A stretch of DNA of 64,000 bases from Pseudoalteromonas holothuriae (GTDB lineage Bacteria; Pseudomonadota; Gammaproteobacteria; Enterobacterales; Alteromonadaceae). The translations under genes and the position numbers were made by a program. The notes under the pieces were generated by a model. It did not search any database and was not told where the DNA came from. It saw only the letters and a list, made by a program, of their open reading frames with translations. Location: the NCBI RefSeq assembly GCF_945859825.1, contig NZ_CAMAPC010000002.1:186001-250000 (forward strand), read 5' to 3'. Below are positions 1-64,000 of this stretch, piece after piece (positions within the stretch are counted from its first letter, which is position 1; every line of letters starts with the position of its first letter).

Positions 1-69
1 GTTATAATCAACAACTCAATTTAATAAAACAATAAGTTAACATAGCTGCTTTATAGGTAGAAAGTATAA

Positions 70-849
70 ATGAAAATAAAAATGAACATCACATGTATGG
101 CACTGACCACTGCACTTTTGAGCAGCACAATTGCTCATGCCACTATTGTAGAATTTCAAACCACTCAAGGTACCTTCAAAGTAAACTTGTTTGATGAAAC
201 GACCCCTAAAACGGTAGAAAATTTTTTAAGCTATGTTAATAGTGAGGGTTATCAAAACTCGGTGATCCACCGTGTAGAGACAGACTTTGTAGTCCAAGGT
301 GGTGGATTTTACTACAATGGTAAAATACCGCTTAATGCGATAACAACTAATTCACCTGTTGCCAATGAGCCAGAGTTATCAAATGTGCGCGGCACTATTG
401 CGATGGCAAAACTTAGCGGTCAACAAAACAGTGCTACAAATCAATGGTTCTTTAACTTGAGCGATAACAGTGCAAATTTAGATGTGCAAAATGGTGGCTT
501 TAGTGTGTTTGGTCAGGTGATTGATAGTGGTATGGAAGTTGTTGATAAGATTTCTAAAATCCCGTTGTGTGGTAGTACGCCGTTGGTTGACTTTACTGCT
601 GCACAGTGTGCAGATGAAGGCACCGAACCTGCAGGTAATAACTTTATCACTATAAACGCCATTACTGTCATTGATGACGACCCAGCCTCTGCTCAAATGT
701 TAACACCTGTATTGAATACCTTGATTGATAACGTTATAGCACCAGAGCCTGAGCCAGAAACGGCGCCAAGTAAACCTGCCTCTTCCGGCGGGTCTTTGTT
801 TGCATCTTTAATGTTATTAGCCGGGGTTTTAATATTCAGAAAGTATTAA
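70..849 (+). CDS. Secreted cyclophilin-type peptidyl-prolyl isomerase
   Basis: This is a 259-residue cyclophilin-family protein that would catalyse proline cis-trans isomerisation during folding of exported proteins. The first 24 residues form a signal peptide ending in AHA. The cyclophilin fold follows (EFQTTQGTFKVNLF, then VIHRVETDFVVQGG and QNSATNQWFFNL). After about residue 225 comes a Pro/Glu-rich linker and a C-terminal tail with SSGGS, a short hydrophobic stretch and a basic end (FRKY). That tail resembles a GlyGly-CTERM sorting signal processed by rhombosortase, which suggests surface sorting; this part is inference. It starts at the first ATG and stands alone, followed by a hairpin terminator. 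The enzyme family call is firm; the sorting tail is less so. Confidence 0.9.
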   Translation: MKIKMNITCMALTTALLSSTIAHATIVEFQTTQGTFKVNLFDETTPKTVENFLSYVNSEGYQNSVIHRVETDFVVQGGGFYYNGKIPLNAITTNSPVANEPELSNVRGTIAMAKLSGQQNSATNQWFFNLSDNSANLDVQNGGFSVFGQVIDSGMEVVDKISKIPLCGSTPLVDFTAAQCADEGTEPAGNNFITINAITVIDDDPASAQMLTPVLNTLIDNVIAPEPEPETAPSKPASSGGSLFASLMLLAGVLIFRKY

Positions 850-887
850 TCGTTTGATTGTTTGTTATTAGGTAACAGACAATGTAA

Positions 888-925
888 CGCAGCATTAGGC
901 TTTGCAAAATGCTGCGAATATTTTT
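888..925 (+). terminator. Hairpin terminator after the cyclophilin gene
   Basis: Inverted repeat CGCAGCATT (888-896) and AATGCTGCG (908-916) with an 11-nt loop, followed by a T-rich stretch (ATATTTTTTG). It lies about 40 bp after the stop codon. Confidence 0.65.
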
Positions 926-987
926 TGCCTTGTTACTAAGCCACTTTTCTGTCGCAATATGTGGTCATTTATTTAATACAATTGGGA
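920..987. repeat. Interspersed repeat copy C (partial)
   Basis: About 65 bp that match, with scattered differences, the right half of the repeat at 59551-59706 in the same orientation. Shared words include ACTAAGCCA, TCTGTC, CAATAT and GGTCATTTATTTAATA. The matching left half is not present here, so it is a truncated copy. Confidence 0.7.
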
Positions 988-1068
988 AAGGTGCATGAAC
1001 CAATCGCTGTATACATCAGACTAAACTTTATCCATTACATTTTTATAAAATACATGAATCATTAATAA

Positions 1069-1515
1069 TCAAGCTCTTTTCTCTTTCCTAAACGAATTGG
1101 TTAACATGGGTTTTAAATCTCTTAGCAATAATTGGCCGCTTGTTTCAAAATTAGCTGTCTTAGTTGATTTAAACCAGCCCAAGTGACATAGGAACAAAAG
1201 GGTTTCCTTTGCCTTGCTAACAAATTGCTGTTCAAACTCTTCTTCTGATAATTGAGGTGTATATTGACCTTCACCGCTTAGGGTGCTTGTGGTCGCATTG
1301 GGGTGATTATCACCCGTTATTAACCAGTGTGCATATGCTTTTGTTTTAGGATGTTCAAAAAACTTACTGATAACCGAAAGTGTGGGCTCACGCTCGCCTT
1401 TTTCATACTTACGATAAGATGGTACCGGTATTTCTAACATTTCCGCAAAGTTAATTTGCGATTCATCCACCGAGATCCGTAATTGTTTTAATCTTGTTGC
1501 AAAAGTATTTGACAT
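1069..1515 (-). CDS. Xre-family transcriptional regulator
   Basis: This 148-residue protein begins with a helix-turn-helix of the Xre/lambda-repressor type (roughly residues 5-55: RLKQLRISVDESQINFAEML, then VPSYRKYEKGEREP). The recognition segment is followed by YAHWLITGD, a motif common in phage-like repressors, and a C-terminal half of no recognised fold. I chose the ATG at 1515 because the upstream extension begins with TTG and adds only six residues. It is divergent from a second Xre-type gene at 1740, with about 220 bp between them, a layout like a cI/cro pair. No other phage genes are nearby. It probably binds DNA to control its own and neighbouring promoters; the targets are unknown. 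Confidence 0.75.
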   Translation of the reverse strand: MSNTFATRLKQLRISVDESQINFAEMLEIPVPSYRKYEKGEREPTLSVISKFFEHPKTKAYAHWLITGDNHPNATTSTLSGEGQYTPQLSEEEFEQQFVSKAKETLLFLCHLGWFKSTKTANFETSGQLLLRDLKPMLTNSFRKEKRA

Positions 1516-1739
1516 ATGACCCAATCCGATCAATTATTTTACCAGTTGACCCAGATAGGCTACATGAATTAATTCGACTTGTCTATTTGTGGTATTTAAG
1601 GGGTTGTGAACGCGATGAATTAGGTATTTATTTTCGCATTTTCACTGAGATAGGGCCGTGAAGCGTTTTAATTTTTGCCATCTAGGCAAGCGCATTTTCA
1701 GCGATAAAAACGCTAACCATTACCAGATACGGATATGTA

Positions 1740-2030
1740 ATGAATACGATACGAAGAAATGAAAGCATGCGCAAAGCGCAAACAATGGCTGCAAGGCAAT
1801 ATATACCCGCTACAATCCGCAAGTTGCGACGGGAGATGAAACTAACGCAAGCCCAATTGGGTAAGAGTTTGGTCACTCCGGTTGATCAGGCAACTATTTC
1901 TAATTGGGAGTCGGGGAAAACTGAACTCACAGCATGCCAGCTATTAGATATCATGATGCTGTTTGGCCAGCCTAACTTTCTTTCGTTTATTGAACAGTCC
2001 GAATCTATAGAGCAAAGACAGTCTGCGTAG
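1740..2030 (+). CDS. Small helix-turn-helix (Xre-type) regulator
   Basis: This 96-residue protein carries an Xre-type helix-turn-helix at about residues 25-80: IRKLRREMKLTQAQLGKSL, then QATISNWESGK and LLDIMMLFG. It begins with an arginine-rich 18-residue leader, so translation might instead start at an internal ATG (MRKAQ at residue 10 or MAARQ at residue 16). No effector domain is present. It faces away from the Xre-type gene at 1069-1515. A role as a Cro-like repressor is inferred only from the layout. No toxin gene is visible beside it, so an antitoxin role has no support here. Confidence 0.75.
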   Translation: MNTIRRNESMRKAQTMAARQYIPATIRKLRREMKLTQAQLGKSLVTPVDQATISNWESGKTELTACQLLDIMMLFGQPNFLSFIEQSESIEQRQSA

Positions 2031-2457
2031 CGCCTAAAATATATAAATTAACGTTCTGCTTCAGATATAGCGGAGCGTATTGCCAAGTTCTCGTTCCCAT
2101 AGCAGTTAATTAACTGCATTCCGCTGGTGAAATAGGCTTCAATAGCAGTGTGTAGTTTGTTTCACCTTTTCAATCAGTGAACGTGTATTAAGTGATTGTA
2201 AGCAGAGTGCTTTATGCCCTAAAAACCCTTAATTGCTGAACGATAGAGACAATTTGCTTATTAAACGTATTGATTACAGTTTGGGTTTTGTCTGTTTAAG
2301 TCATCTAGCCTTGAAAATATTTCTCTCAAAGTTAAATCAAAGATGTGCTGTCTATGCAAAGACAGAAAGCGATAACGAGCCTTAGAGTGACAGTGTGGTT
2401 TTAAACCATGACTTAACAGGCTAAACTATTCACTCTTTTGCTTTAATTGTATTTTAA
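2031..2457. other. Non-coding stretch with a perfect 16-bp palindrome
   Basis: I see no gene in these 427 bp. At 2102-2117 lies the perfect palindrome GCAGTTAATTAACTGC. It is nested between AGCGGA upstream and TCCGCT downstream. Another inverted repeat, GGTGAAA and TTTCACC, follows within the next 50 bp. These could be operator half-sites or a structured leader for the CadC-like gene at 2458; neither is proven. Confidence 0.45.
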
Positions 2458-4341
2458 ATGCTTTATTTCTCAAACTTTTGCTTTGATACGCAACATCAGA
2501 TTTTATATCAGGATAACCAAGTTGTTGTGCTCAGTGCTAACCAAGCAAAACTCTTGGCTTTATTTTTAGATAACCCTTCTAAATTACTCAGTAAAGATGA
2601 CATTTTTAATCATGTTTGGCCTCGTAAAATAATGACCGAGCAAGTGGTGTTTCAAACTATTAGCCAATTGCGCGCTATTTTGGGCGAAGGTTCGATTAAA
2701 ACTTTCCCCAAGCGCGGTTATCAATGGCAGTTATTGACCAGTGTTGAACTAAGTAATAAAGCACCCAATGGTAGCAATAAAAAACATACACTTTTCAGGC
2801 GTATTTTATACTCGCTAGTTGCATGTTTAGCACTTGTGGTTAGTGGTATTTGGTTTAATGATGCATTGGTAGGTAAGCAACAGATACCGAATACAGCTCA
2901 GTCGTTTGTCAATTGGCGTTCGATGCCTTTTTCAAGTCGCAGTGATACTATACCAAAGCGAGAGCTTGATGCTTTGAACGCAAACTTAGCGCAGCATATT
3001 TTACCTGTAAATAAGGCCTATCTAGAGGCGAACAGGCCATTAATTGGTGTTTGGCAGTTTTTTGCATCGCCTTATGTTGTATATAAAAAGTGGCTAAAAG
3101 GCGAAGCCGAGGTGTTATTTTCTGGGTTGATTTATGATTATCAGACAAACGCCCAGCAGTCGCCACAGCTCGTATTAGAATATTTGGCACAAGGTCAAAG
3201 TCGCCAATGGCGAGGGTATGTGCAGGCAAGTTCTTTGCCCGCACTTTGGCAACAGGTATATCAGGCGTTACAACCACTACAAGCTTCCAATTATTTAAAT
3301 CTTGCTTCTGAGGCTGCAGCAAGTGCCGAGCTTGCGTTGCTTGCCAGTCAGTTCCCTAATAATTTAGCGGTGTTACAGCAATTAATTACAAGGCAAATAG
3401 AGCAGGGAGATTATGATGCAGCTGACGCGCAAGTGGCTAACCTTAAAGTGCTTGCTCAACGCCTCTCTCAACCAGCTTATATCGCTTATGCATATTGGCT
3501 TAAGGGTGAATTACTATTTAAATTAGAGCAACATGGGTTAGCTTTACAGCAGCTAGAGCAGGCACAGCAACAGTTGGACCAAATAGGTTTGCTAGCGATG
3601 CAAAGCGAGGTGAGTAAATCTCAAGCTGAAGTGATAGCGATTGAAAAAGACTTTGCACAGATACAAAACTATTTGTTTCGATCAGCAAGTCAAGCTCGTA
3701 TAGCAAATCGGCCAACGCAAGAGGTGCGCGCCTATACTTTGTTGTCAATTAGAGCGTCTAAGCTAAAGTTAAATAAAGAAAAATACGAGTATTTAAGACA
3801 GGCTGAAACACTGATTAATGATTACCAGTTAGATGCATCTCATAAAATGCTAACTGACTACCACTGGGCATTATTTGCTGAGCAAAAAGCCGATAAAATT
3901 ACATATTATAACCGTGTATTAAGTCGTCCGGTCACCCCTAATAATTTTTGGGTTTTCACCAGTGTTAGCGAGCAACGAATTCATTATGCCATTGAGGATA
4001 AAGATTGGGCGTTAGCGAAAAGCATAGCTAATAAAGTCGGGGAGCCAGCTCGTCAATCATTTTTATTGGCGCAGATATATGTGGCAAATCAGCAAACTGA
4101 ATTGGCTATTCAACATGCTGAAAATGCATTTAATTTGGCTCGTACTCAAGGCATAGATTGGATTGGACTTGATATGGCTTTGATGTTGCTAGAATTAAAC
4201 AAAAATGATGAGAATCCAGCCTTGGTAATGTTGTGTAAGCGGTTTATTAATAATACAGCGTCTTCTTGGTGGGTGGCGAAGCATCAGCTGCATTTAGAAA
4301 AGGTAGGAATTATAGTTAATCCCTACCCAGAATCGCCTTAA
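2458..4341 (+). CDS. CadC-like membrane-bound winged-helix regulator
   Basis: This 627-residue protein is built like CadC/ToxR regulators. A cytoplasmic OmpR/PhoB-type winged helix fills about residues 1-100 (VLSANQAKLLALFLDNP, LLSKDDIFNHVWP, QVVFQTISQLRAIL, IKTFPKRGYQW). One transmembrane helix follows at about 116-135 (LYSLVACLALVVSGIWF). The large remainder is predicted periplasmic, rich in Ala/Gln/Leu helices that look like TPR-type repeats. It should bind DNA while sensing something outside the inner membrane; the signal is unknown. The ATG is used although no clear ribosome binding site precedes it. It is convergent with the sulfatase-modifying-factor-like gene 20 bp downstream, so the two are not one operon. 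Confidence 0.85.
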   Translation: MLYFSNFCFDTQHQILYQDNQVVVLSANQAKLLALFLDNPSKLLSKDDIFNHVWPRKIMTEQVVFQTISQLRAILGEGSIKTFPKRGYQWQLLTSVELSNKAPNGSNKKHTLFRRILYSLVACLALVVSGIWFNDALVGKQQIPNTAQSFVNWRSMPFSSRSDTIPKRELDALNANLAQHILPVNKAYLEANRPLIGVWQFFASPYVVYKKWLKGEAEVLFSGLIYDYQTNAQQSPQLVLEYLAQGQSRQWRGYVQASSLPALWQQVYQALQPLQASNYLNLASEAAASAELALLASQFPNNLAVLQQLITRQIEQGDYDAADAQVANLKVLAQRLSQPAYIAYAYWLKGELLFKLEQHGLALQQLEQAQQQLDQIGLLAMQSEVSKSQAEVIAIEKDFAQIQNYLFRSASQARIANRPTQEVRAYTLLSIRASKLKLNKEKYEYLRQAETLINDYQLDASHKMLTDYHWALFAEQKADKITYYNRVLSRPVTPNNFWVFTSVSEQRIHYAIEDKDWALAKSIANKVGEPARQSFLLAQIYVANQQTELAIQHAENAFNLARTQGIDWIGLDMALMLLELNKNDENPALVMLCKRFINNTASSWWVAKHQLHLEKVGIIVNPYPESP

Positions 4342-4361
4342 ATTGTATGTGTAGCAACAGG

Positions 4362-6047
4362 TTAAAGTGTACTTATGATAAACCAATTAAGTGCCATCAG
4401 AGGTGCCTGACCCTTGACTGACAATTGATGTTGTCCTTTAGGTAAGTCAATAAATATGTTGTCTATGGTTTGCCAACTGCGCTCCCCTGTGAGTTCTGCC
4501 TTTGTTAATAGTTTGTCACCTAACCAAAATTCAAGGTGTTGTGTGCTACCAGGATGAAATACGCGTGCTTGAAGCTTATACATATTTGATGTGGGCACGT
4601 TAACGGTATAATGTGCGCTGTGTTTGCTAAGCGCTGCAAACACTCGATCGTCTTTTTCTTCCCAGCCGCTTAAACTTACTTGTATATTGGGTGCAGATGA
4701 AAAAGCTTCACCTTCGATTTTTGCCGGTAACTGATGTATTGTGCTTATGCCGCTATCAACGAAGTCGCTCGCTATGCTTTCAGTATTACTTAATATCGCA
4801 GAAACTGCGTAGCGCATGTTACGTTCAAGCGGCTTGGGGTCTGTGAAAGTCGGTTGTTTAAGATTGCTGGCGATATGTTGTTGTGTGAGCGTTATTGGAT
4901 CTTGCCTATATACGTTGAAGCTAACTTTTTGGTTTGTAATGGGGTATTGCCATTGGAGGGTAACAGCTTCATGAGATGATGAAACAACTTCCAGCCCTTT
5001 AGGTGTGGTGGGGTATTGAATATTTGTTTTACGCCAATCTTTTTTGGCGTGTTCCTGAGCATGGGTAAGTAGCTTAACAAAAGTTTGATTACCTTGTTGA
5101 TTAGGCAACGCTTGTCCTTGTGTATCTTGTACCAAACGAAAGCCTTCTAGCGCGGCCACAAAGTTATCGCCAATTGGCATGCGTTGGCTGCTTCTGTGTG
5201 CTTCCCAATGCCAACTCCCCCCTCTTGCTACATAGGTATCACATTGTTCTTTGGTAACAGCACTGCCATCAGTAGGCGCATCGTGGTAACTGTTTTGATA
5301 GCAATCAGCCAAGCGCTCAACTACATTACCTATCATATCGTGTATACCAAAGGGGTTGGCTTTATATAGCCCTACCACGGATGTAGTAAGTTCATGATCA
5401 TTACAAGGTTCTATGGTGTAACCACTTTTGTAAGAAGCATCATATTGTTTGGGTGACTCATGTAACGCATATACGTCTGATAAATTAGCATACTCGCATG
5501 ACTTGCCACTGAGGGGCTCGTCGCCATAAAAATAGCGGGTATAGGTTCCTCCTCTTAGTGCATACTCCCATTCAGCTTCAGTGGGTAAACGATATTGTTT
5601 TCCCGACTGTTGTGATAACCATTTTGCATAAGCAATAGCGTCTTTTCTGGTGATACAAACAACAGGGTGGAATTCGCTATGTGCGTAAATGTTGTTATCC
5701 CAGCTACCGTCACTTTTACCGCTGCCAAACCACTTATCGCCGATACGATGTGTACACTCTTGTGGCGCTTGATAGTGGGTGGCTTCAATAAACTTTCTAA
5801 ACTCGGCGATAGTGACTTCATACTTAGCCATTTGAAAAGCGGGCATTAAGACTTTATGTGCTGGTTTTTCGTTATCTTGGCCACGGTCACTGCCCATGTA
5901 AAAATCTCCAGCAGGAATAGCAATCATAGGGGGCTCTATGTATGCGGCAGTTATTTTTTGACCAGCGACTGCATTAGTGTGGCTTAGTATTACACTGCTC
6001 AGCAGTGATGGTATGGATAGGGGGAAAAGCAAATTACGGTATTGCAT
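4362..6047 (-). CDS. Secreted SUMF1/FGE-like domain protein lacking the catalytic cysteines
   Basis: The 561-residue product has a signal peptide (residues 1-29) and a formylglycine-generating-enzyme-like domain at about 40-320: MIAIPAGDFYMGSDRGQDNE, KYEVTIAEF, YRLPTEAEWEYALRGG, FGIHDMIGNVVE, ARGGSW and EGFRLV. In true FGE the RGGS motif is followed by two catalytic cysteines; here that stretch reads RGGSWHWEAHRSSQRM with neither. Sulfatase activation is therefore unlikely. A fibronectin-III-like segment (about 355-430) and a C-terminal carbohydrate-binding-like beta domain follow. Start: the ATG at 6047 has AGAGGA just upstream; the upstream TTG extension is rejected. No sulfatase gene is in the window. 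Likely periplasmic or secreted; function unknown. Confidence 0.85.
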   Translation of the reverse strand: MQYRNLLFPLSIPSLLSSVILSHTNAVAGQKITAAYIEPPMIAIPAGDFYMGSDRGQDNEKPAHKVLMPAFQMAKYEVTIAEFRKFIEATHYQAPQECTHRIGDKWFGSGKSDGSWDNNIYAHSEFHPVVCITRKDAIAYAKWLSQQSGKQYRLPTEAEWEYALRGGTYTRYFYGDEPLSGKSCEYANLSDVYALHESPKQYDASYKSGYTIEPCNDHELTTSVVGLYKANPFGIHDMIGNVVERLADCYQNSYHDAPTDGSAVTKEQCDTYVARGGSWHWEAHRSSQRMPIGDNFVAALEGFRLVQDTQGQALPNQQGNQTFVKLLTHAQEHAKKDWRKTNIQYPTTPKGLEVVSSSHEAVTLQWQYPITNQKVSFNVYRQDPITLTQQHIASNLKQPTFTDPKPLERNMRYAVSAILSNTESIASDFVDSGISTIHQLPAKIEGEAFSSAPNIQVSLSGWEEKDDRVFAALSKHSAHYTVNVPTSNMYKLQARVFHPGSTQHLEFWLGDKLLTKAELTGERSWQTIDNIFIDLPKGQHQLSVKGQAPLMALNWFIISTL

Positions 6048-6832
6048 GGTTATTCCTCTTGTTTGATTGACGCTGTCACCATGCAACTAGGCCACTATTT
6101 TAGTCTTACAAAAAACCTATAAATGTTTAAAAATAGTTTTTTAATATACATAACTTTTTGATTAATTTACTTAAATTTAAGTAGTGCTTTTAACAATAGT
6201 GATGGTAAGTTGTGAGGAAAGATAACAGGAATACCATATTAACGTCAGGACAACCGTATGAATGTTTTTTACTTACTTTTTAAGCCAGCAGTGAGTTGCT
6301 CTGCCAAGTGCTGCGTTTTTATCCGTACCTTTTCTGTTTCTTGGGAATACTGAGTTTAGACAGTTCCTGCTTCAATATATTTAATGCCAGTTGTTTTAGA
6401 GCAGCAAGCTATTACAGCACACAGAGACAAACACCAGGTCATTAAGTGAGGTATTGCTTTTGAGATTGCTGAAGTGTGTGTTGAGGGCTTCAATAAACTG
6501 AAACGTGCTCAAAAAGAGTGTACAAAATCATAGCATACAAGGTGAGTCAAATTTACTTAACGCTGCTCAAAATATATTTACTGTCTTGCCCTGATATTGA
6601 GGTAAATAACCGGGGTTATTAATAAAAAGAATGAGGTGAAAACATACTCTAGCATGGAAGTTGTTTGTTTATATTCTGTGTCTATTTAACAAAAAAAATA
6701 CAAATGGACCTGTTTTGTGTAATTAACTATGTTAATTTTTTGTATTCTGTGTCATATTTAAAGGCATCTAAGGCAGTGATGGATATTGGGTCACTGTTAA
6801 TAATCTTATTCTGGTTAACATGGAATGAAAAA
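6048..6832. other. Long intergenic stretch with little coding signal
   Basis: Apart from the decayed reading frame listed at 6384-6533 I see no gene here. The sequence is AT-rich. The N-terminal extension of the downstream protease-like gene would use TTG (6665) or ATG (6704, 6779) starts in this stretch. Confidence 0.5.
6384..6533 (+). pseudogene. Possible remnant of a small protein gene
   Basis: Starting at an ATG (6384), one frame reads MPVVLEQQAITAHRDKHQVIK, then a TGA, then continues in the same frame as GIAFEIAEVCVEGFNKLK and RAQKECTKS before a TAG at 6531. The composition on both sides of the stop looks protein-like. I do not recognise the family. It could also be chance. Confidence 0.3.
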
Positions 6833-7747
6833 ATGACCTATGCAGCACAAAAAGTAGCAGCATTGCTGAACTTTAATTCAGCATTTTTGCAAAAAAATGC
6901 CATTCAATGGTTTGTATTGAGTATGGTGATTGTGCTGTCTTCTTGCGGTAGCAGCAGAATATATCAGGGTAAGGAACTGGCTATTGCATATCTAAATAAC
7001 TCAAATGTATTACATGATTACAAAGAGCAAAAAGTCACCTCGCATCAAGTAAGGATTAGCTATCAACTAAATAATTCAACAAAAGTAAGTGGTATGGGCG
7101 TGCCTATAACGGAGCGTTTAATTGCAACGGCAGATCATGTGGTACAAAACTTAGCTGTTGGACAACAAGTTAATGTACAGATAGGTGCATTGGGTAAATT
7201 GTCCAAGCCTTTGACTGCACAATTAGTGATGCGCTTGCCTGATAAGGATGTGGCATATATTAAATTGAGTCAGCCCGGGCTGCCCGAAAGTAGTGTACCT
7301 AATTGGTGTGATAGTCAACAGTTGGGTGATAAAGTGATAATGACTATGCTATCAAGCTCCGCTAGTTTAACCGTTGCGTCTGGTACAATTTCGGGTATTT
7401 CAGATAGGCCAAGAATGACCGAGCGATTTAACAAAAAGGCGGCAAAAAATGGCACTGCACCAAATGGCATGCTGGATGAACCGGTAAATTTTGTGTTATT
7501 GCACCGAAATATGCAGGGTGGGTTTTCAGGGGGGGCTATGTATGATGTAAAACATGGTTGTGTTACAGGAATATCATCAATGATTGCCAGTTTTAATGAC
7601 TTAGCTCAGCCTCAGCGGTACGAGTCGGTACAAGAAGCATTAAGCAGAAAGTACTGGTCTGAGAATAGTAAAGTACTTGCTTTTGGCATTCCTGCTAAAA
7701 CAGTACTTGAATTAGCAAAGCATAATGACCTGATCAAGGGTCTATAA
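6833..7747 (+). CDS. Trypsin-like serine protease lipoprotein
   Basis: A chymotrypsin-fold serine protease with an apparent catalytic triad, numbering from the ATG at 6833: His102 in LIATADHVVQ, Asp139 in PDKDVAYIKL and Ser232 in QGGFSGGAMYD. A lipobox (VLSSCGSS, Cys38) after a hydrophobic stretch suggests a lipoprotein. The start is uncertain. The ATG at 6833 gives an n-region long for a lipoprotein. A TTG at 6887, just before QKNAIQW, would give a normal 20-residue lipoprotein signal but has no clear ribosome binding site. Upstream starts at 6779, 6704 or 6665 add further hydrophobic residues. There is no PDZ domain, unlike DegP. The substrate is unknown and no adjacent operon partner is seen. 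Confidence 0.75.
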   Translation: MTYAAQKVAALLNFNSAFLQKNAIQWFVLSMVIVLSSCGSSRIYQGKELAIAYLNNSNVLHDYKEQKVTSHQVRISYQLNNSTKVSGMGVPITERLIATADHVVQNLAVGQQVNVQIGALGKLSKPLTAQLVMRLPDKDVAYIKLSQPGLPESSVPNWCDSQQLGDKVIMTMLSSSASLTVASGTISGISDRPRMTERFNKKAAKNGTAPNGMLDEPVNFVLLHRNMQGGFSGGAMYDVKHGCVTGISSMIASFNDLAQPQRYESVQEALSRKYWSENSKVLAFGIPAKTVLELAKHNDLIKGL

Positions 7748-7804
7748 ACTTGATTCATACTGTGTAATAGTTACTTTAATTTTCTAGTTAGTTGATAGTT
7801 TTTA

Positions 7805-8998
7805 ATGAAGTACCTATTTGATGAAAAAGAAATTGCCCTACAATGTGGCGATACGACCATTGCTAAAGGTCAATCCTTGCTCCAAGCTAATGTTGTTTTA
7901 AATTTAACTACATCACACAACGTTTTACATGCACAGGGTAGCTGTTAGTATCGTGTAGAGTGCCACTTTGCTTGATTACAGTGGTGAAGCTGTACTTGCC
8001 CTGCGGCACAAAAACAGCCTATGTGCAAACATATAGTGGCAACAGCATTAGCAGCGTTAACGCATGATTATCACAAGGTGACAGACATAGACCCTGAGCG
8101 GCAACAAATTGAACAGTTGTTAGCAGATAAAAACCAGCCAGAGTTAATCGCATTGTTATTAGATTGTTTGGCACAAAGCCCAGAGCAATGGCAAAGCTGG
8201 CTAAATAGAGCAAAGCTTAGTAAAGCCGTGTCGTTTAGAACACTCAAGAGCATGATCACTAAAGCTATGTCAGTTAAGGATATATGGTATTTGCGAAACT
8301 TGACTGGTCTGAACAACAAAAGCAAAGTGGTTATTTGAGCATTTTACTGAGTTTAAGTTTGATGTATTTCCGTCAATTGAAGACGATTTTAAAGATGAGA
8401 TAAAACATAACCCCACATTTTTAGCTTTGTGCCAACAAGCAATAGAAACTGAGTTGGTAAAGCCAAGCAAGCCGAACTGGATGCTAAAAAGGTTAGCTGG
8501 TCCTTTGATAACTCATGCTAAAAATTGGCAAGAGCTTGTTAAGCTACAAGCATGGATAGCCAAAGAGCCACGTGATTTTTTAACTATAGCCAAGGTATGT
8601 TTTGAACATAAAGAGTTGCTTGATACAGAGTATTGGCTTGAAAAAGCACGTTCAGGTGCCAGTAAAAATGATTTAATTGCTTGTGAATTAGCAATTAAAG
8701 TGAGCATTGTGCACAGCCGGGTTTACTAGTACAACTTGCCAATAGCCTTATTACAAATATGCCAACACACTCAATAGACTATTATTTAAAGGTTGCAATG
8801 ACAACCATTGAGCAGGCCAATAATACTGCCTATCAACAGGCTATAGACTTATTAAAACAACAAGCACAGCAACTACAAAAGCATCATCCTAAATTACTCC
8901 GTGATTATTATGTGCGGATCTCAGAGCTGGCCAAAAGCACTAAACGAAAACGTAATATGTATGCACTTTTTCAACAGCATTTTGGCGAGCATTTATAA
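7805..8998 (+). pseudogene. Decayed SWIM zinc-finger protein gene
   Basis: From the ATG at 7805 the frame reads MKYLFDEKEIALQCGDTTIA and runs on through three in-frame stops (TAG 7946, TGA 7973, TGA 7985). It then gives CTCPAAQKQPMCKHIVATAL in the same frame. This is a textbook CxCx(n)CxH SWIM zinc finger; its cysteine codons begin at 7991, 7997 and 8024 and the histidine codon at 8030. The frame closes at 8338. Protein-like sequence resumes in another frame (LFEHFTEFKFDVFPSIEDDF, about 8331-8700) and shifts again to AQPGLLVQLANSLITNMPTH through 8998, ending FGEHL. At least two frameshifts are needed. The intact gene would encode roughly 395 residues. Fragments at 8021-8338, 8427-8729 and 8759-8998 should not be called as separate genes. 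Confidence 0.8.
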
Positions 8999-9259
8999 TG
9001 GCCTGAATAAATGTTGCATGGAAAAATCATCGCCTTAAAAAGTGAATGTGTGCCAAGGAAGGCAAAACGAAGCAGTTTGCTTGTTAGTGTATGAAATACT
9101 GAATTAATGACATGAAAAGTTGGCTCCTTTATTTTCAGGCGTTAAGTTTGATTGCACATTATTCCTAATTTTTTATATGGTATCGTAATAATTTTTAATT
9201 TGCGTAGAATAAGCACGCTAACAATAATTAATAAAGCACTGACTATAAAGGAAAAACTT

Positions 9260-11770
9260 ATGAAAAGCTATATGTTGGTTGTCATTTTTGGTATGCTGAT
9301 GATGCTTTCAAATGCTGTGCAAGCGCACCGTTTATCCAGTGATAGTATATTGGAGCGGCAAAGTGTGGCGTTAAAGCTTTCTCCTACAAAAACCACATTT
9401 AGTGGTGAAACAACGCTAAAACTCTCATTTTTGCGAAATACTCAACTAGTGTCTTATCATGCAAGAACATTGACAATTAACTCTGTTGTATTAACGCATA
9501 AGGGGAACGCCTTCGCCTTAGATGTAGCTTCGCCCGATGAGTTTGATATTGTCACTCATCAGTTACCAGAGTCAATCAAAGGGCCCGCTGAGCTTAAAAT
9601 ACAATTCGAGGGAATATTTTCAGAGCAAGTTGCAGGGCTGTTTCTTAAAAAAGCAAATCAAGGCACAGCTTATATTATGTCGCAGTTTCAAGAAATGGAA
9701 GCGAGACGGGTTTTTCCTAGCTTTGATGCACCAGATAAAAAAACGGTGTTTGAATTTAGTGTTGATATTCCCAAGAACTTAGAAGCGTTGCACAACACTC
9801 GTGTGGTTTCTACGCTTATTCAAGGTGAGCGTAAACTTATACGTTTTGCGCCCAGCAAAAAAATCTACACGGATGTACTTGTATTGGCAGTGGGAGAGTT
9901 TAATGCCGAATTATTAGAAAGCACACAGTACAGCTCTACCGTGTATTCGCCAAAAGGGCAACTGGTGTCTGTGCCAAACGATATGGCTGAGCTGGTAAAT
10001 AATGCCGTACGTTATATGAGCGATTACCTACAATATCCATTGCCGTACGATAAGTTAGATTTCTTGGTAGCGCCAATAGAAGATTTAGCAGGCATGGAAA
10101 ACGTAGGTCTTATCGCAATTAACAATGATCAAATTCCTAGGCTGGGTGCCAGTAGTGATGACATATGCAAATTTAGAAAGTTGATAGCTCATGAAGTGGT
10201 ACACATGTGGTTTGGCAATGACATTACTATGGCTTGGTATAACGACTATTGGATGAATGAATCATTTGCGGAGTTTTTTGCAGCCAAAGTTATACAAAAC
10301 TTTTACCCAGATAGCATGCAATGTACTTATACACCTCAGTCATCAGCTTTTTTTGATGACAACCATAATGCACGTGCGCTTCGTGCAAGCGTAAAGCATC
10401 GGGGCGATAATGAGGCAGTAGGGCAACTTGCATATACTAAAGGAAGTGCCATATTGGCAATGGCAGAGCAAGCTATTGGTGAGTTGAAATTTAAAAAATA
10501 CATGCGTAGCTACGTTAAACAAGTGGCGGGTGCAAATACAAGTTTGCAACAACTCACTCAGCATTTCACCAGTGAGCGTTACTTTGCACCATTCATGCAT
10601 TCTTTTGTAGAACAATCAAGCTACCCTCTCATTTCGCTAACAAAAGAGGGTGAGCAACTGGTTATTCATCAAAACAGTTTTTTTGAGGGAACAGATAAAA
10701 AATGGACGATTCCGATAACAATAAAGATTTGGGATGATAAAAAGTTGACGACTCAGTCATTGGTATTAGATCACCAAAGCCAATCATTAAAAAATGTGCC
10801 ACACACCGCACAGTTATTTATTGATAAACTTGGTATTGGTTACTTTAGATATATTGATAAAACTGGCAATGGTTTTTTCCCTATTCATTTACTCACTGAT
10901 GCTGAAAAAGCGGCGCATATGAATAATCAAAGTGCATTGGCCAAAGCAAGCAAGCTTGATCACATGGCATACATAGACGAGCTTATTGATATTGTAAATA
11001 CACTACCTCATGACAGTGCACAAGTGAGCAGCGCACTTGCAACCATTCAGGATAGCTTTGTAGAGCTAATTCCTGATTCATTGAGTAAACAATATATCCG
11101 TTATTTGACTTCAAAACTGCCCAAGATAATAGATTGGGACAAGATACTTGAAATGAACAATGGCAGTATTTGGCTTGAGTTATATGGTGTTTATTTACAC
11201 TCAAACACTGCCATCACAGCGGCAAAGCAAGCCTTTTCAAACACTGAACTCACTCACTTAAATAATAGGTTAGCAGTGTTACGTGTAGTCGTTGCAAACG
11301 CTGATAAGCCCAGTTATCAATCTTTACTCGATCGCTTTAAACATAGCGAAAATCATTTAAAAGAAGACCTGTTGAACGCTTTAGGTTATGTAAATTCACA
11401 ACAGCAAGTTAACGATTTTTATGAGTGGCTACTCAGTGATGTCACACAAGGCCATAAAATTGACTACCGATTTCAATACCCTGCTTTTATGCCAAAGCAT
11501 CGTGCTTTTGTGGCAAGCTACATTAAGCAAAATAAAGCTAAGATCAGCAAGCGTATTGCTGATGATAAACTGCAATGGTTTCCCTATAACTTTATTACCG
11601 CTTGCTCAGCACAAGAAGCTGAACTGGTAAAGCGTACTTTTTCTGATTGGCAAGATATACAAGGGTTACAAGATAAACTCGCAGTCGTGCTTGAGAAAAT
11701 TAACGGATGTGACGTTAACGCCAAGCATAGTTTAAAGAGTGTAAGAGCACGGCTGGGTATTGCGCATTAA
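9260..11770 (+). CDS. M1-family zinc aminopeptidase, exported
   Basis: The 836-residue product is a gluzincin aminopeptidase that removes N-terminal residues from peptides. It has a signal peptide (residues 1-22, ending AVQA). The substrate-binding motif appears as LAGMENVGL, with GMEN in place of the usual GAMEN. The zinc site is HEVVHMW at 311-317, with the third ligand Glu334 in NESFAEFF, which is the expected 18-residue spacing. A C-terminal helical region of about 350 residues follows. The start is the ATG at 9260, which has AAAGGA 8 bp upstream; a longer TTG-initiated frame from 9152 lacks a site and would bury the signal peptide. It probably acts in the periplasm in peptide nutrition. 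It stands alone. Confidence 0.92.
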   Translation: MKSYMLVVIFGMLMMLSNAVQAHRLSSDSILERQSVALKLSPTKTTFSGETTLKLSFLRNTQLVSYHARTLTINSVVLTHKGNAFALDVASPDEFDIVTHQLPESIKGPAELKIQFEGIFSEQVAGLFLKKANQGTAYIMSQFQEMEARRVFPSFDAPDKKTVFEFSVDIPKNLEALHNTRVVSTLIQGERKLIRFAPSKKIYTDVLVLAVGEFNAELLESTQYSSTVYSPKGQLVSVPNDMAELVNNAVRYMSDYLQYPLPYDKLDFLVAPIEDLAGMENVGLIAINNDQIPRLGASSDDICKFRKLIAHEVVHMWFGNDITMAWYNDYWMNESFAEFFAAKVIQNFYPDSMQCTYTPQSSAFFDDNHNARALRASVKHRGDNEAVGQLAYTKGSAILAMAEQAIGELKFKKYMRSYVKQVAGANTSLQQLTQHFTSERYFAPFMHSFVEQSSYPLISLTKEGEQLVIHQNSFFEGTDKKWTIPITIKIWDDKKLTTQSLVLDHQSQSLKNVPHTAQLFIDKLGIGYFRYIDKTGNGFFPIHLLTDAEKAAHMNNQSALAKASKLDHMAYIDELIDIVNTLPHDSAQVSSALATIQDSFVELIPDSLSKQYIRYLTSKLPKIIDWDKILEMNNGSIWLELYGVYLHSNTAITAAKQAFSNTELTHLNNRLAVLRVVVANADKPSYQSLLDRFKHSENHLKEDLLNALGYVNSQQQVNDFYEWLLSDVTQGHKIDYRFQYPAFMPKHRAFVASYIKQNKAKISKRIADDKLQWFPYNFITACSAQEAELVKRTFSDWQDIQGLQDKLAVVLEKINGCDVNAKHSLKSVRARLGIAH

Positions 11771-11826
11771 AGTAAACCTTTACTTGTGTGGGCTGGGGTT
11801 ATTGAATCAAGAACTTGAAATTAGCA

Positions 11827-12008
11827 ATGTTAGATCATGCTGCAGAAATACAAGCAGAAATATCTGAGATAGAGGCTTTTATTACAGAATGTAAACCGTA
11901 AAAGTGATGAAGACGCAGCTAAAATGGCGTATAAAAGCAACTGAGGAACAAAATATGATGCCTTTTACTTTGGGTGGAGATCTGTCAGATTTTATATTTG
12001 AGCTGTGA
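11827..12008 (+). pseudogene. Possible remnant of a short gene
   Basis: Three short protein-like stretches follow each other in different frames: MLDHAAEIQAEISEIEAFIT from the ATG at 11827, then NRKSDEDAAKMAYKSN, then IKATEEQNMMPFTFGGDLSD ending FIFEL and TGA at 12006. Two frameshifts would be required. No family is recognised. The rest of 11771-12269 holds only repeat copy D. Confidence 0.35.
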
Positions 12009-12070
12009 TAGCGAACAACTCGTAACTTAATTTAGAAATCTAATGAAGTATCTGGTGCTCTTACATTAAA

Positions 12071-12174
12071 ACCAATTGCATTAAATAAATGGCTAAGTAA
12101 CCAGACAAAAGTTTCGGTATGTCGTTATTCTACATGAGTCATTGAGCTCGTTAGTATGATCAATATTGTAATAC
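12071..12174. repeat. Interspersed repeat copy D (inverted relative to copy B)
   Basis: The reverse complement of this stretch aligns with the repeat at 59551-59706. Shared words include ATTGATCAT, AATGACTCAT, TGTAGAAT, ACATACCGAAA and CATTTATTTAATGCAATTGGT. It is shorter than copy B by roughly 50 bp through internal deletion. Confidence 0.7.
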
Positions 12175-12269
12175 AAAATCTGCACTTATTATGTATTGTT
12201 TGAGAGCAAAGGTTGCCAGTTTATCATCCTAACGCACGTTATGATCTTGTCGAAATTTACTGAATTTTA

Positions 12270-13184
12270 TTAAAGGCTACACAACTCTTTATTAATCGGA
12301 CTGTGCCAATAATGTGAGCGCTGGCCAGAGAAGACGTCTGCATAACCTTTTAAATGCTCTATTAAAAAAACCTTAACGGCTGATACTTTAGCTGCTGATT
12401 TTAGATCTGAATGATAAAGCAGCCATAGGTTCCAAGTAGAAGGCTTGAGTGGAACGTCTAATCGATAAAGGGGTGGCGAGTTATCGTTATCAACTAAGCC
12501 ACAAGGTAATTTTGCTAAACCCAGACCACTTCTTACGGCAGTAAAAAGTGGGCCTAGTTGATCAAACTTTGCAACCACTTTGGATGATGGAAAATAGTTT
12601 GAGTGCCAGTTGGGGTCAAACTCTAATTGCCATAATAGTAGCCTGTGCTCTTGGGGTAACTGCTGTAAATATGTCGCACTGGCATAAACCCCCCAATGCG
12701 AAGGAAATAGCATTTGTCCAACTAAATCACCTTGGGTGGGGGCTGGTGTAAACCTAAGCGCTATATCAGCCTCTCTGGCATATAAGTCTTTGTGCTGAGA
12801 ACCCATGAGCAAGTTAATTTGGATATTAGGGTATTGAAGGTTAAATTTGTTTAATGCGGGCACCACAAAATTATTAGCCAACTCAGGCGTTAGCGCCAAG
12901 TTAACCTCGCCACTAAGCTGTTTATCTCGACCTGCTAGCTTGCGTTCAATATTAAGCTGTTGCTCTTTTAACGAGTTGATATCAGGTAAAACACTCATTC
13001 CAGCGGCTGTTAACTGATACCCTTTTGGAATACGCTCAAACAGTTTAACCTTGAATCGTTCTTCAAATGCTTGAATGCGCCGCGCAACCGTAGTGTGGTT
13101 GACATTTAAGCGGCGTGCAGCTGCCGATAAACTGCCCGTGTCGCTTAACGCTAAAATGTATTGATAATCGTCTTCCATGTTCAT
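12270..13184 (-). CDS. LysR-family transcriptional regulator
   Basis: A LysR-type regulator of about 304 residues. The N-terminal winged helix-turn-helix covers about residues 4-63 (YQYILALSDTGSLSAAARRL, NVNHTTVARRIQAFEERF, KLFERIPKGYQLTAAG). A periplasmic-binding-protein-like effector domain follows. The alternative start two codons downstream (MEDDYQY) is equally plausible; the GTG-initiated longer form at 13202 would translate through a palindrome and is disfavoured. It is divergent from the glutathione S-transferase gene at 13290, the usual arrangement for a LysR protein controlling its neighbour. The effector is unknown. Confidence 0.88.
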   Translation of the reverse strand: MNMEDDYQYILALSDTGSLSAAARRLNVNHTTVARRIQAFEERFKVKLFERIPKGYQLTAAGMSVLPDINSLKEQQLNIERKLAGRDKQLSGEVNLALTPELANNFVVPALNKFNLQYPNIQINLLMGSQHKDLYAREADIALRFTPAPTQGDLVGQMLFPSHWGVYASATYLQQLPQEHRLLLWQLEFDPNWHSNYFPSSKVVAKFDQLGPLFTAVRSGLGLAKLPCGLVDNDNSPPLYRLDVPLKPSTWNLWLLYHSDLKSAAKVSAVKVFLIEHLKGYADVFSGQRSHYWHSPINKELCSL

Positions 13185-13202
13185 GTGTGCATTATTGCAC
13201 AC
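13185..13202. promoter_or_regulatory. Candidate operator between lysR and the GST gene
   Basis: Inverted repeat GTGTGCATTATTGCACAC with 7-bp perfect arms (GTGTGCA and TGCACAC) around TTAT. It abuts the start codon of the divergent LysR gene and lies 87 bp upstream of the GST start. The position suits autoregulation or activation by the LysR protein. Confidence 0.5.
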
Positions 13203-13289
13203 CTAAACTGCAAACATTACTAATTTATTTTTGTTATATATATCGTACAGTTACTGCAGTTATAAATTACTTTTAAAGGATAGAACGTT

Positions 13290-13898
13290 ATGTACACCCT
13301 ATATCATTTTCCAATTAGCTGCTCAAATGTAGTCAAGATTGTACTAGAGTTGATTGATGTTGAGCATCAAGTTTGTATCGTAGATTTATTAAACGCTGAA
13401 CAAAGGTCGCCTGAATTTTTGGCTTTAAACCCGTCAGGTAAAGTGCCGGTGTTAGTCGAAGGGGATAGGGTAATGACACAAAGCGCAGCCATACTTATTC
13501 ACTTATCACAGAAGTTTCCTGACGCTAATTTAATGCCAGATTTAGCATCAGAAGAAGGAATGGAAGCATTAAAGTGGTTTGATTTTATCTCGGCAAGCTT
13601 ACACGGAAACTTTGATAAGGTTATACACTCTGAGCGCATATCAAATGATTCAGATATTGTTAAAGCCAATGCCGAAGAATTAATCTTAAAACAACTGGAA
13701 CTAGTTGAATCGCGATTGCTTAAAAGTACATTCTTAACTGGTGAACAGCCCTCATTGGCGGACTACTATTTTGCAGTGATACTTGGCTGGAGTAAAATGT
13801 TAAGTTTTAACTTGCTTGAACGCTACCCAACATTTGCAGATTTTAAAGTAAAATTAAAAGTGGCCAGTCCGCAGTCAAACTCATTACAGGCACTTTGA
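13290..13898 (+). CDS. Glutathione S-transferase family protein
   Basis: A 202-residue cytosolic glutathione S-transferase fold. The N-terminal thioredoxin-like domain reads YTLYHFPISCSNVVKIVLEL, then LALNPSGKVPVLVEGDRVM and TQSAAILIHL. The SNAIL/TRAIL-type motif that binds glutathione is represented by QSAAI. The all-helical C-terminal domain contains LTGEQPSLADYYFAVILGW. Start: ATG with AAAGGA 9 bp upstream. It is followed by a hairpin at 13929. The substrate is unknown, but divergence from a LysR regulator suggests inducible detoxification or a stress role. Confidence 0.9.
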   Translation: MYTLYHFPISCSNVVKIVLELIDVEHQVCIVDLLNAEQRSPEFLALNPSGKVPVLVEGDRVMTQSAAILIHLSQKFPDANLMPDLASEEGMEALKWFDFISASLHGNFDKVIHSERISNDSDIVKANAEELILKQLELVESRLLKSTFLTGEQPSLADYYFAVILGWSKMLSFNLLERYPTFADFKVKLKVASPQSNSLQAL

Positions 13899-13928
13899 TT
13901 GCAATTGTATTAAATAATATTGTTGAAT

Positions 13929-13954
13929 GTCACCCTGATAAAAGTCAGGGTGAC
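13929..13954. terminator. Hairpin after the GST gene
   Basis: Perfect 10-bp arms GTCACCCTGA (13929-13938) and TCAGGGTGAC (13945-13954) with a 6-nt loop. It is 30 bp past the stop codon. It lacks a proper T-run, so it may be an mRNA-stabilising hairpin. Confidence 0.5.
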
Positions 13955-14209
13955 AGAAAAACAGAATCTTAGCTTTAAAATAAGTTGCGATACGGGTAGT
14001 TTAAATGGATGCAAGGTACCCAGTTAAAATCATATTGCTTAATGGTGACAATACAGCTTGCGTAGTCGCTTCATATGAACGTTAGCTGTAAGAAGGAAAA
14101 GTAAGTTTAAACTTACTTTGAAGTCGGGGGGAGCTGGTGGAAAACTTGAAATATTACCAGATGATAAACAATTGGCTGCACTTTTATAAAATCAAGATAG
14201 GTAATTAAA

Positions 14210-14521
14210 ATGGATGAAGAAGATATTAAATTAAACTTTATTAATCGCTCTAATGATTTCAATAATAGCGAAGTGGTGGTATTTCAAAGCCCCGTCGAAT
14301 GTGATCCTCAAGACGAAGCTAAAATTGATTTAATGGAACAGTTAAAAGAAATATCAAAAACAATATCAGCATTGGAAAAACTACAACCAAAAGTACAAAC
14401 GGTTATTTCAGAGCAACAAGAGCAAGGTATATATAACCCGTCTATATCTGTTGATGATGATTTTGAGTCAGTTGTAGATATGTTAAACAAGCTACACGAG
14501 AACCTAAAAAGTACAATTTAA
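14210..14521 (+). CDS. Small acidic protein of unknown function
   Basis: A 103-residue acidic protein with no signal peptide or membrane segment. The N-terminal part (DEEDIKLNFINRSNDF, SEVVVFQSPVE) looks beta-rich. A heptad-like helical stretch then covers about residues 42-70 (KIDLMEQLKEISKTISALEK). I do not recognise the family. TAGGT lies just upstream of the ATG. The 311 bp before it hold no gene that I can support. A strong hairpin terminator shared with the tmRNA gene follows. It is probably cytoplasmic. Confidence 0.6.
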   Translation: MDEEDIKLNFINRSNDFNNSEVVVFQSPVECDPQDEAKIDLMEQLKEISKTISALEKLQPKVQTVISEQQEQGIYNPSISVDDDFESVVDMLNKLHENLKSTI

Positions 14522-14589
14522 AAACAAGAAGTAAAAAAGGGGTCAGATTCATTGCTGCATAACTTACTTGTATATTGAAAAATAGACAC

Positions 14590-14629
14590 AAAAAAGCCTG
14601 TTAAAGATTACTCTCTAACAGGCTTTTTT
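14590..14629. terminator. Bidirectional terminator between the small gene and ssrA
   Basis: Arms AAAAAAGCCTGTTA (14590-14603) and TAACAGGCTTTTTT (14616-14629) with a 12-nt loop. T-runs exist on both strands, so it can end transcripts from the small gene and from tmRNA. Confidence 0.88.
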
Positions 14630-14643
14630 ATAACACTTTAAAG

Positions 14644-15000
14644 TGGTGGAGCTGGGGGGATTTGAACCCCCGTCCGGAAAGCGTCTACCTTCGGTACTAC
14701 ATGTTTAGTATCGTCTATTAGTTAACCTTTAAATCTCGGACGAACACGATAAGTAAAGGCGAGGCCGCTTAGTTTTAGCCCTTCAACCCCGGCCAGGGTT
14801 TCCGTAGCGATCTTATGTAGGGTGACACTCCAGAACCAGAACCATAAGCATTTCTTGGAGGAGTGCTAGCGGGCTATTAAGCCGCTAGAGAGTAGTTATC
14901 GTCGTTTGCGATTACTTTAAATACGGCTTTTTTACGAGGCCAGCCGCACCTCGACATGCACCTTAGGCTTCATGAATCCCGTCGAATCCTAATCAGCCCC
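14644..15000 (-). ncRNA. ssrA: Transfer-messenger RNA (tmRNA)
   Basis: The 357-nt gene has the tRNA-like 5' end GGGGCTGATTAGGATTCGAC (from 15000 down) and 3' end with GGTTCAAATC-type T arm and encoded CCACCA at 14644-14649. The tag reading frame on the minus strand (14909 down to 14877) is GCA AAC GAC GAT AAC TAC TCT CTA GCG GCT TAA, giving ANDDNYSLAA. tmRNA releases ribosomes stalled on broken messages and tags the product for ClpXP-type proteolysis; it needs SmpB, encoded at 28687-29169. Confidence 0.97.
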
Positions 15001-15028
15001 TGAATATGTTATTCAGTGAAGTGGCGCC

Positions 15029-15058
15029 AGTATAGCGTGTTAGTAGGTAATTACTCAA
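15029..15058 (-). promoter_or_regulatory. Sigma-70-type promoter of ssrA
   Basis: Read on the minus strand, TTGAGT (15053-15058) and TATACT (15029-15034) are separated by 18 bp. This puts the start roughly 20 nt before the mature tmRNA 5' end, consistent with a short leader removed by RNase P. Confidence 0.6.
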
Positions 15059-15247
15059 GCGCCTTTTTTAGAAAGTTTTTATATATGAGTTGCTTGGGGG
15101 ATTATTGTACAAATTGCATTTACAATCGTTTATATTTTGTATGCTAGTATGGTGATATAGTGCTTAACATCTGTCTAGCGTTGTGCTCAAATAGTTGACG
15201 TCACGTTGTCAATAACAAAATGGATTTGTTTTTGTAGGAATTAAAAG

Positions 15248-16879
15248 ATGTCGTTGTTTCGTTTTGATAAAGATATGGGAGCAGTATACCTACTGTCTCA
15301 TCCAGCAGAGTCGGGTTTTCCAGCTAGCGCTTCGCAGTTAGTTGAATTACTTGAGCAATCTGAATATGCCGACTTTGATATTATCCATGCAAATATAGGT
15401 AAATTGTTTACCAGTAAAGATGCCGATAACGAAGCGCTTGTTATTGCTATGGCTATCAGCGGTGAAATTTCTATCAAAGTTGATGAAAACAATATGATTG
15501 CAACAGCCTCAATAGTGACTGCCCGTGGTGGTAATATTGTGTCTATGGATATAGCGCAAAAAGCATTAAAAGATGCGGGTGTAAAACACGGCATTAACAA
15601 AGTGGTGTTAGAGCAATTCTTAGGACAGCAATTCGATCAGCCAGCGGGTGAAGTTTATAGTGGCATTGTTGCACATGGGAGACGTGCTAAAAATGGCAAT
15701 GATGCCAAATTTGTGCGCATGTGCATGACTGCACAGGACAGGGTGCTTAGCCCACAAGCCAAAGAAGGTGGCAAGGTTGATATGCGTGATTTAGGCGCCA
15801 TTATTACCGTTAAGCCTGGTGCCCCGCTTATGAAACGTATTCCGCCAACAAAAGGGGAGACTGGTTACACCGTGTTTGGTGACGTATTAGAACCAAAACC
15901 TGGTCGTGATTTTGAGATGCAGGTGCTTGAGGGTACTAAGCTCGACCCAAACGATGCCAATATTCTAGTCGCAGATGCGAAGGGTGTACCAGTGGCAGTG
16001 CCCAGAGGCATGCGCGTAGATGATGTATTGTGCTACGGCGATGTCGGTGTCAGTACTGGTCACATTGAGTTTGATGGTAGTGTGATTGTCAGTGGTGATG
16101 TTAAAGAAGGGATGCGTATTAAAGCGACAGGGGATGTGACAGTAATTGGCTTTGTTGAATGCGCATTTATTGAAAGTGCGGGAACAGTGACTATTTTGCA
16201 AGGTGCAATTGGTCGAAAACGAGCAGATAACGATGCATTTTCATGTAGCGTTAAAGCGGTACGTACAGTGTCTTTGGGCTATGCCCAATACAGCCATATT
16301 GAAACAGAACAAGACATATTTGTAGAGCGTCAAGCGCTGCATTGCGATTTATCAGCAGGGCGTTTAATTCGTGTCGGGAAAAGTGATAATCCGCGGGGTA
16401 AATTAATTGGTGGCAAGGTACTTAATGCACTGCGTATTGAAACTGGAGAGCTAGGCGCTCCATCAGGTACGCGTACACGCATTGCCATTGCGCAAAATTT
16501 TCATGAATTAAAGCAAAAGCAACAAGAATTTAAAAGTTTTGAAAAGCGCTTAAGTGATAAAGTCGTAGAACTGACAAGAGCTAAAATGAAAGCGACTAAA
16601 TCACCACAGTCTACTCAGCGTGATGCATTTTTGAAAAAAATTGAAGCCAGTGAAAAGCAACTTAACATGCACTATAAGCGTAACCAGCATAATTTAAAAA
16701 TAGTACAACAAAAGCTGGCACGTTTATTACACACCTGTCGTGTTAAGGTTAATGAATTAATGCATCCCGGTATTGAAGTAACGATAGCGAAAGACTCTAA
16801 GCAGTTCACACGTATTTACCCACCTCATTCAGTAAAGCTAGACGAGGGCAAGATCACTCAACAATTCACCACAGAGTAA
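15248..16879 (+). CDS. FapA-family (DUF342) polymer-forming-like protein
   Basis: This 543-residue cytoplasmic protein belongs to the DUF342/FapA family. The N-terminal third carries the family's conserved segments (FLGQQF, GRRAKNGNDAKF, GAPLMKRIPPTKGETGYTVF, GDVLEP). A central right-handed beta-helix-like region follows at about 260-400 (VIVSGDVKEGMRIKATGDVT, LIGGKVLNALRIETGELGAP). A long coiled-coil (about 415-510) comes before a small C-terminal beta domain. Proteins of this family have been tied to polar and flagellar placement in Vibrio-type bacteria and to spore or polymer assembly elsewhere. No flagellar genes adjoin it here, so that role is inference. Confidence 0.85.
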   Translation: MSLFRFDKDMGAVYLLSHPAESGFPASASQLVELLEQSEYADFDIIHANIGKLFTSKDADNEALVIAMAISGEISIKVDENNMIATASIVTARGGNIVSMDIAQKALKDAGVKHGINKVVLEQFLGQQFDQPAGEVYSGIVAHGRRAKNGNDAKFVRMCMTAQDRVLSPQAKEGGKVDMRDLGAIITVKPGAPLMKRIPPTKGETGYTVFGDVLEPKPGRDFEMQVLEGTKLDPNDANILVADAKGVPVAVPRGMRVDDVLCYGDVGVSTGHIEFDGSVIVSGDVKEGMRIKATGDVTVIGFVECAFIESAGTVTILQGAIGRKRADNDAFSCSVKAVRTVSLGYAQYSHIETEQDIFVERQALHCDLSAGRLIRVGKSDNPRGKLIGGKVLNALRIETGELGAPSGTRTRIAIAQNFHELKQKQQEFKSFEKRLSDKVVELTRAKMKATKSPQSTQRDAFLKKIEASEKQLNMHYKRNQHNLKIVQQKLARLLHTCRVKVNELMHPGIEVTIAKDSKQFTRIYPPHSVKLDEGKITQQFTTE

Positions 16880-16906
16880 AATATTAATACTTAATATTAT
16901 CATTTT

Positions 16907-16949
16907 GGTAAGAGTAAACTTACCCTTACAGTTATAAGTCTATAACTGT
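16907..16949 (+). terminator. Two successive hairpins after the DUF342 gene
   Basis: GGTAAG/CTTACC (16907-16924) is followed by the perfect 9-bp hairpin ACAGTTATA-AGTC-TATAACTGT (16928-16949). There is no T-run, so they may cap the mRNA 3' end rather than terminate intrinsically. Confidence 0.4.
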
Positions 16950-17066
16950 CTAAAATTAAAGCTACTTTATCAAAACACCTCTTTTACACTACGACTAAAC
17001 CTAAAAACTTATCGCTGTTCATTATTTGGTCATCTTGTTTTTTTAAGCTAAATTTAAGAGTAAAGG

Positions 17067-17114
17067 TTGACACCGGTGTCATGAACATGCGTTAATGCAG
17101 TGACACCGGTGTCA
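17067..17114 (+). promoter_or_regulatory. edd-eda-gap promoter with twin LacI-type operators
   Basis: Two identical perfect palindromes TGACACCGGTGTCA lie at 17068-17081 and 17101-17114, 33 bp apart (about three helical turns). The first overlaps a good -35 (TTGACA, 17067-17072). A possible -10 (GTTAAT, 17091-17096) lies 18 bp downstream, between the sites. The central CCGG and length are typical of LacI/GalR-family operators. A GTCAGGTTG/CAACCTGAC inverted repeat (17111-17138) overlaps the second site. The repressor gene is not in this window. Confidence 0.75.
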
Positions 17115-17249
17115 GGTTGAGGTGAGAGACAACCTGACAGCGTACCTTTGAACGGGTAAATCAAAATGTGCTCAGTGTAAGTATTGGAGTGGAGTCTTTA
17201 ATCGCGCTGAGCCTTTTTCCTCTAAACCTATAGAGAATGAGTCGAATAT

Positions 17250-19103
17250 ATGTTGCATCCTCAAATTAAAAAAGTCACCGAACGTGTTATTGAGCGTAGT
17301 CAAGGAACACGTAAAGCCTATTTAGACCGCATCGAAAAAGCAAAAAAACAAACGCGTGTTAGAGCTGGCCTTGGATGTGGCAACATAGCTCACGTAATGG
17401 CGGCATGCTCAAGTGCAGACAAAGAGCGCCTAAAAGCAGATGAGCAGCCTAATTTAGCAATTATCAATTCTTATAACGACATGCTGTCGGCCCACGTACC
17501 TTATAAAGAATTTCCAGATTTGATAAAACAAATCGCACAAAAATATGATGCAACAGCACAAGTTGCTGGTGGTGTGCCTGCTATGTGTGATGGCGTAACA
17601 CAGGGCCGTGATGGCATGGAGTTATCGCTGTTTTCACGTGATGTCATTGCGATGTCTACGGCAGTGGCCTTATCGCATGATGTATTTGATGGTGTTTTTT
17701 GCTTGGGTGTATGTGACAAAATTGTCCCAGGGTTATTAATTGGTGCATTATCATTTGGTCACTTACCAGTTTATTTCTTACCTGCGGGACCGATGCAATC
17801 GGGTATACCGAATAAAGAGAAAGCGCGCGTACGTCAAAAGTTTGCGCAAGGCTTAGTAAGCCGTGAAGAGCTGTTAGAAGCAGAAAGCGCTTCTTATCAC
17901 AGTGCCGGTACATGTACTTTCTATGGTACGGCTAATTCAAATCAAATGTTGATGGAAATCATGGGTTTGCATCTGCCAGGTAGCTCTTTCATTAACCCAT
18001 ATACAGAGTTAAGAGATGGCCTAACAGGCAATGCCGTTGAGCAAATGTTAAAGCAGCTAATACAAAGCAAAGATGCGAATTGTTTAGCTGAAGTGGTGAG
18101 CGAGAAAACGGTTATTAACGGTTTAGTTGGCTTATTGTCAACGGGTGGTTCGACTAATCATGCTATTCATTTAGTGGCAATGGCTAAAGCCGCAGGCGTA
18201 CAAATTACATGGAAAGATATGGCAGACTTATCAGAAGTTGTGCCATTGCTTACCCGTATTTACCCTAATGGTTCTGCAGATGTTAATCACTTCCAAGCAG
18301 CTGGTGGTATGGGCTTTTTGATGCGAGAGCTTAGAGATTCAGGGTTTTTGCACAATGATGTTAAAACCATTGTAGGTGAAGGGCTAGATGCCTATACCCA
18401 AGAGCCTGTATTGGCAGATGATTCGCAAGTGATTATGACCGATAGTTCAGGCCCTAGCAAAGTGAAATGGATACCATGTCCTGAACACTCCCTTGATGAA
18501 GAAGTATTACGTCCTGTGAGCAATCCATTTAGTAAACAAGGTGGCTTACAACTACTGACTGGTAACTTAGGCAAAGCAGTTATTAAGGTATCAGCAGTAC
18601 TTGAGCAGCATCGCGTAGTGAGTGCGCCAGCCAAAGTATTCAGTTCACAAAGTGCTTTACAAGAAGCGTTTGCAAACGGTGAACTGAACCAAGATTTTAT
18701 CGCAGTGCTTAAAGAGCAAGGCCCCAAAGCTAAAGGAATGCCAGAGCTGCATAAGCTTACTCCAGTGATGGCAACACTACAGGATCAGGGTTTTAAAGTG
18801 GCAATTGTAACCGACGGTCGTATGTCAGGGGCGTCTGGTAAAGTCCCTGCGGCTATTCATTTAGCACCAGAGGCGGTTGAGGGCGGCGTGATTGCCAAAA
18901 TTCAAGAAGGCGACTTAGTGACTTTAGATGCCCCTGCAGGCGTATTAAAAGTACATGTATCTGATGAAGAATTGGCTAAACGCGAGGCACAACTAACGCA
19001 ACCTGAAATGACATTTGGTACAGGACGTGAGTTGTTTACTGGTTTTAGAAATATAGTGAGTAGTGCAGACTTAGGTGCAAGTGCATTTGGTCTAGAAGAA
19101 TAA
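17250..19103 (+). CDS. edd: Phosphogluconate dehydratase (Entner-Doudoroff)
   Basis: This cytoplasmic iron-sulfur enzyme dehydrates 6-phosphogluconate to 2-keto-3-deoxy-6-phosphogluconate. At 617 residues it matches the usual length of about 600. Diagnostic motifs are [61 protein letters not shown] (with a cluster cysteine), [15 protein letters not shown] and the C-terminal [20 protein letters not shown]. It is the first gene of edd-eda-gap, behind twin palindromic operators at 17068-17114, so expression is probably sugar-controlled. The two downstream genes follow within 30 bp. The ATG start agrees with the family N-terminus. Confidence 0.97.
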
Positions 19104-19129
19104 TAAGTGCATTGGGAATGAGGAAGGTT

Positions 19130-19750
19130 ATGAGCATAGAAAAGATTTTATCATCGGCACCAGTGGTCCCTGTGGTCGTCATCGACAACTTAGATGATGC
19201 GGCTCCATTAGCTCAAGCTTTGTACAATGGTGGCTTAAAAGCATTAGAGATCACTTTGCGTACTCCAGTTGCAGCGCAAGCGGTAAAAATCATGAAAGAG
19301 ACGGTTCCAGACGCTTATGTTGGTACTGGCACTGTCGTGGATAAAGCAACTTTTGAAGCATCAGTTGCTGCGGGTGCTGATTTTATGGTCAGCCCGGGTG
19401 TCAACGATGAATTACTAGCACTGGCAAAAGAGTCTGATATACCATTTTTACCGGGTGCAGCAACACCCAGCGAAGTAATGAAATTATCATCGTATGGTTT
19501 TAAGTTTTTAAAGTTTTTCCCAGCAGAAGCGGCAGGCGGAGCAGCGATGCTCAAGTCAATAGGTGGTCCTTTACCACACATCACGTTTTGCCCGACAGGG
19601 GGAATAACGCTTGAAAGTGCGCCGAAGTATTTGGCGTTAAATAATGTAATTTGTGTTGGCGGCACTTGGATGTTAGATAAACAGCTAATCGCTAACAAAG
19701 ACTGGCAAGCCATTGAAGCGCTTGCAAAACAAGCAAGTGAAGTTAAATAA
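19130..19750 (+). CDS. eda: 2-keto-3-deoxy-6-phosphogluconate aldolase
   Basis: This class I aldolase splits KDPG into pyruvate and glyceraldehyde-3-phosphate, completing the Entner-Doudoroff route. The Schiff-base lysine is Lys128 in [13 protein letters not shown] and the catalytic glutamate is Glu40 in ALEITLRTP. The phosphate-binding segment CPTGGI is also present. I chose the ATG at 19130 because GAGGAAGG lies just upstream; the longer TTG and ATG starts at 19112 and 19118 would include that site. The 206-residue length is normal. It lies 26 bp after edd and 17 bp before gap in the same operon. Confidence 0.96.
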
Positions 19751-19767
19751 TCAAGGGGAATCGCAGC

Positions 19768-20772
19768 ATGATCAACGTCGCAATTAATGGCTATGGCCGC
19801 ATTGGCCGCAATGTTTTACGAGCGCTTTATGAGTCTGGTCAAAATGAGCAAATTAAAATCGTTGCAATTAACGATTTAGCGCCAGCACATGTTAATTCAC
19901 ACTTAACGCAGTTTGATTCTGTACATGGTCGCTTTAATCAAACGGTTAGCTTGCATGATAATACGTTAGTGGTTGGCAAAGATGAAATTACCTTAACGCA
20001 AGAGCGTGACCCTGCAAATTTACCATGGAAAGCGTTGAACGTTGATATTGTTCTTGAATGTACGGGTATTTTTACATCAAGAGAAACAGCTGCAAAGCAT
20101 ATTGAAGCGGGCGCAAAAAAAGTGATTGTGTCAGCACCAGGTACAGATATGGACGCAACCGTTGTTCATGGTGTGAACAGCGAAGTTTTAACTGCACAAA
20201 GCCACATTATTTCAAATGCTTCTTGCACTACAAATTGCTTAGCACCGGTTGCAAAAGCATTGCATGATGTAATTGGTATTGAGCAAGGCAGCATGACTAC
20301 CATACATGCTTACACTAATGATCAAAACCTGTGTGATGTTTATCACAAAGATTTGTATCGTGCACGTAGTGCAACTCAATCCATGATCCCGACTAAAACG
20401 GGTGCTGCAAAAGCAGTTGGGTTAGTATTGCCTGAGCTTGCTGGTAAATTGGATGGCATGGCCGTACGTGTACCAACAGTGAACGTTTCGTTGGTTGATT
20501 TTACCTTTATAGCTAAGCGCGATACCACGACTGAAGAAGTTAACCAAGTAGTTAAGGCAGCTGCTGAAGGCGCAATGGCAGGTATTCTTGAATACAATGA
20601 ATTACCGCTTGTATCTATCGACTTTAACCATAACCCAGCGTCATCAGTATTTGACGCAGCGCAGACTAAAGCAAATGGTAAATTAGTTAAAGTAATGGCT
20701 TGGTACGATAACGAATGGGGTTTCTCAAACCGTATGATTGACCAAGTTAAAGTATTGGGGCAGTTTTTGTAA
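19768..20772 (+). CDS. gap: Glyceraldehyde-3-phosphate dehydrogenase
   Basis: A 334-residue phosphorylating GAPDH that oxidises glyceraldehyde-3-phosphate made by the aldolase upstream. The Rossmann motif is [14 protein letters not shown] at the end of beta-2 points to NAD preference. The active-site cysteine is Cys153 in [27 protein letters not shown] and [12 protein letters not shown] are GAPDH signatures. The close relative erythrose-4-phosphate dehydrogenase (Epd) was considered, but its counterpart of the TGAAKAVG segment differs. It is the last gene of the edd-eda-gap operon and is followed by a strong terminator. Confidence 0.93.
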
Positions 20773-20795
20773 TTTTCAAAAACGTCCATTATGTG

Positions 20796-20826
20796 AAAAA
20801 GCCGCTTAATAGCGGCTTTTTTGTTT
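20796..20826 (+). terminator. Terminator of the edd-eda-gap operon
   Basis: GCCGCT-TAAT-AGCGGC (20801-20816) preceded by an A-run and followed by TTTTTTGTTTT. It lies about 30 bp after gap. Confidence 0.92.
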
Positions 20827-20942
20827 TCATCCAATTAGTATGTTTCTGTTTTCATAATTAAATCAATGCTACTATGTTGATCAAGCTAATGGATATACTT
20901 AGCTACAATAATCAGTTTCCTTAACTTCTTATATAAAAAACA

Positions 20943-23090
20943 ATGAAATTATTATTTTATCCCCCTTTTTTTGCCATGTTGTTGGTGATTTTTTTGCTCA
21001 GTGGCTGTAAAAGTACATCTCAGTTAAATAACCCCAATGACGAAAAATACAAAATGCGTGTACAGCAATTTGCTGAGCAGCCCAATAAGGTGACATACGA
21101 ATCCTTATTGCTTAGTTTTGTTAACTCAAGTTATGTGCATTCAATTGGTGATCATGATTTGGTGTATCGTAATACGTTAGCCAGTATTACGAACCAAGAA
21201 ATTGCGTGTACGGAAGTTGATTGGTTTGCACTAACGCAGCGTAACTTTTTATCTATAAAGCCCCATTTATCTGCGCAGTCTTGCTATCAATCAGCCAATA
21301 TACAAAGTAAGGCAGAGTTTCATCGTGGTGCAGTTGAATTTCTGTTAGCTGGAATTAAAGCAAGTGGTAATGGGCAACATTATTACTCAGCTTATCAAGT
21401 TACAACTTGGGATGATGCGAGTGACTTTATAGAGCTATCAAATTATCAAGTGGTAGATGGGTATGCTAGTTTATCACATCAGAATCAAGCAATTTATTTG
21501 GTGTATGTGGTAAATGATATTACGACCGGTCGCCAAAAAGAGATCTACTTTGAAAACAGTAAATTTATTCATGGTGTGCTTGGCTTACAGTATCCTTTTT
21601 CAGGTTTGGGTAATCATCTTGAACTATCCGTTATCGATTCATTAGTTGTATCAGATAATATAATCGCGAAAATAGCGAAGGCAGGACACCTCGCTGAGTT
21701 AAAAAAATGGCCGCAAGCGATTTCTTTATACCAAAACGTAGCACAGCAAAATAGTGCAGTTGCATTCTACAGGCTCGGTATGCTTTGTTTAACAGGCGAA
21801 ACAGAGCATGATTTTGACAAGCCATGTGGCGAATATTTTCGTAGCAGCGCCAGTCTTGGTTATATGAATGCTTACGTTGCTTTGACCTACATTTACTTAG
21901 AAGGAGCAGGAGTAGTAAAAAGCCCTGACACTGCTTCTGAGTATATTATTTTAGCGCGACAAGGGCTCTCTTTGGGGGATGTTTGGTACAAACTTACCGC
22001 AATTGAAAGGACCTTAAATCGTCAAAGGGGACGCTTATTAGACAGTGAGTACCTTCGTAAAGCAATTGATTACGATAGCGCTCCAGCCAAATTTTACCAG
22101 TTAATTGAATCTCAAAATATTGAGCAAGAAGTACAGATAGCGCAGCTGAAAAAATTGGCTCAAACTGGTTTTGCACCAGCACAAACAAGCTACGCTAGGA
22201 TGCTATTAGCAAGTGCCGAGAAAGGTTCAAAAGCTTGGCAGCAAGCTCAGCTATGGCTCGATAAGGCAACAGAGCAATATTATCCTAATGCGTTTTATTT
22301 AAAGGGGATCGCTTTACAAAATGGTTTATTTGATAAGCCAGATAAAATAGCGGCATACTTAGCGTTTCAAAAAGCGGCTTTAGTGCATCATGCACAGTCA
22401 CAATGGAGATTGGGTTATTACCATAGTATTGGTGATGTAGTTGAGCAAGACCATCGTTTGGCGGGCTCTTGGTACTCATTGTGTTCACTAGCTGGAAATA
22501 GCAATTGCCTATTTAGCCTAGGAATACACTTTCGTAATGGGTTGGCAATTGAAAAAGACGACCGTGTTGCTTTTAAATATTTTGAACAAGCAGCTCAGAA
22601 AGGTCATAAAATGAGTAAATTTTATTTGGCAACTATGTACTTACAAGGCGCTGGAGTAGACAAAAATATAGATAAAGCACAGTCGCTTTATCAGCAAGTA
22701 TGTGATGAATCAGTTGCTAAGGCGTGTATTAAATTAGCTTTAATTTATCGTAGTGGGGATTTGATTGGTGTGAATAATCAGCGGGCGAATCAGTTGTTTG
22801 ATAAAGCGTGTCAACTTAAAAACATGGATGCGTGTAACTACCTAGCGCAAGCTTATCAAAGCGGCCTTAGCGTGGGTCAAAACCTTAAACGTGCTATTGA
22901 GCTGTATACGCAGGCCTGTGAGTCACGAAAACAAACTGAGAGTTGTTTCAGTTTGGCACAGCTTTATCAGCAGGGCCATGGAGTAAGCAAAAGTATTGAT
23001 GATGCTAAATATTATTATCAAATTGCGTGTGTGGGATACAATCAACAGGCATGTGAGAACCATAAAAAGTTGCTCGATAAGCGTGATTAG
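20943..23090 (+). CDS. Sel1-repeat lipoprotein
   Basis: A 715-residue predicted lipoprotein: hydrophobic leader with lipobox LLSGC (Cys22). The first 230 residues have no recognised fold. From about 245 to the end it is an array of Sel1-like helical repeats (for example FYRLGMLCLTGE, AYVALTYIYLEGAGV, SKFYLATMYLQGAGVDKN and CFSLAQLYQQGHGVSKS). Several repeats near the C-terminus carry cysteine pairs, resembling Helicobacter Hcp-type disulfide-bonded repeats. Such solenoids bind proteins; the partner here is unknown. It stands alone between terminators. Confidence 0.85.
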   Translation: MKLLFYPPFFAMLLVIFLLSGCKSTSQLNNPNDEKYKMRVQQFAEQPNKVTYESLLLSFVNSSYVHSIGDHDLVYRNTLASITNQEIACTEVDWFALTQRNFLSIKPHLSAQSCYQSANIQSKAEFHRGAVEFLLAGIKASGNGQHYYSAYQVTTWDDASDFIELSNYQVVDGYASLSHQNQAIYLVYVVNDITTGRQKEIYFENSKFIHGVLGLQYPFSGLGNHLELSVIDSLVVSDNIIAKIAKAGHLAELKKWPQAISLYQNVAQQNSAVAFYRLGMLCLTGETEHDFDKPCGEYFRSSASLGYMNAYVALTYIYLEGAGVVKSPDTASEYIILARQGLSLGDVWYKLTAIERTLNRQRGRLLDSEYLRKAIDYDSAPAKFYQLIESQNIEQEVQIAQLKKLAQTGFAPAQTSYARMLLASAEKGSKAWQQAQLWLDKATEQYYPNAFYLKGIALQNGLFDKPDKIAAYLAFQKAALVHHAQSQWRLGYYHSIGDVVEQDHRLAGSWYSLCSLAGNSNCLFSLGIHFRNGLAIEKDDRVAFKYFEQAAQKGHKMSKFYLATMYLQGAGVDKNIDKAQSLYQQVCDESVAKACIKLALIYRSGDLIGVNNQRANQLFDKACQLKNMDACNYLAQAYQSGLSVGQNLKRAIELYTQACESRKQTESCFSLAQLYQQGHGVSKSIDDAKYYYQIACVGYNQQACENHKKLLDKRD

Positions 23091-23096
23091 AGAAGC

Positions 23097-23126
23097 AATC
23101 TCTTCACTTTTAAAAGTGAAGAGATT
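23097..23126. terminator. Perfect 30-bp palindromic terminator
   Basis: AATCTCTTCACTTTT (23097-23111) is followed directly by its exact reverse complement (23112-23126). It serves the convergent Sel1 gene and rnt. Confidence 0.8.
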
Positions 23127-23146
23127 TATAAACGGTGTAGTTTAAG

Positions 23147-23824
23147 TTAACTTTTCTTAGGTTGCTCAGCTGGGTCGTTATCGATTTGTTCAATTGCAGG
23201 CAAAGGCCAGCCGCCCAGAGCTTGCCATCGATTAACAATGAAACAAAATAGCTCAGCGGTACGCTCTGTATCATACAGTGCAGAATGTGCTTGGCTATTA
23301 TCAAACTCAATTCCCGCTGCTCGACACGCTTTGGCTAATACCGTTTGACCTAACGCTAACCCTGCTAATGAAGTCGTGTCAAAGCTCACAAATGGATGAA
23401 AAGGCGTGCGTTTAATATTATTGCGTGTAATAGCTGCATTTAAAAAACCATGATCAAAAGCTGCGTTATGTGCAACAATAACTGAACGAGAACACCCAGC
23501 GGCTTTTTGTGCTTTTCTCACCATTTTACAAATATCTTTGATGGCGTCGTCTTCTGCAATGGCACCGCGAAGTGGTGAAAATGGGTCAATTCCATTAAAC
23601 TCAATAGCTGATTGCTCGATATTAGCACCTTCAAAAGGGGCAATGTGAAAGTGTAGGGTTTGATCTAAACTGAATACGCCTTCATCATCTATTTTTAAAG
23701 TGGTAACAGCGATTTCTAACAGGGCGTCAGTATCTTTATTAAAGCCTGCGGTTTCTACGTCGATAACTACAGGAAAGAAGCCTCGAAAACGTTGTGAGTA
23801 TAGAGTTTGCTCTTGATCTGCCAT
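23147..23824 (-). CDS. rnt: Ribonuclease T
   Basis: This DEDDh-family 3'-5' exonuclease trims the 3' ends of tRNA and other stable RNAs. The acidic residues are visible: Asp22 and Glu24 in [10 protein letters not shown], the Asp of [11 protein letters not shown], and the HxxxxD of [13 protein letters not shown]. The 225-residue form starts at the ATG at 23824 ([19 protein letters not shown]), which matches the family N-terminus. A TTG-initiated extension to 23875 is rejected. It lies divergent from motY, an arrangement I recall from Vibrio and relatives. Confidence 0.95.
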
Positions 23825-23985
23825 AATCTTATTAGTTGCTAAATTTGAGCTGCCCATTATACAAGGTGCGTACAAATATGCGAACCAGAGTTTGAGTAAA
23901 TTAAGGGCCTTCAGGCATAGTTATTGCATTATTTTAGCTGGGGTTGTAACGCCATGACAAATAATTGGCAAAGCGGAGTAGAGCG

Positions 23986-24861
23986 GTGAGCATAAGGTTT
24001 AATATTTTTGGAGTAGCTATATTATTTGCGTTGGTGGGGCAATCTCATGCTGCAATGCGACAGTATAGCGCAGATGCTGATACGTCTCATTGGGAAGTAG
24101 ATAAAACAGCACAACTATCATGCACCTTAAATCATGAAATCCCCTATTATGGGGAAGCTATATTTAGTGTTATGGCGAGTAAAAATAAAGACCTTACATT
24201 TAATCTAGATATGGTAGTTCGGCCAGAAACTTATGATTTTTCTGGTTTACAGTCTGTACCTCCGGTATGGCGTGCGGGAGTGCCCGCCCGCGATATTGGC
24301 CGTATGCAACTGCTGAAAAAATTTGATGGTGAACTCGATAATCGCATGTCATGGGAAATGCTAAGTGAGTTAGAAAAAGGGTACTTTCCAACGTTTTATT
24401 ACAAAGATTGGCAAAATAGCCAAGATAAAATAGCTGTCGCGTTGTCATCTGTTAATTTTCAACAAGCATATTGGGCGTTCTTGCAATGTAGAGACAATTT
24501 GTTACCTTACAGCTTTGAAGATATTTCTTTTACTGTGATGAACTATAAAAAGAACTCTAGCGAGTTAACAAAATCATCACGAAAACGCCTAGATATGATT
24601 GGGGAGTATCTTAATAATGACCCTAATATTGAAACGATTTATATTGCAGCTTACACCGACAGTCATGGCGGGCGCTGGACTAATATGGAGTTGTCTCGTA
24701 AACGTGCTAAAGCGATTAAAGACTATATGACGGGTAAAGGTGTTGAAGCAGATAGGATAGTTACTGAGGGCTTTGGAGAAAAGCGCCACGTTGCACCCAA
24801 TGACAATGAAATTGGTCGCAATCGCAACCGCCGTGTTGTAATTCAAATATCTCGGCCGTAA
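23986..24861 (+). CDS. motY: Sodium-type flagellar stator-associated protein MotY
   Basis: MotY forms the periplasmic T-ring that holds the PomA/PomB stator of sodium-driven polar flagella. The protein has a signal peptide (ending SHA) and an N-terminal MotY-specific domain (QLSCTLNHEIPYYGEAIF, ELEKGYFPTFYYKDW, LLPYSFEDISFTVMNY). A C-terminal OmpA-type peptidoglycan-binding domain follows (IAAYTDSHGGRWTNMELS, RIVTEGFGEKRHVAPND, NRNRRVVIQIS). The GTG at 23986 has GGAG about 8 bp upstream and is preferred over the TTG at 23965; both leave the signal peptide intact. No other flagellar genes are near. Confidence 0.93.
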   Translation: MSIRFNIFGVAILFALVGQSHAAMRQYSADADTSHWEVDKTAQLSCTLNHEIPYYGEAIFSVMASKNKDLTFNLDMVVRPETYDFSGLQSVPPVWRAGVPARDIGRMQLLKKFDGELDNRMSWEMLSELEKGYFPTFYYKDWQNSQDKIAVALSSVNFQQAYWAFLQCRDNLLPYSFEDISFTVMNYKKNSSELTKSSRKRLDMIGEYLNNDPNIETIYIAAYTDSHGGRWTNMELSRKRAKAIKDYMTGKGVEADRIVTEGFGEKRHVAPNDNEIGRNRNRRVVIQISRP

Positions 24862-24889
24862 ATATGATGAGACTATGCTTTAAACTTAT

Positions 24890-24918
24890 AACGCCGCACT
24901 TGATGCGGCGTTTGTTTT
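24890..24918. terminator. Terminator between motY and mnmC
   Basis: ACGCCGCA (24891-24898) and TGCGGCGT (24904-24911) around a 5-nt loop, followed by TTGTTTTTG on the plus strand. It probably serves both convergent genes. Confidence 0.85.
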
Positions 24919-24927
24919 TGACGAAAG

Positions 24928-26913
24928 CTATATTTTATTGCGGATCAGGTCCCGCACAATAAAGCGATTTGGATGGATGGCTTGATGTACGCGTTCACTT
25001 AATGGTCGCGGTTCGTTGCATAAACTAGAGATCAGGTGCTCAGTTGCTAAGGGTGCCGTGCATAAACCTCTAGCACCAAACCCCGTTACCACATAAAGTC
25101 CTTGGTGTGGTTGTTGTAATGGTGTAAAGCCATAATGCTTACCTTTACGTAGGTTGCTATAGGTGGCTATTAAGTCATCTTGTTCAGGTACTTGCCCTAA
25201 CATGGCGATATGATCGGCAAAACAACAGCGCACCGCAGCTTTTGCTCCAGCGATATTTCCTAAACTCTTGGCAAAATCGCTATTGGCGTAGAATTTATCT
25301 AATTGGCTGCGGTTGGTTTGGTTGTCTTGTTCTGTAACTGCGCGACTTTTGGTGTCTTTCTCAAATGTGGCACCCATGCAATGAATTTCTTCATGTGCTG
25401 GGGTAAAGTAACCTTTGTGGCAAAGTATGGTTTTAAGTTGTGAAGAAACGCCGCCAGCATGTATGTGAGATACTTGGCCTCGTACACCTTGTAACGGTAA
25501 AGACTGAGTTTGTTCAAAACGGTCACTGTGTTCTCCTGCACATACAAACACGTCACTAAATGGTCCAAAAGTGTTTTTTAATGTGTGTAGCATCCAACCA
25601 TCGGGCGTTTTTTCTAGTCGTTCTATATCAGTATTAAAGTGAACTTGTCCTTGTCTTAAGTGCTCTGCGGCACTGAATATTGCTTGTGTCAGTTGCGCAG
25701 GGTCGACCCATCCTGCTTGTTCAATGAACAGTCCCGAATACGGAAGTTTTACACCGGCAATCGTACTTGCTTGTTGTGCGTCAAGTGGTCTAATAAGTGC
25801 GTTTGGCCATTGATTTTTTTCGACTAGATTTTGCTGTTGCGCGTATTTTGCCTCATTAAAAGCTTGTAGTAATACACCACACCAATCGTGTTCAAAGCTA
25901 AAGCCCTGAGCCGAAATATTTTGATAAAAGCGTGCTGCGTATAAAAAAGTATGTGCGTAGAACTCGCTTGGCGGATTGCAATCAGCTTGTAGATTTGGGT
26001 AAACCGCACCTTGGCGATTGTGAGAGGCACCTTTTGCTAAGCCATCATCTTGGCAAAAAAGTGTACTTTCAATGTTGCGTTTACTCAAATGATAAGAGAT
26101 GCATGCACTGGCAATGCCACCACCGATAATGGCAACATTGTCCATAGCTGAAGGTGTTGTTGTGTAATACGCCGGCGTACTAGCATAGTTATTGGCTTGT
26201 TTTAGTGTGCCTATGACCATTTCTCGCTTACGGCCATAGCCTTTAACTTTTTGGCAGTCAAACCCTGCTTGCTGTAGGCCTCGGCGAACAAAGCCAGCTG
26301 CAGTAAAAGTGGCAAACGATGCACCGCTGCGGCTGAGGTTTGCCATGGCATCGAAGAGTGACTGTTGCCACATATCTGGATTTTTACTCGGAGCAAAACC
26401 GTCTAAGTACCATGCATCTACGATGCCTGATGCTTGACAGCTGATGTTAGGAATGGAGTCATGTACATCACCAAACCATAAATCGAGTGTAATTTGGCCA
26501 TTCTCAAACTCAAGTCGATGGCAACCGGCCAGTGCAATTGGGTATTGGTCACACAATTGTTGTGTATATTCAGCCAACGTCGGCCATGCATCCAAAGCAG
26601 TGACTAAGTCAGCGTGATTAATTGGATACTTTTCAAATGAAATAAAATGTAACCGAGGTAAACTATGCTTTGGTTTGAGCAGCACATATTGTTGCCATGT
26701 GTTGAGAAAGTTAAGGCCTGTACCAAACCCGGTTTCAGCGATAACAAACTGCTTTTGCTTATAATTGATCAGACGCGACGCGATTCGATTTTGGCCAAAA
26801 AACACGTAGTGAGATTCTGCCAATCCATCATCATTGGAGAAATAAACATCATCGAAGTCATCAGCAACGGGTGTCCCCATATCATTAAAGTGAATTTGTG
26901 CGTTTTTAATCAT
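24928..26913 (-). CDS. mnmC: Bifunctional tRNA wobble-uridine enzyme MnmC
   Basis: MnmC carries out the last two steps of mnm5s2U34 synthesis in tRNA. The N-terminal SAM-dependent methyltransferase (about residues 1-240) has AETGFGTGLNFL and DAWYLDGFAPSKNPDMW. The C-terminal FAD-dependent oxidase begins near residue 262 with VAIIGGGIASACISYHLSKR and contains VVTGFGARGL. Length is usual for the fused form. The start could be ATG 26913 (MIKNAQIHFND) or ATG 26925 (four residues longer); the shorter fits the family N-terminus better and neither has a strong ribosome binding site. It is divergent from fabB, as in E. coli. Confidence 0.95.
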   Translation of the reverse strand: MIKNAQIHFNDMGTPVADDFDDVYFSNDDGLAESHYVFFGQNRIASRLINYKQKQFVIAETGFGTGLNFLNTWQQYVLLKPKHSLPRLHFISFEKYPINHADLVTALDAWPTLAEYTQQLCDQYPIALAGCHRLEFENGQITLDLWFGDVHDSIPNISCQASGIVDAWYLDGFAPSKNPDMWQQSLFDAMANLSRSGASFATFTAAGFVRRGLQQAGFDCQKVKGYGRKREMVIGTLKQANNYASTPAYYTTTPSAMDNVAIIGGGIASACISYHLSKRNIESTLFCQDDGLAKGASHNRQGAVYPNLQADCNPPSEFYAHTFLYAARFYQNISAQGFSFEHDWCGVLLQAFNEAKYAQQQNLVEKNQWPNALIRPLDAQQASTIAGVKLPYSGLFIEQAGWVDPAQLTQAIFSAAEHLRQGQVHFNTDIERLEKTPDGWMLHTLKNTFGPFSDVFVCAGEHSDRFEQTQSLPLQGVRGQVSHIHAGGVSSQLKTILCHKGYFTPAHEEIHCMGATFEKDTKSRAVTEQDNQTNRSQLDKFYANSDFAKSLGNIAGAKAAVRCCFADHIAMLGQVPEQDDLIATYSNLRKGKHYGFTPLQQPHQGLYVVTGFGARGLCTAPLATEHLISSLCNEPRPLSERVHQAIHPNRFIVRDLIRNKI

Positions 26914-26999
26914 ATACAACAACATCAGAGCAAAAATATTTGCTATATTTTACGTGTTTTATTTGCCTAAGTCCGTTGTAATTTTTGCAAAATTAATTC

Positions 27000-27017
27000 A
27001 GAGTACGTGTGTACGCT
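27000..27017. promoter_or_regulatory. Candidate FabR operator of fabB
   Basis: AGAGTACGTGTGTACGCT is an imperfect 18-bp inverted repeat (AG-GTAC-NNNN-GTAC-CT) close to the FabR site I recall from E. coli fabA/fabB (AGCGTAC...). It lies 75 bp upstream of fabB in the mnmC-fabB intergenic region. FabR represses unsaturated fatty acid synthesis; the fabR gene is not in the window. Confidence 0.6.
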
Positions 27018-27091
27018 GGAAAGCTGACCACTTAGTGAGTCTTTTCAGCGTAGAATAGCCGCAATTTAGTAAAGATTAAGGGAATTTACCC

Positions 27092-28306
27092 ATGAGAAGA
27101 GCCGTTATTACGGGGATCGGTGTTGTATCTAGCATCGGCAACAATAAGCAAGAAGTACTAGAGTCTTTAAAAGCTGGCAAAAGTGGTATTGTATTTAATC
27201 AAGAGTTTGCTGACTATAACTTGCGCAGTAACGTCTCTGGCAACCTTGATATTGATGTGAAACAGTTTGTTGATCGTAAGGCGCATCGCTTTATGGGTGA
27301 CGCGGCTGCATTTTCATATATCTCAATGGCTCAGGCAGTTGAAGATTCAGGCCTAGCACCGGAACAAGTATCTAACGAGCGTACAGGACTTATCGTCGGG
27401 TCAGGTGGTGGTTCATCAAAATACCAAGTTGAAGCCGCTGATATTTTACGTGAAAAAGGTGTTAAGCGGGTTGGTCCTTATATGGTGCCTCGTACCATGG
27501 CAAGTACGACTTCCGCGTGTTTAGCAACGCCTTTTAAAATCAAAGGTGTAAACTATTCAATTAGCTCTGCGTGTGCCACTTCAGCACATTGTATTGGCAA
27601 CGCTGTTGAGCAAATTCAGCTAGGTAAGCAAGATGTTATTTTTGCCGGAGGTGGTGAAGAGCTGCATTGGACTTTAGCCATGGAGTTTGATGCTATGGGA
27701 GCGTTATCAACTAAGTATAACGACATACCAGAGCAAGCGTCTCGTACTTATGATGCAAACCGTGATGGCTTTGTCATCTCTGGTGGTGGCGGTATTGTTG
27801 TGGTTGAAGAGCTAGAGCATGCGTTAGCTCGTGGCGCACATATTTATGCTGAAATAGTTGGCTATGGTGCAACATCAGATGGTTACGATATGGTTGCACC
27901 TTCAGGTGAAGGCGCTGTACGTTGTATGAAACAAGCACTGCAAGGTGTTGAAGGACCTGTTGATTATCTCAATACACATGGCACATCAACCCCAGTGGGT
28001 GACGTTAAAGAGCTAAGTGCTATTCAAGAGTTATTTGGTAGCAACTCACCAGCAATTAGTGCGACTAAGGCAATGACTGGCCACGCGCTAGGTGCTGCGG
28101 GTGTTCATGAAGCTATTTTCTCATTACTTATGTTAGAAAATAGTTTTGTTGCGCCATCAATTAATATTGATGAACTTGATGAACAAGCGCAAGGCTTGGA
28201 TGTTGTTACCGAGCGTCGTGATGTTGAACTCAATACTGTGATGTCAAATAGCTTCGGTTTTGGTGGCACAAACGCTACGTTAGTGATGCAAAAGTATAAA
28301 GGCTAA
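27092..28306 (+). CDS. fabB: 3-oxoacyl-ACP synthase I
   Basis: KAS I condenses malonyl-ACP with growing acyl-ACP and is needed for the unsaturated branch of fatty acid synthesis. The Cys-His-His triad is present: Cys161 in [11 protein letters not shown], His296 in [12 protein letters not shown] and His331 in [12 protein letters not shown]. At 404 residues and with the family start [16 protein letters not shown] it fits FabB better than FabF. A FabR-like palindrome lies upstream. A 266-bp inverted-repeat element sits directly after the stop codon, separating the gene from its terminator. Confidence 0.96.
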
Positions 28307-28310
28307 ACCT

Positions 28311-28576
28311 AGGGTCTGTTGAACTTTGAGGTATGAATTTTGTTCAAATCAAAGGCTTTCATTACGCAAAATGAGCAATGCAGCATAATAGTTTATGTCA
28401 GTTGCGAATGACAAAGTAGTGGAAGCCTATGGTTGAACCCTTTGGGCAGCGCCATTCGGGGATTTTTTCTGCGTTATCACCTAGCTGACATAGAATAACT
28501 ATGCGACGTAGGCTCTGCCTTGCCAAAACCCCCGAATGACTGCTGCAAAAACACACAGCAAAGATCAACAGACCCT
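28311..28576. mobile_element. MITE-like element with 18-bp terminal inverted repeats
   Basis: The left end AGGGTCTGTTGAACTTTG (28311-28328) is matched by an inverted right end (28559-28576) with one mismatch. Flanking AAACCT (28305-28310) and AAACTT (28577-28582) may be a decayed 6-bp target duplication. Inside are further inverted repeats: CATTCGGGG (28453) with CCCCGAATG (28530), bordered by GCAGC/GCTGC, and an imperfect 19-20-bp pair at 28383-28401 and 28485-28504. There is no transposase frame, so it would have moved in trans. Confidence 0.75.
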
Positions 28577-28591
28577 AAACTTAGCGTATAG

Positions 28592-28620
28592 AGCCTCGCA
28601 TTGAAGCGGGGCTTTTTATT
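28592..28620 (+). terminator. Probable original fabB terminator
   Basis: AGCCTCGC-ATTGAA-GCGGGGCT (28592-28613, one G-T pair) followed by TTTTATT. It now lies 285 bp from fabB because of the inserted element. Confidence 0.75.
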
Positions 28621-28654
28621 ATAAAAATACAAGTGCTATGAATTTGAATGATTA

Positions 28655-28683
28655 AAAAAGCCTCAATATGTATGAGGCTTTTT
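28655..28683. terminator. Bidirectional terminator downstream of smpB
   Basis: AAAAAGCCTCA (28655-28665) and TGAGGCTTTTT (28673-28683) around a 7-nt loop, immediately after the smpB stop on the minus strand. Confidence 0.88.
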
Positions 28684-28686
28684 GTT

Positions 28687-29169
28687 TTATCTTGCTTTGT
28701 GTTTCATTAAGCGTTCTTTTTCACGAGACCAATCTTTATCTTTGGTATCAGCACGCTTATCATGCATTTTTTTACCTTTGGCCAAGTGGAATTCAAGTTT
28801 AACCCAACACTTTTTCCAATACATGGCGGTGGCTATAAGGGAAAACCCCTCTCGCTCTGTTGCGCCCACAAGTCGGTCAATTTCGCGCTTATTCAGCAAC
28901 AGCTTACGATAACGCATAGGATCACAAATTACGTGCGTAGATGCGCTATTTAAAGGCTGAATTTGACTGCCAAGTAGAAAAGCTTCGCCATTTTTTAAAT
29001 GAATGTAAGTATCGGAAATATTAACTTTGCCAGCTCGGATACTTTTAACTTCCCAGCCTTGTAGTTCGACACCCGCTTCGAATTTGTCGCTTAAAAAATA
29101 CTCATGACGCGCTTTTTTATTGAGCGCGATAGTATTGCTTGTTGATTTAGATGATTTTTTCTTTGCCAT
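28687..29169 (-). CDS. smpB: tmRNA-binding protein SmpB
   Basis: SmpB binds the tRNA-like end of tmRNA and brings it into stalled ribosomes. The 160-residue protein shows the family core: [55 protein letters not shown] and the basic C-terminal tail [17 protein letters not shown], which reads the mRNA channel. The lysine-rich first ten residues are usual. Its RNA partner, ssrA, lies 14 kb away. It is divergent from ratA. Confidence 0.97.
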
Positions 29170-29309
29170 AATGGCCTAGTTTACCTAGAAAAGAGAGCAG
29201 AAAACAGTGCTTTTTTAATTTTGCGCCTTATTTTCGCTTAGTGAGGTACTGCAGACAAGATAATTTTTAAAAAGCTTGCTAAAATCGGCGCAAATGAATT
29301 GGAGTAACT

Positions 29310-29744
29310 ATGCCACAAATAGAAAAAAGTGCATTGGTGATGTATAGCACCCAAGAGATGTTTGAGTTAGTCAACGATGTAGATGCTTATCCAATATTTC
29401 TACCTCATTGCTCAGATGCAAAAATTATCCAAGCAGCTGAAGGTGGTATGACTGCCAGTTTAGAAATTTCAAAAGCAGGGCTTAAAAAGTGGTTTACCAC
29501 GGAAAATAGCTTTGATGGTACAACGGTACATATGCAACTAGTTGATGGGCCATTTAAATCATTAAAAGGTCATTGGCAATTTACTGAACTGGACGAGCAA
29601 GCTTGTAAAGTGAGTTTAAAGTTAGAATTTGAATTTGCCAGCAGGTTAATCGAGATGGCATTTGGTAAAGTGTTTAACGAAGTGGCGAAAAGTATGGTTT
29701 CTGCTTTTACGCAACGTGCGAAGATAGTTTATGGAGCCAGGTAA
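29310..29744 (+). CDS. ratA: RatA-family START-domain protein
   Basis: This 144-residue START/SRPBCC-fold protein belongs to the RatA (YfjG)/Coq10 group. In E. coli it was reported to block 70S ribosome association; related proteins bind ubiquinone, so a role in quinone handling is also possible. Visible family segments are SALVMYSTQEMFELVNDVDA, YPIFLPHCSDA and LKLEFEFASRLIEMAFGKVF. GGAG lies 8 bp before the ATG. Its stop overlaps the start of ratB (TAATG), so the two are translationally coupled. Confidence 0.92.
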   Translation: MPQIEKSALVMYSTQEMFELVNDVDAYPIFLPHCSDAKIIQAAEGGMTASLEISKAGLKKWFTTENSFDGTTVHMQLVDGPFKSLKGHWQFTELDEQACKVSLKLEFEFASRLIEMAFGKVFNEVAKSMVSAFTQRAKIVYGAR

Positions 29745-30064
29745 TGATCAAAGTAGAAGTTGTATTTGCTTTGCCGCATAAAGCGGTTTGCCTTGAGGTT
29801 GATGTGGCTGAAGGCACATCAGCAGAGCAGGTAGTAATGCAGTCTGGTATTTTGGATAAGTGTCCTGAAATTGATGCGACCAAGTTAATCGTCGGGATTT
29901 GGAATCGCACGGTTAAAAATCATCAAGTTGTCAAAGAAGGTGATAGAGTTGAAATATATCGTCCTTTGATTGCAGACCCCAAAGATGCAAGGCGCAAAAG
30001 AGCTGAAAAAGCAAAAGAAGAAGGTAGGGCAAACAAGATAACCGGTGGCAGGGCGCTCGGTTAA
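29744..30064 (+). CDS. ratB: RatB/RnfH-family ubiquitin-like protein
   Basis: A 106-residue beta-grasp protein of the RnfH/RatB (YfjF) family. Diagnostic is VEIYRPLIADPKDARRKRAE near the C-terminus, followed by a charged tail ending in TGGRALG. The biochemical role is unsettled. It overlaps ratA by one base (TAATG) and is followed by a 13-bp perfect hairpin terminator shared with bamE. Confidence 0.92.
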   Translation: MIKVEVVFALPHKAVCLEVDVAEGTSAEQVVMQSGILDKCPEIDATKLIVGIWNRTVKNHQVVKEGDRVEIYRPLIADPKDARRKRAEKAKEEGRANKITGGRALG

Positions 30065-30080
30065 CTTAAAAGTGAGTGAT

Positions 30081-30113
30081 ATTTAAAAAGGGCAACATCG
30101 GCCCTTTTTAAAT
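30081..30113. terminator. Bidirectional terminator between ratB and bamE
   Basis: Perfect 13-bp arms ATTTAAAAAGGGC (30081-30093) and GCCCTTTTTAAAT (30101-30113) with a 7-nt loop. Confidence 0.9.
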
Positions 30114-30120
30114 ATTGAAC

Positions 30121-30480
30121 TTATTGATCTAGCGGTATATTGAAAGATTCAGGTTCATCGAAGTCACCACTTATTTTTTTCAATTTTTCGCCATCAAAGT
30201 GCACCGTAAATGATTTTCGTTGCTCTGACTTACGATCAATATTATATACATATGCGTAGTGCCATTGCTGGTTGTTAAAAGCGTCTTTGGCGATAGGAGT
30301 GCCAAGCACAAACAAAACTTGTTCGCGGGTCATATCGACACGTAGTTTATCTACATCTGACTGCTCTAAAAAGTTACCTTGTGGCACGTTGATGCGGTAT
30401 ACCCAGCTTGAGCAACCAGATAGCATCACAGTAATTACAACAGCACTGAGCCATACGCAAAGGGATTTATTAGACAGCAT
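30121..30480 (-). CDS. bamE: Outer membrane assembly lipoprotein BamE
   Basis: BamE is a small lipoprotein of the BAM complex that inserts beta-barrel proteins into the outer membrane. The 119-residue protein has a lipoprotein signal with lipobox MLSGC (Cys23). The SmpA/OmlA domain follows: YRINVPQGNFLEQSDVDKLR, MTREQVLFVLGTPIAKDAF and WHYAYVY. It is convergent with ratAB, the common order smpB-ratA-ratB-bamE in gammaproteobacteria. recN, often nearby, is absent. Confidence 0.95.
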   Translation of the reverse strand: MLSNKSLCVWLSAVVITVMLSGCSSWVYRINVPQGNFLEQSDVDKLRVDMTREQVLFVLGTPIAKDAFNNQQWHYAYVYNIDRKSEQRKSFTVHFDGEKLKKISGDFDEPESFNIPLDQ

Positions 30481-30601
30481 GTATTTGTGTATCCTTATTT
30501 TATGTTATTTGCATGATACCGATTAAGAGCAGAAGGTAAAGCTTCTTGTCGAACTTCGACCATGCAAGCGATAAAAAGTTTCTGATAATGAGCATTTTCA
30601 A

Positions 30602-30922
30602 ATGACAGAGCAGTATAAAAAGAAAAATAATTGGTCTATTTATATTGTTGAGACACGGATTGGTCATTGGTATACGGGTATTACAACTAACGTGCTCGAA
30701 CGAGTCGCGGCTCATGAAGCGGGGAAGGGCGCTAAAAACTTGAAGGGAAAAGGTCCATTGAGGTTAGTGTTTAGTTATGAAGTGGGGAATAAGAGCCAAG
30801 CGAGTAAATTGGAATGGCAAATTAAGAAATTGTCTAAAGTGCAAAAAATTCAGCTAGTACATTTTGAAGGGCAGCGCAGTAATGCCACTATAAAGTCACT
30901 GATGAACATAACAACGTGCTGA
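30602..30922 (+). CDS. GIY-YIG domain protein, UPF0213 family
   Basis: A 106-residue single-domain GIY-YIG protein like E. coli YhbQ. The motif appears as WSIYIVET then HWYTGITTNVLERVAAHEAG, with RLVFSYEV and SKLEWQIKKLSK following. Some members have weak nuclease activity; the cellular role is unclear. The domain ends near residue 88, so the last 18 residues, which overlap the end of the convergent M28 peptidase gene by 73 bp, may be a recent C-terminal extension. Confidence 0.88.
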   Translation: MTEQYKKKNNWSIYIVETRIGHWYTGITTNVLERVAAHEAGKGAKNLKGKGPLRLVFSYEVGNKSQASKLEWQIKKLSKVQKIQLVHFEGQRSNATIKSLMNITTC

Positions 30923-31845
30923 TACTTTTCAAAATCCATGGCTTGTAGAGTATCTTTAGTACTGTGATGGTTTTTATCCTCTCCCATGCCAAAATATAAA
31001 TAAGGCATTCCAGCACGATAGAATGCGTAGTGGTCACTGGCTCTTAACCAGTCAATTCGCCCGCCACCGAGCTGCCTTTTCATCCTTTGAGCGCTGACTA
31101 GTTTTACTTTGAAATTATTGTTGTTAAGTTTTGATAATGTTTGCGTATAGGGACGAGCACCGGATGATTGCATAATATACAGGGTGTTTTTTTTGTTTAG
31201 TGCTAGCATATCTAAATTAATATTAAGCGCATATTTAGCTAAACTATCAATTGTTGCAACGAAGTGTTTTGCGCCATGCAGACCTTTTTCTTCCGCATCG
31301 GTTGCCAGCAATACCACAGGGCTATGACGTACAGCTTTTTTAAGCTGTTCGGCAATCGTCAGCAGTGCAGCTGTGCCAGAGGCATTATCATTTGCTCCTG
31401 CATATATCTTGCTACCATTTATGCCTAAGTGATCATAATGAGCGGAAATCACCACCACTTTGCCACAAGGTAAAGTATTACATGGCAACTGTGCTATGAC
31501 ATTGTGGCCATGCGCTTGGGAGAAAAAGCCTTCTTTGAAAGCAAATTTTTGAAACTCAGTATTCAAACCAAGCTCAGAAAAGCGCTCAAATAAAAATTGA
31601 GCGCTAATATTAGGTTTGTCACTACCCGCTTCCCTTCCAGCATGAGGTAGACTGGTAAGCGTCGCTAGATCACTATATAGTTGATGTGATTTTGCTTGTA
31701 CAGCAACACATAGTAATAACAGCAGGCTAGTTCTTAGCCACTGCTTGTAGCCATTGCAGCTTGCCTTGATAGCGGTTACGATCGTGAACAAAATTAGATT
31801 GCTTATATGCTTTAGATAAATAATGCTTCGCCAGCTCAATTTCAC
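30850..31845 (-). CDS. M28-family zinc aminopeptidase, exported
   Basis: A bacterial-leucyl-aminopeptidase-type M28 metallopeptidase. The co-catalytic zinc ligands are visible: His and Asp in SAHYDHLG, Asp in GANDNASGTAAL, Glu-Glu in ATDAEEKGLHGA, Asp in NLDMLAL and His in KNHHSTKDTL. A hydrophobic leader (SLLLLLCVAVQA) should direct export. The start is uncertain. The coordinates use the longest form (GTG at 31845), which overlaps the upstream TPR gene by 119 bp; a TTG at 31791 is an alternative and neither has a good ribosome binding site. It is probably cotranscribed with the TPR lipoprotein gene. Confidence 0.85.
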   Translation of the reverse strand: MKLSWRSIIYLKHISNLILFTIVTAIKASCNGYKQWLRTSLLLLLCVAVQAKSHQLYSDLATLTSLPHAGREAGSDKPNISAQFLFERFSELGLNTEFQKFAFKEGFFSQAHGHNVIAQLPCNTLPCGKVVVISAHYDHLGINGSKIYAGANDNASGTAALLTIAEQLKKAVRHSPVVLLATDAEEKGLHGAKHFVATIDSLAKYALNINLDMLALNKKNTLYIMQSSGARPYTQTLSKLNNNNFKVKLVSAQRMKRQLGGGRIDWLRASDHYAFYRAGMPYLYFGMGEDKNHHSTKDTLQAMDFEKYQHVVMFISDFIVALLRCPSKCTS

Positions 31846-32908
31846 CTCTTAAATAATACACTCTCGCCATGCCAAAGTAACTATCGTGCATTTGACTATC
31901 AAGCTTTTTAGCTTGGCGAAAGTACGCGAGTGCATCAGACAGTTTATTGGCCTCAAGTGCATCATTACCTTTGACTATTTGATAATATGGGTTGTTTTTA
32001 CGTTTGTTATCTAATCTAGCAAGAATTTGCTCACCTGCGGCTTCTCGGTTGGTTAATTTGTAAAGCAATGCGAGATTGCCTAAGACATTGCTGTTTCCAG
32101 GGTTAAGCGCTAATGCTTGTTGGTAAACTTCCTCTGCTTGTTCCATAAAGCCATTAACCCTAAATACAATAGCTAAATTCCCCCACGCGCCTGAATATTG
32201 AGGGTCTGTATTTATGGCTGCTTTAAAGTAACTATATGCCATGTCAAAGTCTTTTCTAACTAAAGCCATTGCACCTTTGTTACTATAAAACATTGATAAA
32301 ATACGTTTTTTTGAAATACTGGATACGGGGAAGTTTTGTTCTCGGCTATTTGGGTCAAAATCAATCGTTATTGACTTGGGCTTGCTGTATAAAACATGTG
32401 CAGCACCGAGACTGCGGTTTGCTTCAGAAACAACTAGATTTACATGGCCGGTGAGTAAACTGTAGCCTTGAGTTTGGTCCCAATATTCAGGGATATGAAC
32501 TCGCTGAAAATGCCCGTCAAACCCTAAAAATTCCGATAGACTATAAGCTAAAATTGACAATGATAAGCAGTTTGCGTTTAGATTGCTAAACGCTTCAGAA
32601 GCGGTTAAATTAGCGTTTGATTGGTAGGCGAGTGAAGCTTCGCCATTATCAACTAAAAATTGCATTAATGCTTGGGCTTGTGATAGGTGAGGGGGGCCAT
32701 CATTAAAATAGCTGGTAAGTTTAGAGGTTACTTTACTATCAAGGCGAAAAACGTCACTTTGTGTTTCCACCTGATGCTCTTCAAAAAAACTGTTTTTACT
32801 TAGGTCTGTATTAACCTTAACTTCATTTTGAGTACTATTACAACCTGTTAGAAAGAATAGACTAACGTAAAGAGCACCAAAGACGAATGCACACTTCAAA
32901 TTTTGCAT
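31727..32908 (-). CDS. TPR lipoprotein with transglutaminase-like domain
   Basis: A 393-residue predicted lipoprotein (lipobox FLTGC, Cys23). The N-terminal half holds a transglutaminase-like fold, with candidate catalytic Cys in NANCLSLSILAYSL, His in LLTGHVNLVV and Asp in ITIDFDP. Four or more TPR units follow from about residue 215 (GAWGNLAIVFRVNGFMEQAE, NVLGNLALLYKLTNREAAGE, SYFGMARVYYLRGEIELAKH). Such proteins often act in cell-surface peptide processing; its target is unknown. Its 3' end overlaps the M28 peptidase frame, suggesting coupled expression. Confidence 0.82.
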   Translation of the reverse strand: MQNLKCAFVFGALYVSLFFLTGCNSTQNEVKVNTDLSKNSFFEEHQVETQSDVFRLDSKVTSKLTSYFNDGPPHLSQAQALMQFLVDNGEASLAYQSNANLTASEAFSNLNANCLSLSILAYSLSEFLGFDGHFQRVHIPEYWDQTQGYSLLTGHVNLVVSEANRSLGAAHVLYSKPKSITIDFDPNSREQNFPVSSISKKRILSMFYSNKGAMALVRKDFDMAYSYFKAAINTDPQYSGAWGNLAIVFRVNGFMEQAEEVYQQALALNPGNSNVLGNLALLYKLTNREAAGEQILARLDNKRKNNPYYQIVKGNDALEANKLSDALAYFRQAKKLDSQMHDSYFGMARVYYLRGEIELAKHYLSKAYKQSNFVHDRNRYQGKLQWLQAVAKN

Positions 32909-33057
32909 ACTATTACCCTCATATAGCTAACTCATTTAATCTTAGACCATAATTTACACATATTGTTCGATTTAAACGTTACAAATTATTTCAACTTTGC
33001 TTTCAAACTCAGTGATATAAACGCAGAGTAGGTGTATGGGGAGGTAATATTGAAGTG

Positions 33058-33084
33058 AAAAAGCAGCGTTTAAGCTGCTTTTTT
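33058..33084. terminator. Terminator downstream of the chemoreceptor gene
   Basis: AAAAAGCAGC-GTTTAA-GCTGCTTTTTT, 18 bp after the stop of the minus-strand chemoreceptor gene; T-runs on both strands. Confidence 0.88.
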
Positions 33085-33101
33085 CAAACATAATAATTTA
33101 T

Positions 33102-35015
33102 TTACTGTTGTTCAAAGCTAGCTACGAGGGTGTCCAGTGACTTGGCTGAGTCAGCCAGCGCTTGAATGGATTGCTCGGTATTGAGCTGCGCGCTCATTAC
33201 ATCATCGCTGATGGTACTGATATGCTCAATGCTTCGGCCCACATCAGCAACTACGTTGCTTTGCTGTTCAGTCGCTGCAGCGATTAAGGTGGTCATATCG
33301 TTTATTTGATTTGCCGTCTCTGTGACATCTTCCATTAAGTCTACTGAGATTTGCATACTCTCAACACTTTGTTCAGCTTGTTGCTTTGAGCGATTAATTT
33401 GATTGACAATTGCATCAGATGTTTGCGTCAACTCATTGATAGTTGCTTGTATTTCATCCGTTGAATTTGATGTTCTACTTGCTAGTGCGCGAACTTCATC
33501 GGCAACAACCGCAAAGCCTCTTCCGTGCTCACCTGCTCGAGCTGATTCAATTGCTGCGTTTAGCGCTAGTAAGTTAGTTTGTTCAGAGATCCCACGAATA
33601 ACATCTACAATGTTTGCAATAGATTGTGTTTTGTTTACCAGTTTTTCTACTGCATGTGCCATGGCATCAATATCTGTCGCTAATGTTTGCAATGTTTTTT
33701 GACTTTGCTGAACACGATGATGGCCCTGCTCTGACGACGCTTTACTTTGCTCTGTTAATTTTGCAGAGTTACTTGCGCTGCCTGCAATTTCTTGTACCGT
33801 TGCACCCATTTGGTTAATCGCGGCAGCAACCGAAATGGTTTGCGACTTTTGCTCATCTAATGCTTGTGAGTTATTGTGGCTTTGTTCAAACACTTGCTCA
33901 CTGGCGTTGCGAATATCATGACTTTCGTTGGCAACCATTTTGATAGCCGCTTCAATTTTGGAAATAAATTCATTAAACCCATCTGCGAGGGCTTGCAATT
34001 CAGGTTGTTTCAAATCAGGCACCCGATAATGCAATTTAGCATCACCACTTCCGAGGCGGGCGAATAGCTTAGCCATATTAGACAGTGGAGCACTTAGGTT
34101 TTTTGCCATCAATAAACTGATAAAGCAGGCGATAACCGCAGTCACTAATGCAAATAAAATAATTTGCCATTGCAGCGCATTGATTTCATCAAACACCTCA
34201 TCGGCAGGTACTTGTGCGATAACATATAAATCTGTCTGTTCTATTGCGCTGGCGGCAATAATGGTGTCATGGCCATTGAGTTTGACTGTATCCACGGCAA
34301 AGTGACGACCATTGAGTAGTGTGTGGCTTGCGTTGTCTCCATAAAAATCACTTAGATTTGATTTGGCAACTTTTGAGGCGTCAGGGTGAAGTTGAACTTG
34401 CCCTTGTGCGTTTACCACATATACAAACCCTGTCTTTTCAATAGTCATATTGCTGAGCATACGTTGCATGTCATCTATACTTTTGGCAAGACCAGCTAAG
34501 CCGATACCGTTAGTTTGTTGATGGTTAACAAACATTTTTACATCATCAGGTGCTTCTTGGTAGATGCTAATAGAAAACGGGTCACTGCTTTGCGTAAAGG
34601 TAAAAAACCAGCCATCTTGCTGTTGATTCAATACTCTTAAAAATCCGTTTTGATTCCAGTATTGTGCACTGCTGCGGTTGGCCCACGAGGCGGTTACTAA
34701 ATCATACTGTTGCGTTATACGCTTGAGTTCATTTACCAATAAGGTCTCATCTAATTGACCTTGTTTGGCCACCTCAGTTATAAACTGGTTACTTGATAGT
34801 TGTTGTGCTGCGTTTTTTAATTGCAAAATTTGCTGCGCAATTGACTTGTTTATACTCTCTACTTTGCTAGGGAGTTCTGACTCTAACATCCTTTTTTCAG
34901 TCATCGATTTAGCGCTATAAATCGCTTTTGCTCCAATAACGCTGGCTACAATAATTGCGATTAAGCTACCAAGGAGGGTGATCCTTTGGGTAATAGATAG
35001 GTTATACATCCGCAT
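33102..35015 (-). CDS. Methyl-accepting chemotaxis protein
   Basis: A 637-residue transmembrane chemoreceptor. TM1 is at about 10-30 ([20 protein letters not shown]), then a periplasmic Cache-type sensor domain ([20 protein letters not shown]), and TM2 at about 280-300 ([19 protein letters not shown]). A HAMP domain follows and then the long signalling coiled coil with the conserved hairpin tip [20 protein letters not shown] and [20 protein letters not shown]. It would signal to CheA/CheW. The ligand is unknown; Cache domains commonly bind small organic molecules. No CheB/CheR-tethering pentapeptide is seen at the C-terminus. Confidence 0.95.
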
Positions 35016-35187
35016 TTAATTACACTTTTTACCGAACTGAATTAAATATTCTAGCATACTCCATTATTGGGGCATATTTTTTCTGTTTATTTGCTTATAG
35101 GTCTGATGTAGTTAATAAATTCTAATTATAAACTCTTTCAATAGCTTATATTACGGCGATTGTTAATATAGTAATATGAATATAGAA

Positions 35188-35216
35188 AAAGCCCATTGCA
35201 TAGGCTAATGGGCTTT
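35188..35216 (-). terminator. ilvC terminator
   Basis: AAAGCCCATT (35188-35197) and AATGGGCTTT (35207-35216) around a 9-nt loop; read on the minus strand it ends with TTTTTC. It lies about 80 bp after ilvC. Confidence 0.85.
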
Positions 35217-35293
35217 GGTTTCTAACAAGCGAACTATTAAAGCAAGCCAAGCGTTGGTGCTTTCCCTGACGTGCGCTTGCCTAGGGAGATGGC

Positions 35294-36766
35294 TTAAACA
35301 ATCTTTTTCATCGCTGACATGTAGCCACGTAAGGTTTCACCTACTTTTTCGACTGGGTGATTACGAATGGCATGATTTACTTGTATAAGCAACTGATTAT
35401 CTACATAATTATCACTAGTGCCGAGTCCTTTTCCAATCACGTCAGTGTTTAACTTGCTCATAAATGGTTTAAGTAAGGGCAAACAGGCATGGTTATATAA
35501 GTAACAACCATATTCAGCCGTATCTGAAATTGTTCTATTCATTTCAAATAGTTTTTTACGAGCAATGGTATTGGCAATGAGTGGTGTTTCATGCAGCGAC
35601 TCATAATAGGCAGACTCGTCAATGATCCCAGCTGCTGTCATTGTCTCAAATGCGAGTTCAACCCCAGCTTTAACCATTGCAACCATTAAAATACCTTGGT
35701 CAAAAAATACTTGCTCAGAGATTTCTTGCTCAGTGTTTGGTTGTTTTTCAAATGCCGTGTTAGCGGTGTCTGCGCGCCATGAAAGAAGTTTGGCGTCGTC
35801 TTCTGCCCAATCTGCCATCATACCTTTTGAGAATTCGCCGCTGATGATGTCGTCCATATGTTTGTTGTAGAGAGGGCGCATTATTTGCTTTAGCTCTTCG
35901 CTTAACTCAAATGCTTTTAGTTTGGCTGGGTTTGATAGACGGTCCATCATGTTGGTAATGCCGCCATGTTTTAAGGCTTCAGTTATTATTTCCCAGCCAT
36001 ATTGAATAAGCTTTGATGCGTAGCTTGCCTCAATGCCTTGCTCAACCATTTTGTCAAAACAAAGCAAAGACCCTGTTTGCAACATACCACACAGGATAGT
36101 TTGTTCGCCCATCAAGTCTGATTTTACTTCAGCAATAAACGAAGAGTGCAATACGCCTGCTTTATGGCCACCAGTGCCTGCTGCATAGGCTTTTGCTTGT
36201 GCGAAGCCTTTACCCTCAGGGTCATTCTCTGGGTGAATGGCAATTAATGTTGGTACACCAAAGCCACGTTTATACTCTTCACGTACTTCAGTGCCTGGGC
36301 ATTTTGGCGCCACCATAATAACAGTGATGTCTTTGCGTACTTGCATGCCTTCTTCAACAATATTAAAGCCATGTGAGTAAGCAAGTGTTGCGCCTTGTTT
36401 CATTAATGGCATCACGGCGTTAACCACTGCGGTATGCTGTTTGTCAGGCGTTAAGTTAAGTACGAGATCGGCGGTGGGGATCAGCTCGTCGTAGGTGCCA
36501 ACGGTAAAATCGTTTTCAGAGGCGTTTAAAAATGATTGGCGTTTTTCGCTAATTGCAGATTCGCGCAACGCATAAGTAACATTCAAGCCTGAGTCTCGAA
36601 GGTTTAAACCTTGATTAAGACCTTGTGCGCCGCAGCCCACAATAACCAACTTTTTGCCTTCTAACTCTTTAACACCACCGTCAAACTCTTTGGGGTCCAT
36701 AAATTCGCACTGAGCTAACTGAGCTAGTTGCTCTCTTAAGGGAAGTGTATTGAAATAGTTCGCCAT
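35294..36766 (-). CDS. ilvC: Ketol-acid reductoisomerase (class II)
   Basis: IlvC isomerises and reduces acetolactate or acetohydroxybutyrate with NADPH in valine, leucine and isoleucine synthesis. The 490-residue length marks the long class II type found in enterobacteria. The cofactor-binding motif is [29 protein letters not shown] and [19 protein letters not shown] are also family-specific. Metal-binding acidic residues sit in [15 protein letters not shown]. It is divergent from ilvY with 121 bp between them, as in E. coli, where IlvY activates ilvC when substrate is bound. Confidence 0.97.
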
Positions 36767-36887
36767 GTGAGTACCTTTATAAATTCGCGTTTGTTAGAAA
36801 TGTTTATGTGTTCAGCATAAGTACTGTTTTTGATTACGTAAAATGATATATTTGAATTACTGTATTTCATTTTTTGAAAGGTAAAAT

Positions 36888-37802
36888 GTGGACCACAAGC
36901 AGCTCGGCTATTTTTTAACATTGGCAGAAACGCTTCACTTTGCGCGTGCTAGTGAGCAATGCCATGTAAGTGCTCCTACTCTGAGTCGACAGATAAAACA
37001 GCTTGAGCAAGAGCTAGGAACGGAGCTATTTATACGTGATAACCGCAGCGTTAGGCTTACGGTTAATGGCAAGGCGTTTGTGGATTATGCCCAAGCAACG
37101 CTGGCTAAGTGGCGACAGTTTAAAGGCCAGTGTCAAGATAGTGCCGGGCCGCTCACCGGTGAGTTAAGTATGTATTGCTCGGTAACAGCCACATATAGTT
37201 TTACTTATGACTTATTTGCTGTTTTTAGAAAGCAGTTTCCAGCCATAGAGTTAAACCTTAATACAGGCGATCCCGCTTTTTCTATTAACCATGTACAAAC
37301 AGGCAAAGAAGATGTTGCAGTTGCGGTTGCGCCATCGCATTTGCCGCAAGGAGTTGCATATTTACCACTTGGTAAATCAAAGCTAGTGATCATAGCACCT
37401 ACCATGGATTGCCCGCTAAGTGAGCTGATTAATAGCCACCTCAATACGCCTAGCTTATGGGAGCAGCTCCCTTTTATTATGCCAGAGCATGGTGTGTTAA
37501 AGGAGCGTATTGATGCTTTTTGCGCGAGGCAAAAGTTAACGCCTAAAGTTTATGCGCATGTGTCAGGTCATGAAGCAATGGTGGCATTGGCCAGTTTAGG
37601 TTTTGGGGTCGCATGCGTGCCGCAAATTGTGTTAGAACAAAGCCCGTTTTTAAATCAAGTTCAACACTTAGAAGTCGAACCAAAAGGTAGCCTTGAAGAA
37701 ATTGAAATTGGCTTGATTTGCAAGCAAAAAAGGCTGCAAGACCCAGTGGTAAGTGCGCTGTGGCAATGCGCTACACAGCTATTCTCGAACCCTTACTCGT
37801 AG
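36888..37802 (+). CDS. ilvY: LysR-family activator of ilvC
   Basis: A 304-residue LysR-type protein. The helix-turn-helix covers about residues 1-60 (LGYFLTLAETLHFARASEQC, VSAPTLSRQIKQLEQELGTE). The effector domain contains VAVAVAPSHLPQGVAYLPLG. Start: GTG at 36888 with GAAAGG about 7 bp upstream; no in-frame ATG is closer. Identification as IlvY comes mainly from its divergent position beside ilvC and the MDHKQLGYFLTLAETLHFAR N-terminus. Confidence 0.9.
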   Translation: MDHKQLGYFLTLAETLHFARASEQCHVSAPTLSRQIKQLEQELGTELFIRDNRSVRLTVNGKAFVDYAQATLAKWRQFKGQCQDSAGPLTGELSMYCSVTATYSFTYDLFAVFRKQFPAIELNLNTGDPAFSINHVQTGKEDVAVAVAPSHLPQGVAYLPLGKSKLVIIAPTMDCPLSELINSHLNTPSLWEQLPFIMPEHGVLKERIDAFCARQKLTPKVYAHVSGHEAMVALASLGFGVACVPQIVLEQSPFLNQVQHLEVEPKGSLEEIEIGLICKQKRLQDPVVSALWQCATQLFSNPYS

Positions 37803-38003
37803 GTTATTGATTGTTTCGCTTTTGCTAATTATTGGTTGGCTCAAGTTATACTTCATTTACAGCTTGGCTACACCAGTCTAAATCGTTTGAATTACTTGCA
37901 GAGCGCTGCCTGATTGTGATTTACCTAAAATGAAAAAAAATGATTGTTTACATAACGCCAATATATTACCTACAAAGCGTGATAAGTTTATACTGGCAAC
38001 GCA

Positions 38004-38022
38004 AATAATATTGATTGTCATT
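38004..38022. promoter_or_regulatory. Weak candidate Fur box
   Basis: AATAATATTGATTGTCATT matches 11 of 19 positions of the classical Fur consensus. It lies about 70 bp before the DUF4856 lipoprotein gene of a metal-uptake-like operon. The match is too modest to be sure. Confidence 0.3.
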
Positions 38023-38090
38023 TAGATATGTGTATACTTTCACTCCAGATAAGAAATACAAATATTAATTATTTTCAAAGGAAATCATTG

Positions 38091-39845
38091 ATGGTTTTAC
38101 GAAAGTCTCTTCTGGCCACTTCTATTGTAGTTGCAACATTGGGTTTAACCGCGTGTGGCGGTTCAAGTTCAAGCAGTAACGATTCAAATAATAATGGTGA
38201 TAATGGCACGGTTACCACGCCTACCAACTCAGCACCAACAGCGATTGCATTAACAGCACAAGCGCAAGTAAATGAAAACGTAGCGGGTCAAGTTATTGGT
38301 ACTTTAGCTGCAACAGATGCTGACTCGGATGAAACATTCACATTTACCACTGCTGATGAGCGTTTTCTGATTGATGCAACATCTTTAGTACTTAAGCCAT
38401 CAGTTATTTTAAACTTTGAAGCCGAGCCACAAGTATCTGTTGATGTAACTGTCACAGACAGTGCCAACAATACGTTCTCTGCTGCTGTGACATTTGATGT
38501 AACTGATGCAAAAGATTATGACTTTTTAAATGCTGAATCAGGTGATTCAAGCGTATCTTACTCAGGCCAAATTGCACGTCATGCGCTAATTAAAGAATTG
38601 TATAACTATATTGGTGGTGACTTAGCAACTGATGCACAGACCATGACTGCCGATGCATTACTTGCGCAATTAAACAAGTTTTATAAAATTTCAGATGGCG
38701 ACTATGATGCCATCGCAAATGCTATGTCATTATCAATCGTACAAGATGCAAAACAAGCAACACTGGCTGACATTTCAGGAAGCCATAAAGACTTAAGCGG
38801 TAAAATTGCAGGTAATGATGCAACGGGCCAACACAAAGATTGGAACGATGGTGCAAGTTTTGAAGGGTGGGCTGGTCTTGAAATAAACACGCCTGAAGGG
38901 TTAATGAACGCTTTAATTGCACAAGTTGTAGAGCGTGTGCAGCAAACTACTGTACAAACGCCAAATGGTAAAGAAATAGAAACGCATTACGTAACCGCTG
39001 AGGGTGTTGACCTTAAACAGTTAACGCAAAAGTTTTTATATGGTGCGGTGGCATTTTCTCAAGGTGCTGATGATTACCTAGATGATGCAACACAGGGCAA
39101 AGGACTTAAAACCAGTAACATTCTCGACGATAAAGCATATACAAACCTTGAGCATCAATGGGATGAAGGTTTTGGTTACTTTGGTGCTGCTCGTAACTAC
39201 CTAAGTTACACAGATGAAGAAGTAGCCGCTAAAGGCGGTCGTGAAAACTGGCAAGGGAACAACGACTTTAATGCTGATGGCAAAATTGATTTAAATGCTG
39301 AGTACAATTTTGGCAACTCTACCAATGCAGCGAAGCGTGATTTAGGCTCTAAAGACTATGATGCAAAAACTGACTACAGTGCAGATGCCTTTAATGCATT
39401 TTTTGCCGGTCGTAAGTTAATTTCTGATAATGTAGGCACTGAGCTTACTGATGAGCAGTTAACTGAACTTAAAGGCTATGCAGTTGCTGCAACGGCAGCA
39501 TGGGAAAAGTCTATCTCAGCCACAGTTGTTCACTACATTAATGATACCATCGCTGATCTGGAACAGATGAAAGTGGGTACCTATGAAGCTGATAAGTTTG
39601 TAACATTAGCTAAGCACTGGTCTGAAATGAAAGGCTTTGCACTTAATTTGCAATTTAACCCAGAATCACCTTTCAATGCAGAGGCAAATGCGGGTAAATT
39701 TGCGCAAATGCATGTGTTAATGGGTAACAAGCCAGTAGTGGGTGAACAGGCGGACGTAGAAGCTTATATTGTTGAGCTTAAGCAAGCGCGTGATATTTTA
39801 CAGCAAGTTTATAGCTTTGACGGTGAAGTCGTTACTAACTGGTAA
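38091..39845 (+). CDS. DUF4856-family lipoprotein with cadherin-like N-domain
   Basis: A 584-residue predicted surface or periplasmic lipoprotein: lipobox LTACG (Cys22), then a Ser/Asn/Gly-rich linker. A cadherin-like domain at about 45-140 follows (APTAIALTAQAQVNENVAGQ, IGTLAATDADSDETFTF). The rest matches the DUF4856 family (YSGQIARHALIKELYNYIGG, FGYFGAARNYL). In marine bacteria these proteins are commonly encoded beside imelysin-like proteins and TonB receptors, as here. ATG 38091 has AAAGGA about 9 bp upstream; a TTG or other upstream start at 38028 is rejected. It probably takes part in metal or iron uptake, by context only. Confidence 0.82.
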   Translation: MVLRKSLLATSIVVATLGLTACGGSSSSSNDSNNNGDNGTVTTPTNSAPTAIALTAQAQVNENVAGQVIGTLAATDADSDETFTFTTADERFLIDATSLVLKPSVILNFEAEPQVSVDVTVTDSANNTFSAAVTFDVTDAKDYDFLNAESGDSSVSYSGQIARHALIKELYNYIGGDLATDAQTMTADALLAQLNKFYKISDGDYDAIANAMSLSIVQDAKQATLADISGSHKDLSGKIAGNDATGQHKDWNDGASFEGWAGLEINTPEGLMNALIAQVVERVQQTTVQTPNGKEIETHYVTAEGVDLKQLTQKFLYGAVAFSQGADDYLDDATQGKGLKTSNILDDKAYTNLEHQWDEGFGYFGAARNYLSYTDEEVAAKGGRENWQGNNDFNADGKIDLNAEYNFGNSTNAAKRDLGSKDYDAKTDYSADAFNAFFAGRKLISDNVGTELTDEQLTELKGYAVAATAAWEKSISATVVHYINDTIADLEQMKVGTYEADKFVTLAKHWSEMKGFALNLQFNPESPFNAEANAGKFAQMHVLMGNKPVVGEQADVEAYIVELKQARDILQQVYSFDGEVVTNW

Positions 39846-39867
39846 TTTACTCACAGATAAACTATCA

Positions 39868-39898
39868 AAAAGGTTAGCTTTTCGAGGCTAGCCTTTTG
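39868..39898 (+). terminator. Intra-operon hairpin terminator or attenuator
   Basis: AAAGGTTAGC (39869-39878) and GCTAGCCTTT (39887-39896) around an 8-nt loop, followed by TGTT. It separates the DUF4856 gene from the imelysin-like gene and may lower expression of the latter and of the receptor. Confidence 0.65.
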
Positions 39899-39931
39899 TT
39901 GTATTTAAAATCGAATAAAAAGAGGCGATTG

Positions 39932-41200
39932 ATGGCACCAACATTTAAACCTTTATTGTTAGCAAGCACTTTAGCTGCATTGCTAAGCGGTTGTGGTGAG
40001 AGTACCTCAAGCTCAACCGGCGAGAACTTTTCTGACAGCAAAGACAATGGCACTATTAGCTTTGATCAACAAGCGTTGTTAGTGAGCTTAACCGATAATG
40101 TAATTACGCCAACCTTTGAAGCATTTGCAAACAAGGCGCAATCTTTACCTGCACAAGTTAAAGCGTACTGTGATTTAGAAACGAGTTTTGACCCAAGCAT
40201 GCAAGATGAAGCCCAAAAAGCTGCAAGGGATGAAGCAAAGCTAGCTGCACAAGACGCATGGCGTGAAACAATGGTTAGCTGGCAACATGCTGAGTTGATG
40301 GTCGTTGGTCCGCTTTTAGAGAACGACAAGTCATTGCGTAATGACATTTACTCTTGGCCCAATGCCAGCACCTGTAGTGTTGACCAAGATGTGGTGTTTT
40401 TTGAGCAAGGTATGATTAATGGTGTTGCTTATAACATTCGTAACCGTTCAGACAAACGTCGTGGTTTAGATGCCAGTGAGTATTTGTTGTTTAACGATGA
40501 GTTGGCTTATAGCTGTAGCAGTGTTGCCGCAGGTGACATTTTAGCTAATTGGAATACTCGCGATGAGCAATCACGCAAAGTGGCGCGTTGTCAATTTGCA
40601 GTAGAAGTTGCTAATGATTTAAGTCACTCTGCGCAAACGTTATTAAATCAGTGGAGTGGTGAGCAAGGCTACAGTGAGGTATTAAAAACAGCGGGCCAAC
40701 CGGGTAATAAATTTGAAACGCAAACAAAAGCCATCAATGAAATCTCCGATGCATTGTTTTATATGACCGAAGAACTCAAAGACTACAAATTGGCGACGCC
40801 ACTTGGCTTATTTGCTAATAGCTGCGGCTTAGAAGCTTGCCCGCAAGCGGTGGAGTCTGTGTATGCTAAGCACTCTATTGAGAATATAAAAGCCAATATT
40901 ACCGCATTTGAGCAACTGTTTTTAGGTGGTAATGGTGATGCAGCCGCAACTGGGTTTGATGATTTCTTAGATGAACAACAAGCCTCAGATACAAAGCAAG
41001 TTATGTTACAAGGTATTGCTGATGCTAAGGTGGCTGTTAATGCGCTGGAAGGTAATTTGCAAACCACGTTGGTTAATGACCAAGCGGCTGTGACTAATAC
41101 ACATGAAAAAGTAAAAGTAGTGACCGATCAACTTAAAAATGATTTTATTAATAAGCTTGCACTAGAACTTCCAAAAACGTCGGCAGGTGATAATGACTAA
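39932..41200 (+). CDS. Imelysin-family (M75-like) lipoprotein
   Basis: A 422-residue predicted lipoprotein (lipobox LLSGC, Cys21) with a helical imelysin-like fold. Family segments are WRETMVSWQHAELMVVGPL (HxxE within WQHAE), the helix FFEQGMINGVAYNIRNRSDK and RGLDASEYLLF. Imelysin-like proteins such as EfeO-M75 and IrpA are tied to iron transport. I see no evidence that it acts as a peptidase. Start: ATG 39932 with AGAGG upstream, rather than the TTG-initiated form at 39896. The TonB receptor gene starts 10 bp downstream. Confidence 0.85.
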   Translation: MAPTFKPLLLASTLAALLSGCGESTSSSTGENFSDSKDNGTISFDQQALLVSLTDNVITPTFEAFANKAQSLPAQVKAYCDLETSFDPSMQDEAQKAARDEAKLAAQDAWRETMVSWQHAELMVVGPLLENDKSLRNDIYSWPNASTCSVDQDVVFFEQGMINGVAYNIRNRSDKRRGLDASEYLLFNDELAYSCSSVAAGDILANWNTRDEQSRKVARCQFAVEVANDLSHSAQTLLNQWSGEQGYSEVLKTAGQPGNKFETQTKAINEISDALFYMTEELKDYKLATPLGLFANSCGLEACPQAVESVYAKHSIENIKANITAFEQLFLGGNGDAAATGFDDFLDEQQASDTKQVMLQGIADAKVAVNALEGNLQTTLVNDQAAVTNTHEKVKVVTDQLKNDFINKLALELPKTSAGDND

Positions 41201-41210
41201 AGGGCCTTTT

Positions 41211-43418
41211 ATGCAAAAATCTTTGTTAGCTTTGGCAGTAGCAGTTGCTATGCCAAATGCATTCGCAGCTGATAGTGACGATGAATTAGAGCATATTCAA
41301 ATACTCAGTCACTATGACAAACTACGTACTGAAGCGGGCTCTGCAACATTGATAAGTGAAGAGCAACTAGAAAAATACGAATACGATGATATTCATCGTA
41401 TTTTAGCCTCCGTACCGGGTGTGAACATTCGTGAAGAGGATGGCTATGGTTTGCGCCCTAACATCGGCTTTCGAGGTGTAACCCCTGAGCGTAGTAAGAA
41501 AATTACAATTCTAGAAGATGGTGTATTGATTGGCCCTTCGCCTTATTCAGCGCCAGCAGCTTACTATTTTCCAGTCACGACCCGTATGACTGCGGTGGAG
41601 GTCTTTAAAGGGCCTGCCGCGATTAAATATGGACCACAAACTGTTGCAGGCACCATTAATTTAGTGACGCGTAAAATCCCTGAGTTTAATGAAGGTGGTA
41701 TAGATGTGTCGGCAGGGAGTGATGGCTATCAAAAAGCCCACGGCTACTTTGGGTCTGTTGTTAACAATGTTGGGTTTTTACTTGAAGGCGTAAATCTAAA
41801 AGCCGATGGTTTTAAAGACCTTGACGGTGGTGGTGATACCGGATTCAACAAAAACGATATTCTGGCCAAGTTTAACTACAAGATGCGTTCAAATGGCTTT
41901 GATCATACCTTTGCACTTAAGCTGTCTTACTCTGATGAGCAATCAGATGAAACTTATTTAGGTTTGACGGATGCTGACTTTGCAAGTACGCCATATCGGC
42001 GTTACGCAGCATCGCAAGATGCTTTAATGGATACTGAACATCAACAAGTGATGTTTTCACATTACTTAGAAAATGATGATATTAAAGTAACGTCACGTAT
42101 TTACCGTAACGATTATGAGCGAGCGTGGCGTAAGCTAAATAACTTAACGAATACGAGTGGTTCTTTATCATCTATTTTGGCGAACCCGACTAAGTATGCG
42201 GATGAATATGGTGTTATTTCAGGCCAGCAAGATTCGGTACAGGCAGGCCGTAGCTCAATCTTTTTAACCATGGGCACTAACGACCGCGAATACTTTTCAC
42301 AAGGTATACAAGTGGATGCGTCAATTAAGTTCAAGTTGTTTGACTTAGACCATAAGCTCGCTGTGGGTGTACGTTATCATGAAGATGAAATTGAGCGTAA
42401 GCACTTTGAGCAGACGTATGCGATGAGTTCAGGCCGTGCTCAAAATACCGGCCAAGCTAAAGCATTTACCACTTTAGATACCGAAGCAACTGATGCTTGG
42501 TCGGTGTATATGGAAGATCAAATTACCTTAGATGCGTTAACACTGGGTATAGGTGTACGCGGTGAATTGATGGATATGCATTACCAAAACAACAAAGATG
42601 CACTAGATTGGCAAGATAAAACAACGCGTATTTGGATGCCAGGTATCAGTGGCTTTTATAAGCTATCAGATGAGTCGGGGTTACTGTTTGGTGTACACCA
42701 AGGTTTTGTGCCATCGTCACCCGCTCAAACAGAGGATATTAAACTTGAAAAAAGTGTGAACTATGAGTTTGGCGGTCGCTTTAATGACGGTATTACTCAG
42801 TTTGAGTTAGTTAGCTTTTACAATGATTATAGTAATTTAAAAGAAAGTTGTAGTCAGTCGAACTGTGGTATTGATTCACAAATAGACCAAGAGTTCAACG
42901 GTGGAGCAGTGGATGTATACGGAGTTGAGGCTCAGTTCTCACAAAGCTACCCGTTAAGTTTGCATTTAGAAGTTCCTTATGGCTTTGTTTACACTTACAC
43001 CAAAAGTGAATTTCAGCATGATTTGCGCTCTGAGTTCGCCCAGTGGGGAGAGGTTAAAAAAGGCGATGAACTGCCTTATTTGCCTAACCACCAAGCAACC
43101 TTTAATATTGGTTTAGTAGCGAAAGATTGGCAGTTATCTATGGCCGTGAAGTATGTTAGCTCAATGCCTGAAGCTGCAGGAGTAAGCTGGCAAGATACAA
43201 ACATTGGGACAACGGTTAATATTCCGCTTGCAGGCGAACAAGTGCCTTCAAATGTGACTGTTGACTTGTCAGCAAGTTACGAGTTAAGTGAGTATGGCCG
43301 TATTTATGCCAAAGTAGATAACCTTCTTGATGAAAATGAAGTGGTTAGCCGTCGTCCGTATGGTGCGCGCCCGGGCAAACCTCGTCAACTTTCTTTAGGA
43401 TATAAATATCAGTTTTAA
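41211..43418 (+). CDS. TonB-dependent receptor, FecA-like
   Basis: A 735-residue outer membrane receptor that would import a ferric chelate or other nutrient using TonB energy. Signal peptide (ending AFA) at 1-19; possible TonB box ELEHIQILS; plug domain at about 40-170 (EKYEYDDIHRILASVPGVNI, GLRPNIGFRGVTPERSKKIT, VEVFKGPAAIKYGPQTVAGT); beta-barrel to the C-terminal aromatic YKYQF. No N-terminal signalling extension is present, so it is not a FecA-type transducer. Start: ATG 41211 with AAAGGG 7 bp upstream; earlier starts at 41187 and 41193 overlap the imelysin gene. Substrate is unknown; iron citrate-like chelates are one guess. Confidence 0.92.
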   Translation: MQKSLLALAVAVAMPNAFAADSDDELEHIQILSHYDKLRTEAGSATLISEEQLEKYEYDDIHRILASVPGVNIREEDGYGLRPNIGFRGVTPERSKKITILEDGVLIGPSPYSAPAAYYFPVTTRMTAVEVFKGPAAIKYGPQTVAGTINLVTRKIPEFNEGGIDVSAGSDGYQKAHGYFGSVVNNVGFLLEGVNLKADGFKDLDGGGDTGFNKNDILAKFNYKMRSNGFDHTFALKLSYSDEQSDETYLGLTDADFASTPYRRYAASQDALMDTEHQQVMFSHYLENDDIKVTSRIYRNDYERAWRKLNNLTNTSGSLSSILANPTKYADEYGVISGQQDSVQAGRSSIFLTMGTNDREYFSQGIQVDASIKFKLFDLDHKLAVGVRYHEDEIERKHFEQTYAMSSGRAQNTGQAKAFTTLDTEATDAWSVYMEDQITLDALTLGIGVRGELMDMHYQNNKDALDWQDKTTRIWMPGISGFYKLSDESGLLFGVHQGFVPSSPAQTEDIKLEKSVNYEFGGRFNDGITQFELVSFYNDYSNLKESCSQSNCGIDSQIDQEFNGGAVDVYGVEAQFSQSYPLSLHLEVPYGFVYTYTKSEFQHDLRSEFAQWGEVKKGDELPYLPNHQATFNIGLVAKDWQLSMAVKYVSSMPEAAGVSWQDTNIGTTVNIPLAGEQVPSNVTVDLSASYELSEYGRIYAKVDNLLDENEVVSRRPYGARPGKPRQLSLGYKYQF

Positions 43419-43447
43419 TGACTGTGCTGATTACCTAGGGATAAATT

Positions 43448-43472
43448 AAGGGTCACTCAGTAGGCCCTTTTT
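43448..43472 (+). terminator. Weak hairpin after the TonB receptor gene
   Basis: AAGGG and CCCTT flank a 12-nt loop, followed by TTTTAG. Readthrough into the hydroxylase-family gene at 43485 seems likely. Confidence 0.45.
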
Positions 43473-43484
43473 TAGAGGTATACT

Positions 43485-44477
43485 ATGTTAGAACAAATGT
43501 GGCAGAGTTTTATTTCTTTGCCCAATTATTTGCTCGATGCGAATAAGCGCATTTATATTCCCTATCTATTAACTGCAATCGTGATGGCAGTACCTGTGTA
43601 TTTTGCCGCGCAAGCTCAGCGTTCGCTACGTGGTTTTTTGGCATTTTTGTTACCTAAAAAAGTATGGTTATGTAAAAGTGCAAAGCTGGATTATTGTTTA
43701 CTGATCACAAATGTTTTGTTGAAGGCGGCGTTATTTACGCCGATTGTACTGACTATGGTGCCTGTGGCCATTGCGACTACAGATATTTTAGAGTGGGGAT
43801 TTGGCCAGCCCTTGCATCTGGCTTGGTCAGACACTGCGGTGATAGCGATATTTACGGTGATGCTGTTTATTGTTGATGATTTGACTCGGTTTTTGTTGCA
43901 CTTATTACTACATAAAGTGCCCTTCCTTTGGGAATTTCATAAAGTACATCATTCAGCAAAGGTATTAACGCCGTTTACTATTTATCGGTCACACCCTGTT
44001 GAAAGCTATCTCTACGCATGCAGGATGGCACTCACGCAAGGCTTAGTGGTTGGGTTTGGCTATCATTTTTTTGGTACAGGGCTAAGTATGTTTGACATTC
44101 TGGGTGCCAATGCATTCGTTTTCTTATTTAATATCTTTGGGGCTAACTTACGCCACTCTCATATTCGCTTTAGCTGGGGCGATAAGCTAGAAGGTTGGCT
44201 AATTAGTCCGGCACAACATCAAATACATCACAGCGATAACCCTAAGCATTTTGACACTAATTTGGGGTCTGCACTGGCTATTTGGGATAGAATGTATGGT
44301 TCTTTAATTAAGGCATCTGCTGCACCCAATATCAATATTGGTGTAGGCCGATATGATGCTGGGCACGATTCAGTAGCCGCGATTTACCTCAAACCTTTTA
44401 GGCAAGCATTTATGACGTTGTTAGGTAAAAAGTCTATGGTGAAACCGCCAATAAATAAGCTTGATAATGAACGTTAG
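43485..44477 (+). CDS. Fatty-acid-hydroxylase / sterol-desaturase family membrane protein
   Basis: A 330-residue integral membrane di-iron enzyme of the fatty acid hydroxylase superfamily. The histidine clusters that bind the metals are visible: HLLLH (HxxxH), HKVHHS (HxxHH), HSHI and HQIHHS. Four to five hydrophobic segments precede and surround them. It would hydroxylate or desaturate a lipid; the substrate cannot be read from sequence. It lies 66 bp after the TonB receptor gene on the same strand, which may tie it to the same operon. Its end overlaps a convergent DUF3820 gene by 4 bp. Confidence 0.88.
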   Translation: MLEQMWQSFISLPNYLLDANKRIYIPYLLTAIVMAVPVYFAAQAQRSLRGFLAFLLPKKVWLCKSAKLDYCLLITNVLLKAALFTPIVLTMVPVAIATTDILEWGFGQPLHLAWSDTAVIAIFTVMLFIVDDLTRFLLHLLLHKVPFLWEFHKVHHSAKVLTPFTIYRSHPVESYLYACRMALTQGLVVGFGYHFFGTGLSMFDILGANAFVFLFNIFGANLRHSHIRFSWGDKLEGWLISPAQHQIHHSDNPKHFDTNLGSALAIWDRMYGSLIKASAAPNINIGVGRYDAGHDSVAAIYLKPFRQAFMTLLGKKSMVKPPINKLDNER

Positions 44478-44692
44478 TCATGTTTTAAAAGTGGCATCAA
44501 CATTTTTTCTAGACCATTGAGTTTTACTTCGTAAATCATAGCGAGCTGCTCACCAAGTTTGCCTTGAGGAAAGCCTTGTTGTTTAAACCAAACAACATAA
44601 GGTTCGGGAAGTAACAATAAGGGCATACCGGCATGTTTTCCAAATGGCATTTTTGTATTCACGGCTTCAACGAGTGCTTGTTGGTTATGCAT
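44474..44692 (-). CDS. DUF3820-family small protein
   Basis: A 72-residue protein of the DUF3820 family, recognised by MPFGKHAGMPLLLLPEPYVV, WFKQQGFPQGKLGEQLA and IYEVKLNGLE. Function is unknown. It is cytoplasmic, with no signal or membrane segment. Its stop overlaps the stop of the convergent hydroxylase-family gene. The 57-nt palindrome begins 43 bp upstream of its start. Confidence 0.88.
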   Translation of the reverse strand: MHNQQALVEAVNTKMPFGKHAGMPLLLLPEPYVVWFKQQGFPQGKLGEQLAMIYEVKLNGLEKMLMPLLKHD

Positions 44693-44734
44693 TTTGATTG
44701 CTAATAAAGTGAATTGGGTCGCTATTGTAACAAT

Positions 44735-44791
44735 TAATGCCTAGAGTATCGATCAGATTAAAATTTAATCTGATCGATACTCTAGGCATTA
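44735..44791. repeat. 57-nt near-perfect palindrome
   Basis: Twenty-eight bases starting TAATGCCTAGAGTATC are followed, after one unpaired central A, by their exact reverse complement, ending GATACTCTAGGCATTA. The centre is AAAATTT. An immediately overlapping second hairpin follows at 44789-44824. Confidence 0.9.
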
Positions 44792-44824
44792 CACCGAAAT
44801 CAGCAAGCGTGCGCTTCGGTGTAA
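44789..44824 (-). terminator. Hairpin downstream of the copper receptor gene
   Basis: TTACACCGAA (44789-44798) and TTCGGTGTAA (44815-44824) flank a 16-nt loop. It lies 10 bp after the stop of the minus-strand TonB receptor. No T-run is present. Confidence 0.5.
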
Positions 44825-44834
44825 ACTCGATGAT

Positions 44835-46853
44835 TTAAAAGCGCCAGTTTATATTGCTCCATAAGGTCAAACCGGCTTCATTCACTTTGTCTATTTGCTG
44901 ATAGCCACTCACGGCCGAGCCTGATTTACTTAAATGTTGTGCATAAATTTTATCAAACAAGTTATCTACGCCCATGCTCCAATCAACACCTTTTGATAGG
45001 TTATATTGTGCGTTTAACGATAAAGTACCATAGCCACTTGTGGGTGTTATATCTTGTCCTGCGATATTGCCTTGCGCCGGTGCAACCCGATGCTGAGCTG
45101 CCGCCACGTGCCAAAGCATGCCAACTCGCCATGTTTTTTGTTCATAATCTAGTGTGACGCGCATTTGTAAAGGAGGCTGTTGTGCTAACGCAATATGGTC
45201 CGTGAGGTTGCTACCGCGAACATAACTGAAGCTTGCTGCTGCTTGCCAATATTTGGTTAAGTGATAATTAATATCGGCCTCAAAGCCAAGTGTTTCAGCA
45301 TCAATATTGCGTGTTACTTTACGTTGCATAGCCACTTGCCCATAAGCGTTGTCAGTTAAAATAAAATCACTGATACGGTTGTAAAATAGTGATACGTTAC
45401 TTTGCCACTGAGTACTTGCGTGTTGTATACCGAAATCTAGTTGGTTTGTTTTCTCTACATTAGTATTAAATGCACTGCTACTATTTATGGCCATACGGTT
45501 GCCACCAAGTAACTCCCAGTAGTCAGGAAATCGTTCGGTATGGCCAAAGCCAATAAAGTAACTGCGATTTTCGCTCTGTTGAGCATAGCGAGTAAAACCA
45601 CTCCATAAGGTGTCTTTACGAGTTGTATTGGCTGTTGGGTTAGGTGCTTTTTTCATCATCATGGTAATTTGTTGCCGCAAGTCTTTCGCTTGCCAACGAT
45701 CAATACGCAGGCCAGATATAATCTGTTGATGCTCACCAAGAGATAACTCATGTTCGCCAAAAAGACCTAACTTTTTAAATTCGCCATCGGTTTTACGCGG
45801 CATGAGTTGTACTGGGTTGTTGAGCTGGTTCATGCTGCTTCGATTTCTATGGCGGTCTTGCAGATGATCTAAGCCAAATTTTAATGTATTGGACGTATTA
45901 AGTTGAGCATCAAAGACTATTTTACCACCTTGAGAGCGCCTGTCTGGGTTGGCGGATGTTGGCAGCTTCATCATCATGTTGGGTTTAAATTGGCGTAAAC
46001 TGTGATTGTCCATGATGTGATCGACATCGTTGTAATACCACTGTGCATCAAGATGGTTGATGACGCCTATGCTAAGTGCCCATTGTGCACGAATTGCGCC
46101 GTGGGTTCTATCAAATAAGCTACCGTCCATCATACGATCCGCATAGGCAACTTCACCATCGCTGCGGCCATAAGTTAGGCTAATAATGTTATCATCACTC
46201 GGAGTGTAGGCAAGCTCCATATCGCCGTTCCAGCGTTTGTAATTAGAGTGGATAGTGGTGTTGTTTCCATCTTGGTAGTCACCCGCACGGCTGTGGCTAC
46301 CTGCAACACGAAAATAATAATCAGGCGTACCCGCTTTGATATCAACATTGATGCTACGACGCTCAGCACTGGCAACAACTGCATTGGCAAAACCTTGGAG
46401 TTGAGGTTTTTGTAACCGTTGTTGGTTACGCTCAAAAATAACGGTAGCGGCACTGTTTCCCGAACCGTAAAGTACCGTCTGTGGGCCTTTAATAACGGTT
46501 AGTGTGTCATACGTTTGAGGGGTAATGTAAGCGGTAGGTGGGTCCATTCTAGAACCACATCCCCCTAATGTTAATCCACCATCGGTAATAATATTTAAAC
46601 GTGAACCTGCCATGCCCCTAAAAACGGGGTCGCTACTTGCGGCTCCCTTTTTGATAAGAGAAAACCCAGTAATGCTTGATAACAAGTCTGCACCATCCTG
46701 AGCGGGAAGGGGTTGCCTTGGAAGTTTTGGGTCAGTTTGTAACAATAAAGGCGATTGCATGGGTGCTATTACCACAATGTGCTCTAGTTCATCTTCATCA
46801 GCCATACACTGCAAGGCACTAAGCAAAGCAACACTAAGCAGAGTTATTTTCAT
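44835..46853 (-). CDS. TonB-dependent copper receptor (OprC/NosA type)
   Basis: A 672-residue outer membrane receptor. The plug carries LGGCGSRMDPPTAY, the hallmark of copper receptors; in Pseudomonas OprC the Cys and Met of this CxxxM motif bind copper. A downstream HIM fits the second copper-binding HxM. Met-rich segments (KPNMMMKLP, QITMMMKKAP) also appear. Signal peptide ends CMA. The barrel closes with SNINWRF. It stands alone on the minus strand. A role in copper uptake follows from the family. Confidence 0.9.
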   Translation of the reverse strand: MKITLLSVALLSALQCMADEDELEHIVVIAPMQSPLLLQTDPKLPRQPLPAQDGADLLSSITGFSLIKKGAASSDPVFRGMAGSRLNIITDGGLTLGGCGSRMDPPTAYITPQTYDTLTVIKGPQTVLYGSGNSAATVIFERNQQRLQKPQLQGFANAVVASAERRSINVDIKAGTPDYYFRVAGSHSRAGDYQDGNNTTIHSNYKRWNGDMELAYTPSDDNIISLTYGRSDGEVAYADRMMDGSLFDRTHGAIRAQWALSIGVINHLDAQWYYNDVDHIMDNHSLRQFKPNMMMKLPTSANPDRRSQGGKIVFDAQLNTSNTLKFGLDHLQDRHRNRSSMNQLNNPVQLMPRKTDGEFKKLGLFGEHELSLGEHQQIISGLRIDRWQAKDLRQQITMMMKKAPNPTANTTRKDTLWSGFTRYAQQSENRSYFIGFGHTERFPDYWELLGGNRMAINSSSAFNTNVEKTNQLDFGIQHASTQWQSNVSLFYNRISDFILTDNAYGQVAMQRKVTRNIDAETLGFEADINYHLTKYWQAAASFSYVRGSNLTDHIALAQQPPLQMRVTLDYEQKTWRVGMLWHVAAAQHRVAPAQGNIAGQDITPTSGYGTLSLNAQYNLSKGVDWSMGVDNLFDKIYAQHLSKSGSAVSGYQQIDKVNEAGLTLWSNINWRF

Positions 46854-47248
46854 TTTTTATATTCCATTCAGTAATTTGAGAAGAATTTTATCGATATGGC
46901 AGAAATTTTACATGTGACAGATTGTCGCACCTAATGAGTGCTCACTAAAAGGCGCCTGTATTTCGTACATTAATACTTAGATTAATAAAGAGGGAAAAAT
47001 TAACCTTTTATAAGTTTACATTTAAGAAGGTGAGCTGGGAGTGGCTAGTTTGCCCTTGCTACTGCACTTTTGGTGTCATAAAAATTGTAAAAAGTTGAGT
47101 GTATTGCTTGAGCTACTATGCTGGGGTGTGAATGTTATTCATGCTATAGTCGAGCAAAACAAATAAGGCTCTCTTTTTAATGATAAAAATAAAAGCGTGT
47201 GCTAGATAGTTGTCATTAAGTAGGGTGCTCATAACGAAGGAGGTAACT
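46854..47248. other. Divergent promoter region, nothing specific recognised
   Basis: This stretch separates the copper receptor gene from putP. I see no gene, strong palindrome or known riboswitch in it. Confidence 0.5.
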
Positions 47249-48727
47249 TTGGAATTAGGCACGATTATTTCGTTAGTCATATACTTTGTGGTGATGTTAG
47301 GTATAGGCCTTTACGCCTATCGTAAATCAACCGGAGATGTTTCAGGTTATATGTTAGGGGGGCGAAATTTACCTCCCAGTGTGGCTGCTTTGTCTGCGGG
47401 GGCGTCTGACATGAGTGGCTGGATTTTAATGGGTTTACCTGGCGCAATGTTTGTGACTGGCTTTAGCAGTACGTGGATTGCTATTGGCTTAGTCATTGGT
47501 GCTTGGCTTAATTACTTTTTAGTAGCACCGCGATTGCGGGTATATACTGAGCTTGCCAGTGATGCGATTACTATACCTGATTATTTTGCAAATCGCTTTG
47601 AAGATAAAGGCAATGCTTTACGTATTGTATCAGCACTGGTCATTATTGTATTTTTCACTTTGTATACGTCTTCTGGTGTTGTCGCTGGTGGTAAGTTGTT
47701 TGAAAGCTCTTTTGGTATGAGCTACGAACTAGGCCTGTACGTAACAACTGGCGTTGTTGTCTTGTATACATTATTTGGCGGCTTTTTAGCTGTGAGCCTT
47801 ACGGATTTTGTGCAAGGCTGTATTATGTTCATTGCCTTGATTTTAGTACCACTTGTTACATATTCATTACTTGATACGCCGTTATCGTCCACGCTAAATT
47901 CTATGAATCCAGACATGCTAACTTGGGTTGGTGCTGGTGGTGCTATTGGAATTATATCGGCGATGTCTTGGGGATTAGGCTATTTTGGGCAGCCACATAT
48001 TATTGTTCGTTTCATGTCGGTAAGAAGTGTAAAGGATATGCCAACAGCGCGTCGCATTGGTATGACTTGGATGATTGTTGCTGCTTTAGGTGCCGTTGGT
48101 ACGGGCTTATTTGGAGCCGCTTATGCCCAAGAAAAGGGGATTGTTGTCGAAGACCCTGAAACCATCTTTTTAATTTTATCACAATTATTGTTCCATCCAC
48201 TCATTGCAGGGTTTTTATTAGCGGCAATTTTAGCTGCCATCATGAGTACCATTTCTTCTCAGTTGTTAGTCAGTTCAAGTTCTTTAACGGAAGATTTCTA
48301 TAAAATCTTTATACACAGAGAGGCAACAGACAAAGAGTTGGTTTTAGTTGGTCGTTTAAGCGTTGTAGTTGTGGCTTTATTCGCAATTTATTTGGCTTAT
48401 GATAGAGATAGCTCAATCTTGAGTTTGGTTAGTAATGCTTGGGCGGGCTTTGGTGCAGCATTTGGGCCTTTGGTTTTATTGAGTTTGTTTTGGCAACGTA
48501 TGAACTTTTATGGCGCATTAGCTGGAATGGTGTCAGGTGCTGCAACGGTATTAATTTGGATTTATGCGCCAATTACTATTAATGGACAAGTATTAAGTTC
48601 CATCATTTATGAAATTGTGCCGGGCTTTATTGTGTCACTCAGTGCCATTGTGGTTGTGAGTTTGGCAACAAAAGAACCCAGTGAGCCAATTCAAGATTTG
48701 TTTAAGAAAGTTCAAACAGAACTTTAA
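47249..48727 (+). CDS. putP: Sodium/proline symporter
   Basis: A 492-residue sodium:solute symporter with about 13 transmembrane helices, importing proline with sodium. Family segments are SGYMLGGRNLPPSVAALSAG, ASDMSGWILMGLPGAMF, ITIPDYFANRF, FGGFLAVSLTDFVQG and AAILAAIMSTISSQLLVSSS. Start: TTG at 47249 has a near-perfect AAGGAGGT four bases upstream and gives the short N-terminus usual for PutP; the longer TTG form at 47210 is rejected. The proline dehydrogenase gene putA is not in the window. Confidence 0.93.
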   Translation: MELGTIISLVIYFVVMLGIGLYAYRKSTGDVSGYMLGGRNLPPSVAALSAGASDMSGWILMGLPGAMFVTGFSSTWIAIGLVIGAWLNYFLVAPRLRVYTELASDAITIPDYFANRFEDKGNALRIVSALVIIVFFTLYTSSGVVAGGKLFESSFGMSYELGLYVTTGVVVLYTLFGGFLAVSLTDFVQGCIMFIALILVPLVTYSLLDTPLSSTLNSMNPDMLTWVGAGGAIGIISAMSWGLGYFGQPHIIVRFMSVRSVKDMPTARRIGMTWMIVAALGAVGTGLFGAAYAQEKGIVVEDPETIFLILSQLLFHPLIAGFLLAAILAAIMSTISSQLLVSSSSLTEDFYKIFIHREATDKELVLVGRLSVVVVALFAIYLAYDRDSSILSLVSNAWAGFGAAFGPLVLLSLFWQRMNFYGALAGMVSGAATVLIWIYAPITINGQVLSSIIYEIVPGFIVSLSAIVVVSLATKEPSEPIQDLFKKVQTEL

Positions 48728-48904
48728 CTTAACCTCAGGTTTGGATAAGGGGTTTGGCATAAAAAATATTTTTTTCAATATCAAGGCGCTGTTGCTTTTA
48801 TGCAGTAATTGCGGGCTATTACAAATGAAAGCAACGTCGAGAGTGAGAAAAATAGCTTTATTGGGCAAATTCGCTTATCTAGAACTGAGATTAACTTACT
48901 ACTG

Positions 48905-48938
48905 TTTTAAAAAAGCGTCGTTAGGCGCTTTTTTAAAA
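48905..48938. terminator. Terminator between putP region and the binding-protein gene
   Basis: TTTTAAAAAAGCG (48905-48917) and CGCTTTTTTAAAA (48926-48938) around an 8-nt loop. It overlaps the stop codon of the minus-strand binding-protein gene. The 200 bp between putP and this hairpin contain no gene I can support. Confidence 0.8.
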
Positions 48939-49832
48939 GCACTCTAAATTTCCCATTTCAATTATTCTTTGCGTCTCTCCTTGGTTACCAAATTGGTACA
49001 AACTTCTGTTGATGTCATCGAGTACTTGACGCCATTGTGGTGCCTTTTTGCTTAGAGCAAAGTATAAATGATTGTATTTTAATATATTGGTTTCGTTTTC
49101 AATATTGCTCAAAAGCTTCACTTTCATACTCTTGGATAGGTCAGAATAATTTACGGTAAAGCGTAGTACTTTTGGGTCACCAATAATTAGGTCTACACGT
49201 TTAGCAACCAGAAGCTTAACAAGTTGTAAATCATCAACCGCTTCTACAATCACAAATTCGCCATTGTCCATCATGGCGTCAAATTCCGGTGTATTTTGGT
49301 AACCTCTTACGACGCCAATCTTTTGTCCTTTTAAAGAATTTAAATTACCGTCAAAACGGTCTTTGTCACCTTTGCGCTTTAACAAGCCTACTTCGCCACC
49401 AGGAAATGAATTTGATAATGCAAGCATTTCTCTGCGTGTTTTACCGGTAACATAGTCTGAAGGTGCTGAATCTTCAATATAATATTCTGGCATGAGAATA
49501 TCTGCTTTGCCTGTTTCCACTTCCCTGACCGCGCGAGCCCAAGGCAAAAACTCAATATACACAGGGTAGCCTTGCTCAGTGAGCAATGCGATTGTAAATT
49601 GAAACACCCAACCTTTATTACATAATGCTTGCCCTATGTAAGGAGGCCAATCAAGCGTGACAATACGCAGCATCTTTTTGTGCCCATCAACATTATATAA
49701 GTAGCCATTTTTATACTCACTCCCTTGGACAAGTTGATAGGTTGCGTTTTTAAAATAGCCTACATTCACAACACTTTGCGCCGTGACTAAACAGGTTGTA
49801 AGTATTAACATTAGTGCTAGAATAATGCGCAT
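48933..49832 (-). CDS. Periplasmic solute-binding-like protein (SBP family 3)
   Basis: A 299-residue exported protein of the bacterial extracellular solute-binding family 3. The signal peptide ends VTAQ. Binding-fold segments include LRIVTLDWPPYIG, EFLPWARAVREVETGKADIL, GQKIGVVRGYQN and LVAKRVDLIIGDPKVLRF. WARA and the absence of ABC permease genes nearby suggest one of the orphan binding proteins common in Alteromonadales, perhaps a sensor partner. Ligand unknown. Confidence 0.82.
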   Translation of the reverse strand: MRIILALMLILTTCLVTAQSVVNVGYFKNATYQLVQGSEYKNGYLYNVDGHKKMLRIVTLDWPPYIGQALCNKGWVFQFTIALLTEQGYPVYIEFLPWARAVREVETGKADILMPEYYIEDSAPSDYVTGKTRREMLALSNSFPGGEVGLLKRKGDKDRFDGNLNSLKGQKIGVVRGYQNTPEFDAMMDNGEFVIVEAVDDLQLVKLLVAKRVDLIIGDPKVLRFTVNYSDLSKSMKVKLLSNIENETNILKYNHLYFALSKKAPQWRQVLDDINRSLYQFGNQGETQRIIEMGNLECF

Positions 49833-49911
49833 ATTAAATCTTAGCTAAGCTTTGCAGTGTATTGGTTAAGTTTAGAGAAGTAGCAGAATTTTTCCATGAA
49901 ATTTTAGGGAC

Positions 49912-49934
49912 AAAAAAACCGGCCGAGGCCGGTT
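49912..49934 (-). terminator. cysK terminator
   Basis: AACCGGCC-GA-GGCCGGTT (49917-49934); on the minus strand a T-run (TTTTTTTG) follows. It is 20 bp after the stop codon. Confidence 0.88.
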
Positions 49935-49955
49935 GTTTATTAATTTATCAACGAA

Positions 49956-50924
49956 TTATTGAACAAGCTCTTGTTCTGAAAATTCATCGGCAAACATTGG
50001 GCTTGATAAGTAACGTTCAGTTGCGCTTGGCAAAATAACCACAATATTCTTAGTGGCATTTTCAGGCTTTTCTGCGATACGCTTAGCTGCAACAACGGCT
50101 GCCCCAGATGAAATACCAACAAGGATACCCTCGTCTTTCATTAGTTGGTGTGCCATGGCAATCGCGTCTTCATTTGATACCAGTTCGGTTGCATCAATTA
50201 GTTCTAAATCAAGGTTACCAGGAATAAAACCTGCGCCGATACCTTGAATTTTGTGTGGGCCAGGTTTAACTTCCTCACCAGCCAAGGTCTGCGTGATCAC
50301 TGGTGAATCAGAAGGTTCTACGGCTACAGCTTTAACATCTAAACCTTTTTCATTTTTAAGATAGCGAGTAGTACCAGTTATAGTTCCGCCCGTGCCAACA
50401 CCTGCAACGAAATAATCAACTTTACCTTCCATTGCATCAAAGATTTCAGGGCCAGTGGTTTCAAAGTGAATTTTTGGGTTTGCTGGGTTTTCAAACTGTT
50501 GCAACAGAATATATTTCTCTGGATTGCTAGCTTGAATTTCGTTAGCTTTTTCAATTGCACCTTTCATACCCTTAGCACCTTCTGTAAGTACTAAATTTGC
50601 GCCCAGTGCTTTTAATAACTTACGACGCTCAAGGCTCATGGTGTTAGGCATAGTTAAAGTAAGTTTGTAACCACGAGAAGCGGCAACAAAAGCTAATGCA
50701 ATTCCGGTATTACCAGAAGTCGGCTCGATAAGCTCTTTGTCTTGAGTTAAAAGACCTGACTTCTCAGCTTCCCAGATCATTGAAGCACCAATACGACACT
50801 TAACACTGAAGCTTGGATTGCGAGCTTCAATTTTAGCGTATACGTTGCCGCCAGTTACACGGTTTAATTTTACAATTGGAGTTTGGCCAATTGATAAGCT
50901 GTTATCAGCGAAAATCTTAGACAT
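49956..50924 (-). CDS. cysK: Cysteine synthase A (O-acetylserine sulfhydrylase)
   Basis: A 322-residue PLP enzyme making cysteine from O-acetylserine and sulfide. The PLP lysine is Lys42 in NPSFSVKCR. The substrate loop [20 protein letters not shown] and the phosphate-binding [15 protein letters not shown] are present. The form is closer to CysK than CysM (length, [14 protein letters not shown]). It stands alone, with an ATG preceded by AAGGGAAAACA. Cysteine supply control through CysB is likely in this group but no operator is recognised. Confidence 0.96.
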
Positions 50925-51063
50925 TGTTTTCCCTTAGGTGATCTAGGTTTTACTTATTGTCACACTTTACTTTGCTTTATACAAAACTGAAGTAAAGAAT
51001 GGCTATAAGATATATCAAATTTGCTTATAGCCAAAAGAAATATAAAAATTGTTTTTTATTCCA

Positions 51064-53403
51064 TTACATTAACCACGCGTAGCTAAATTTTGCAAAAAAA
51101 GTTTTCTCATCCTTGGTTAATTTCGATAAATCATCATCTTGATAACCATTATCTGTAAAGCCGGCAAAAAACACTGTTTGTGGATTGAGCTTATAGGAGT
51201 ACAGAAGTTGTGTACTTAAGCCTTCGTAGCGTGCATCAACTTCATCGATATAATTTTGTGTATTTCTATTAATATCAGTATGGATAACGGCAATTCTTAA
51301 ATAGCTATTTATATTGAACTGGTAAGTTAAACGTATGTCGGATAGGTTAGCGGTATAGACTTTTGCCCCATCAGCGTTGAGAGTTTCATAACTGTGCCTA
51401 ACGTTTATTTCAAAATGCTTACCTAAATTAAGGTTAATGGCAGGGCGTGCAAAGTGCATATTGCCCACTCGATTATTTGCTAAGTCTACTTTATTGCCCG
51501 TACGCAAGTTTAAACTGGCAAAAAGGCCAGATACAGGTTTGAATTCTAGATAAGTCCAAAGCGTGTTTTCTGAGAATAGGTGGCTATTATTTTGTATTTT
51601 TAGGCTCGCTTTATTGTGTCTTAACCCTCGACGTTTTCTATGTTCAACACCAACATCTATGAAGCTCTGAAGAGGGCCATCTATTGCTATATTAGTTTGT
51701 ACTTCTTTTTCAATTAATGTGCCATTGTCATTGTGTGTGATATCCCAGTCACTATACCAACGCGCACGATTCCACCAATTATTTTGCTCGCCATACCAGC
51801 GATATTCAAAGCCAGTTAGAAACTTATTAAAATCAACTTGCGACATAAACCCCATGTCAGCGCGTAGCTCTCTATCGTAGTTTTGGTAGCTTGTGAAGGC
51901 ACGCCAATGTTTGGTGTTGTGTTCATAATTTAAAAAGTATCCTAGGCCATTTAAATTATCTTGCTGGAGCACCCTTAAGACTGATTCGTTAAAATCACAA
52001 TCTTGCCCTTGCATGCATTCTTCAGTGGGCGGATGAACACAGTCACCTTCGTCGCCATCACACAATTCTTCAGCAAATATATTGCTGTATTGAGTGTTAG
52101 AGCGCAATATCTGCACTTTGAATGTATCGCTGGTTGTTGGTTTATATTTTGTATCAATACTCACCAGTTGGCTTTTGTAATCTTGTGAATCTCTTAATGT
52201 GGCGCTTGTGCCGACAGAAAGGCCATCATTTATATCGTAACGATAACGAAGGGCTGCGTTGTTGCTCTTTTGTTCTAGAGAAACCACGCTAGAGCCTAGA
52301 TTACCAGGCACCATCACATTTAAGTGCTCATCATTTGTGATAAAAACTCCATAAGTGTGTCCTACCTTATTGCCCGACAATTTAACGCCAAAGTCGGGGG
52401 CAGCAATATTTCTGGTATGAATGAGGTTGAGGTGTGAAGAAAAATAATCCTCATTATCTAAAAAAAATGCACGTTTTTCGGGGAAGAAAAGGCTAAAACT
52501 GTTGTTAACGCTGAGTTGCCCTGTATCCGCCTCAACTTGTGAAAAATCAGGATTCAAGGTTGCATTTAAGGTGGTATCTGGCGTAATTGCCCACTTTAAA
52601 TCTAAGCTCGGCTCTGATTTGTCTTCGTCTTGCCAATCTGGTACATCACTGCCATCAATGTCACGGCTTTGAGATTTGCTCAGCACCATAGAGGGGATGA
52701 TGGCGATATTATTACCTTGTTTGGCTTTTTCAAAACCTGTAAATGTCGGCATTTGGCAAATCCAACAATTATTTGCGTGGGATATTTGCATATTCGATAA
52801 ACGCAGACGCTGGTCTCTTGGTAAGAATCGTACAAACTCCATAGCCATATTTTTTAATTGTTGACTGTCATCAAAGTTTAATACTCGTAAGGGAATTTCT
52901 ACTTCGACGGTATAACCCCTTTTATGAATTACGCCGGCACTATCCCAAATACCATTCCATGAGCTGTTCTCACTTTTAGTCAGCTCATTTTCTATCGAGT
53001 CTTGCTGTACACCTAAAGGGTTAATAAAAAATTGATATGCACTTCGACCACGATTGAATGAGTCTATCTTAATACCGACTAAATCATCGTTCCATGCTCT
53101 GTCTCTATCTCTGAAAAAAGCACGAATAAGATCAGGCTCAGAGTCATCAGCTTTGAAAGCGACAAACAAAGACTGACCATTTTCATATACGTATGCGGTT
53201 GTAGAAACAGGGCTTGGTATGTTTTCTTGCGGCCAAGTGATGTTATTAATGCTTATTTTTTTTGCTTGTTGCCAAACAGGTTCATTGAGTTGCCCATCGA
53301 TTGTTGCGCTTGAGTTGATAAAAGGTATGGGAGTAGTTTGTTCAGTAGCGTATACACCAGTCATAAAAACTGAAGTTAACGCTAAAATTGCATTGCGTAT
53401 CAT
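51064..53403 (-). CDS. DUF5916 outer membrane protein with CBM9-like N-domain
   Basis: A 779-residue exported protein. After a signal peptide (ending YAT) comes a carbohydrate-binding-family-9-like/DOMON-type domain at about 25-225 (SATIDGQLNEPVWQQAKKIS, SLFVAFKADDSEPDLIRAFF, VGIKIDSFNRGRSAYQFFIN). A DUF5916 beta-rich barrel-like region runs to the end (NPDFSQVEADTGQLSVNNSF, FFPEKRAFFLDNEDYF). Near residues 445-470 sits an acidic insertion with four cysteines spaced CX6CX7CX5C. Function unknown; a surface binding role is inferred. No operon partner. Confidence 0.85.
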   Translation of the reverse strand: MIRNAILALTSVFMTGVYATEQTTPIPFINSSATIDGQLNEPVWQQAKKISINNITWPQENIPSPVSTTAYVYENGQSLFVAFKADDSEPDLIRAFFRDRDRAWNDDLVGIKIDSFNRGRSAYQFFINPLGVQQDSIENELTKSENSSWNGIWDSAGVIHKRGYTVEVEIPLRVLNFDDSQQLKNMAMEFVRFLPRDQRLRLSNMQISHANNCWICQMPTFTGFEKAKQGNNIAIIPSMVLSKSQSRDIDGSDVPDWQDEDKSEPSLDLKWAITPDTTLNATLNPDFSQVEADTGQLSVNNSFSLFFPEKRAFFLDNEDYFSSHLNLIHTRNIAAPDFGVKLSGNKVGHTYGVFITNDEHLNVMVPGNLGSSVVSLEQKSNNAALRYRYDINDGLSVGTSATLRDSQDYKSQLVSIDTKYKPTTSDTFKVQILRSNTQYSNIFAEELCDGDEGDCVHPPTEECMQGQDCDFNESVLRVLQQDNLNGLGYFLNYEHNTKHWRAFTSYQNYDRELRADMGFMSQVDFNKFLTGFEYRWYGEQNNWWNRARWYSDWDITHNDNGTLIEKEVQTNIAIDGPLQSFIDVGVEHRKRRGLRHNKASLKIQNNSHLFSENTLWTYLEFKPVSGLFASLNLRTGNKVDLANNRVGNMHFARPAINLNLGKHFEINVRHSYETLNADGAKVYTANLSDIRLTYQFNINSYLRIAVIHTDINRNTQNYIDEVDARYEGLSTQLLYSYKLNPQTVFFAGFTDNGYQDDDLSKLTKDEKTFFAKFSYAWLM

Positions 53404-53514
53404 ACTGTTGAAACTGTCAAAATAATTTAAGTACTATTTAATATCATGCAATCATTGTAAACAAACGTTTCGCGATCGGTAGCAGTTAAACGCGGTCAAT
53501 TGATTTAAGGGCAT

Positions 53515-53600
53515 AATATTAATTTGATTAAAATATTGATCATTCAGGGGTTAAATGACGCGTGTAGAATAACTACATACTGAAATTTTTCTTATCTACT
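53515..53600. repeat. Interspersed repeat copy A (partial)
   Basis: Aligns with the left half of the repeat at 59551-59706: ATTGATCATTC, AATGAC, TGTAGAATAAC, ACATAC and GAAATTTTT recur in the same order and orientation. The right half is not seen. The remainder of 53404-53838 has no gene. Confidence 0.6.
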
Positions 53601-53838
53601 AGAGGTTGCTGATCTTTGCTGTGTTTTTTGTTTAGAAACAGTCTATTTCTTGTTTTTGCAAGGTACAGATAGGCTTAACTATAAACTGTAAAAAGTAGTA
53701 TGCAATTTTTCATTGAAATATCCATATACACCTATGCATAGCTAGCTTTACATCAATTTACAGACAAATGAATACATTAGTGGCAATCAGTTTATAAAAC
53801 ATGATACAACAACGCATCATTTTAGTGAGAGAAGTATT

Positions 53839-54984
53839 ATGTCGTTAATTCTTAAACTTATTGCTGGTATTTTAGGCGGTATCTTAGTTGGTTTTTATTT
53901 CCCAATGGGGTTGGTTGAATTATTGTACACCGCTAAGGTTATTATTGGGCAATTGATCAGCTTTACTATTCCATTAATTATTTTATTTTTTATTGCATCA
54001 GGTATTGCAGGTTTACCGCAAGGTTCAGGCCATTTATTAAGTAAAACTGTTGGTTTTGCTTATGGTTCTACGATCATAGCAGGTACTTTGGCTGTAATAC
54101 TTGTAAACGCATTTATCCCATTTTTTGATGGCGCAGTGGGCTATGAAGTGGCTGCAACGGTTGAAGTGCAAAGTTATATCGATTTAGAAATCCCGCCTTT
54201 AATGGGTGTAATGACAGCTTTAGCAAGCGCATTTATTTTTGGCGTAGGGATAAGCCAATTAAATTTATCAACGTTAAAAGGTGTGGTTGATCAAGGCCGA
54301 GATGTTATAGATGCTTTATTGGCAAAGGTGATTATTCCAGCATTACCAATATATATTGCAGGAGTATTCGCTGAAATGGCCGTAGCCGGCACTGTAGCAG
54401 ATACTTTAAGCACGTTTGGGGTTGTTTTGGTTGCTGCTATTGTAATGCATTGGCTCTGGCTAAGCGTTCTTTATGTCGGTAGTGGCATGTTGTTAAAACG
54501 CAGTCCAATTACTCTTATTAAAAATATGCTACCAGCATATTTTACTGCTATTGGTACAATGTCTAGCGCAGCGACTATTCCTGTATCACTAAGAGCAAGT
54601 AAAGCAAATGGTGTGAAAGACGAAGTTGCTAATTTTTCAGTGCCTTTATGTGCCACCATCCACCTTTCAGGTTCAACAATTACGATTGTTACGTGCGCGA
54701 TGGCGGTAATGCTTCTGTCGCCGTCGATGGAAGTACCTTCATTAGTACAGATGTTGCCATTTATATTTATGCTAGGCGTGGTGATGATTGCCGCACCAGG
54801 CGCGCCTGGTGGCGCTGTCATGTCGGCATTAGGCTTACTTACCACAATGCTTGGATTTAATGAGGCTGCGGTTGCTTTGATGATTGCACTTTATTTAGCG
54901 CAAGATAGCTTTGGTACTGCCTGTAACGTTACTGGTGATGGTGTTATTGCATTATGGGTTAATCGTTTTTCACAACGAGCATAG
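53839..54984 (+). CDS. Dicarboxylate/amino-acid:cation symporter (SDF family)
   Basis: A 381-residue transporter of the DAACS family that includes GltP, DctA and SstT. It has about eight membrane helices plus two re-entrant loops. The hallmark serine-rich re-entrant loop appears as AIGTMSSAATIPVSLRASK, and the second as APGAPGGAVMSALG; the substrate site segment is LAQDSFGTACNVTGDGV. It is about 30 residues shorter than typical GltP. The amino acid or dicarboxylate it carries cannot be settled by sequence alone. RBS GAGAGAAG lies upstream. It stands alone. Confidence 0.9.
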   Translation: MSLILKLIAGILGGILVGFYFPMGLVELLYTAKVIIGQLISFTIPLIILFFIASGIAGLPQGSGHLLSKTVGFAYGSTIIAGTLAVILVNAFIPFFDGAVGYEVAATVEVQSYIDLEIPPLMGVMTALASAFIFGVGISQLNLSTLKGVVDQGRDVIDALLAKVIIPALPIYIAGVFAEMAVAGTVADTLSTFGVVLVAAIVMHWLWLSVLYVGSGMLLKRSPITLIKNMLPAYFTAIGTMSSAATIPVSLRASKANGVKDEVANFSVPLCATIHLSGSTITIVTCAMAVMLLSPSMEVPSLVQMLPFIFMLGVVMIAAPGAPGGAVMSALGLLTTMLGFNEAAVALMIALYLAQDSFGTACNVTGDGVIALWVNRFSQRA

Positions 54985-55159
54985 AATACTATATTGCACT
55001 AAACTCAAAGGTATTTCTGATAGCATATTGACGTAATTTCCTTGTAAATATTTGGGTTTTTGTGTGTGAATATTTATAATTTTATATATTTATATGGTAA
55101 TCTTGGCCTGTCATGAAGATGAGATATGACGGCCAAGGTAACAGTAAGGGGATGAGCTA

Positions 55160-55810
55160 TTGATTAACGTACTTTTAGTTGATGATCATGAACTTGTGAG
55201 AACAGGTATTAAACGTATATTAGACGATGTACGTGGTTTTAAAGTGGTTGGAGAGGCTAAAACTGGCGAGGAAGCGGTGACGTTTTGCCGCCAAAACGAA
55301 CCAGATATTGTGTTAATGGATATGAACATGCCCGGTATTGGCGGTTTGGAAGCAACAAAGAAAATTTGTCGCTATTGTCCCGATGTAAAGGTTATTGTAT
55401 TAACTGTTCACTGCGAAGACCCTTTCCCAAGTAAGGTAATGCAGATAGGAGCCCATGGCTATTTGACCAAAGGTGCTGGCCCAGATGAAATGATTAATGC
55501 AATTAGAGGCGTTAACGCTGGGCAAAGATATATTGCGCCTGAAATTGCACAACAAATAGCATTAAATCAATTTAGTGGTCGTAATGATGAAAATCCATTT
55601 CAGTCACTGTCTGAGCGAGAACTACAGATCATGTTGATGATCACCAAAGGTGAAAAAGCACAGGATATTGCTGAGCGTTTGAATTTGAGTTCAAAAACCG
55701 TCAATAGTTATCGTTACAGAATGTTTGAAAAATTGAATGTCGGTGGCGATGTAGAGTTAACACATTTAGCGATTCGTCATAAAATGATAGATATTGATAC
55801 CACACGTTAA
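55160..55810 (+). CDS. uvrY: Response regulator UvrY/GacA
   Basis: A 216-residue NarL-type response regulator. The receiver holds phospho-acceptor Asp54 in VLMDMNMPG and conserved Asp residues in LLVDDHEL. The C-terminal LuxR-type helix-turn-helix is at about 150-205 (SLSERELQIMLMITKGEKAQ, LNLSSKTVNSYRYRMFEKLN). It closely resembles E. coli UvrY, partner of the BarA kinase in the Csr small-RNA pathway. Start: TTG, giving the family N-terminus MINVLLVDDHELVRTGIKRI; no ATG lies in frame near it. It lies 12 bp upstream of uvrC, as in many gammaproteobacteria. Confidence 0.95.
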   Translation: MINVLLVDDHELVRTGIKRILDDVRGFKVVGEAKTGEEAVTFCRQNEPDIVLMDMNMPGIGGLEATKKICRYCPDVKVIVLTVHCEDPFPSKVMQIGAHGYLTKGAGPDEMINAIRGVNAGQRYIAPEIAQQIALNQFSGRNDENPFQSLSERELQIMLMITKGEKAQDIAERLNLSSKTVNSYRYRMFEKLNVGGDVELTHLAIRHKMIDIDTTR

Positions 55811-55822
55811 TTTATCATTTTA

Positions 55823-57646
55823 ATGGCTGTATTTGATCACATTTTATTTTTAAAAACCCTAAGCACTGAGCCTGGTGTATATCGTATGTACGACGATGAG
55901 CATCAGGTAATTTATGTTGGCAAAGCTAAAAATCTTAAAAAGCGCGTCTCCAGTTACTTTCGCGTTAATATACCCGACAGTAAAACCCGTGTTTTAGTTA
56001 GTAATATTTGCCATATCGAAGTGACGCTTACGAATACTGAAACTGAAGCGCTACTGCTTGAAAATAATCTTATCAAAAAGTATCAACCCCGATACAATAT
56101 TTTACTCAGAGATGATAAATCTTATCCTTATATATTATTAAGTGGGCATAAACACCCTCGGCTTGCTTTTCACCGTGGTGCTAAAAAATATAAAGGGGAG
56201 TATTTTGGACCATTTCCCAGCAGTGCAGCGGTGTCTGAAAGTTTACGTTTGATGCAAAAGATTTTCCCTGTCCGTCAATGCGAGGATGCATACTACCGTG
56301 CACGCAGCCGACCTTGTTTGCAGCATCAGTTAAAGCGCTGCTCCGCACCTTGTGTAGGAAAAGTATCGGATGAAGAATATCAAGATCAAGTTGATATGGT
56401 TCGTCAGTTCTTAAATGGTAAGTCTCAGCAAGTGATAGCCAAACTTGTGGTGCGTATGGAAAATGCCAGTATGGCGCTTAATTTTGAGCTTGCAGCTAAA
56501 CATAGAGATCAAATCGCTCTATTAAGGCAAATGCAGGAACAGCAGTCAGTAGCTGGTAATTTTGCTGAGATGGATGTGATTGGCTTTGTACAGAAAAATG
56601 GCCTATGTGCAGTCCATATGCTCATGATCAGAGAGCACAAAATACTCGGGACGAAAACCTACTTTCCTAAAGTACCTAAAGGTTCTCAGGCGGATGAAAT
56701 ACTGACATCCTTCATCGGTCAATATTATCTAAGCGGTGGCACAAACAGCCGTATAGCCAAAGAGGTTGTATTACCGTTTTCATTATTAGAACAAGACGAA
56801 CTTGCTACTGCCTTAGGTGAAATTGCACAGCGCAAAGTGCAATTAAGGGCTCAGGTTCGCTCTGAGCGAGCGCAATACCTTGCTCTGGCAAATAAAAATG
56901 CCGCAAATAGCATCGCGGTAAAACAAAGCGCACAAGATTCTATAAATAAGCGATATGCATTATTAAAAGAGGCGCTGCAATTGAGCGACATTCAAAGAAT
57001 GGAGTGTTTTGATATTAGTCATACAATGGGTGAAAATACAGTGGCATCGTGTGTTGTGTTTGATAATCAAGGGCCCAATAACAAAGAGTATCGTCGTTAT
57101 AATGTAACGGGTATAACACCTGGGGATGATTATGCAGCAATGGACTTTGCGCTGAATAAACGCTACATCAAGTTACAAGATGAAGCGAAGGTGCCAGATG
57201 TTATTTTTATTGACGGTGGTAAAGGTCAGCTTGGGCGAGCAGAAGCGTTTTTTGCTGATTGGCCGCTAGATAAGTTACCATTACTTGTGGGGGTTGCTAA
57301 AGGCACCAGTCGAAAGCCCGGCTTAGAAACGCTATTAATTGATGGTGGCCGACGGACGGTTAACTTAGATGGCGACTCACCAGCTTTACATTTAATTCAA
57401 CATATTCGTGATGAGTCGCATCGGTTTGCTATCGCGGGTCATCGCAACAAAAGACAAAAACAGCGTAACCAATCTATGCTGGAAGAAATTGAAGGTGTTG
57501 GTCATAAACGACGCCAAGCGTTATTGAAGTATTTAGGCGGAATGCAGGGGGTAAAATCTGCTAACATTCATCAACTAAAGCAAGTACCCGGGATCAGCCC
57601 GAAAACGGCTGAAAAGATATTTAATCATTTGCATGACAAAGCTTAA
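55823..57646 (+). CDS. uvrC: Excinuclease ABC subunit C
   Basis: UvrC makes the two incisions flanking DNA lesions in nucleotide excision repair. The 607-residue protein has the N-terminal GIY-YIG nuclease (PGVYRMYDDEHQVIYVGKAK), a UVR domain that contacts UvrB near 205-240, the RNase-H-like C-terminal nuclease (MECFDISHTMGENTVASCVV, DVIFIDGGKGQLGRA) and tandem helix-hairpin-helix motifs (LEEIEGVGHKRRQALLKYLG). It is cotranscribed with uvrY and probably pgsA. Confidence 0.97.
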   Translation: MAVFDHILFLKTLSTEPGVYRMYDDEHQVIYVGKAKNLKKRVSSYFRVNIPDSKTRVLVSNICHIEVTLTNTETEALLLENNLIKKYQPRYNILLRDDKSYPYILLSGHKHPRLAFHRGAKKYKGEYFGPFPSSAAVSESLRLMQKIFPVRQCEDAYYRARSRPCLQHQLKRCSAPCVGKVSDEEYQDQVDMVRQFLNGKSQQVIAKLVVRMENASMALNFELAAKHRDQIALLRQMQEQQSVAGNFAEMDVIGFVQKNGLCAVHMLMIREHKILGTKTYFPKVPKGSQADEILTSFIGQYYLSGGTNSRIAKEVVLPFSLLEQDELATALGEIAQRKVQLRAQVRSERAQYLALANKNAANSIAVKQSAQDSINKRYALLKEALQLSDIQRMECFDISHTMGENTVASCVVFDNQGPNNKEYRRYNVTGITPGDDYAAMDFALNKRYIKLQDEAKVPDVIFIDGGKGQLGRAEAFFADWPLDKLPLLVGVAKGTSRKPGLETLLIDGGRRTVNLDGDSPALHLIQHIRDESHRFAIAGHRNKRQKQRNQSMLEEIEGVGHKRRQALLKYLGGMQGVKSANIHQLKQVPGISPKTAEKIFNHLHDKA

Positions 57647-57688
57647 GCATTCATGCGAACATAAAGAAAAAGACCTCACTAAGTAGTT

Positions 57689-58234
57689 ATGTGGAATATT
57701 CCAAACACGCTTACAACATTTAGGTTGTTACTCATTCCTGTATTTGCAGTATTATTTTATTTGCCTTATTCATGGGCATTTTTTGCTGCTGCGTTTATTT
57801 TTTGGCTTGCTTCGGTGACAGATATCTTAGATGGATATTTGGCTCGGAAGTTAGATCAGTCTACACCATTTGGCGCATTTTTAGACCCTGTTGCAGATAA
57901 AGTGATGGTAAGTGTTGCGCTAGTTATGTTAGCCACTTACTACCAGAATCACTTTGTAACGGTTGCTGCAATTATCATTATTAGTCGTGAAATCGTTATA
58001 TCAGCTTTGCGTGAATGGATGGCTGCGTTAGGGAAGCGGGGTAATGTTGCGGTATCCTCAATGGGTAAATTTAAAACGGCTGCACAGATGTTGGCGATTA
58101 TTGGCTTAATTTGGCAATATGCGCCATGGATGGTAAATATTAGTTATGCACTATTGGCTATTGCAACCTTGCTCACAGTGACTTCTATGCTAGCTTATTT
58201 CTATGCTGCTAAGGAGCAGTTGACTAATTCTTAA
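57689..58234 (+). CDS. pgsA: CDP-diacylglycerol-glycerol-3-phosphate 3-phosphatidyltransferase
   Basis: PgsA makes phosphatidylglycerol phosphate, the committed step to phosphatidylglycerol and cardiolipin, in the inner membrane. The CDP-alcohol phosphotransferase motif DGX2ARX8GX3DX3D is complete in DILDGYLARKLDQSTPFGAF plus LDPVADKVM. Four to six membrane helices span the 181 residues. It lies 42 bp after uvrC and is followed by the tRNA array, a standard arrangement in this group. Confidence 0.96.
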   Translation: MWNIPNTLTTFRLLLIPVFAVLFYLPYSWAFFAAAFIFWLASVTDILDGYLARKLDQSTPFGAFLDPVADKVMVSVALVMLATYYQNHFVTVAAIIIISREIVISALREWMAALGKRGNVAVSSMGKFKTAAQMLAIIGLIWQYAPWMVNISYALLAIATLLTVTSMLAYFYAAKEQLTNS

Positions 58235-58305
58235 CTCGAAGTGCTTATTATGGCAGCACTTTAGATAATTTTTGAGCAAACGATTAAAAACATTCATTTT
58301 TTATG

Positions 58306-58333
58306 TTGACGCGTTTTATAACTTCTGTAGAAT
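58306..58333 (+). promoter_or_regulatory. Promoter of the tRNA array
   Basis: TTGACG (58306-58311) and TAGAAT (58328-58333) with a 16-bp spacer, followed by the GC-rich discriminator GCGTCC. That is typical of stable-RNA promoters under stringent control. The first tRNA starts 44 bp downstream. Confidence 0.65.
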
Positions 58334-58376
58334 GCGTCCGTGTTGAGAGGGCAGCATGCCTTTTAAATTAAAAATC

Positions 58377-58452
58377 GCGAGTGTAGCTCAGCTGGTAGAG
58401 CGCGACCTTGCCAAGGTCGAGGTCACGAGTTCGAACCTCGTTACTCGCTCCA
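58377..58452 (+). tRNA. tRNA-Gly (anticodon GCC), copy 1
   Basis: 76 nt with encoded CCA. Anticodon loop CTTGCCAAG gives GCC. Acceptor GCGAGTG pairs with the 3' strand ending TACTCGC; T arm has GTTCGAACC. Confidence 0.97.
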
Positions 58453-58467
58453 ATTTTTAATTATGAC

Positions 58468-58541
58468 GGCGGAATGGCAGAGTGGCTATGCAGCGGATTG
58501 CAAATCCGTCCACCTCGGTTCGACTCCGGGTTCCGCCTCCA
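58468..58541 (+). tRNA. tRNA-Cys (anticodon GCA), copy 1
   Basis: 74 nt with encoded CCA; acceptor GGCGGAA/TTCCGCC; anticodon arm CGGATTGCAAATCCG; T loop TTCGACT. Confidence 0.97.
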
Positions 58542-58575
58542 TATCTCAACACTCCACATGCGAAAGCAACCCGAT

Positions 58576-58662
58576 GCCCGGGTGGTGGAATTGGTAGACA
58601 CAAGGGATTTAAAATCCCTCGTCCGTAAGGACGTGCCGGTTCAAGTCCGGCCCCGGGCACCA
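58576..58662 (+). tRNA. tRNA-Leu (anticodon TAA), copy 1
   Basis: 87 nt with a long variable arm (CGTCCGTAAGGACG), typical of class II tRNA. Acceptor GCCCGGG/CCCGGGC; anticodon arm GGGATTTAAAATCCC; encoded CCA. Confidence 0.97.
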
Positions 58663-58691
58663 TTTGGATTAGAGATTTATCTCTTTGTGAT

Positions 58692-58767
58692 GCGAGTGTA
58701 GCTCAGCTGGTAGAGCGCGACCTTGCCAAGGTCGAGGTCACGAGTTCGAACCTCGTTACTCGCTCCA
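58692..58767 (+). tRNA. tRNA-Gly (anticodon GCC), copy 2
   Basis: Identical in sequence to copy 1, 76 nt, encoded CCA. Confidence 0.97.
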
Positions 58768-58791
58768 ATCTAATGCTTTTGCAGACCCGAT

Positions 58792-58878
58792 GCCCGGGTG
58801 GTGGAATTGGTAGACACAAGGGATTTAAAATCCCTCGTCCGTAAGGACGTGCCGGTTCAAGTCCGGCCCCGGGCACCA
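58792..58878 (+). tRNA. tRNA-Leu (anticodon TAA), copy 2
   Basis: Identical to copy 1, 87 nt, encoded CCA. Confidence 0.97.
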
Positions 58879-58961
58879 TTTGATTGAGAGTATAATTAGG
58901 TAGCAATTATAAATATCATTATCGTGTTTTTATAATTTTACTCAAATAGTGCATTTATGAT

Positions 58962-59037
58962 GCGAGTGTAGCTCAGCTGGTAGAGCGCGACCTTGCCAAG
59001 GTCGAGGTCACGAGTTCGAACCTCGTTACTCGCTCCA
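58962..59037 (+). tRNA. tRNA-Gly (anticodon GCC), copy 3
   Basis: Identical to copy 1. The leader ATTTATGAT is shared with copy 4. Confidence 0.97.
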
Positions 59038-59148
59038 ATCAAATATCAGGTCACCTTATTGAAGAAGTTTGTGAGTGCAACTCAGTATGAACTAATTGAA
59101 CGTGTTTATTGTTTAAATAGTACTAACTAATAGCAGCGCATTTATGAT

Positions 59149-59224
59149 GCGAGTGTAGCTCAGCTGGTAGAGCGCGACCTTGCCAAGGTCGAGGTCACGA
59201 GTTCGAACCTCGTTACTCGCTCCA
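59149..59224 (+). tRNA. tRNA-Gly (anticodon GCC), copy 4
   Basis: Identical to copy 1, 76 nt, encoded CCA. The leader GCATTTATGAT matches that of copy 3. Confidence 0.97.
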
Positions 59225-59239
59225 AACTTTTGATAATAA

Positions 59240-59313
59240 GGCGGAATGGCAGAGTGGCTATGCAGCGGATTGCAAATCCGTCTACCTCGGTTCAACTCCG
59301 GGTTCCGCCTCCA
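59240..59313 (+). tRNA. tRNA-Cys (anticodon GCA), copy 2
   Basis: Differs from copy 1 at two places: TCTACC instead of TCCACC after the anticodon stem and T loop TTCAACT instead of TTCGACT. Both should be tolerated. Confidence 0.96.
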
Positions 59314-59347
59314 TTTATTAAATCTCCACATGCGCAAGCAGCCCGAT

Positions 59348-59434
59348 GCCCGGGTGGTGGAATTGGTAGACACAAGGGATTTAAAATCCCTCGTTCGTAA
59401 GAACGTGCCGGTTCAAGTCCGGCCCCGGGCACCA
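59348..59434 (+). tRNA. tRNA-Leu (anticodon TAA), copy 3
   Basis: Identical to copies 1 and 2 except in the variable arm, CGTTCGTAAGAACG, where a C-G pair has become T-A. The stem is kept. Confidence 0.97.
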
Positions 59435-59550
59435 TCTTATTCAATATTCAGTTCATACTATTTCAATATATTTCATCTAAACAAACTGAAGTATGTTAAT
59501 GAATGAAATAACTACTTCGATAGATAAATAACTGTACTCAAATAAAACTA

Positions 59551-59706
59551 TACCAATTTTATTAAATTATTGATCATTCTAGCGACCTAATGACTCATTA
59601 ACTGTGTTAAAAATGACTTATGTAGAATCACAACATACCGAAATTTTTGCCTTTGAACTAAGCCATTTCTCTGTCTCAATATCTGGTCATTTATTTAATA
59701 TAGTTG
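59551..59706. repeat. Interspersed repeat copy B (most complete copy)
   Basis: About 156 bp with imperfect terminal inverted repeats. The left end ACCAATTTTATTAAAT and the inverted right end ATCAACTATATTAAAT agree at about 19 of 25 positions when extended. No coding frame lies inside. Related partial or shortened copies lie near 920, 12071 and 53515. It ends 4 bp before the stop codon of the minus-strand gene at 59710. Confidence 0.75.
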
Positions 59707-59709
59707 ATC

Positions 59710-60762
59710 TTATTTTTGTAAATCCCACACTGAAACGCCACCGGCTGACATTTTTTTGATAGGCGTACTATGGCGCAAAGCCACTGTATTGGCAGGAGTA
59801 TTAGCTAGAAACACAGTTTGTGCGCCTTCAGTAAAGCTATCGTTGTGTATACATTGTGGCCGAATGGCCAGTGCGCTGCCATCGAGAGGAATTTCAAACA
59901 TGCTAAAGTGGTATTGCTGCGTTGTAACTGTTCGGTAGTAATCATCTTCATGTGTACTATCAAGCTTACGGCCCAGTAAAATACGAGACACAGTGTGATT
60001 GCCAAAGACACGATCTTTGCCTTGTGCCGGTAACCAAATGTGTGGAAATGGGTGATGTTCAACAAATAAGCCACCTGCTTTAGTTGCGCTAAATTGATAG
60101 TCTGTGATGTACTGTGGTAATTTTTGGTCATATTGGATCCCCCATAAATCCTGATTAAAACCAAGTGCAAATTCTTCTTTTGGTGCTAACAAAATACCAC
60201 CAAAATAGGCCAAGGTATCTAAGTATGTTTGTTGTGATTTGGGAGTGGAGCCATAAGTGAGTAAGGGAAAGCTTAATTCGTCAACATCACAAATGAGCTG
60301 CCCAGTGCTACCAAATACATTGGCGGAGCCATCTAACCCGTTTATTCCTGCGCCATCTGTCACAGCGCTCCAAAAACCACTTACACACAGTGCACATTCT
60401 TTACTTGGTGGTAAGCCTGTACGTTCGTTATGTAGCCTGTTAAGGCGTGTAATAAGGTCTGCCTCAGGGTTCATTGGGGCACGCTTATTTTGTACAACAA
60501 AATTGCTTGCTTGATTATCTAAATGTACCAAAGTACCAGAGCGAATTGGACCAAATAAGCCTGTGGTAGTCAGTAGTAGTTCTTTATCGGCACTGCGATT
60601 TAAAACAGCATTATTTAAAAATTCAAAGTTATTGTCTAAGTCTTGATTTGACACACCTTGGACAACATTTGCCCAACGCGGCTCACACATTTGACGGTCT
60701 CTGTACTCGTGCAGAGTTTCTCCACCAAGAAAAGTGGGTGTTTTAAAGGTAATATGCGACAT
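59710..60762 (-). CDS. Conserved-looking protein of unknown function
   Basis: A 350-residue protein with no signal peptide or membrane helix. I do not recognise the family. It is rich in His, Phe, Asn and aromatic motifs: GLFGPIRSGTLVHLDN, PPSKECALCVSGFWSAVTDG, FVEHHPFPHIWLP, NHTVSRILLGRKLD and QYHFSMFEIPLDG. The clustered histidines (EHHPFPH) and the CALC pair could bind a metal, which is only a guess. Start: ATG with AAGGAG about 7 bp upstream, a good site. Frame and length suggest a real cytoplasmic protein. It is 345 bp downstream of a Tsx-like channel gene on the same strand. Confidence 0.7.
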   Translation of the reverse strand: MSHITFKTPTFLGGETLHEYRDRQMCEPRWANVVQGVSNQDLDNNFEFLNNAVLNRSADKELLLTTTGLFGPIRSGTLVHLDNQASNFVVQNKRAPMNPEADLITRLNRLHNERTGLPPSKECALCVSGFWSAVTDGAGINGLDGSANVFGSTGQLICDVDELSFPLLTYGSTPKSQQTYLDTLAYFGGILLAPKEEFALGFNQDLWGIQYDQKLPQYITDYQFSATKAGGLFVEHHPFPHIWLPAQGKDRVFGNHTVSRILLGRKLDSTHEDDYYRTVTTQQYHFSMFEIPLDGSALAIRPQCIHNDSFTEGAQTVFLANTPANTVALRHSTPIKKMSAGGVSVWDLQK

Positions 60763-60934
60763 TGCTATGCTCCTTGATAGTCATAAATTTTTGCTGATGT
60801 GAATTGAGTTTAACTTGCAATATATGTTGTTCATTTAAGCTCAAAACATGACTTATGTGTATTACTGCACATTACAACAGTTGCAATTATATTTAAGTTT
60901 GAGTTACTACCGTGGCTTGATAGTGAGGGCTTAG

Positions 60935-60956
60935 CTTTAAACTGAACAGTTTAAAG
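60935..60956. terminator. Hairpin in the 345-bp gap before the unknown gene
   Basis: CTTTAAACTG-AA-CAGTTTAAAG, perfect 10-bp arms. A second, weaker hairpin with AAAGAGT/ACTCTTT follows near 61000-61030. Either could end the minus-strand transcript of the Tsx-like gene. The rest of 60763-61106 shows no gene. Confidence 0.4.
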
Positions 60957-61106
60957 TTAGTGTTTTATCATTTAAAGCAGGAAGTTTTACACCGCAAAGA
61001 GTATGTTTAGCGAAGCTCACTCTTTTTTATCAAGCTGAATGAACCCTTGCTCTAGCGCAGTATTCATCTGAGGTTATTTGCTATTGTTATCTTGGATTAA
61101 GGTTAA

Positions 61107-61892
61107 CTAGAATGTCCAAGCTAAGTGTAGTTGTGGTGATGATTCATTCACGGATGTACCTAATTTATTACGCCAGACTTGCCATTCGATGCCTAACATT
61201 AGCGTGTCACTTTTATTACCTAGAGTATGACCTAAATCCCATTGAAAGATCATTTGCGCTAATATCCAGTCATTCACATATTTACCTGTTTCATCACGTC
61301 GCGAGCCTATATATTCGGCATGACCTGTAAAATAAAACTTATGCGAACCAAGCTGATAAGGGTATCCCCAAGCTAAGTCCAACATAAAGCTATTGTTAGT
61401 TTGGGGTGCGCCTTGTTTTTTAAGCCCACCGTTGTTATCAAAGTACCCTGTGATAGTCGTAGTTAAGAACTTAAATCCGGGAACCCCCCAACTTAACTTA
61501 ATGCCGGGTAAGTACTTCATAACTTTAGTATCGCCGCCTGCATTAATACCCATCACAAAACCCACATCTTTTAAATGCCACACATTATATTGCCAGTCAA
61601 ACATCGCCTTAGTACTAAAAGTGGCATAGGCTTCACCGTAAAAGTCTCTATCGTTAAAGTCATCTATTAAGTTGTCATCAAGGTAATCAATGAAAAAGAA
61701 AGTATCGCCGAAATCGTGACCAGATGCGTGCTGCAATGAATAAATAGTGGTCATTGCTTGTTGTTTTGTAAATGGGTTATCGAGCTGGCCATGATTAATA
61801 TGTAGTTGTGTTTTACTCCAATTTGCTGCGTACAAAACAGGAGTTAGCATGAATAAGAATATATTTAGTAAGGTTATATAAAAGTATCTCAT
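61107..61892 (-). CDS. Tsx/OmpK-type outer membrane channel
   Basis: A 261-residue outer membrane protein of the nucleoside-specific channel family (Tsx, OmpK). The signal peptide ends VLYA. Family segments: WSKTQLHINHGQLDNPF, LQHASGHDFGDTFFFIDYLD, FNDRDFYGEAYATFS, GLKKQ in the middle and the C-terminal QLHLAWTF with a terminal Phe. Two starts (61892, 61904) are possible; 61892 gives a standard signal peptide. Tsx imports nucleosides; OmpK of Vibrio is a phage receptor. It lies 92 bp after the NhaC-like gene on the same strand. Confidence 0.88.
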   Translation of the reverse strand: MRYFYITLLNIFLFMLTPVLYAANWSKTQLHINHGQLDNPFTKQQAMTTIYSLQHASGHDFGDTFFFIDYLDDNLIDDFNDRDFYGEAYATFSTKAMFDWQYNVWHLKDVGFVMGINAGGDTKVMKYLPGIKLSWGVPGFKFLTTTITGYFDNNGGLKKQGAPQTNNSFMLDLAWGYPYQLGSHKFYFTGHAEYIGSRRDETGKYVNDWILAQMIFQWDLGHTLGNKSDTLMLGIEWQVWRNKLGTSVNESSPQLHLAWTF

Positions 61893-61983
61893 GTCAGTAT
61901 CCATAGCATTGAGCGCGTCACTGACAAGAAGTATAGACAATGCGCTCAAAAAGCGAGCGCATTGGTAAGCGTGAATGTATGCT

Positions 61984-63297
61984 TTAGACTTTATTTCTGC
62001 GCAAACAAATAACTGAAATAGCCGTAAATGCTAAAATAAAGCAGTAAAATGAGGAGGTAGACACGTCCCAAGGACTGATTTTAAAAGTCGCTCCCAATAA
62101 TAGAGCTTGAGCGCCATATGGTAATGATCCTTGCATTACACAAGCAAAAATATCGAGCAAACTTGCTGAACGTTTACCGCTAATTTTACCATCATCAGCG
62201 AGCTTTTTGGCAACTGGGCCTGCAACAATAATGCTGACGGTATTGTTAGCAATACATAAATTGCTGACTAAAACTAATGCCGCAATACCTAGTTGATCAG
62301 CCACTTTTCTATGCCATTTGGCAATAATTGCAGTTAATTTTTGTATTTTTTGCGCTAGGTAATCTAAGCCACCGTTGATGCGAATAAATTCAGACAAGCC
62401 ACCAATAAACATTGATAGCAAGAATATTTCTTGCATATCGCTAAAGCCTTTGTAGATGTCTTTAACAAAGCTGCCTGCTTGATAATCGCCAACAAACCCC
62501 ATGGCTGCGGCAAAAACAATACCGCTAAATAGTACTACAAATACGTTCATGCCAGCGACCGCTAACACTAAAATAAACAAATAAGGTAATACCAGTAGCC
62601 AATCAAACGGTTTAGCTGCTACTGCCTGTGGTTCGGGTGTTAAAAATACTAATAAGCATACGGTTAATACGGCTGCGGGGAGTGCAATTTTTAGGTTTTC
62701 TCTAAACTTGTCTTTCATTTCACAGCCTTGCGTGCGCGTTGCGGCAATAGTTGTATCAGAAATAATTGACAAGTTATCACCAAACATAGCGCCCGATACA
62801 ATGGTGCCTGCCATCAACGCGGGGTCAATACCTGTTTTTAAAGACACAGCATACGCAATTGGGCCAATAGCACCTATGGTGCCCATAGAGGTGCCCATAG
62901 CGGTAGAAACCACGGCTGAAATTAAAAATAAGCCAGGTAATAAAAACGATGCAGGAATAAACGATAAACCAGCATTGACCACAGCATCAACGCCACCTGT
63001 GGCACCTGCTACAGCAGAGAAGGCACCAGCTAGGAGGTAAATGAGACACATGGTAATAATGTTATTGTGCCCAGCGCCTTTAATAAACGTTTCAACGCTT
63101 TGGTTAATGCTTGCTTTATTAACTAAAAATGCGATAACGATGGCAGGTAAGATGGCAACTGGCGCAGGTAGTTGATAAAACGCATAATCAACACCTTGCG
63201 ATTGTAAGTATAAGCCGGCACCTAAAAATAGCACCACAAAGGTGAGCAAAGGAAGCAGTGACAACTTAGCTGCCAATTTGTTTACAGACGTTGACAT
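61984..63297 (-). CDS. NhaC-family Na+/H+ antiporter-like transporter
   Basis: A 437-residue integral membrane protein with about 11-12 helices, in the NhaC/ion-transporter superfamily. Family segments include STAMGTSMGTIGAIGPIAYA, VSGAMFGDNLSIISDTTIAA, TRTQGCEMKDKFRENLKIAL, FIGGLSEFIRINGGLDYL and CVMQGSLPYGAQALLLGA. Known members exchange Na+ for H+ or exchange organic acids, so the substrate here is not certain. It is upstream of a Tsx-like channel gene on the same strand. Confidence 0.87.
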   Translation of the reverse strand: MSTSVNKLAAKLSLLPLLTFVVLFLGAGLYLQSQGVDYAFYQLPAPVAILPAIVIAFLVNKASINQSVETFIKGAGHNNIITMCLIYLLAGAFSAVAGATGGVDAVVNAGLSFIPASFLLPGLFLISAVVSTAMGTSMGTIGAIGPIAYAVSLKTGIDPALMAGTIVSGAMFGDNLSIISDTTIAATRTQGCEMKDKFRENLKIALPAAVLTVCLLVFLTPEPQAVAAKPFDWLLVLPYLFILVLAVAGMNVFVVLFSGIVFAAAMGFVGDYQAGSFVKDIYKGFSDMQEIFLLSMFIGGLSEFIRINGGLDYLAQKIQKLTAIIAKWHRKVADQLGIAALVLVSNLCIANNTVSIIVAGPVAKKLADDGKISGKRSASLLDIFACVMQGSLPYGAQALLLGATFKISPWDVSTSSFYCFILAFTAISVICLRRNKV

Positions 63298-63653
63298 GTA
63301 AACCTCATATCAATAAATAGTTGTTTTTATTATGCATTCATTGTTTACATATTTGAGCGCATAATACAAGTGGTATGAAAGATGTGTGAATGTATAGATG
63401 GCTAGATGGTTTGTCAAATTTTAATGCGGTTATTTGCATGGAAAATACCACAATAGCGTTTATTTAAGCATTAAAGTCGTTTAAGAAGTATTTGGTTGGT
63501 GTTAGGGTGGGTTTAAAAAAGTAATGCAGCAAAGTATCAACATCGTTATCTCTATTCACGGCTTGGTTATCCTCTATTTTAAAAACGAGAAAAGGGGAAT
63601 ACACATTTGACATGGTATATTCTTTGTGATGGAAGTTGATTTTTTTTATTTTT
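63298..63653. other. Intergenic stretch before the octamer repeat
   Basis: These 356 bp separate the NhaC-like gene from the tandem repeat at 63654. I see no gene or known regulatory element here. Confidence 0.5.
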
Positions 63654-63691
63654 TTATTTTGTTATTTTGTTATTTTGTTATTTTGTTATTT
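63654..63691. repeat. Octamer tandem repeat (TTATTTTG)
   Basis: Four full copies of TTATTTTG (63654-63661, 63662-63669, 63670-63677, 63678-63685) and a partial fifth (TTATTT, 63686-63691). It ends 14 bp before the start codon of the next gene. A longer T-rich tract precedes it. Confidence 0.9.
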
Positions 63692-63705
63692 CTAATGGTA
63701 TTGAT

Positions 63706-64000
63706 ATGGAAGGTGTAAGTAATTTATTTCCTATAAGTTTAAAGCGATTGAGTAAGTTTACCTTGTTAATAGTTACCTTACTTTCTTTTTATACCTATGG
63801 ACAAGAAGTTGGAGTTTTTGAGCCTCTAAATGAGCCAGTCGTGATACCAGAACCTCCTACTTTGAATATCAAAACGACTGGGATTGAAGCAATAACAAAT
63901 AAGGAAGGTAAAAAAGAGTTTCAATACACCGCTCCTCATATTCCAGCCATTCGAACTAGCAATGACGGTCGAATTGGACTTTTTTTAAAACGATTAGGAA
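63706..64000 (+). CDS. Secreted protein of unknown function, 3' end cut by the window
   Basis: From the ATG at 63706 the frame stays open for 98 codons to the end of the window. The product starts with a hydrophobic leader (SKFTLLIVTLLSFYTYG then QEVGVFEPL) that looks like a signal peptide. A Pro-rich stretch follows (NEPVVIPEPPTLNIKTTG, then EAITNKEGKKEFQ). Only the N-terminus is visible, so the family cannot be named. No clear ribosome binding site precedes the ATG. The start codon lies immediately after the octamer repeat. Confidence 0.6.
   Translation, partial: MEGVSNLFPISLKRLSKFTLLIVTLLSFYTYGQEVGVFEPLNEPVVIPEPPTLNIKTTGIEAITNKEGKKEFQYTAPHIPAIRTSNDGRIGLFLKRLG

Follow-up and report, generated by a model that had tools for sequence, protein, structure and literature searches.

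A four-gene locus and its proteins

The window analysed here, the whole stretch of 64,000 nt, covers positions 186,001-250,000 of contig NZ_CAMAPC010000002.1 in the Pseudoalteromonas holothuriae assembly GCF_945859825.1. Four genes on the + strand encode, in order, a DUF4856 lipoprotein, an imelysin lipoprotein, a FecA-like TonB receptor and a PF04116 hydroxylase. Features of the locus, in window coordinates, are:

38004-38022, + strand: Fur-type operator candidate, AATAATATTGATTGTCATT, overlapping a promoter-like site at 38011-38038
38091-39845, + strand: DUF4856 lipoprotein, with a lipobox, a cadherin-like domain and then a helical PF16148 domain
39868-39897, + strand: terminator-like hairpin in the DUF4856-imelysin spacer, probably a partial terminator
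39932-41200, + strand: imelysin-family lipoprotein (PF09375, from Pfam)
41211-43418, + strand: TonB-dependent receptor, nearest solved relative FecA, without the FecA-type N-terminal signalling domain
about 43449-43468, + strand: terminator-like hairpin in the receptor-hydroxylase spacer, followed by a T-run (-8.2 kcal/mol)
43485-44477, + strand: membrane di-iron hydroxylase-family protein of an iron-associated PF04116 subfamily (from Pfam, motifs and a tree)

Pfam bears out the four families that an earlier note had proposed for this DNA (PF16148, PF09375, a TonB barrel with plug, and PF04116), and the coordinates reproduce its spacings, with 10 nt between the imelysin stop (41200) and the receptor ATG (41211) and 66 nt between the receptor stop (43418) and the hydroxylase ATG (43485). 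The DUF4856 gene most likely starts at ATG 38091 rather than at 38028, the start in the ORF list, because orthologue alignments begin there; ATG 39932 is the most likely imelysin start, with TTG 39896 disfavoured. Both lipoproteins carry a lipobox (LTAC and LSGC, judged by eye). The OprC-type copper receptor gene that adjoins the locus is separate and convergent.

Pfam recognizes PF16148 (4.1e-14) and a weak cadherin-like domain in the DUF4856 protein, and the helical domain has a conserved H-x-x-D-E-G-x-G-Y-F-G-type motif. A PDB sequence search with this protein returned no relative, the profile matching only the cadherin part and chance sequences. The cadherin-like domain took up the matches in fold searches, and an hhalign profile comparison, made to see whether DUF4856 could be a distant imelysin, aligned only the lipoprotein signal. 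The imelysin matches PF09375 at 5.8e-30 (105.3 bits; curated cut-off 23.5). GxHxxE is the typical imelysin metal motif; the window imelysin lacks it, and the aligned place reads GLDASE, so that its metal binding is not assured. The canonical imelysins of L102, L105 and L103 have GYHAIE or GVHAVE at that place. The receptor has TonB barrel (7.8e-33) and plug (7.3e-15) domains in Pfam, and its closest solved relative by sequence is FecA (3.6e-29). It falls far below the NCBIfam FecA equivalog cut-off (130.6 versus 1100 bits) and has no N-terminal signalling domain, since the match begins at query residue 41 and chain residue 110 or 133. With so low a score and no signalling domain, its ligand cannot be read off.

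The hydroxylase matches FA_hydroxylase PF04116 at 2.2e-21 (77.1 bits; curated cut-off 31). Nine histidines are invariant in 80 hydroxylase sequences (H139, H143, H152, H155, H156, H170, H245, H248 and H249), and H224 is kept in at least 90% of them. Iron-associated hydroxylases form one clade (73 rows, support 100/98) in a tree against the genus paralogs, which contains neither OlsE nor Scs7p themselves. The only NCBIfam family matched is OlsE NF052566, at 53.8 bits, under the cut-off of 475. The predicted structure has a pLDDT of 93, and its best PDB fold match is the hydroxylase domain of Scs7p, a weak one (Z 4.8, rmsd 5.0). Foldseek with this model gave nothing at E 0.001 or better, and a PDB sequence search gave no relative.

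Conservation and genomic neighbours

DUF4856 occurs in 64 of 108 Pseudoalteromonas genomes, and a hydroxylase orthologue (60-100% identity) occurs in the same 64. The best hydroxylase match in the other 44 genomes is 5.6e-18 or weaker, apart from two exceptions: G069, with a 57% fragment that carries a stop, and one genome without any match. Both genes lie on one contig and strand in 63 of the 64 genomes, the 64th being split over contigs, and the distance from the DUF4856 domain match to the hydroxylase match in those 63 is 4099-4530 nt. Regions were fetched from 40 of the 62 other such genomes, and all 40 keep the order DUF4856-imelysin-receptor-hydroxylase. This order occurs in more than one chromosomal context within the genus and is found with different flanks in other genera and phyla. 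Outside the genus, searching outward from DUF4856, the hydroxylase is present in 21 of 24 assessable genomes (L087 and L095, cut by contig ends, are left out). This tally scores G609 as present, although its hydroxylase and DUF4856 genes are at the ends of different contigs. The three DUF4856 loci without it are L081, L093 and L109, with L093 scored absent on only 1.4 kb of sequence past its receptor. The earlier note would have been refuted by a hydroxylase that does not stay beside the other three genes in relatives, and this is not what the genomes show; the four genes belong together, and the hydroxylase is a true partner in the set.

A survey that starts from the hydroxylase gives a similar association. 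It covers 80 named loci, taken from among 588 relatives as the best 80 by likeness to the enzyme of L101. Of these best 80, 66 carry an imelysin, DUF4856, DHOR or FutA/FutB gene no more than 9 kb away or in fusion with the hydroxylase. In 62 of the best 80, one of these genes or a receptor is directly adjacent on the same strand, or there is a fusion; receptor matches count only as adjacency partners. L160 is an iron locus solely through a FutB gene several kb off on the opposite strand. The other 14 of the best 80 of 588 lack a listed iron gene in their surroundings, L131 and L164 among them although they are close relatives, and a class sample has iron genes by the hydroxylase in 8 of 12 loci and none in 4. 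These tallies are not independent, because some named loci are from the same genomes as unnamed ones, and the second-round profiles contained hits from the same 80 loci. Other PF04116 paralogs served as controls, and none of 19 has such iron genes nearby (one genus; 20 fetched, fragment L209 set aside). The comparison of 66/80 with 0/19 gives a Fisher p of 7.6e-12, which is a guide only, because loci are non-independent and control regions are shorter (10.7-15 kb, compared with up to 19 kb for named loci). A generic ABC ATPase (FutC-like) match does not count as an iron gene, either in the loci or in the controls; at least 8 of the 19 control regions hold one.

Hydroxylase and FutA form one open frame in 9 genomes, and hydroxylase and imelysin do so in 1 genome. 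A hydrophobic, signal-like stretch separates the two parts of the hydroxylase-FutA fusions, which suggests that the hydroxylase end is probably cytosolic. A hydroxylase that is an unrelated neighbour, retained through shared descent, would fit the terminator-like hairpin that precedes it in the window and the existence of a few solitary homologues; however, 64/64 co-occurrence in the genus, an order kept across genera and phyla, the fusions and the 0/19 paralog controls make this scarcely credible. The link to iron made in the earlier note is strengthened by FutABC-type genes in some of the same operons, by the FutA-hydroxylase fusions and by Fur-type operators. Sequence comparisons support this link well, and the hydroxylase is very probably coupled to ferric-iron uptake. 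A locus serving copper or zinc instead would be consistent with the adjoining convergent OprC-type receptor and with a Zur-like gene (159 bits; cut-off 167) upstream in one related genus, but it is highly improbable given the ferric importer genes, fusions and Fur-type operators, and given that the copper receptor adjoins it in no more than 5 of the 40 genus regions, each of which ends 2.5 kb beyond the hydroxylase.

Upstream operator candidate and spacer hairpins

The site at 38004-38022 has 2 mismatches to the Vibrio-type pattern AATGANAATNATTNTCATT. With up to 3 mismatches allowed, that pattern has 3 matches in the window (chance expectation 1.22), of which this one is the best. At the same tolerance the E. 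coli Fur 19-mer matches nowhere in the window and was set aside as the pattern for this site, which the Vibrio-type pattern fits better. Agreement with the E. coli consensus is 13/19, and 4 of the 19 positions in the site depart from the Vibrio consensus. One of these departures, A14, is reported to give weaker Vibrio-type Fur binding in a double mutant (PMC7536154). The site forms a conserved block across 13 aligned upstream regions from several genera. Among 105 locus upstream regions, 23 reach at least 15/19 to the E. coli box (22 of 102 without three duplicates), compared with 14 of 2100 shuffles and 1 of 161 other upstream regions at the same threshold. The window's own site is weaker than that in many relatives. 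The Fur box that the earlier note placed at 38004 thus stands as an element conserved across genera, although its own score is weak against either pattern. The locus is probably under Fur control, a regulation that these site patterns suggest.

The intra-operon hairpin that the earlier note placed at 39868 is real and conserved: a like hairpin occurs in 49 of 53 loci, with 43 distinct stems, versus 0-2 of 53 in each of four shuffles. Partial termination probably occurs there. The second hairpin, at 43449-43468, is absent from the earlier note and from the scan listing. Among 46 loci whose spacer measures 20-400 nt, 33 have a hairpin of this kind, versus 0-2 of 46 in each of four shuffles, and six related loci have a receptor-hydroxylase spacer of only 10-15 nt. 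A single transcript may span 43418-43485, but the window has a terminator-like hairpin in this spacer.

Proposed role of the hydroxylase

Imelysins and FutABC-type ferric uptake are widespread, and the working of imelysins and the release of iron at the inner membrane are not settled. Our preferred explanation, which we hold with a little more than moderate confidence as a whole, is that Fur represses this locus, that its products take up ferric iron, and that the di-iron hydroxylase is a dedicated inner-membrane member of the set. Iron starvation would relieve Fur repression so that the locus is made, and the hairpin at 39868 is proposed to bring about a surplus of DUF4856. The DUF4856 and imelysin lipoproteins may bind ferric iron or a ferric chelate, which the FecA-like receptor would move across the outer membrane on TonB energy. 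A FutABC-type importer, encoded elsewhere in the genome and at the same locus in some relatives, would carry iron across the inner membrane, where the hydroxylase would be coupled to periplasmic iron-binding proteins. Its most likely reaction would be an oxygen-dependent hydroxylation, either of a membrane lipid or of the fatty portion of an iron ligand, and this may help to hand over or release iron at the inner membrane. The sequences show the gene set with its order and co-occurrence, the fusions, the conserved histidine motifs, and the conserved Fur-type site and hairpins; Fur regulation, the direction of flow, the lipoprotein binding and partial termination are inferred. That the enzyme works as an oxygenase on a lipid or an acyl ligand is an even call, and its substrate is a guess. 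Making an enzyme that itself contains iron seems odd during iron starvation, and this speaks against the explanation unless the hydroxylase has a special or a non-catalytic role.

Two other roles can be weighed against this. The hydroxylase could remodel membrane lipids in low iron, such as an aminolipid or a lipid A acyl chain, and share only Fur control with its neighbours, with no carrier contact. OlsE as the only NCBIfam family matched, though far below its cut-off, and a fatty-acid hydroxylase as best fold match agree with such remodelling, yet fusions to FutA (9 genomes) and imelysin (1) and adjacency in several iron layouts suggest a closer link, which leaves it doubtful. Fusion to iron-binding proteins would equally suit a di-iron site that oxidizes, reduces or strips the ferric complex brought by FutA or imelysin, as would the redox partners near other layouts (DHOR di-haem, MauG-type peroxidase, multicopper oxidase in L102). 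Known PF04116 enzymes, however, have lipid or hydrocarbon substrates and a cytosolic active site, and the hydroxylase end of the fusions is probably cytosolic, so that we consider direct action on the iron complex unlikely.

The preferred uptake role can be set beside known systems. A number of relatives have FutABC/FbpABC importer genes in the same operon as the hydroxylase. The FutA protein of L089 matches 6g7n at 2.9e-109 and 2pt1 at 7.2e-103, and the window's own genome has FutABC genes on another contig. To our knowledge, known importers of this type include no membrane hydroxylase, whereas several of the lineages surveyed have it next to FutA or fused to it. An imelysin-family lipoprotein is shared with imelysin iron clusters (imelysin, the DHOR di-haem protein and DUF1513) and with EfeUOB, and some hydroxylase loci lie inside imelysin-DHOR-imelysin clusters. 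The window locus differs from these systems in having no DHOR, DUF1513, EfeU or EfeB; a scan of 7 proteins from the locus and its flanks shows neither the EfeU permease nor the EfeB peroxidase. The canonical imelysin cluster of the same genome, on another contig, has no hydroxylase within the 18 kb read. The FecA ferric citrate receptor is the closest solved receptor, but the window receptor differs in its missing signalling domain and sub-cut-off equivalog score. The OlsE (ornithine lipid) and Scs7p (fatty acid) hydroxylases share family, histidine motifs and predicted fold with the window enzyme, which differs in belonging to an iron-tied clade apart from the genus paralogs and in its sub-threshold OlsE score.

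Open-access full text yielded no paper on DUF4856, none on imelysin together with a fatty acid hydroxylase or sterol desaturase, and no description of the hydroxylase/iron-uptake pairing, in line with the earlier note's remark that such a role is not described; an account may exist in other print. DUF4856 gains a likely context from this locus, and the oxygen-using enzyme, found alongside uptake proteins and fused to them, is a testable candidate for a missing step. More tentatively, this di-iron oxygenase subfamily could be a core part of FutA/imelysin uptake across several phyla, acting on the delivered iron complex while physically coupled to the iron-binding protein. If this is true, the hydroxylase would hydroxylate or break a ligand or lipid carrier so that iron enters the cell. 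One subclade annotated as 'fatty acid hydroxylase' or 'sterol desaturase' is hereby linked to a pathway.

Conservation of the four-gene locus

The window carries a probable ferric-iron uptake locus with a dedicated membrane hydroxylase, a reading for which the genetic link is strong; no description of such a locus was found in the literature searched (open-access full text). As the earlier note had it, the four genes lie in order on one strand, and its gaps of 10 nt between imelysin and receptor and 66 nt before the hydroxylase proved right (86, 10 and 66 nt, 5' to 3').

upstream flank, minus strand: ilvC (label read by eye from the translation)
between ilvC and the locus, plus strand: ilvY (above its NCBIfam cut-off)
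38091-39845, plus strand: DUF4856 (PF16148) lipoprotein
39932-41200, plus strand: imelysin-family lipoprotein
41211-43418, plus strand: TonB-dependent receptor
43485-44477, plus strand: PF04116 hydroxylase

PF16148 was found in 64 of 108 genus genomes and, among the matches listed in a protein search, hydroxylase orthologues (60-100% identity) occur in exactly the same 64. Among the matches listed for the other 44, the best hydroxylase match is 5.6e-18 or weaker, with none at all in G087, barring G069, which has a 57% hydroxylase fragment with a stop (4.1e-44). This fragment (L209; G069:C17:27541-27906) comes from a genome that has no DUF4856 and may be what is left of a locus since lost. DUF4856 and hydroxylase share contig and strand in 63 of the 64 genomes, with 4099-4530 nt from domain match to hydroxylase match, and lie on separate contigs in one. 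The four-gene order is present in all 40 genus regions examined (40 of 62 other such genomes), with a broken hydroxylase in L050 and a broken receptor in L062. The ilvY side lies upstream in 25 of these regions and unrelated genes in the remainder; because upstream neighbours vary between genome groups, the block has evidently stayed together in different places.

Outside the genus, the order sample has PF16148 in 19 of 295 genomes, and 12 of the 17 non-genus regions examined have the complete order; another (L089) reads DUF4856-hydroxylase-FutA-FutB-FutC (ferric-binding protein and ABC importer parts), the hydroxylase was not seen in L081 and L093, and L087 and L095 are truncated by contig ends. 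The class sample (PF16148 in 6/321 genomes, four new) adds hydroxylases in G452, G693 and G609 (the last on another contig) and none in G485; in the phylum sample (10/398, five new) the hydroxylase lies beside or behind DUF4856 in all five new genomes. Retention of the hydroxylase, on which the earlier note had staked its proposal, thus holds in all 64 genus genomes with DUF4856 and in 21 of 24 assessable genomes beyond the genus.

Iron genes, layouts and fusions around the hydroxylase

Starting from the hydroxylase profile, 12 of 321 class-sample genomes match at 1e-30 or better. Eight (the own genome, G113, G452, G410, G509, G548, G609, G693) have it with imelysin, DUF4856, DHOR (di-haem protein of imelysin iron clusters) or FutA/FutB; the four without such genes (G401, G428, G491 and, where a contig ends, G578) are among the weaker matches. 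A scan of named genome contigs gave at least 595 stretches and at least 588 relatives, and neighbours of the best 80 loci were scored with home-made profiles. Among these best 80 of at least 588, 66 have imelysin, DUF4856, DHOR, FutA or FutB as a fusion partner or no more than 9 kb away, 62 have an iron gene or receptor directly adjacent (same strand, ≤300 nt) or fused, and 14 lack such an iron neighbour. These 14 include L115, directly behind a receptor, L135 and L183, on contigs below 4 kb, and L131 and L164, solitary copies close to iron-linked ones. None of these iron genes occurs in the 10.7-15 kb regions around 19 other PF04116 genus paralogs (L190-L208; Fisher p 7.6e-12, a guide only because these control regions are shorter). 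In the tree, the iron-linked hydroxylases form one clade of 73 rows (support 100/98), 66 with iron neighbours, the window's included; 8 of the 9 rows in its sister group lack them, and the control paralogs are placed outside. The named rows nearest to the window's hydroxylase mark the source organism as a Pseudoalteromonas relative. Some branches are long, mainly controls, and 8 rows have odd composition.

Three layouts recur. Layout A is that of the window; L101 continues with ExbB, ExbD and TonB genes, and L096, L116 and L132 combine the layout with Fut genes. In layout B the pair DUF4856-hydroxylase is in many cases followed by FutABC, as in Neptuniibacter, Endobugula and Osedax symbiont Rs1, or is surrounded by Fut genes on either strand, as in SAR116, SAR324 and some Rhodobacteraceae. 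Layout C is imelysin-DHOR-imelysin-hydroxylase (Campylobacterota, a Bathymodiolus symbiont), followed by a MauG-type gene in 5/6 cases. In the window's own genome, contig 11 bears an imelysin-DHOR-DHOR-imelysin-DUF1513 cluster that includes no hydroxylase, and FutABC is encoded on contig 14; given this separate contig, FutABC could serve the locus in trans as inner-membrane importer.

A single open frame, 668-790 codons long, encodes both hydroxylase and FutA at L218 and at eight named loci (L118, L127, L140, L161, L172, L173, L184, with a masked stretch inside FutA, and L186), and in L130 one open frame joins hydroxylase and imelysin; Pfam confirmed both parts in L118 and L130. The hydrophobic stretch between the parts resembles the second part's retained export signal, which suggests that the enzyme end is probably cytoplasmic and the iron-binding part outside; signal peptidase may cleave the product. 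L186 (Bdellovibrionota) is distant from the alphaproteobacterial group in the tree, so that fusion probably arose at least twice. The L089 FutA assignment is firm (2.9e-109 to 6g7n, 7.2e-103 to 2pt1).

Two further arrangements were observed. In L102, whose layout also includes DHOR and two imelysin genes, a multicopper oxidase gene (L102:9644-11371) lies immediately 3' of the hydroxylase, followed by FutC, FutA and FutB. In L109, which lacks the hydroxylase, the imelysin-receptor interval (L109:3769-5594) encodes two proteins, one HTTM/vitamin K-dependent gamma-carboxylase-like and the other a DCC1-like thiol oxidoreductase; in this single case another oxygen-using membrane enzyme may stand in for the hydroxylase.

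Protein features

Across 80 sequences the histidine-motif residues of the hydroxylase vary little or not at all, and the structure model (pLDDT 93) has the Scs7p hydroxylase domain as its best, weak PDB match (Z 4.8; next 2.8); together these make a catalytic di-iron hydroxylase the default prediction. Among solved structures FecA is nearest to the receptor, but the receptor scores far below the FecA cut-off and lacks FecA's signalling domain. The imelysin, above its Pfam cut-off, has GLDASE at the site of GYHAIE in canonical relatives. The DUF4856 lipoprotein combines a cadherin-like domain with a helical one (pLDDT 91 for the latter), and its invariant H334, D337, E338, E383 and E491 (mature numbering, 50 sequences) are a possible metal site. 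Layout-B DUF4856 proteins are shorter than the window's (for example L143:7449-8846, 466 aa), without a cadherin match in Pfam, and the L089 alignment lacks this region.

Regulatory features and flanks

The E. coli Fur box matches at ≥15/19 in 23 of 105 regions upstream of DUF4856 (22/102 deduplicated), against 14/2100 shuffles and, for other mechanically called frames, 1/161 upstream regions; in 12 of the 23 the match is 80-105 nt away from the DUF4856 start. The candidate Fur box that the earlier note had placed at 38004 gains from a common block resembling AATGATATTGATTATCATT in 13 aligned upstream regions. The window copy (38004-38022) departs at positions 4, 8, 10 and 14 of 19 from the Vibrio consensus AATGATAATAATTATCATT (PMC7536154), and the same paper reports weaker Fur binding after the double change A14 + C16. 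The hairpin noted at 39868 recurs between DUF4856 and imelysin in 49/53 loci versus 0-2 in shuffles, and its 43 different stems indicate that shape is kept while letters vary, which fits a partial terminator that would yield more DUF4856 than receptor. Hairpins 5' of the hydroxylase (33/46 spacers of 20-400 nt), receptor-hydroxylase spacers of merely 10-15 nt in six loci and the one-base overlap of these frames in L216 favour a single operon with attenuation, which may hold for the window as well.

An OmpR-type DNA-binding-domain protein lies just 5' of DUF4856 in L041:9295-9990 and, with a histidine kinase, in L063:1686-2924; its cluster occurs in 25/57 fetched loci (24/40 in the genus) and is not in the window's spacer. 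Zur-like (159 bits vs cut-off 167) and CheX genes lie upstream in L084:10448-11378 and precede the locus in 7 regions of one related genus. Convergent with the locus, 3' of the hydroxylase, are a 72-aa PF12843 protein gene (44474-44692, minus strand), sharing a few bases with the hydroxylase gene's 3' end, and an OprC-type copper receptor (44835-46853, minus strand; TIGR01778, 682 bits vs cut-off 472), seen at the edge of 5/40 genus regions, which extend only 2.5 kb beyond the hydroxylase. Between them lies a long hairpin (44740-44786, 20 pairs counted), terminator-like on the minus strand.
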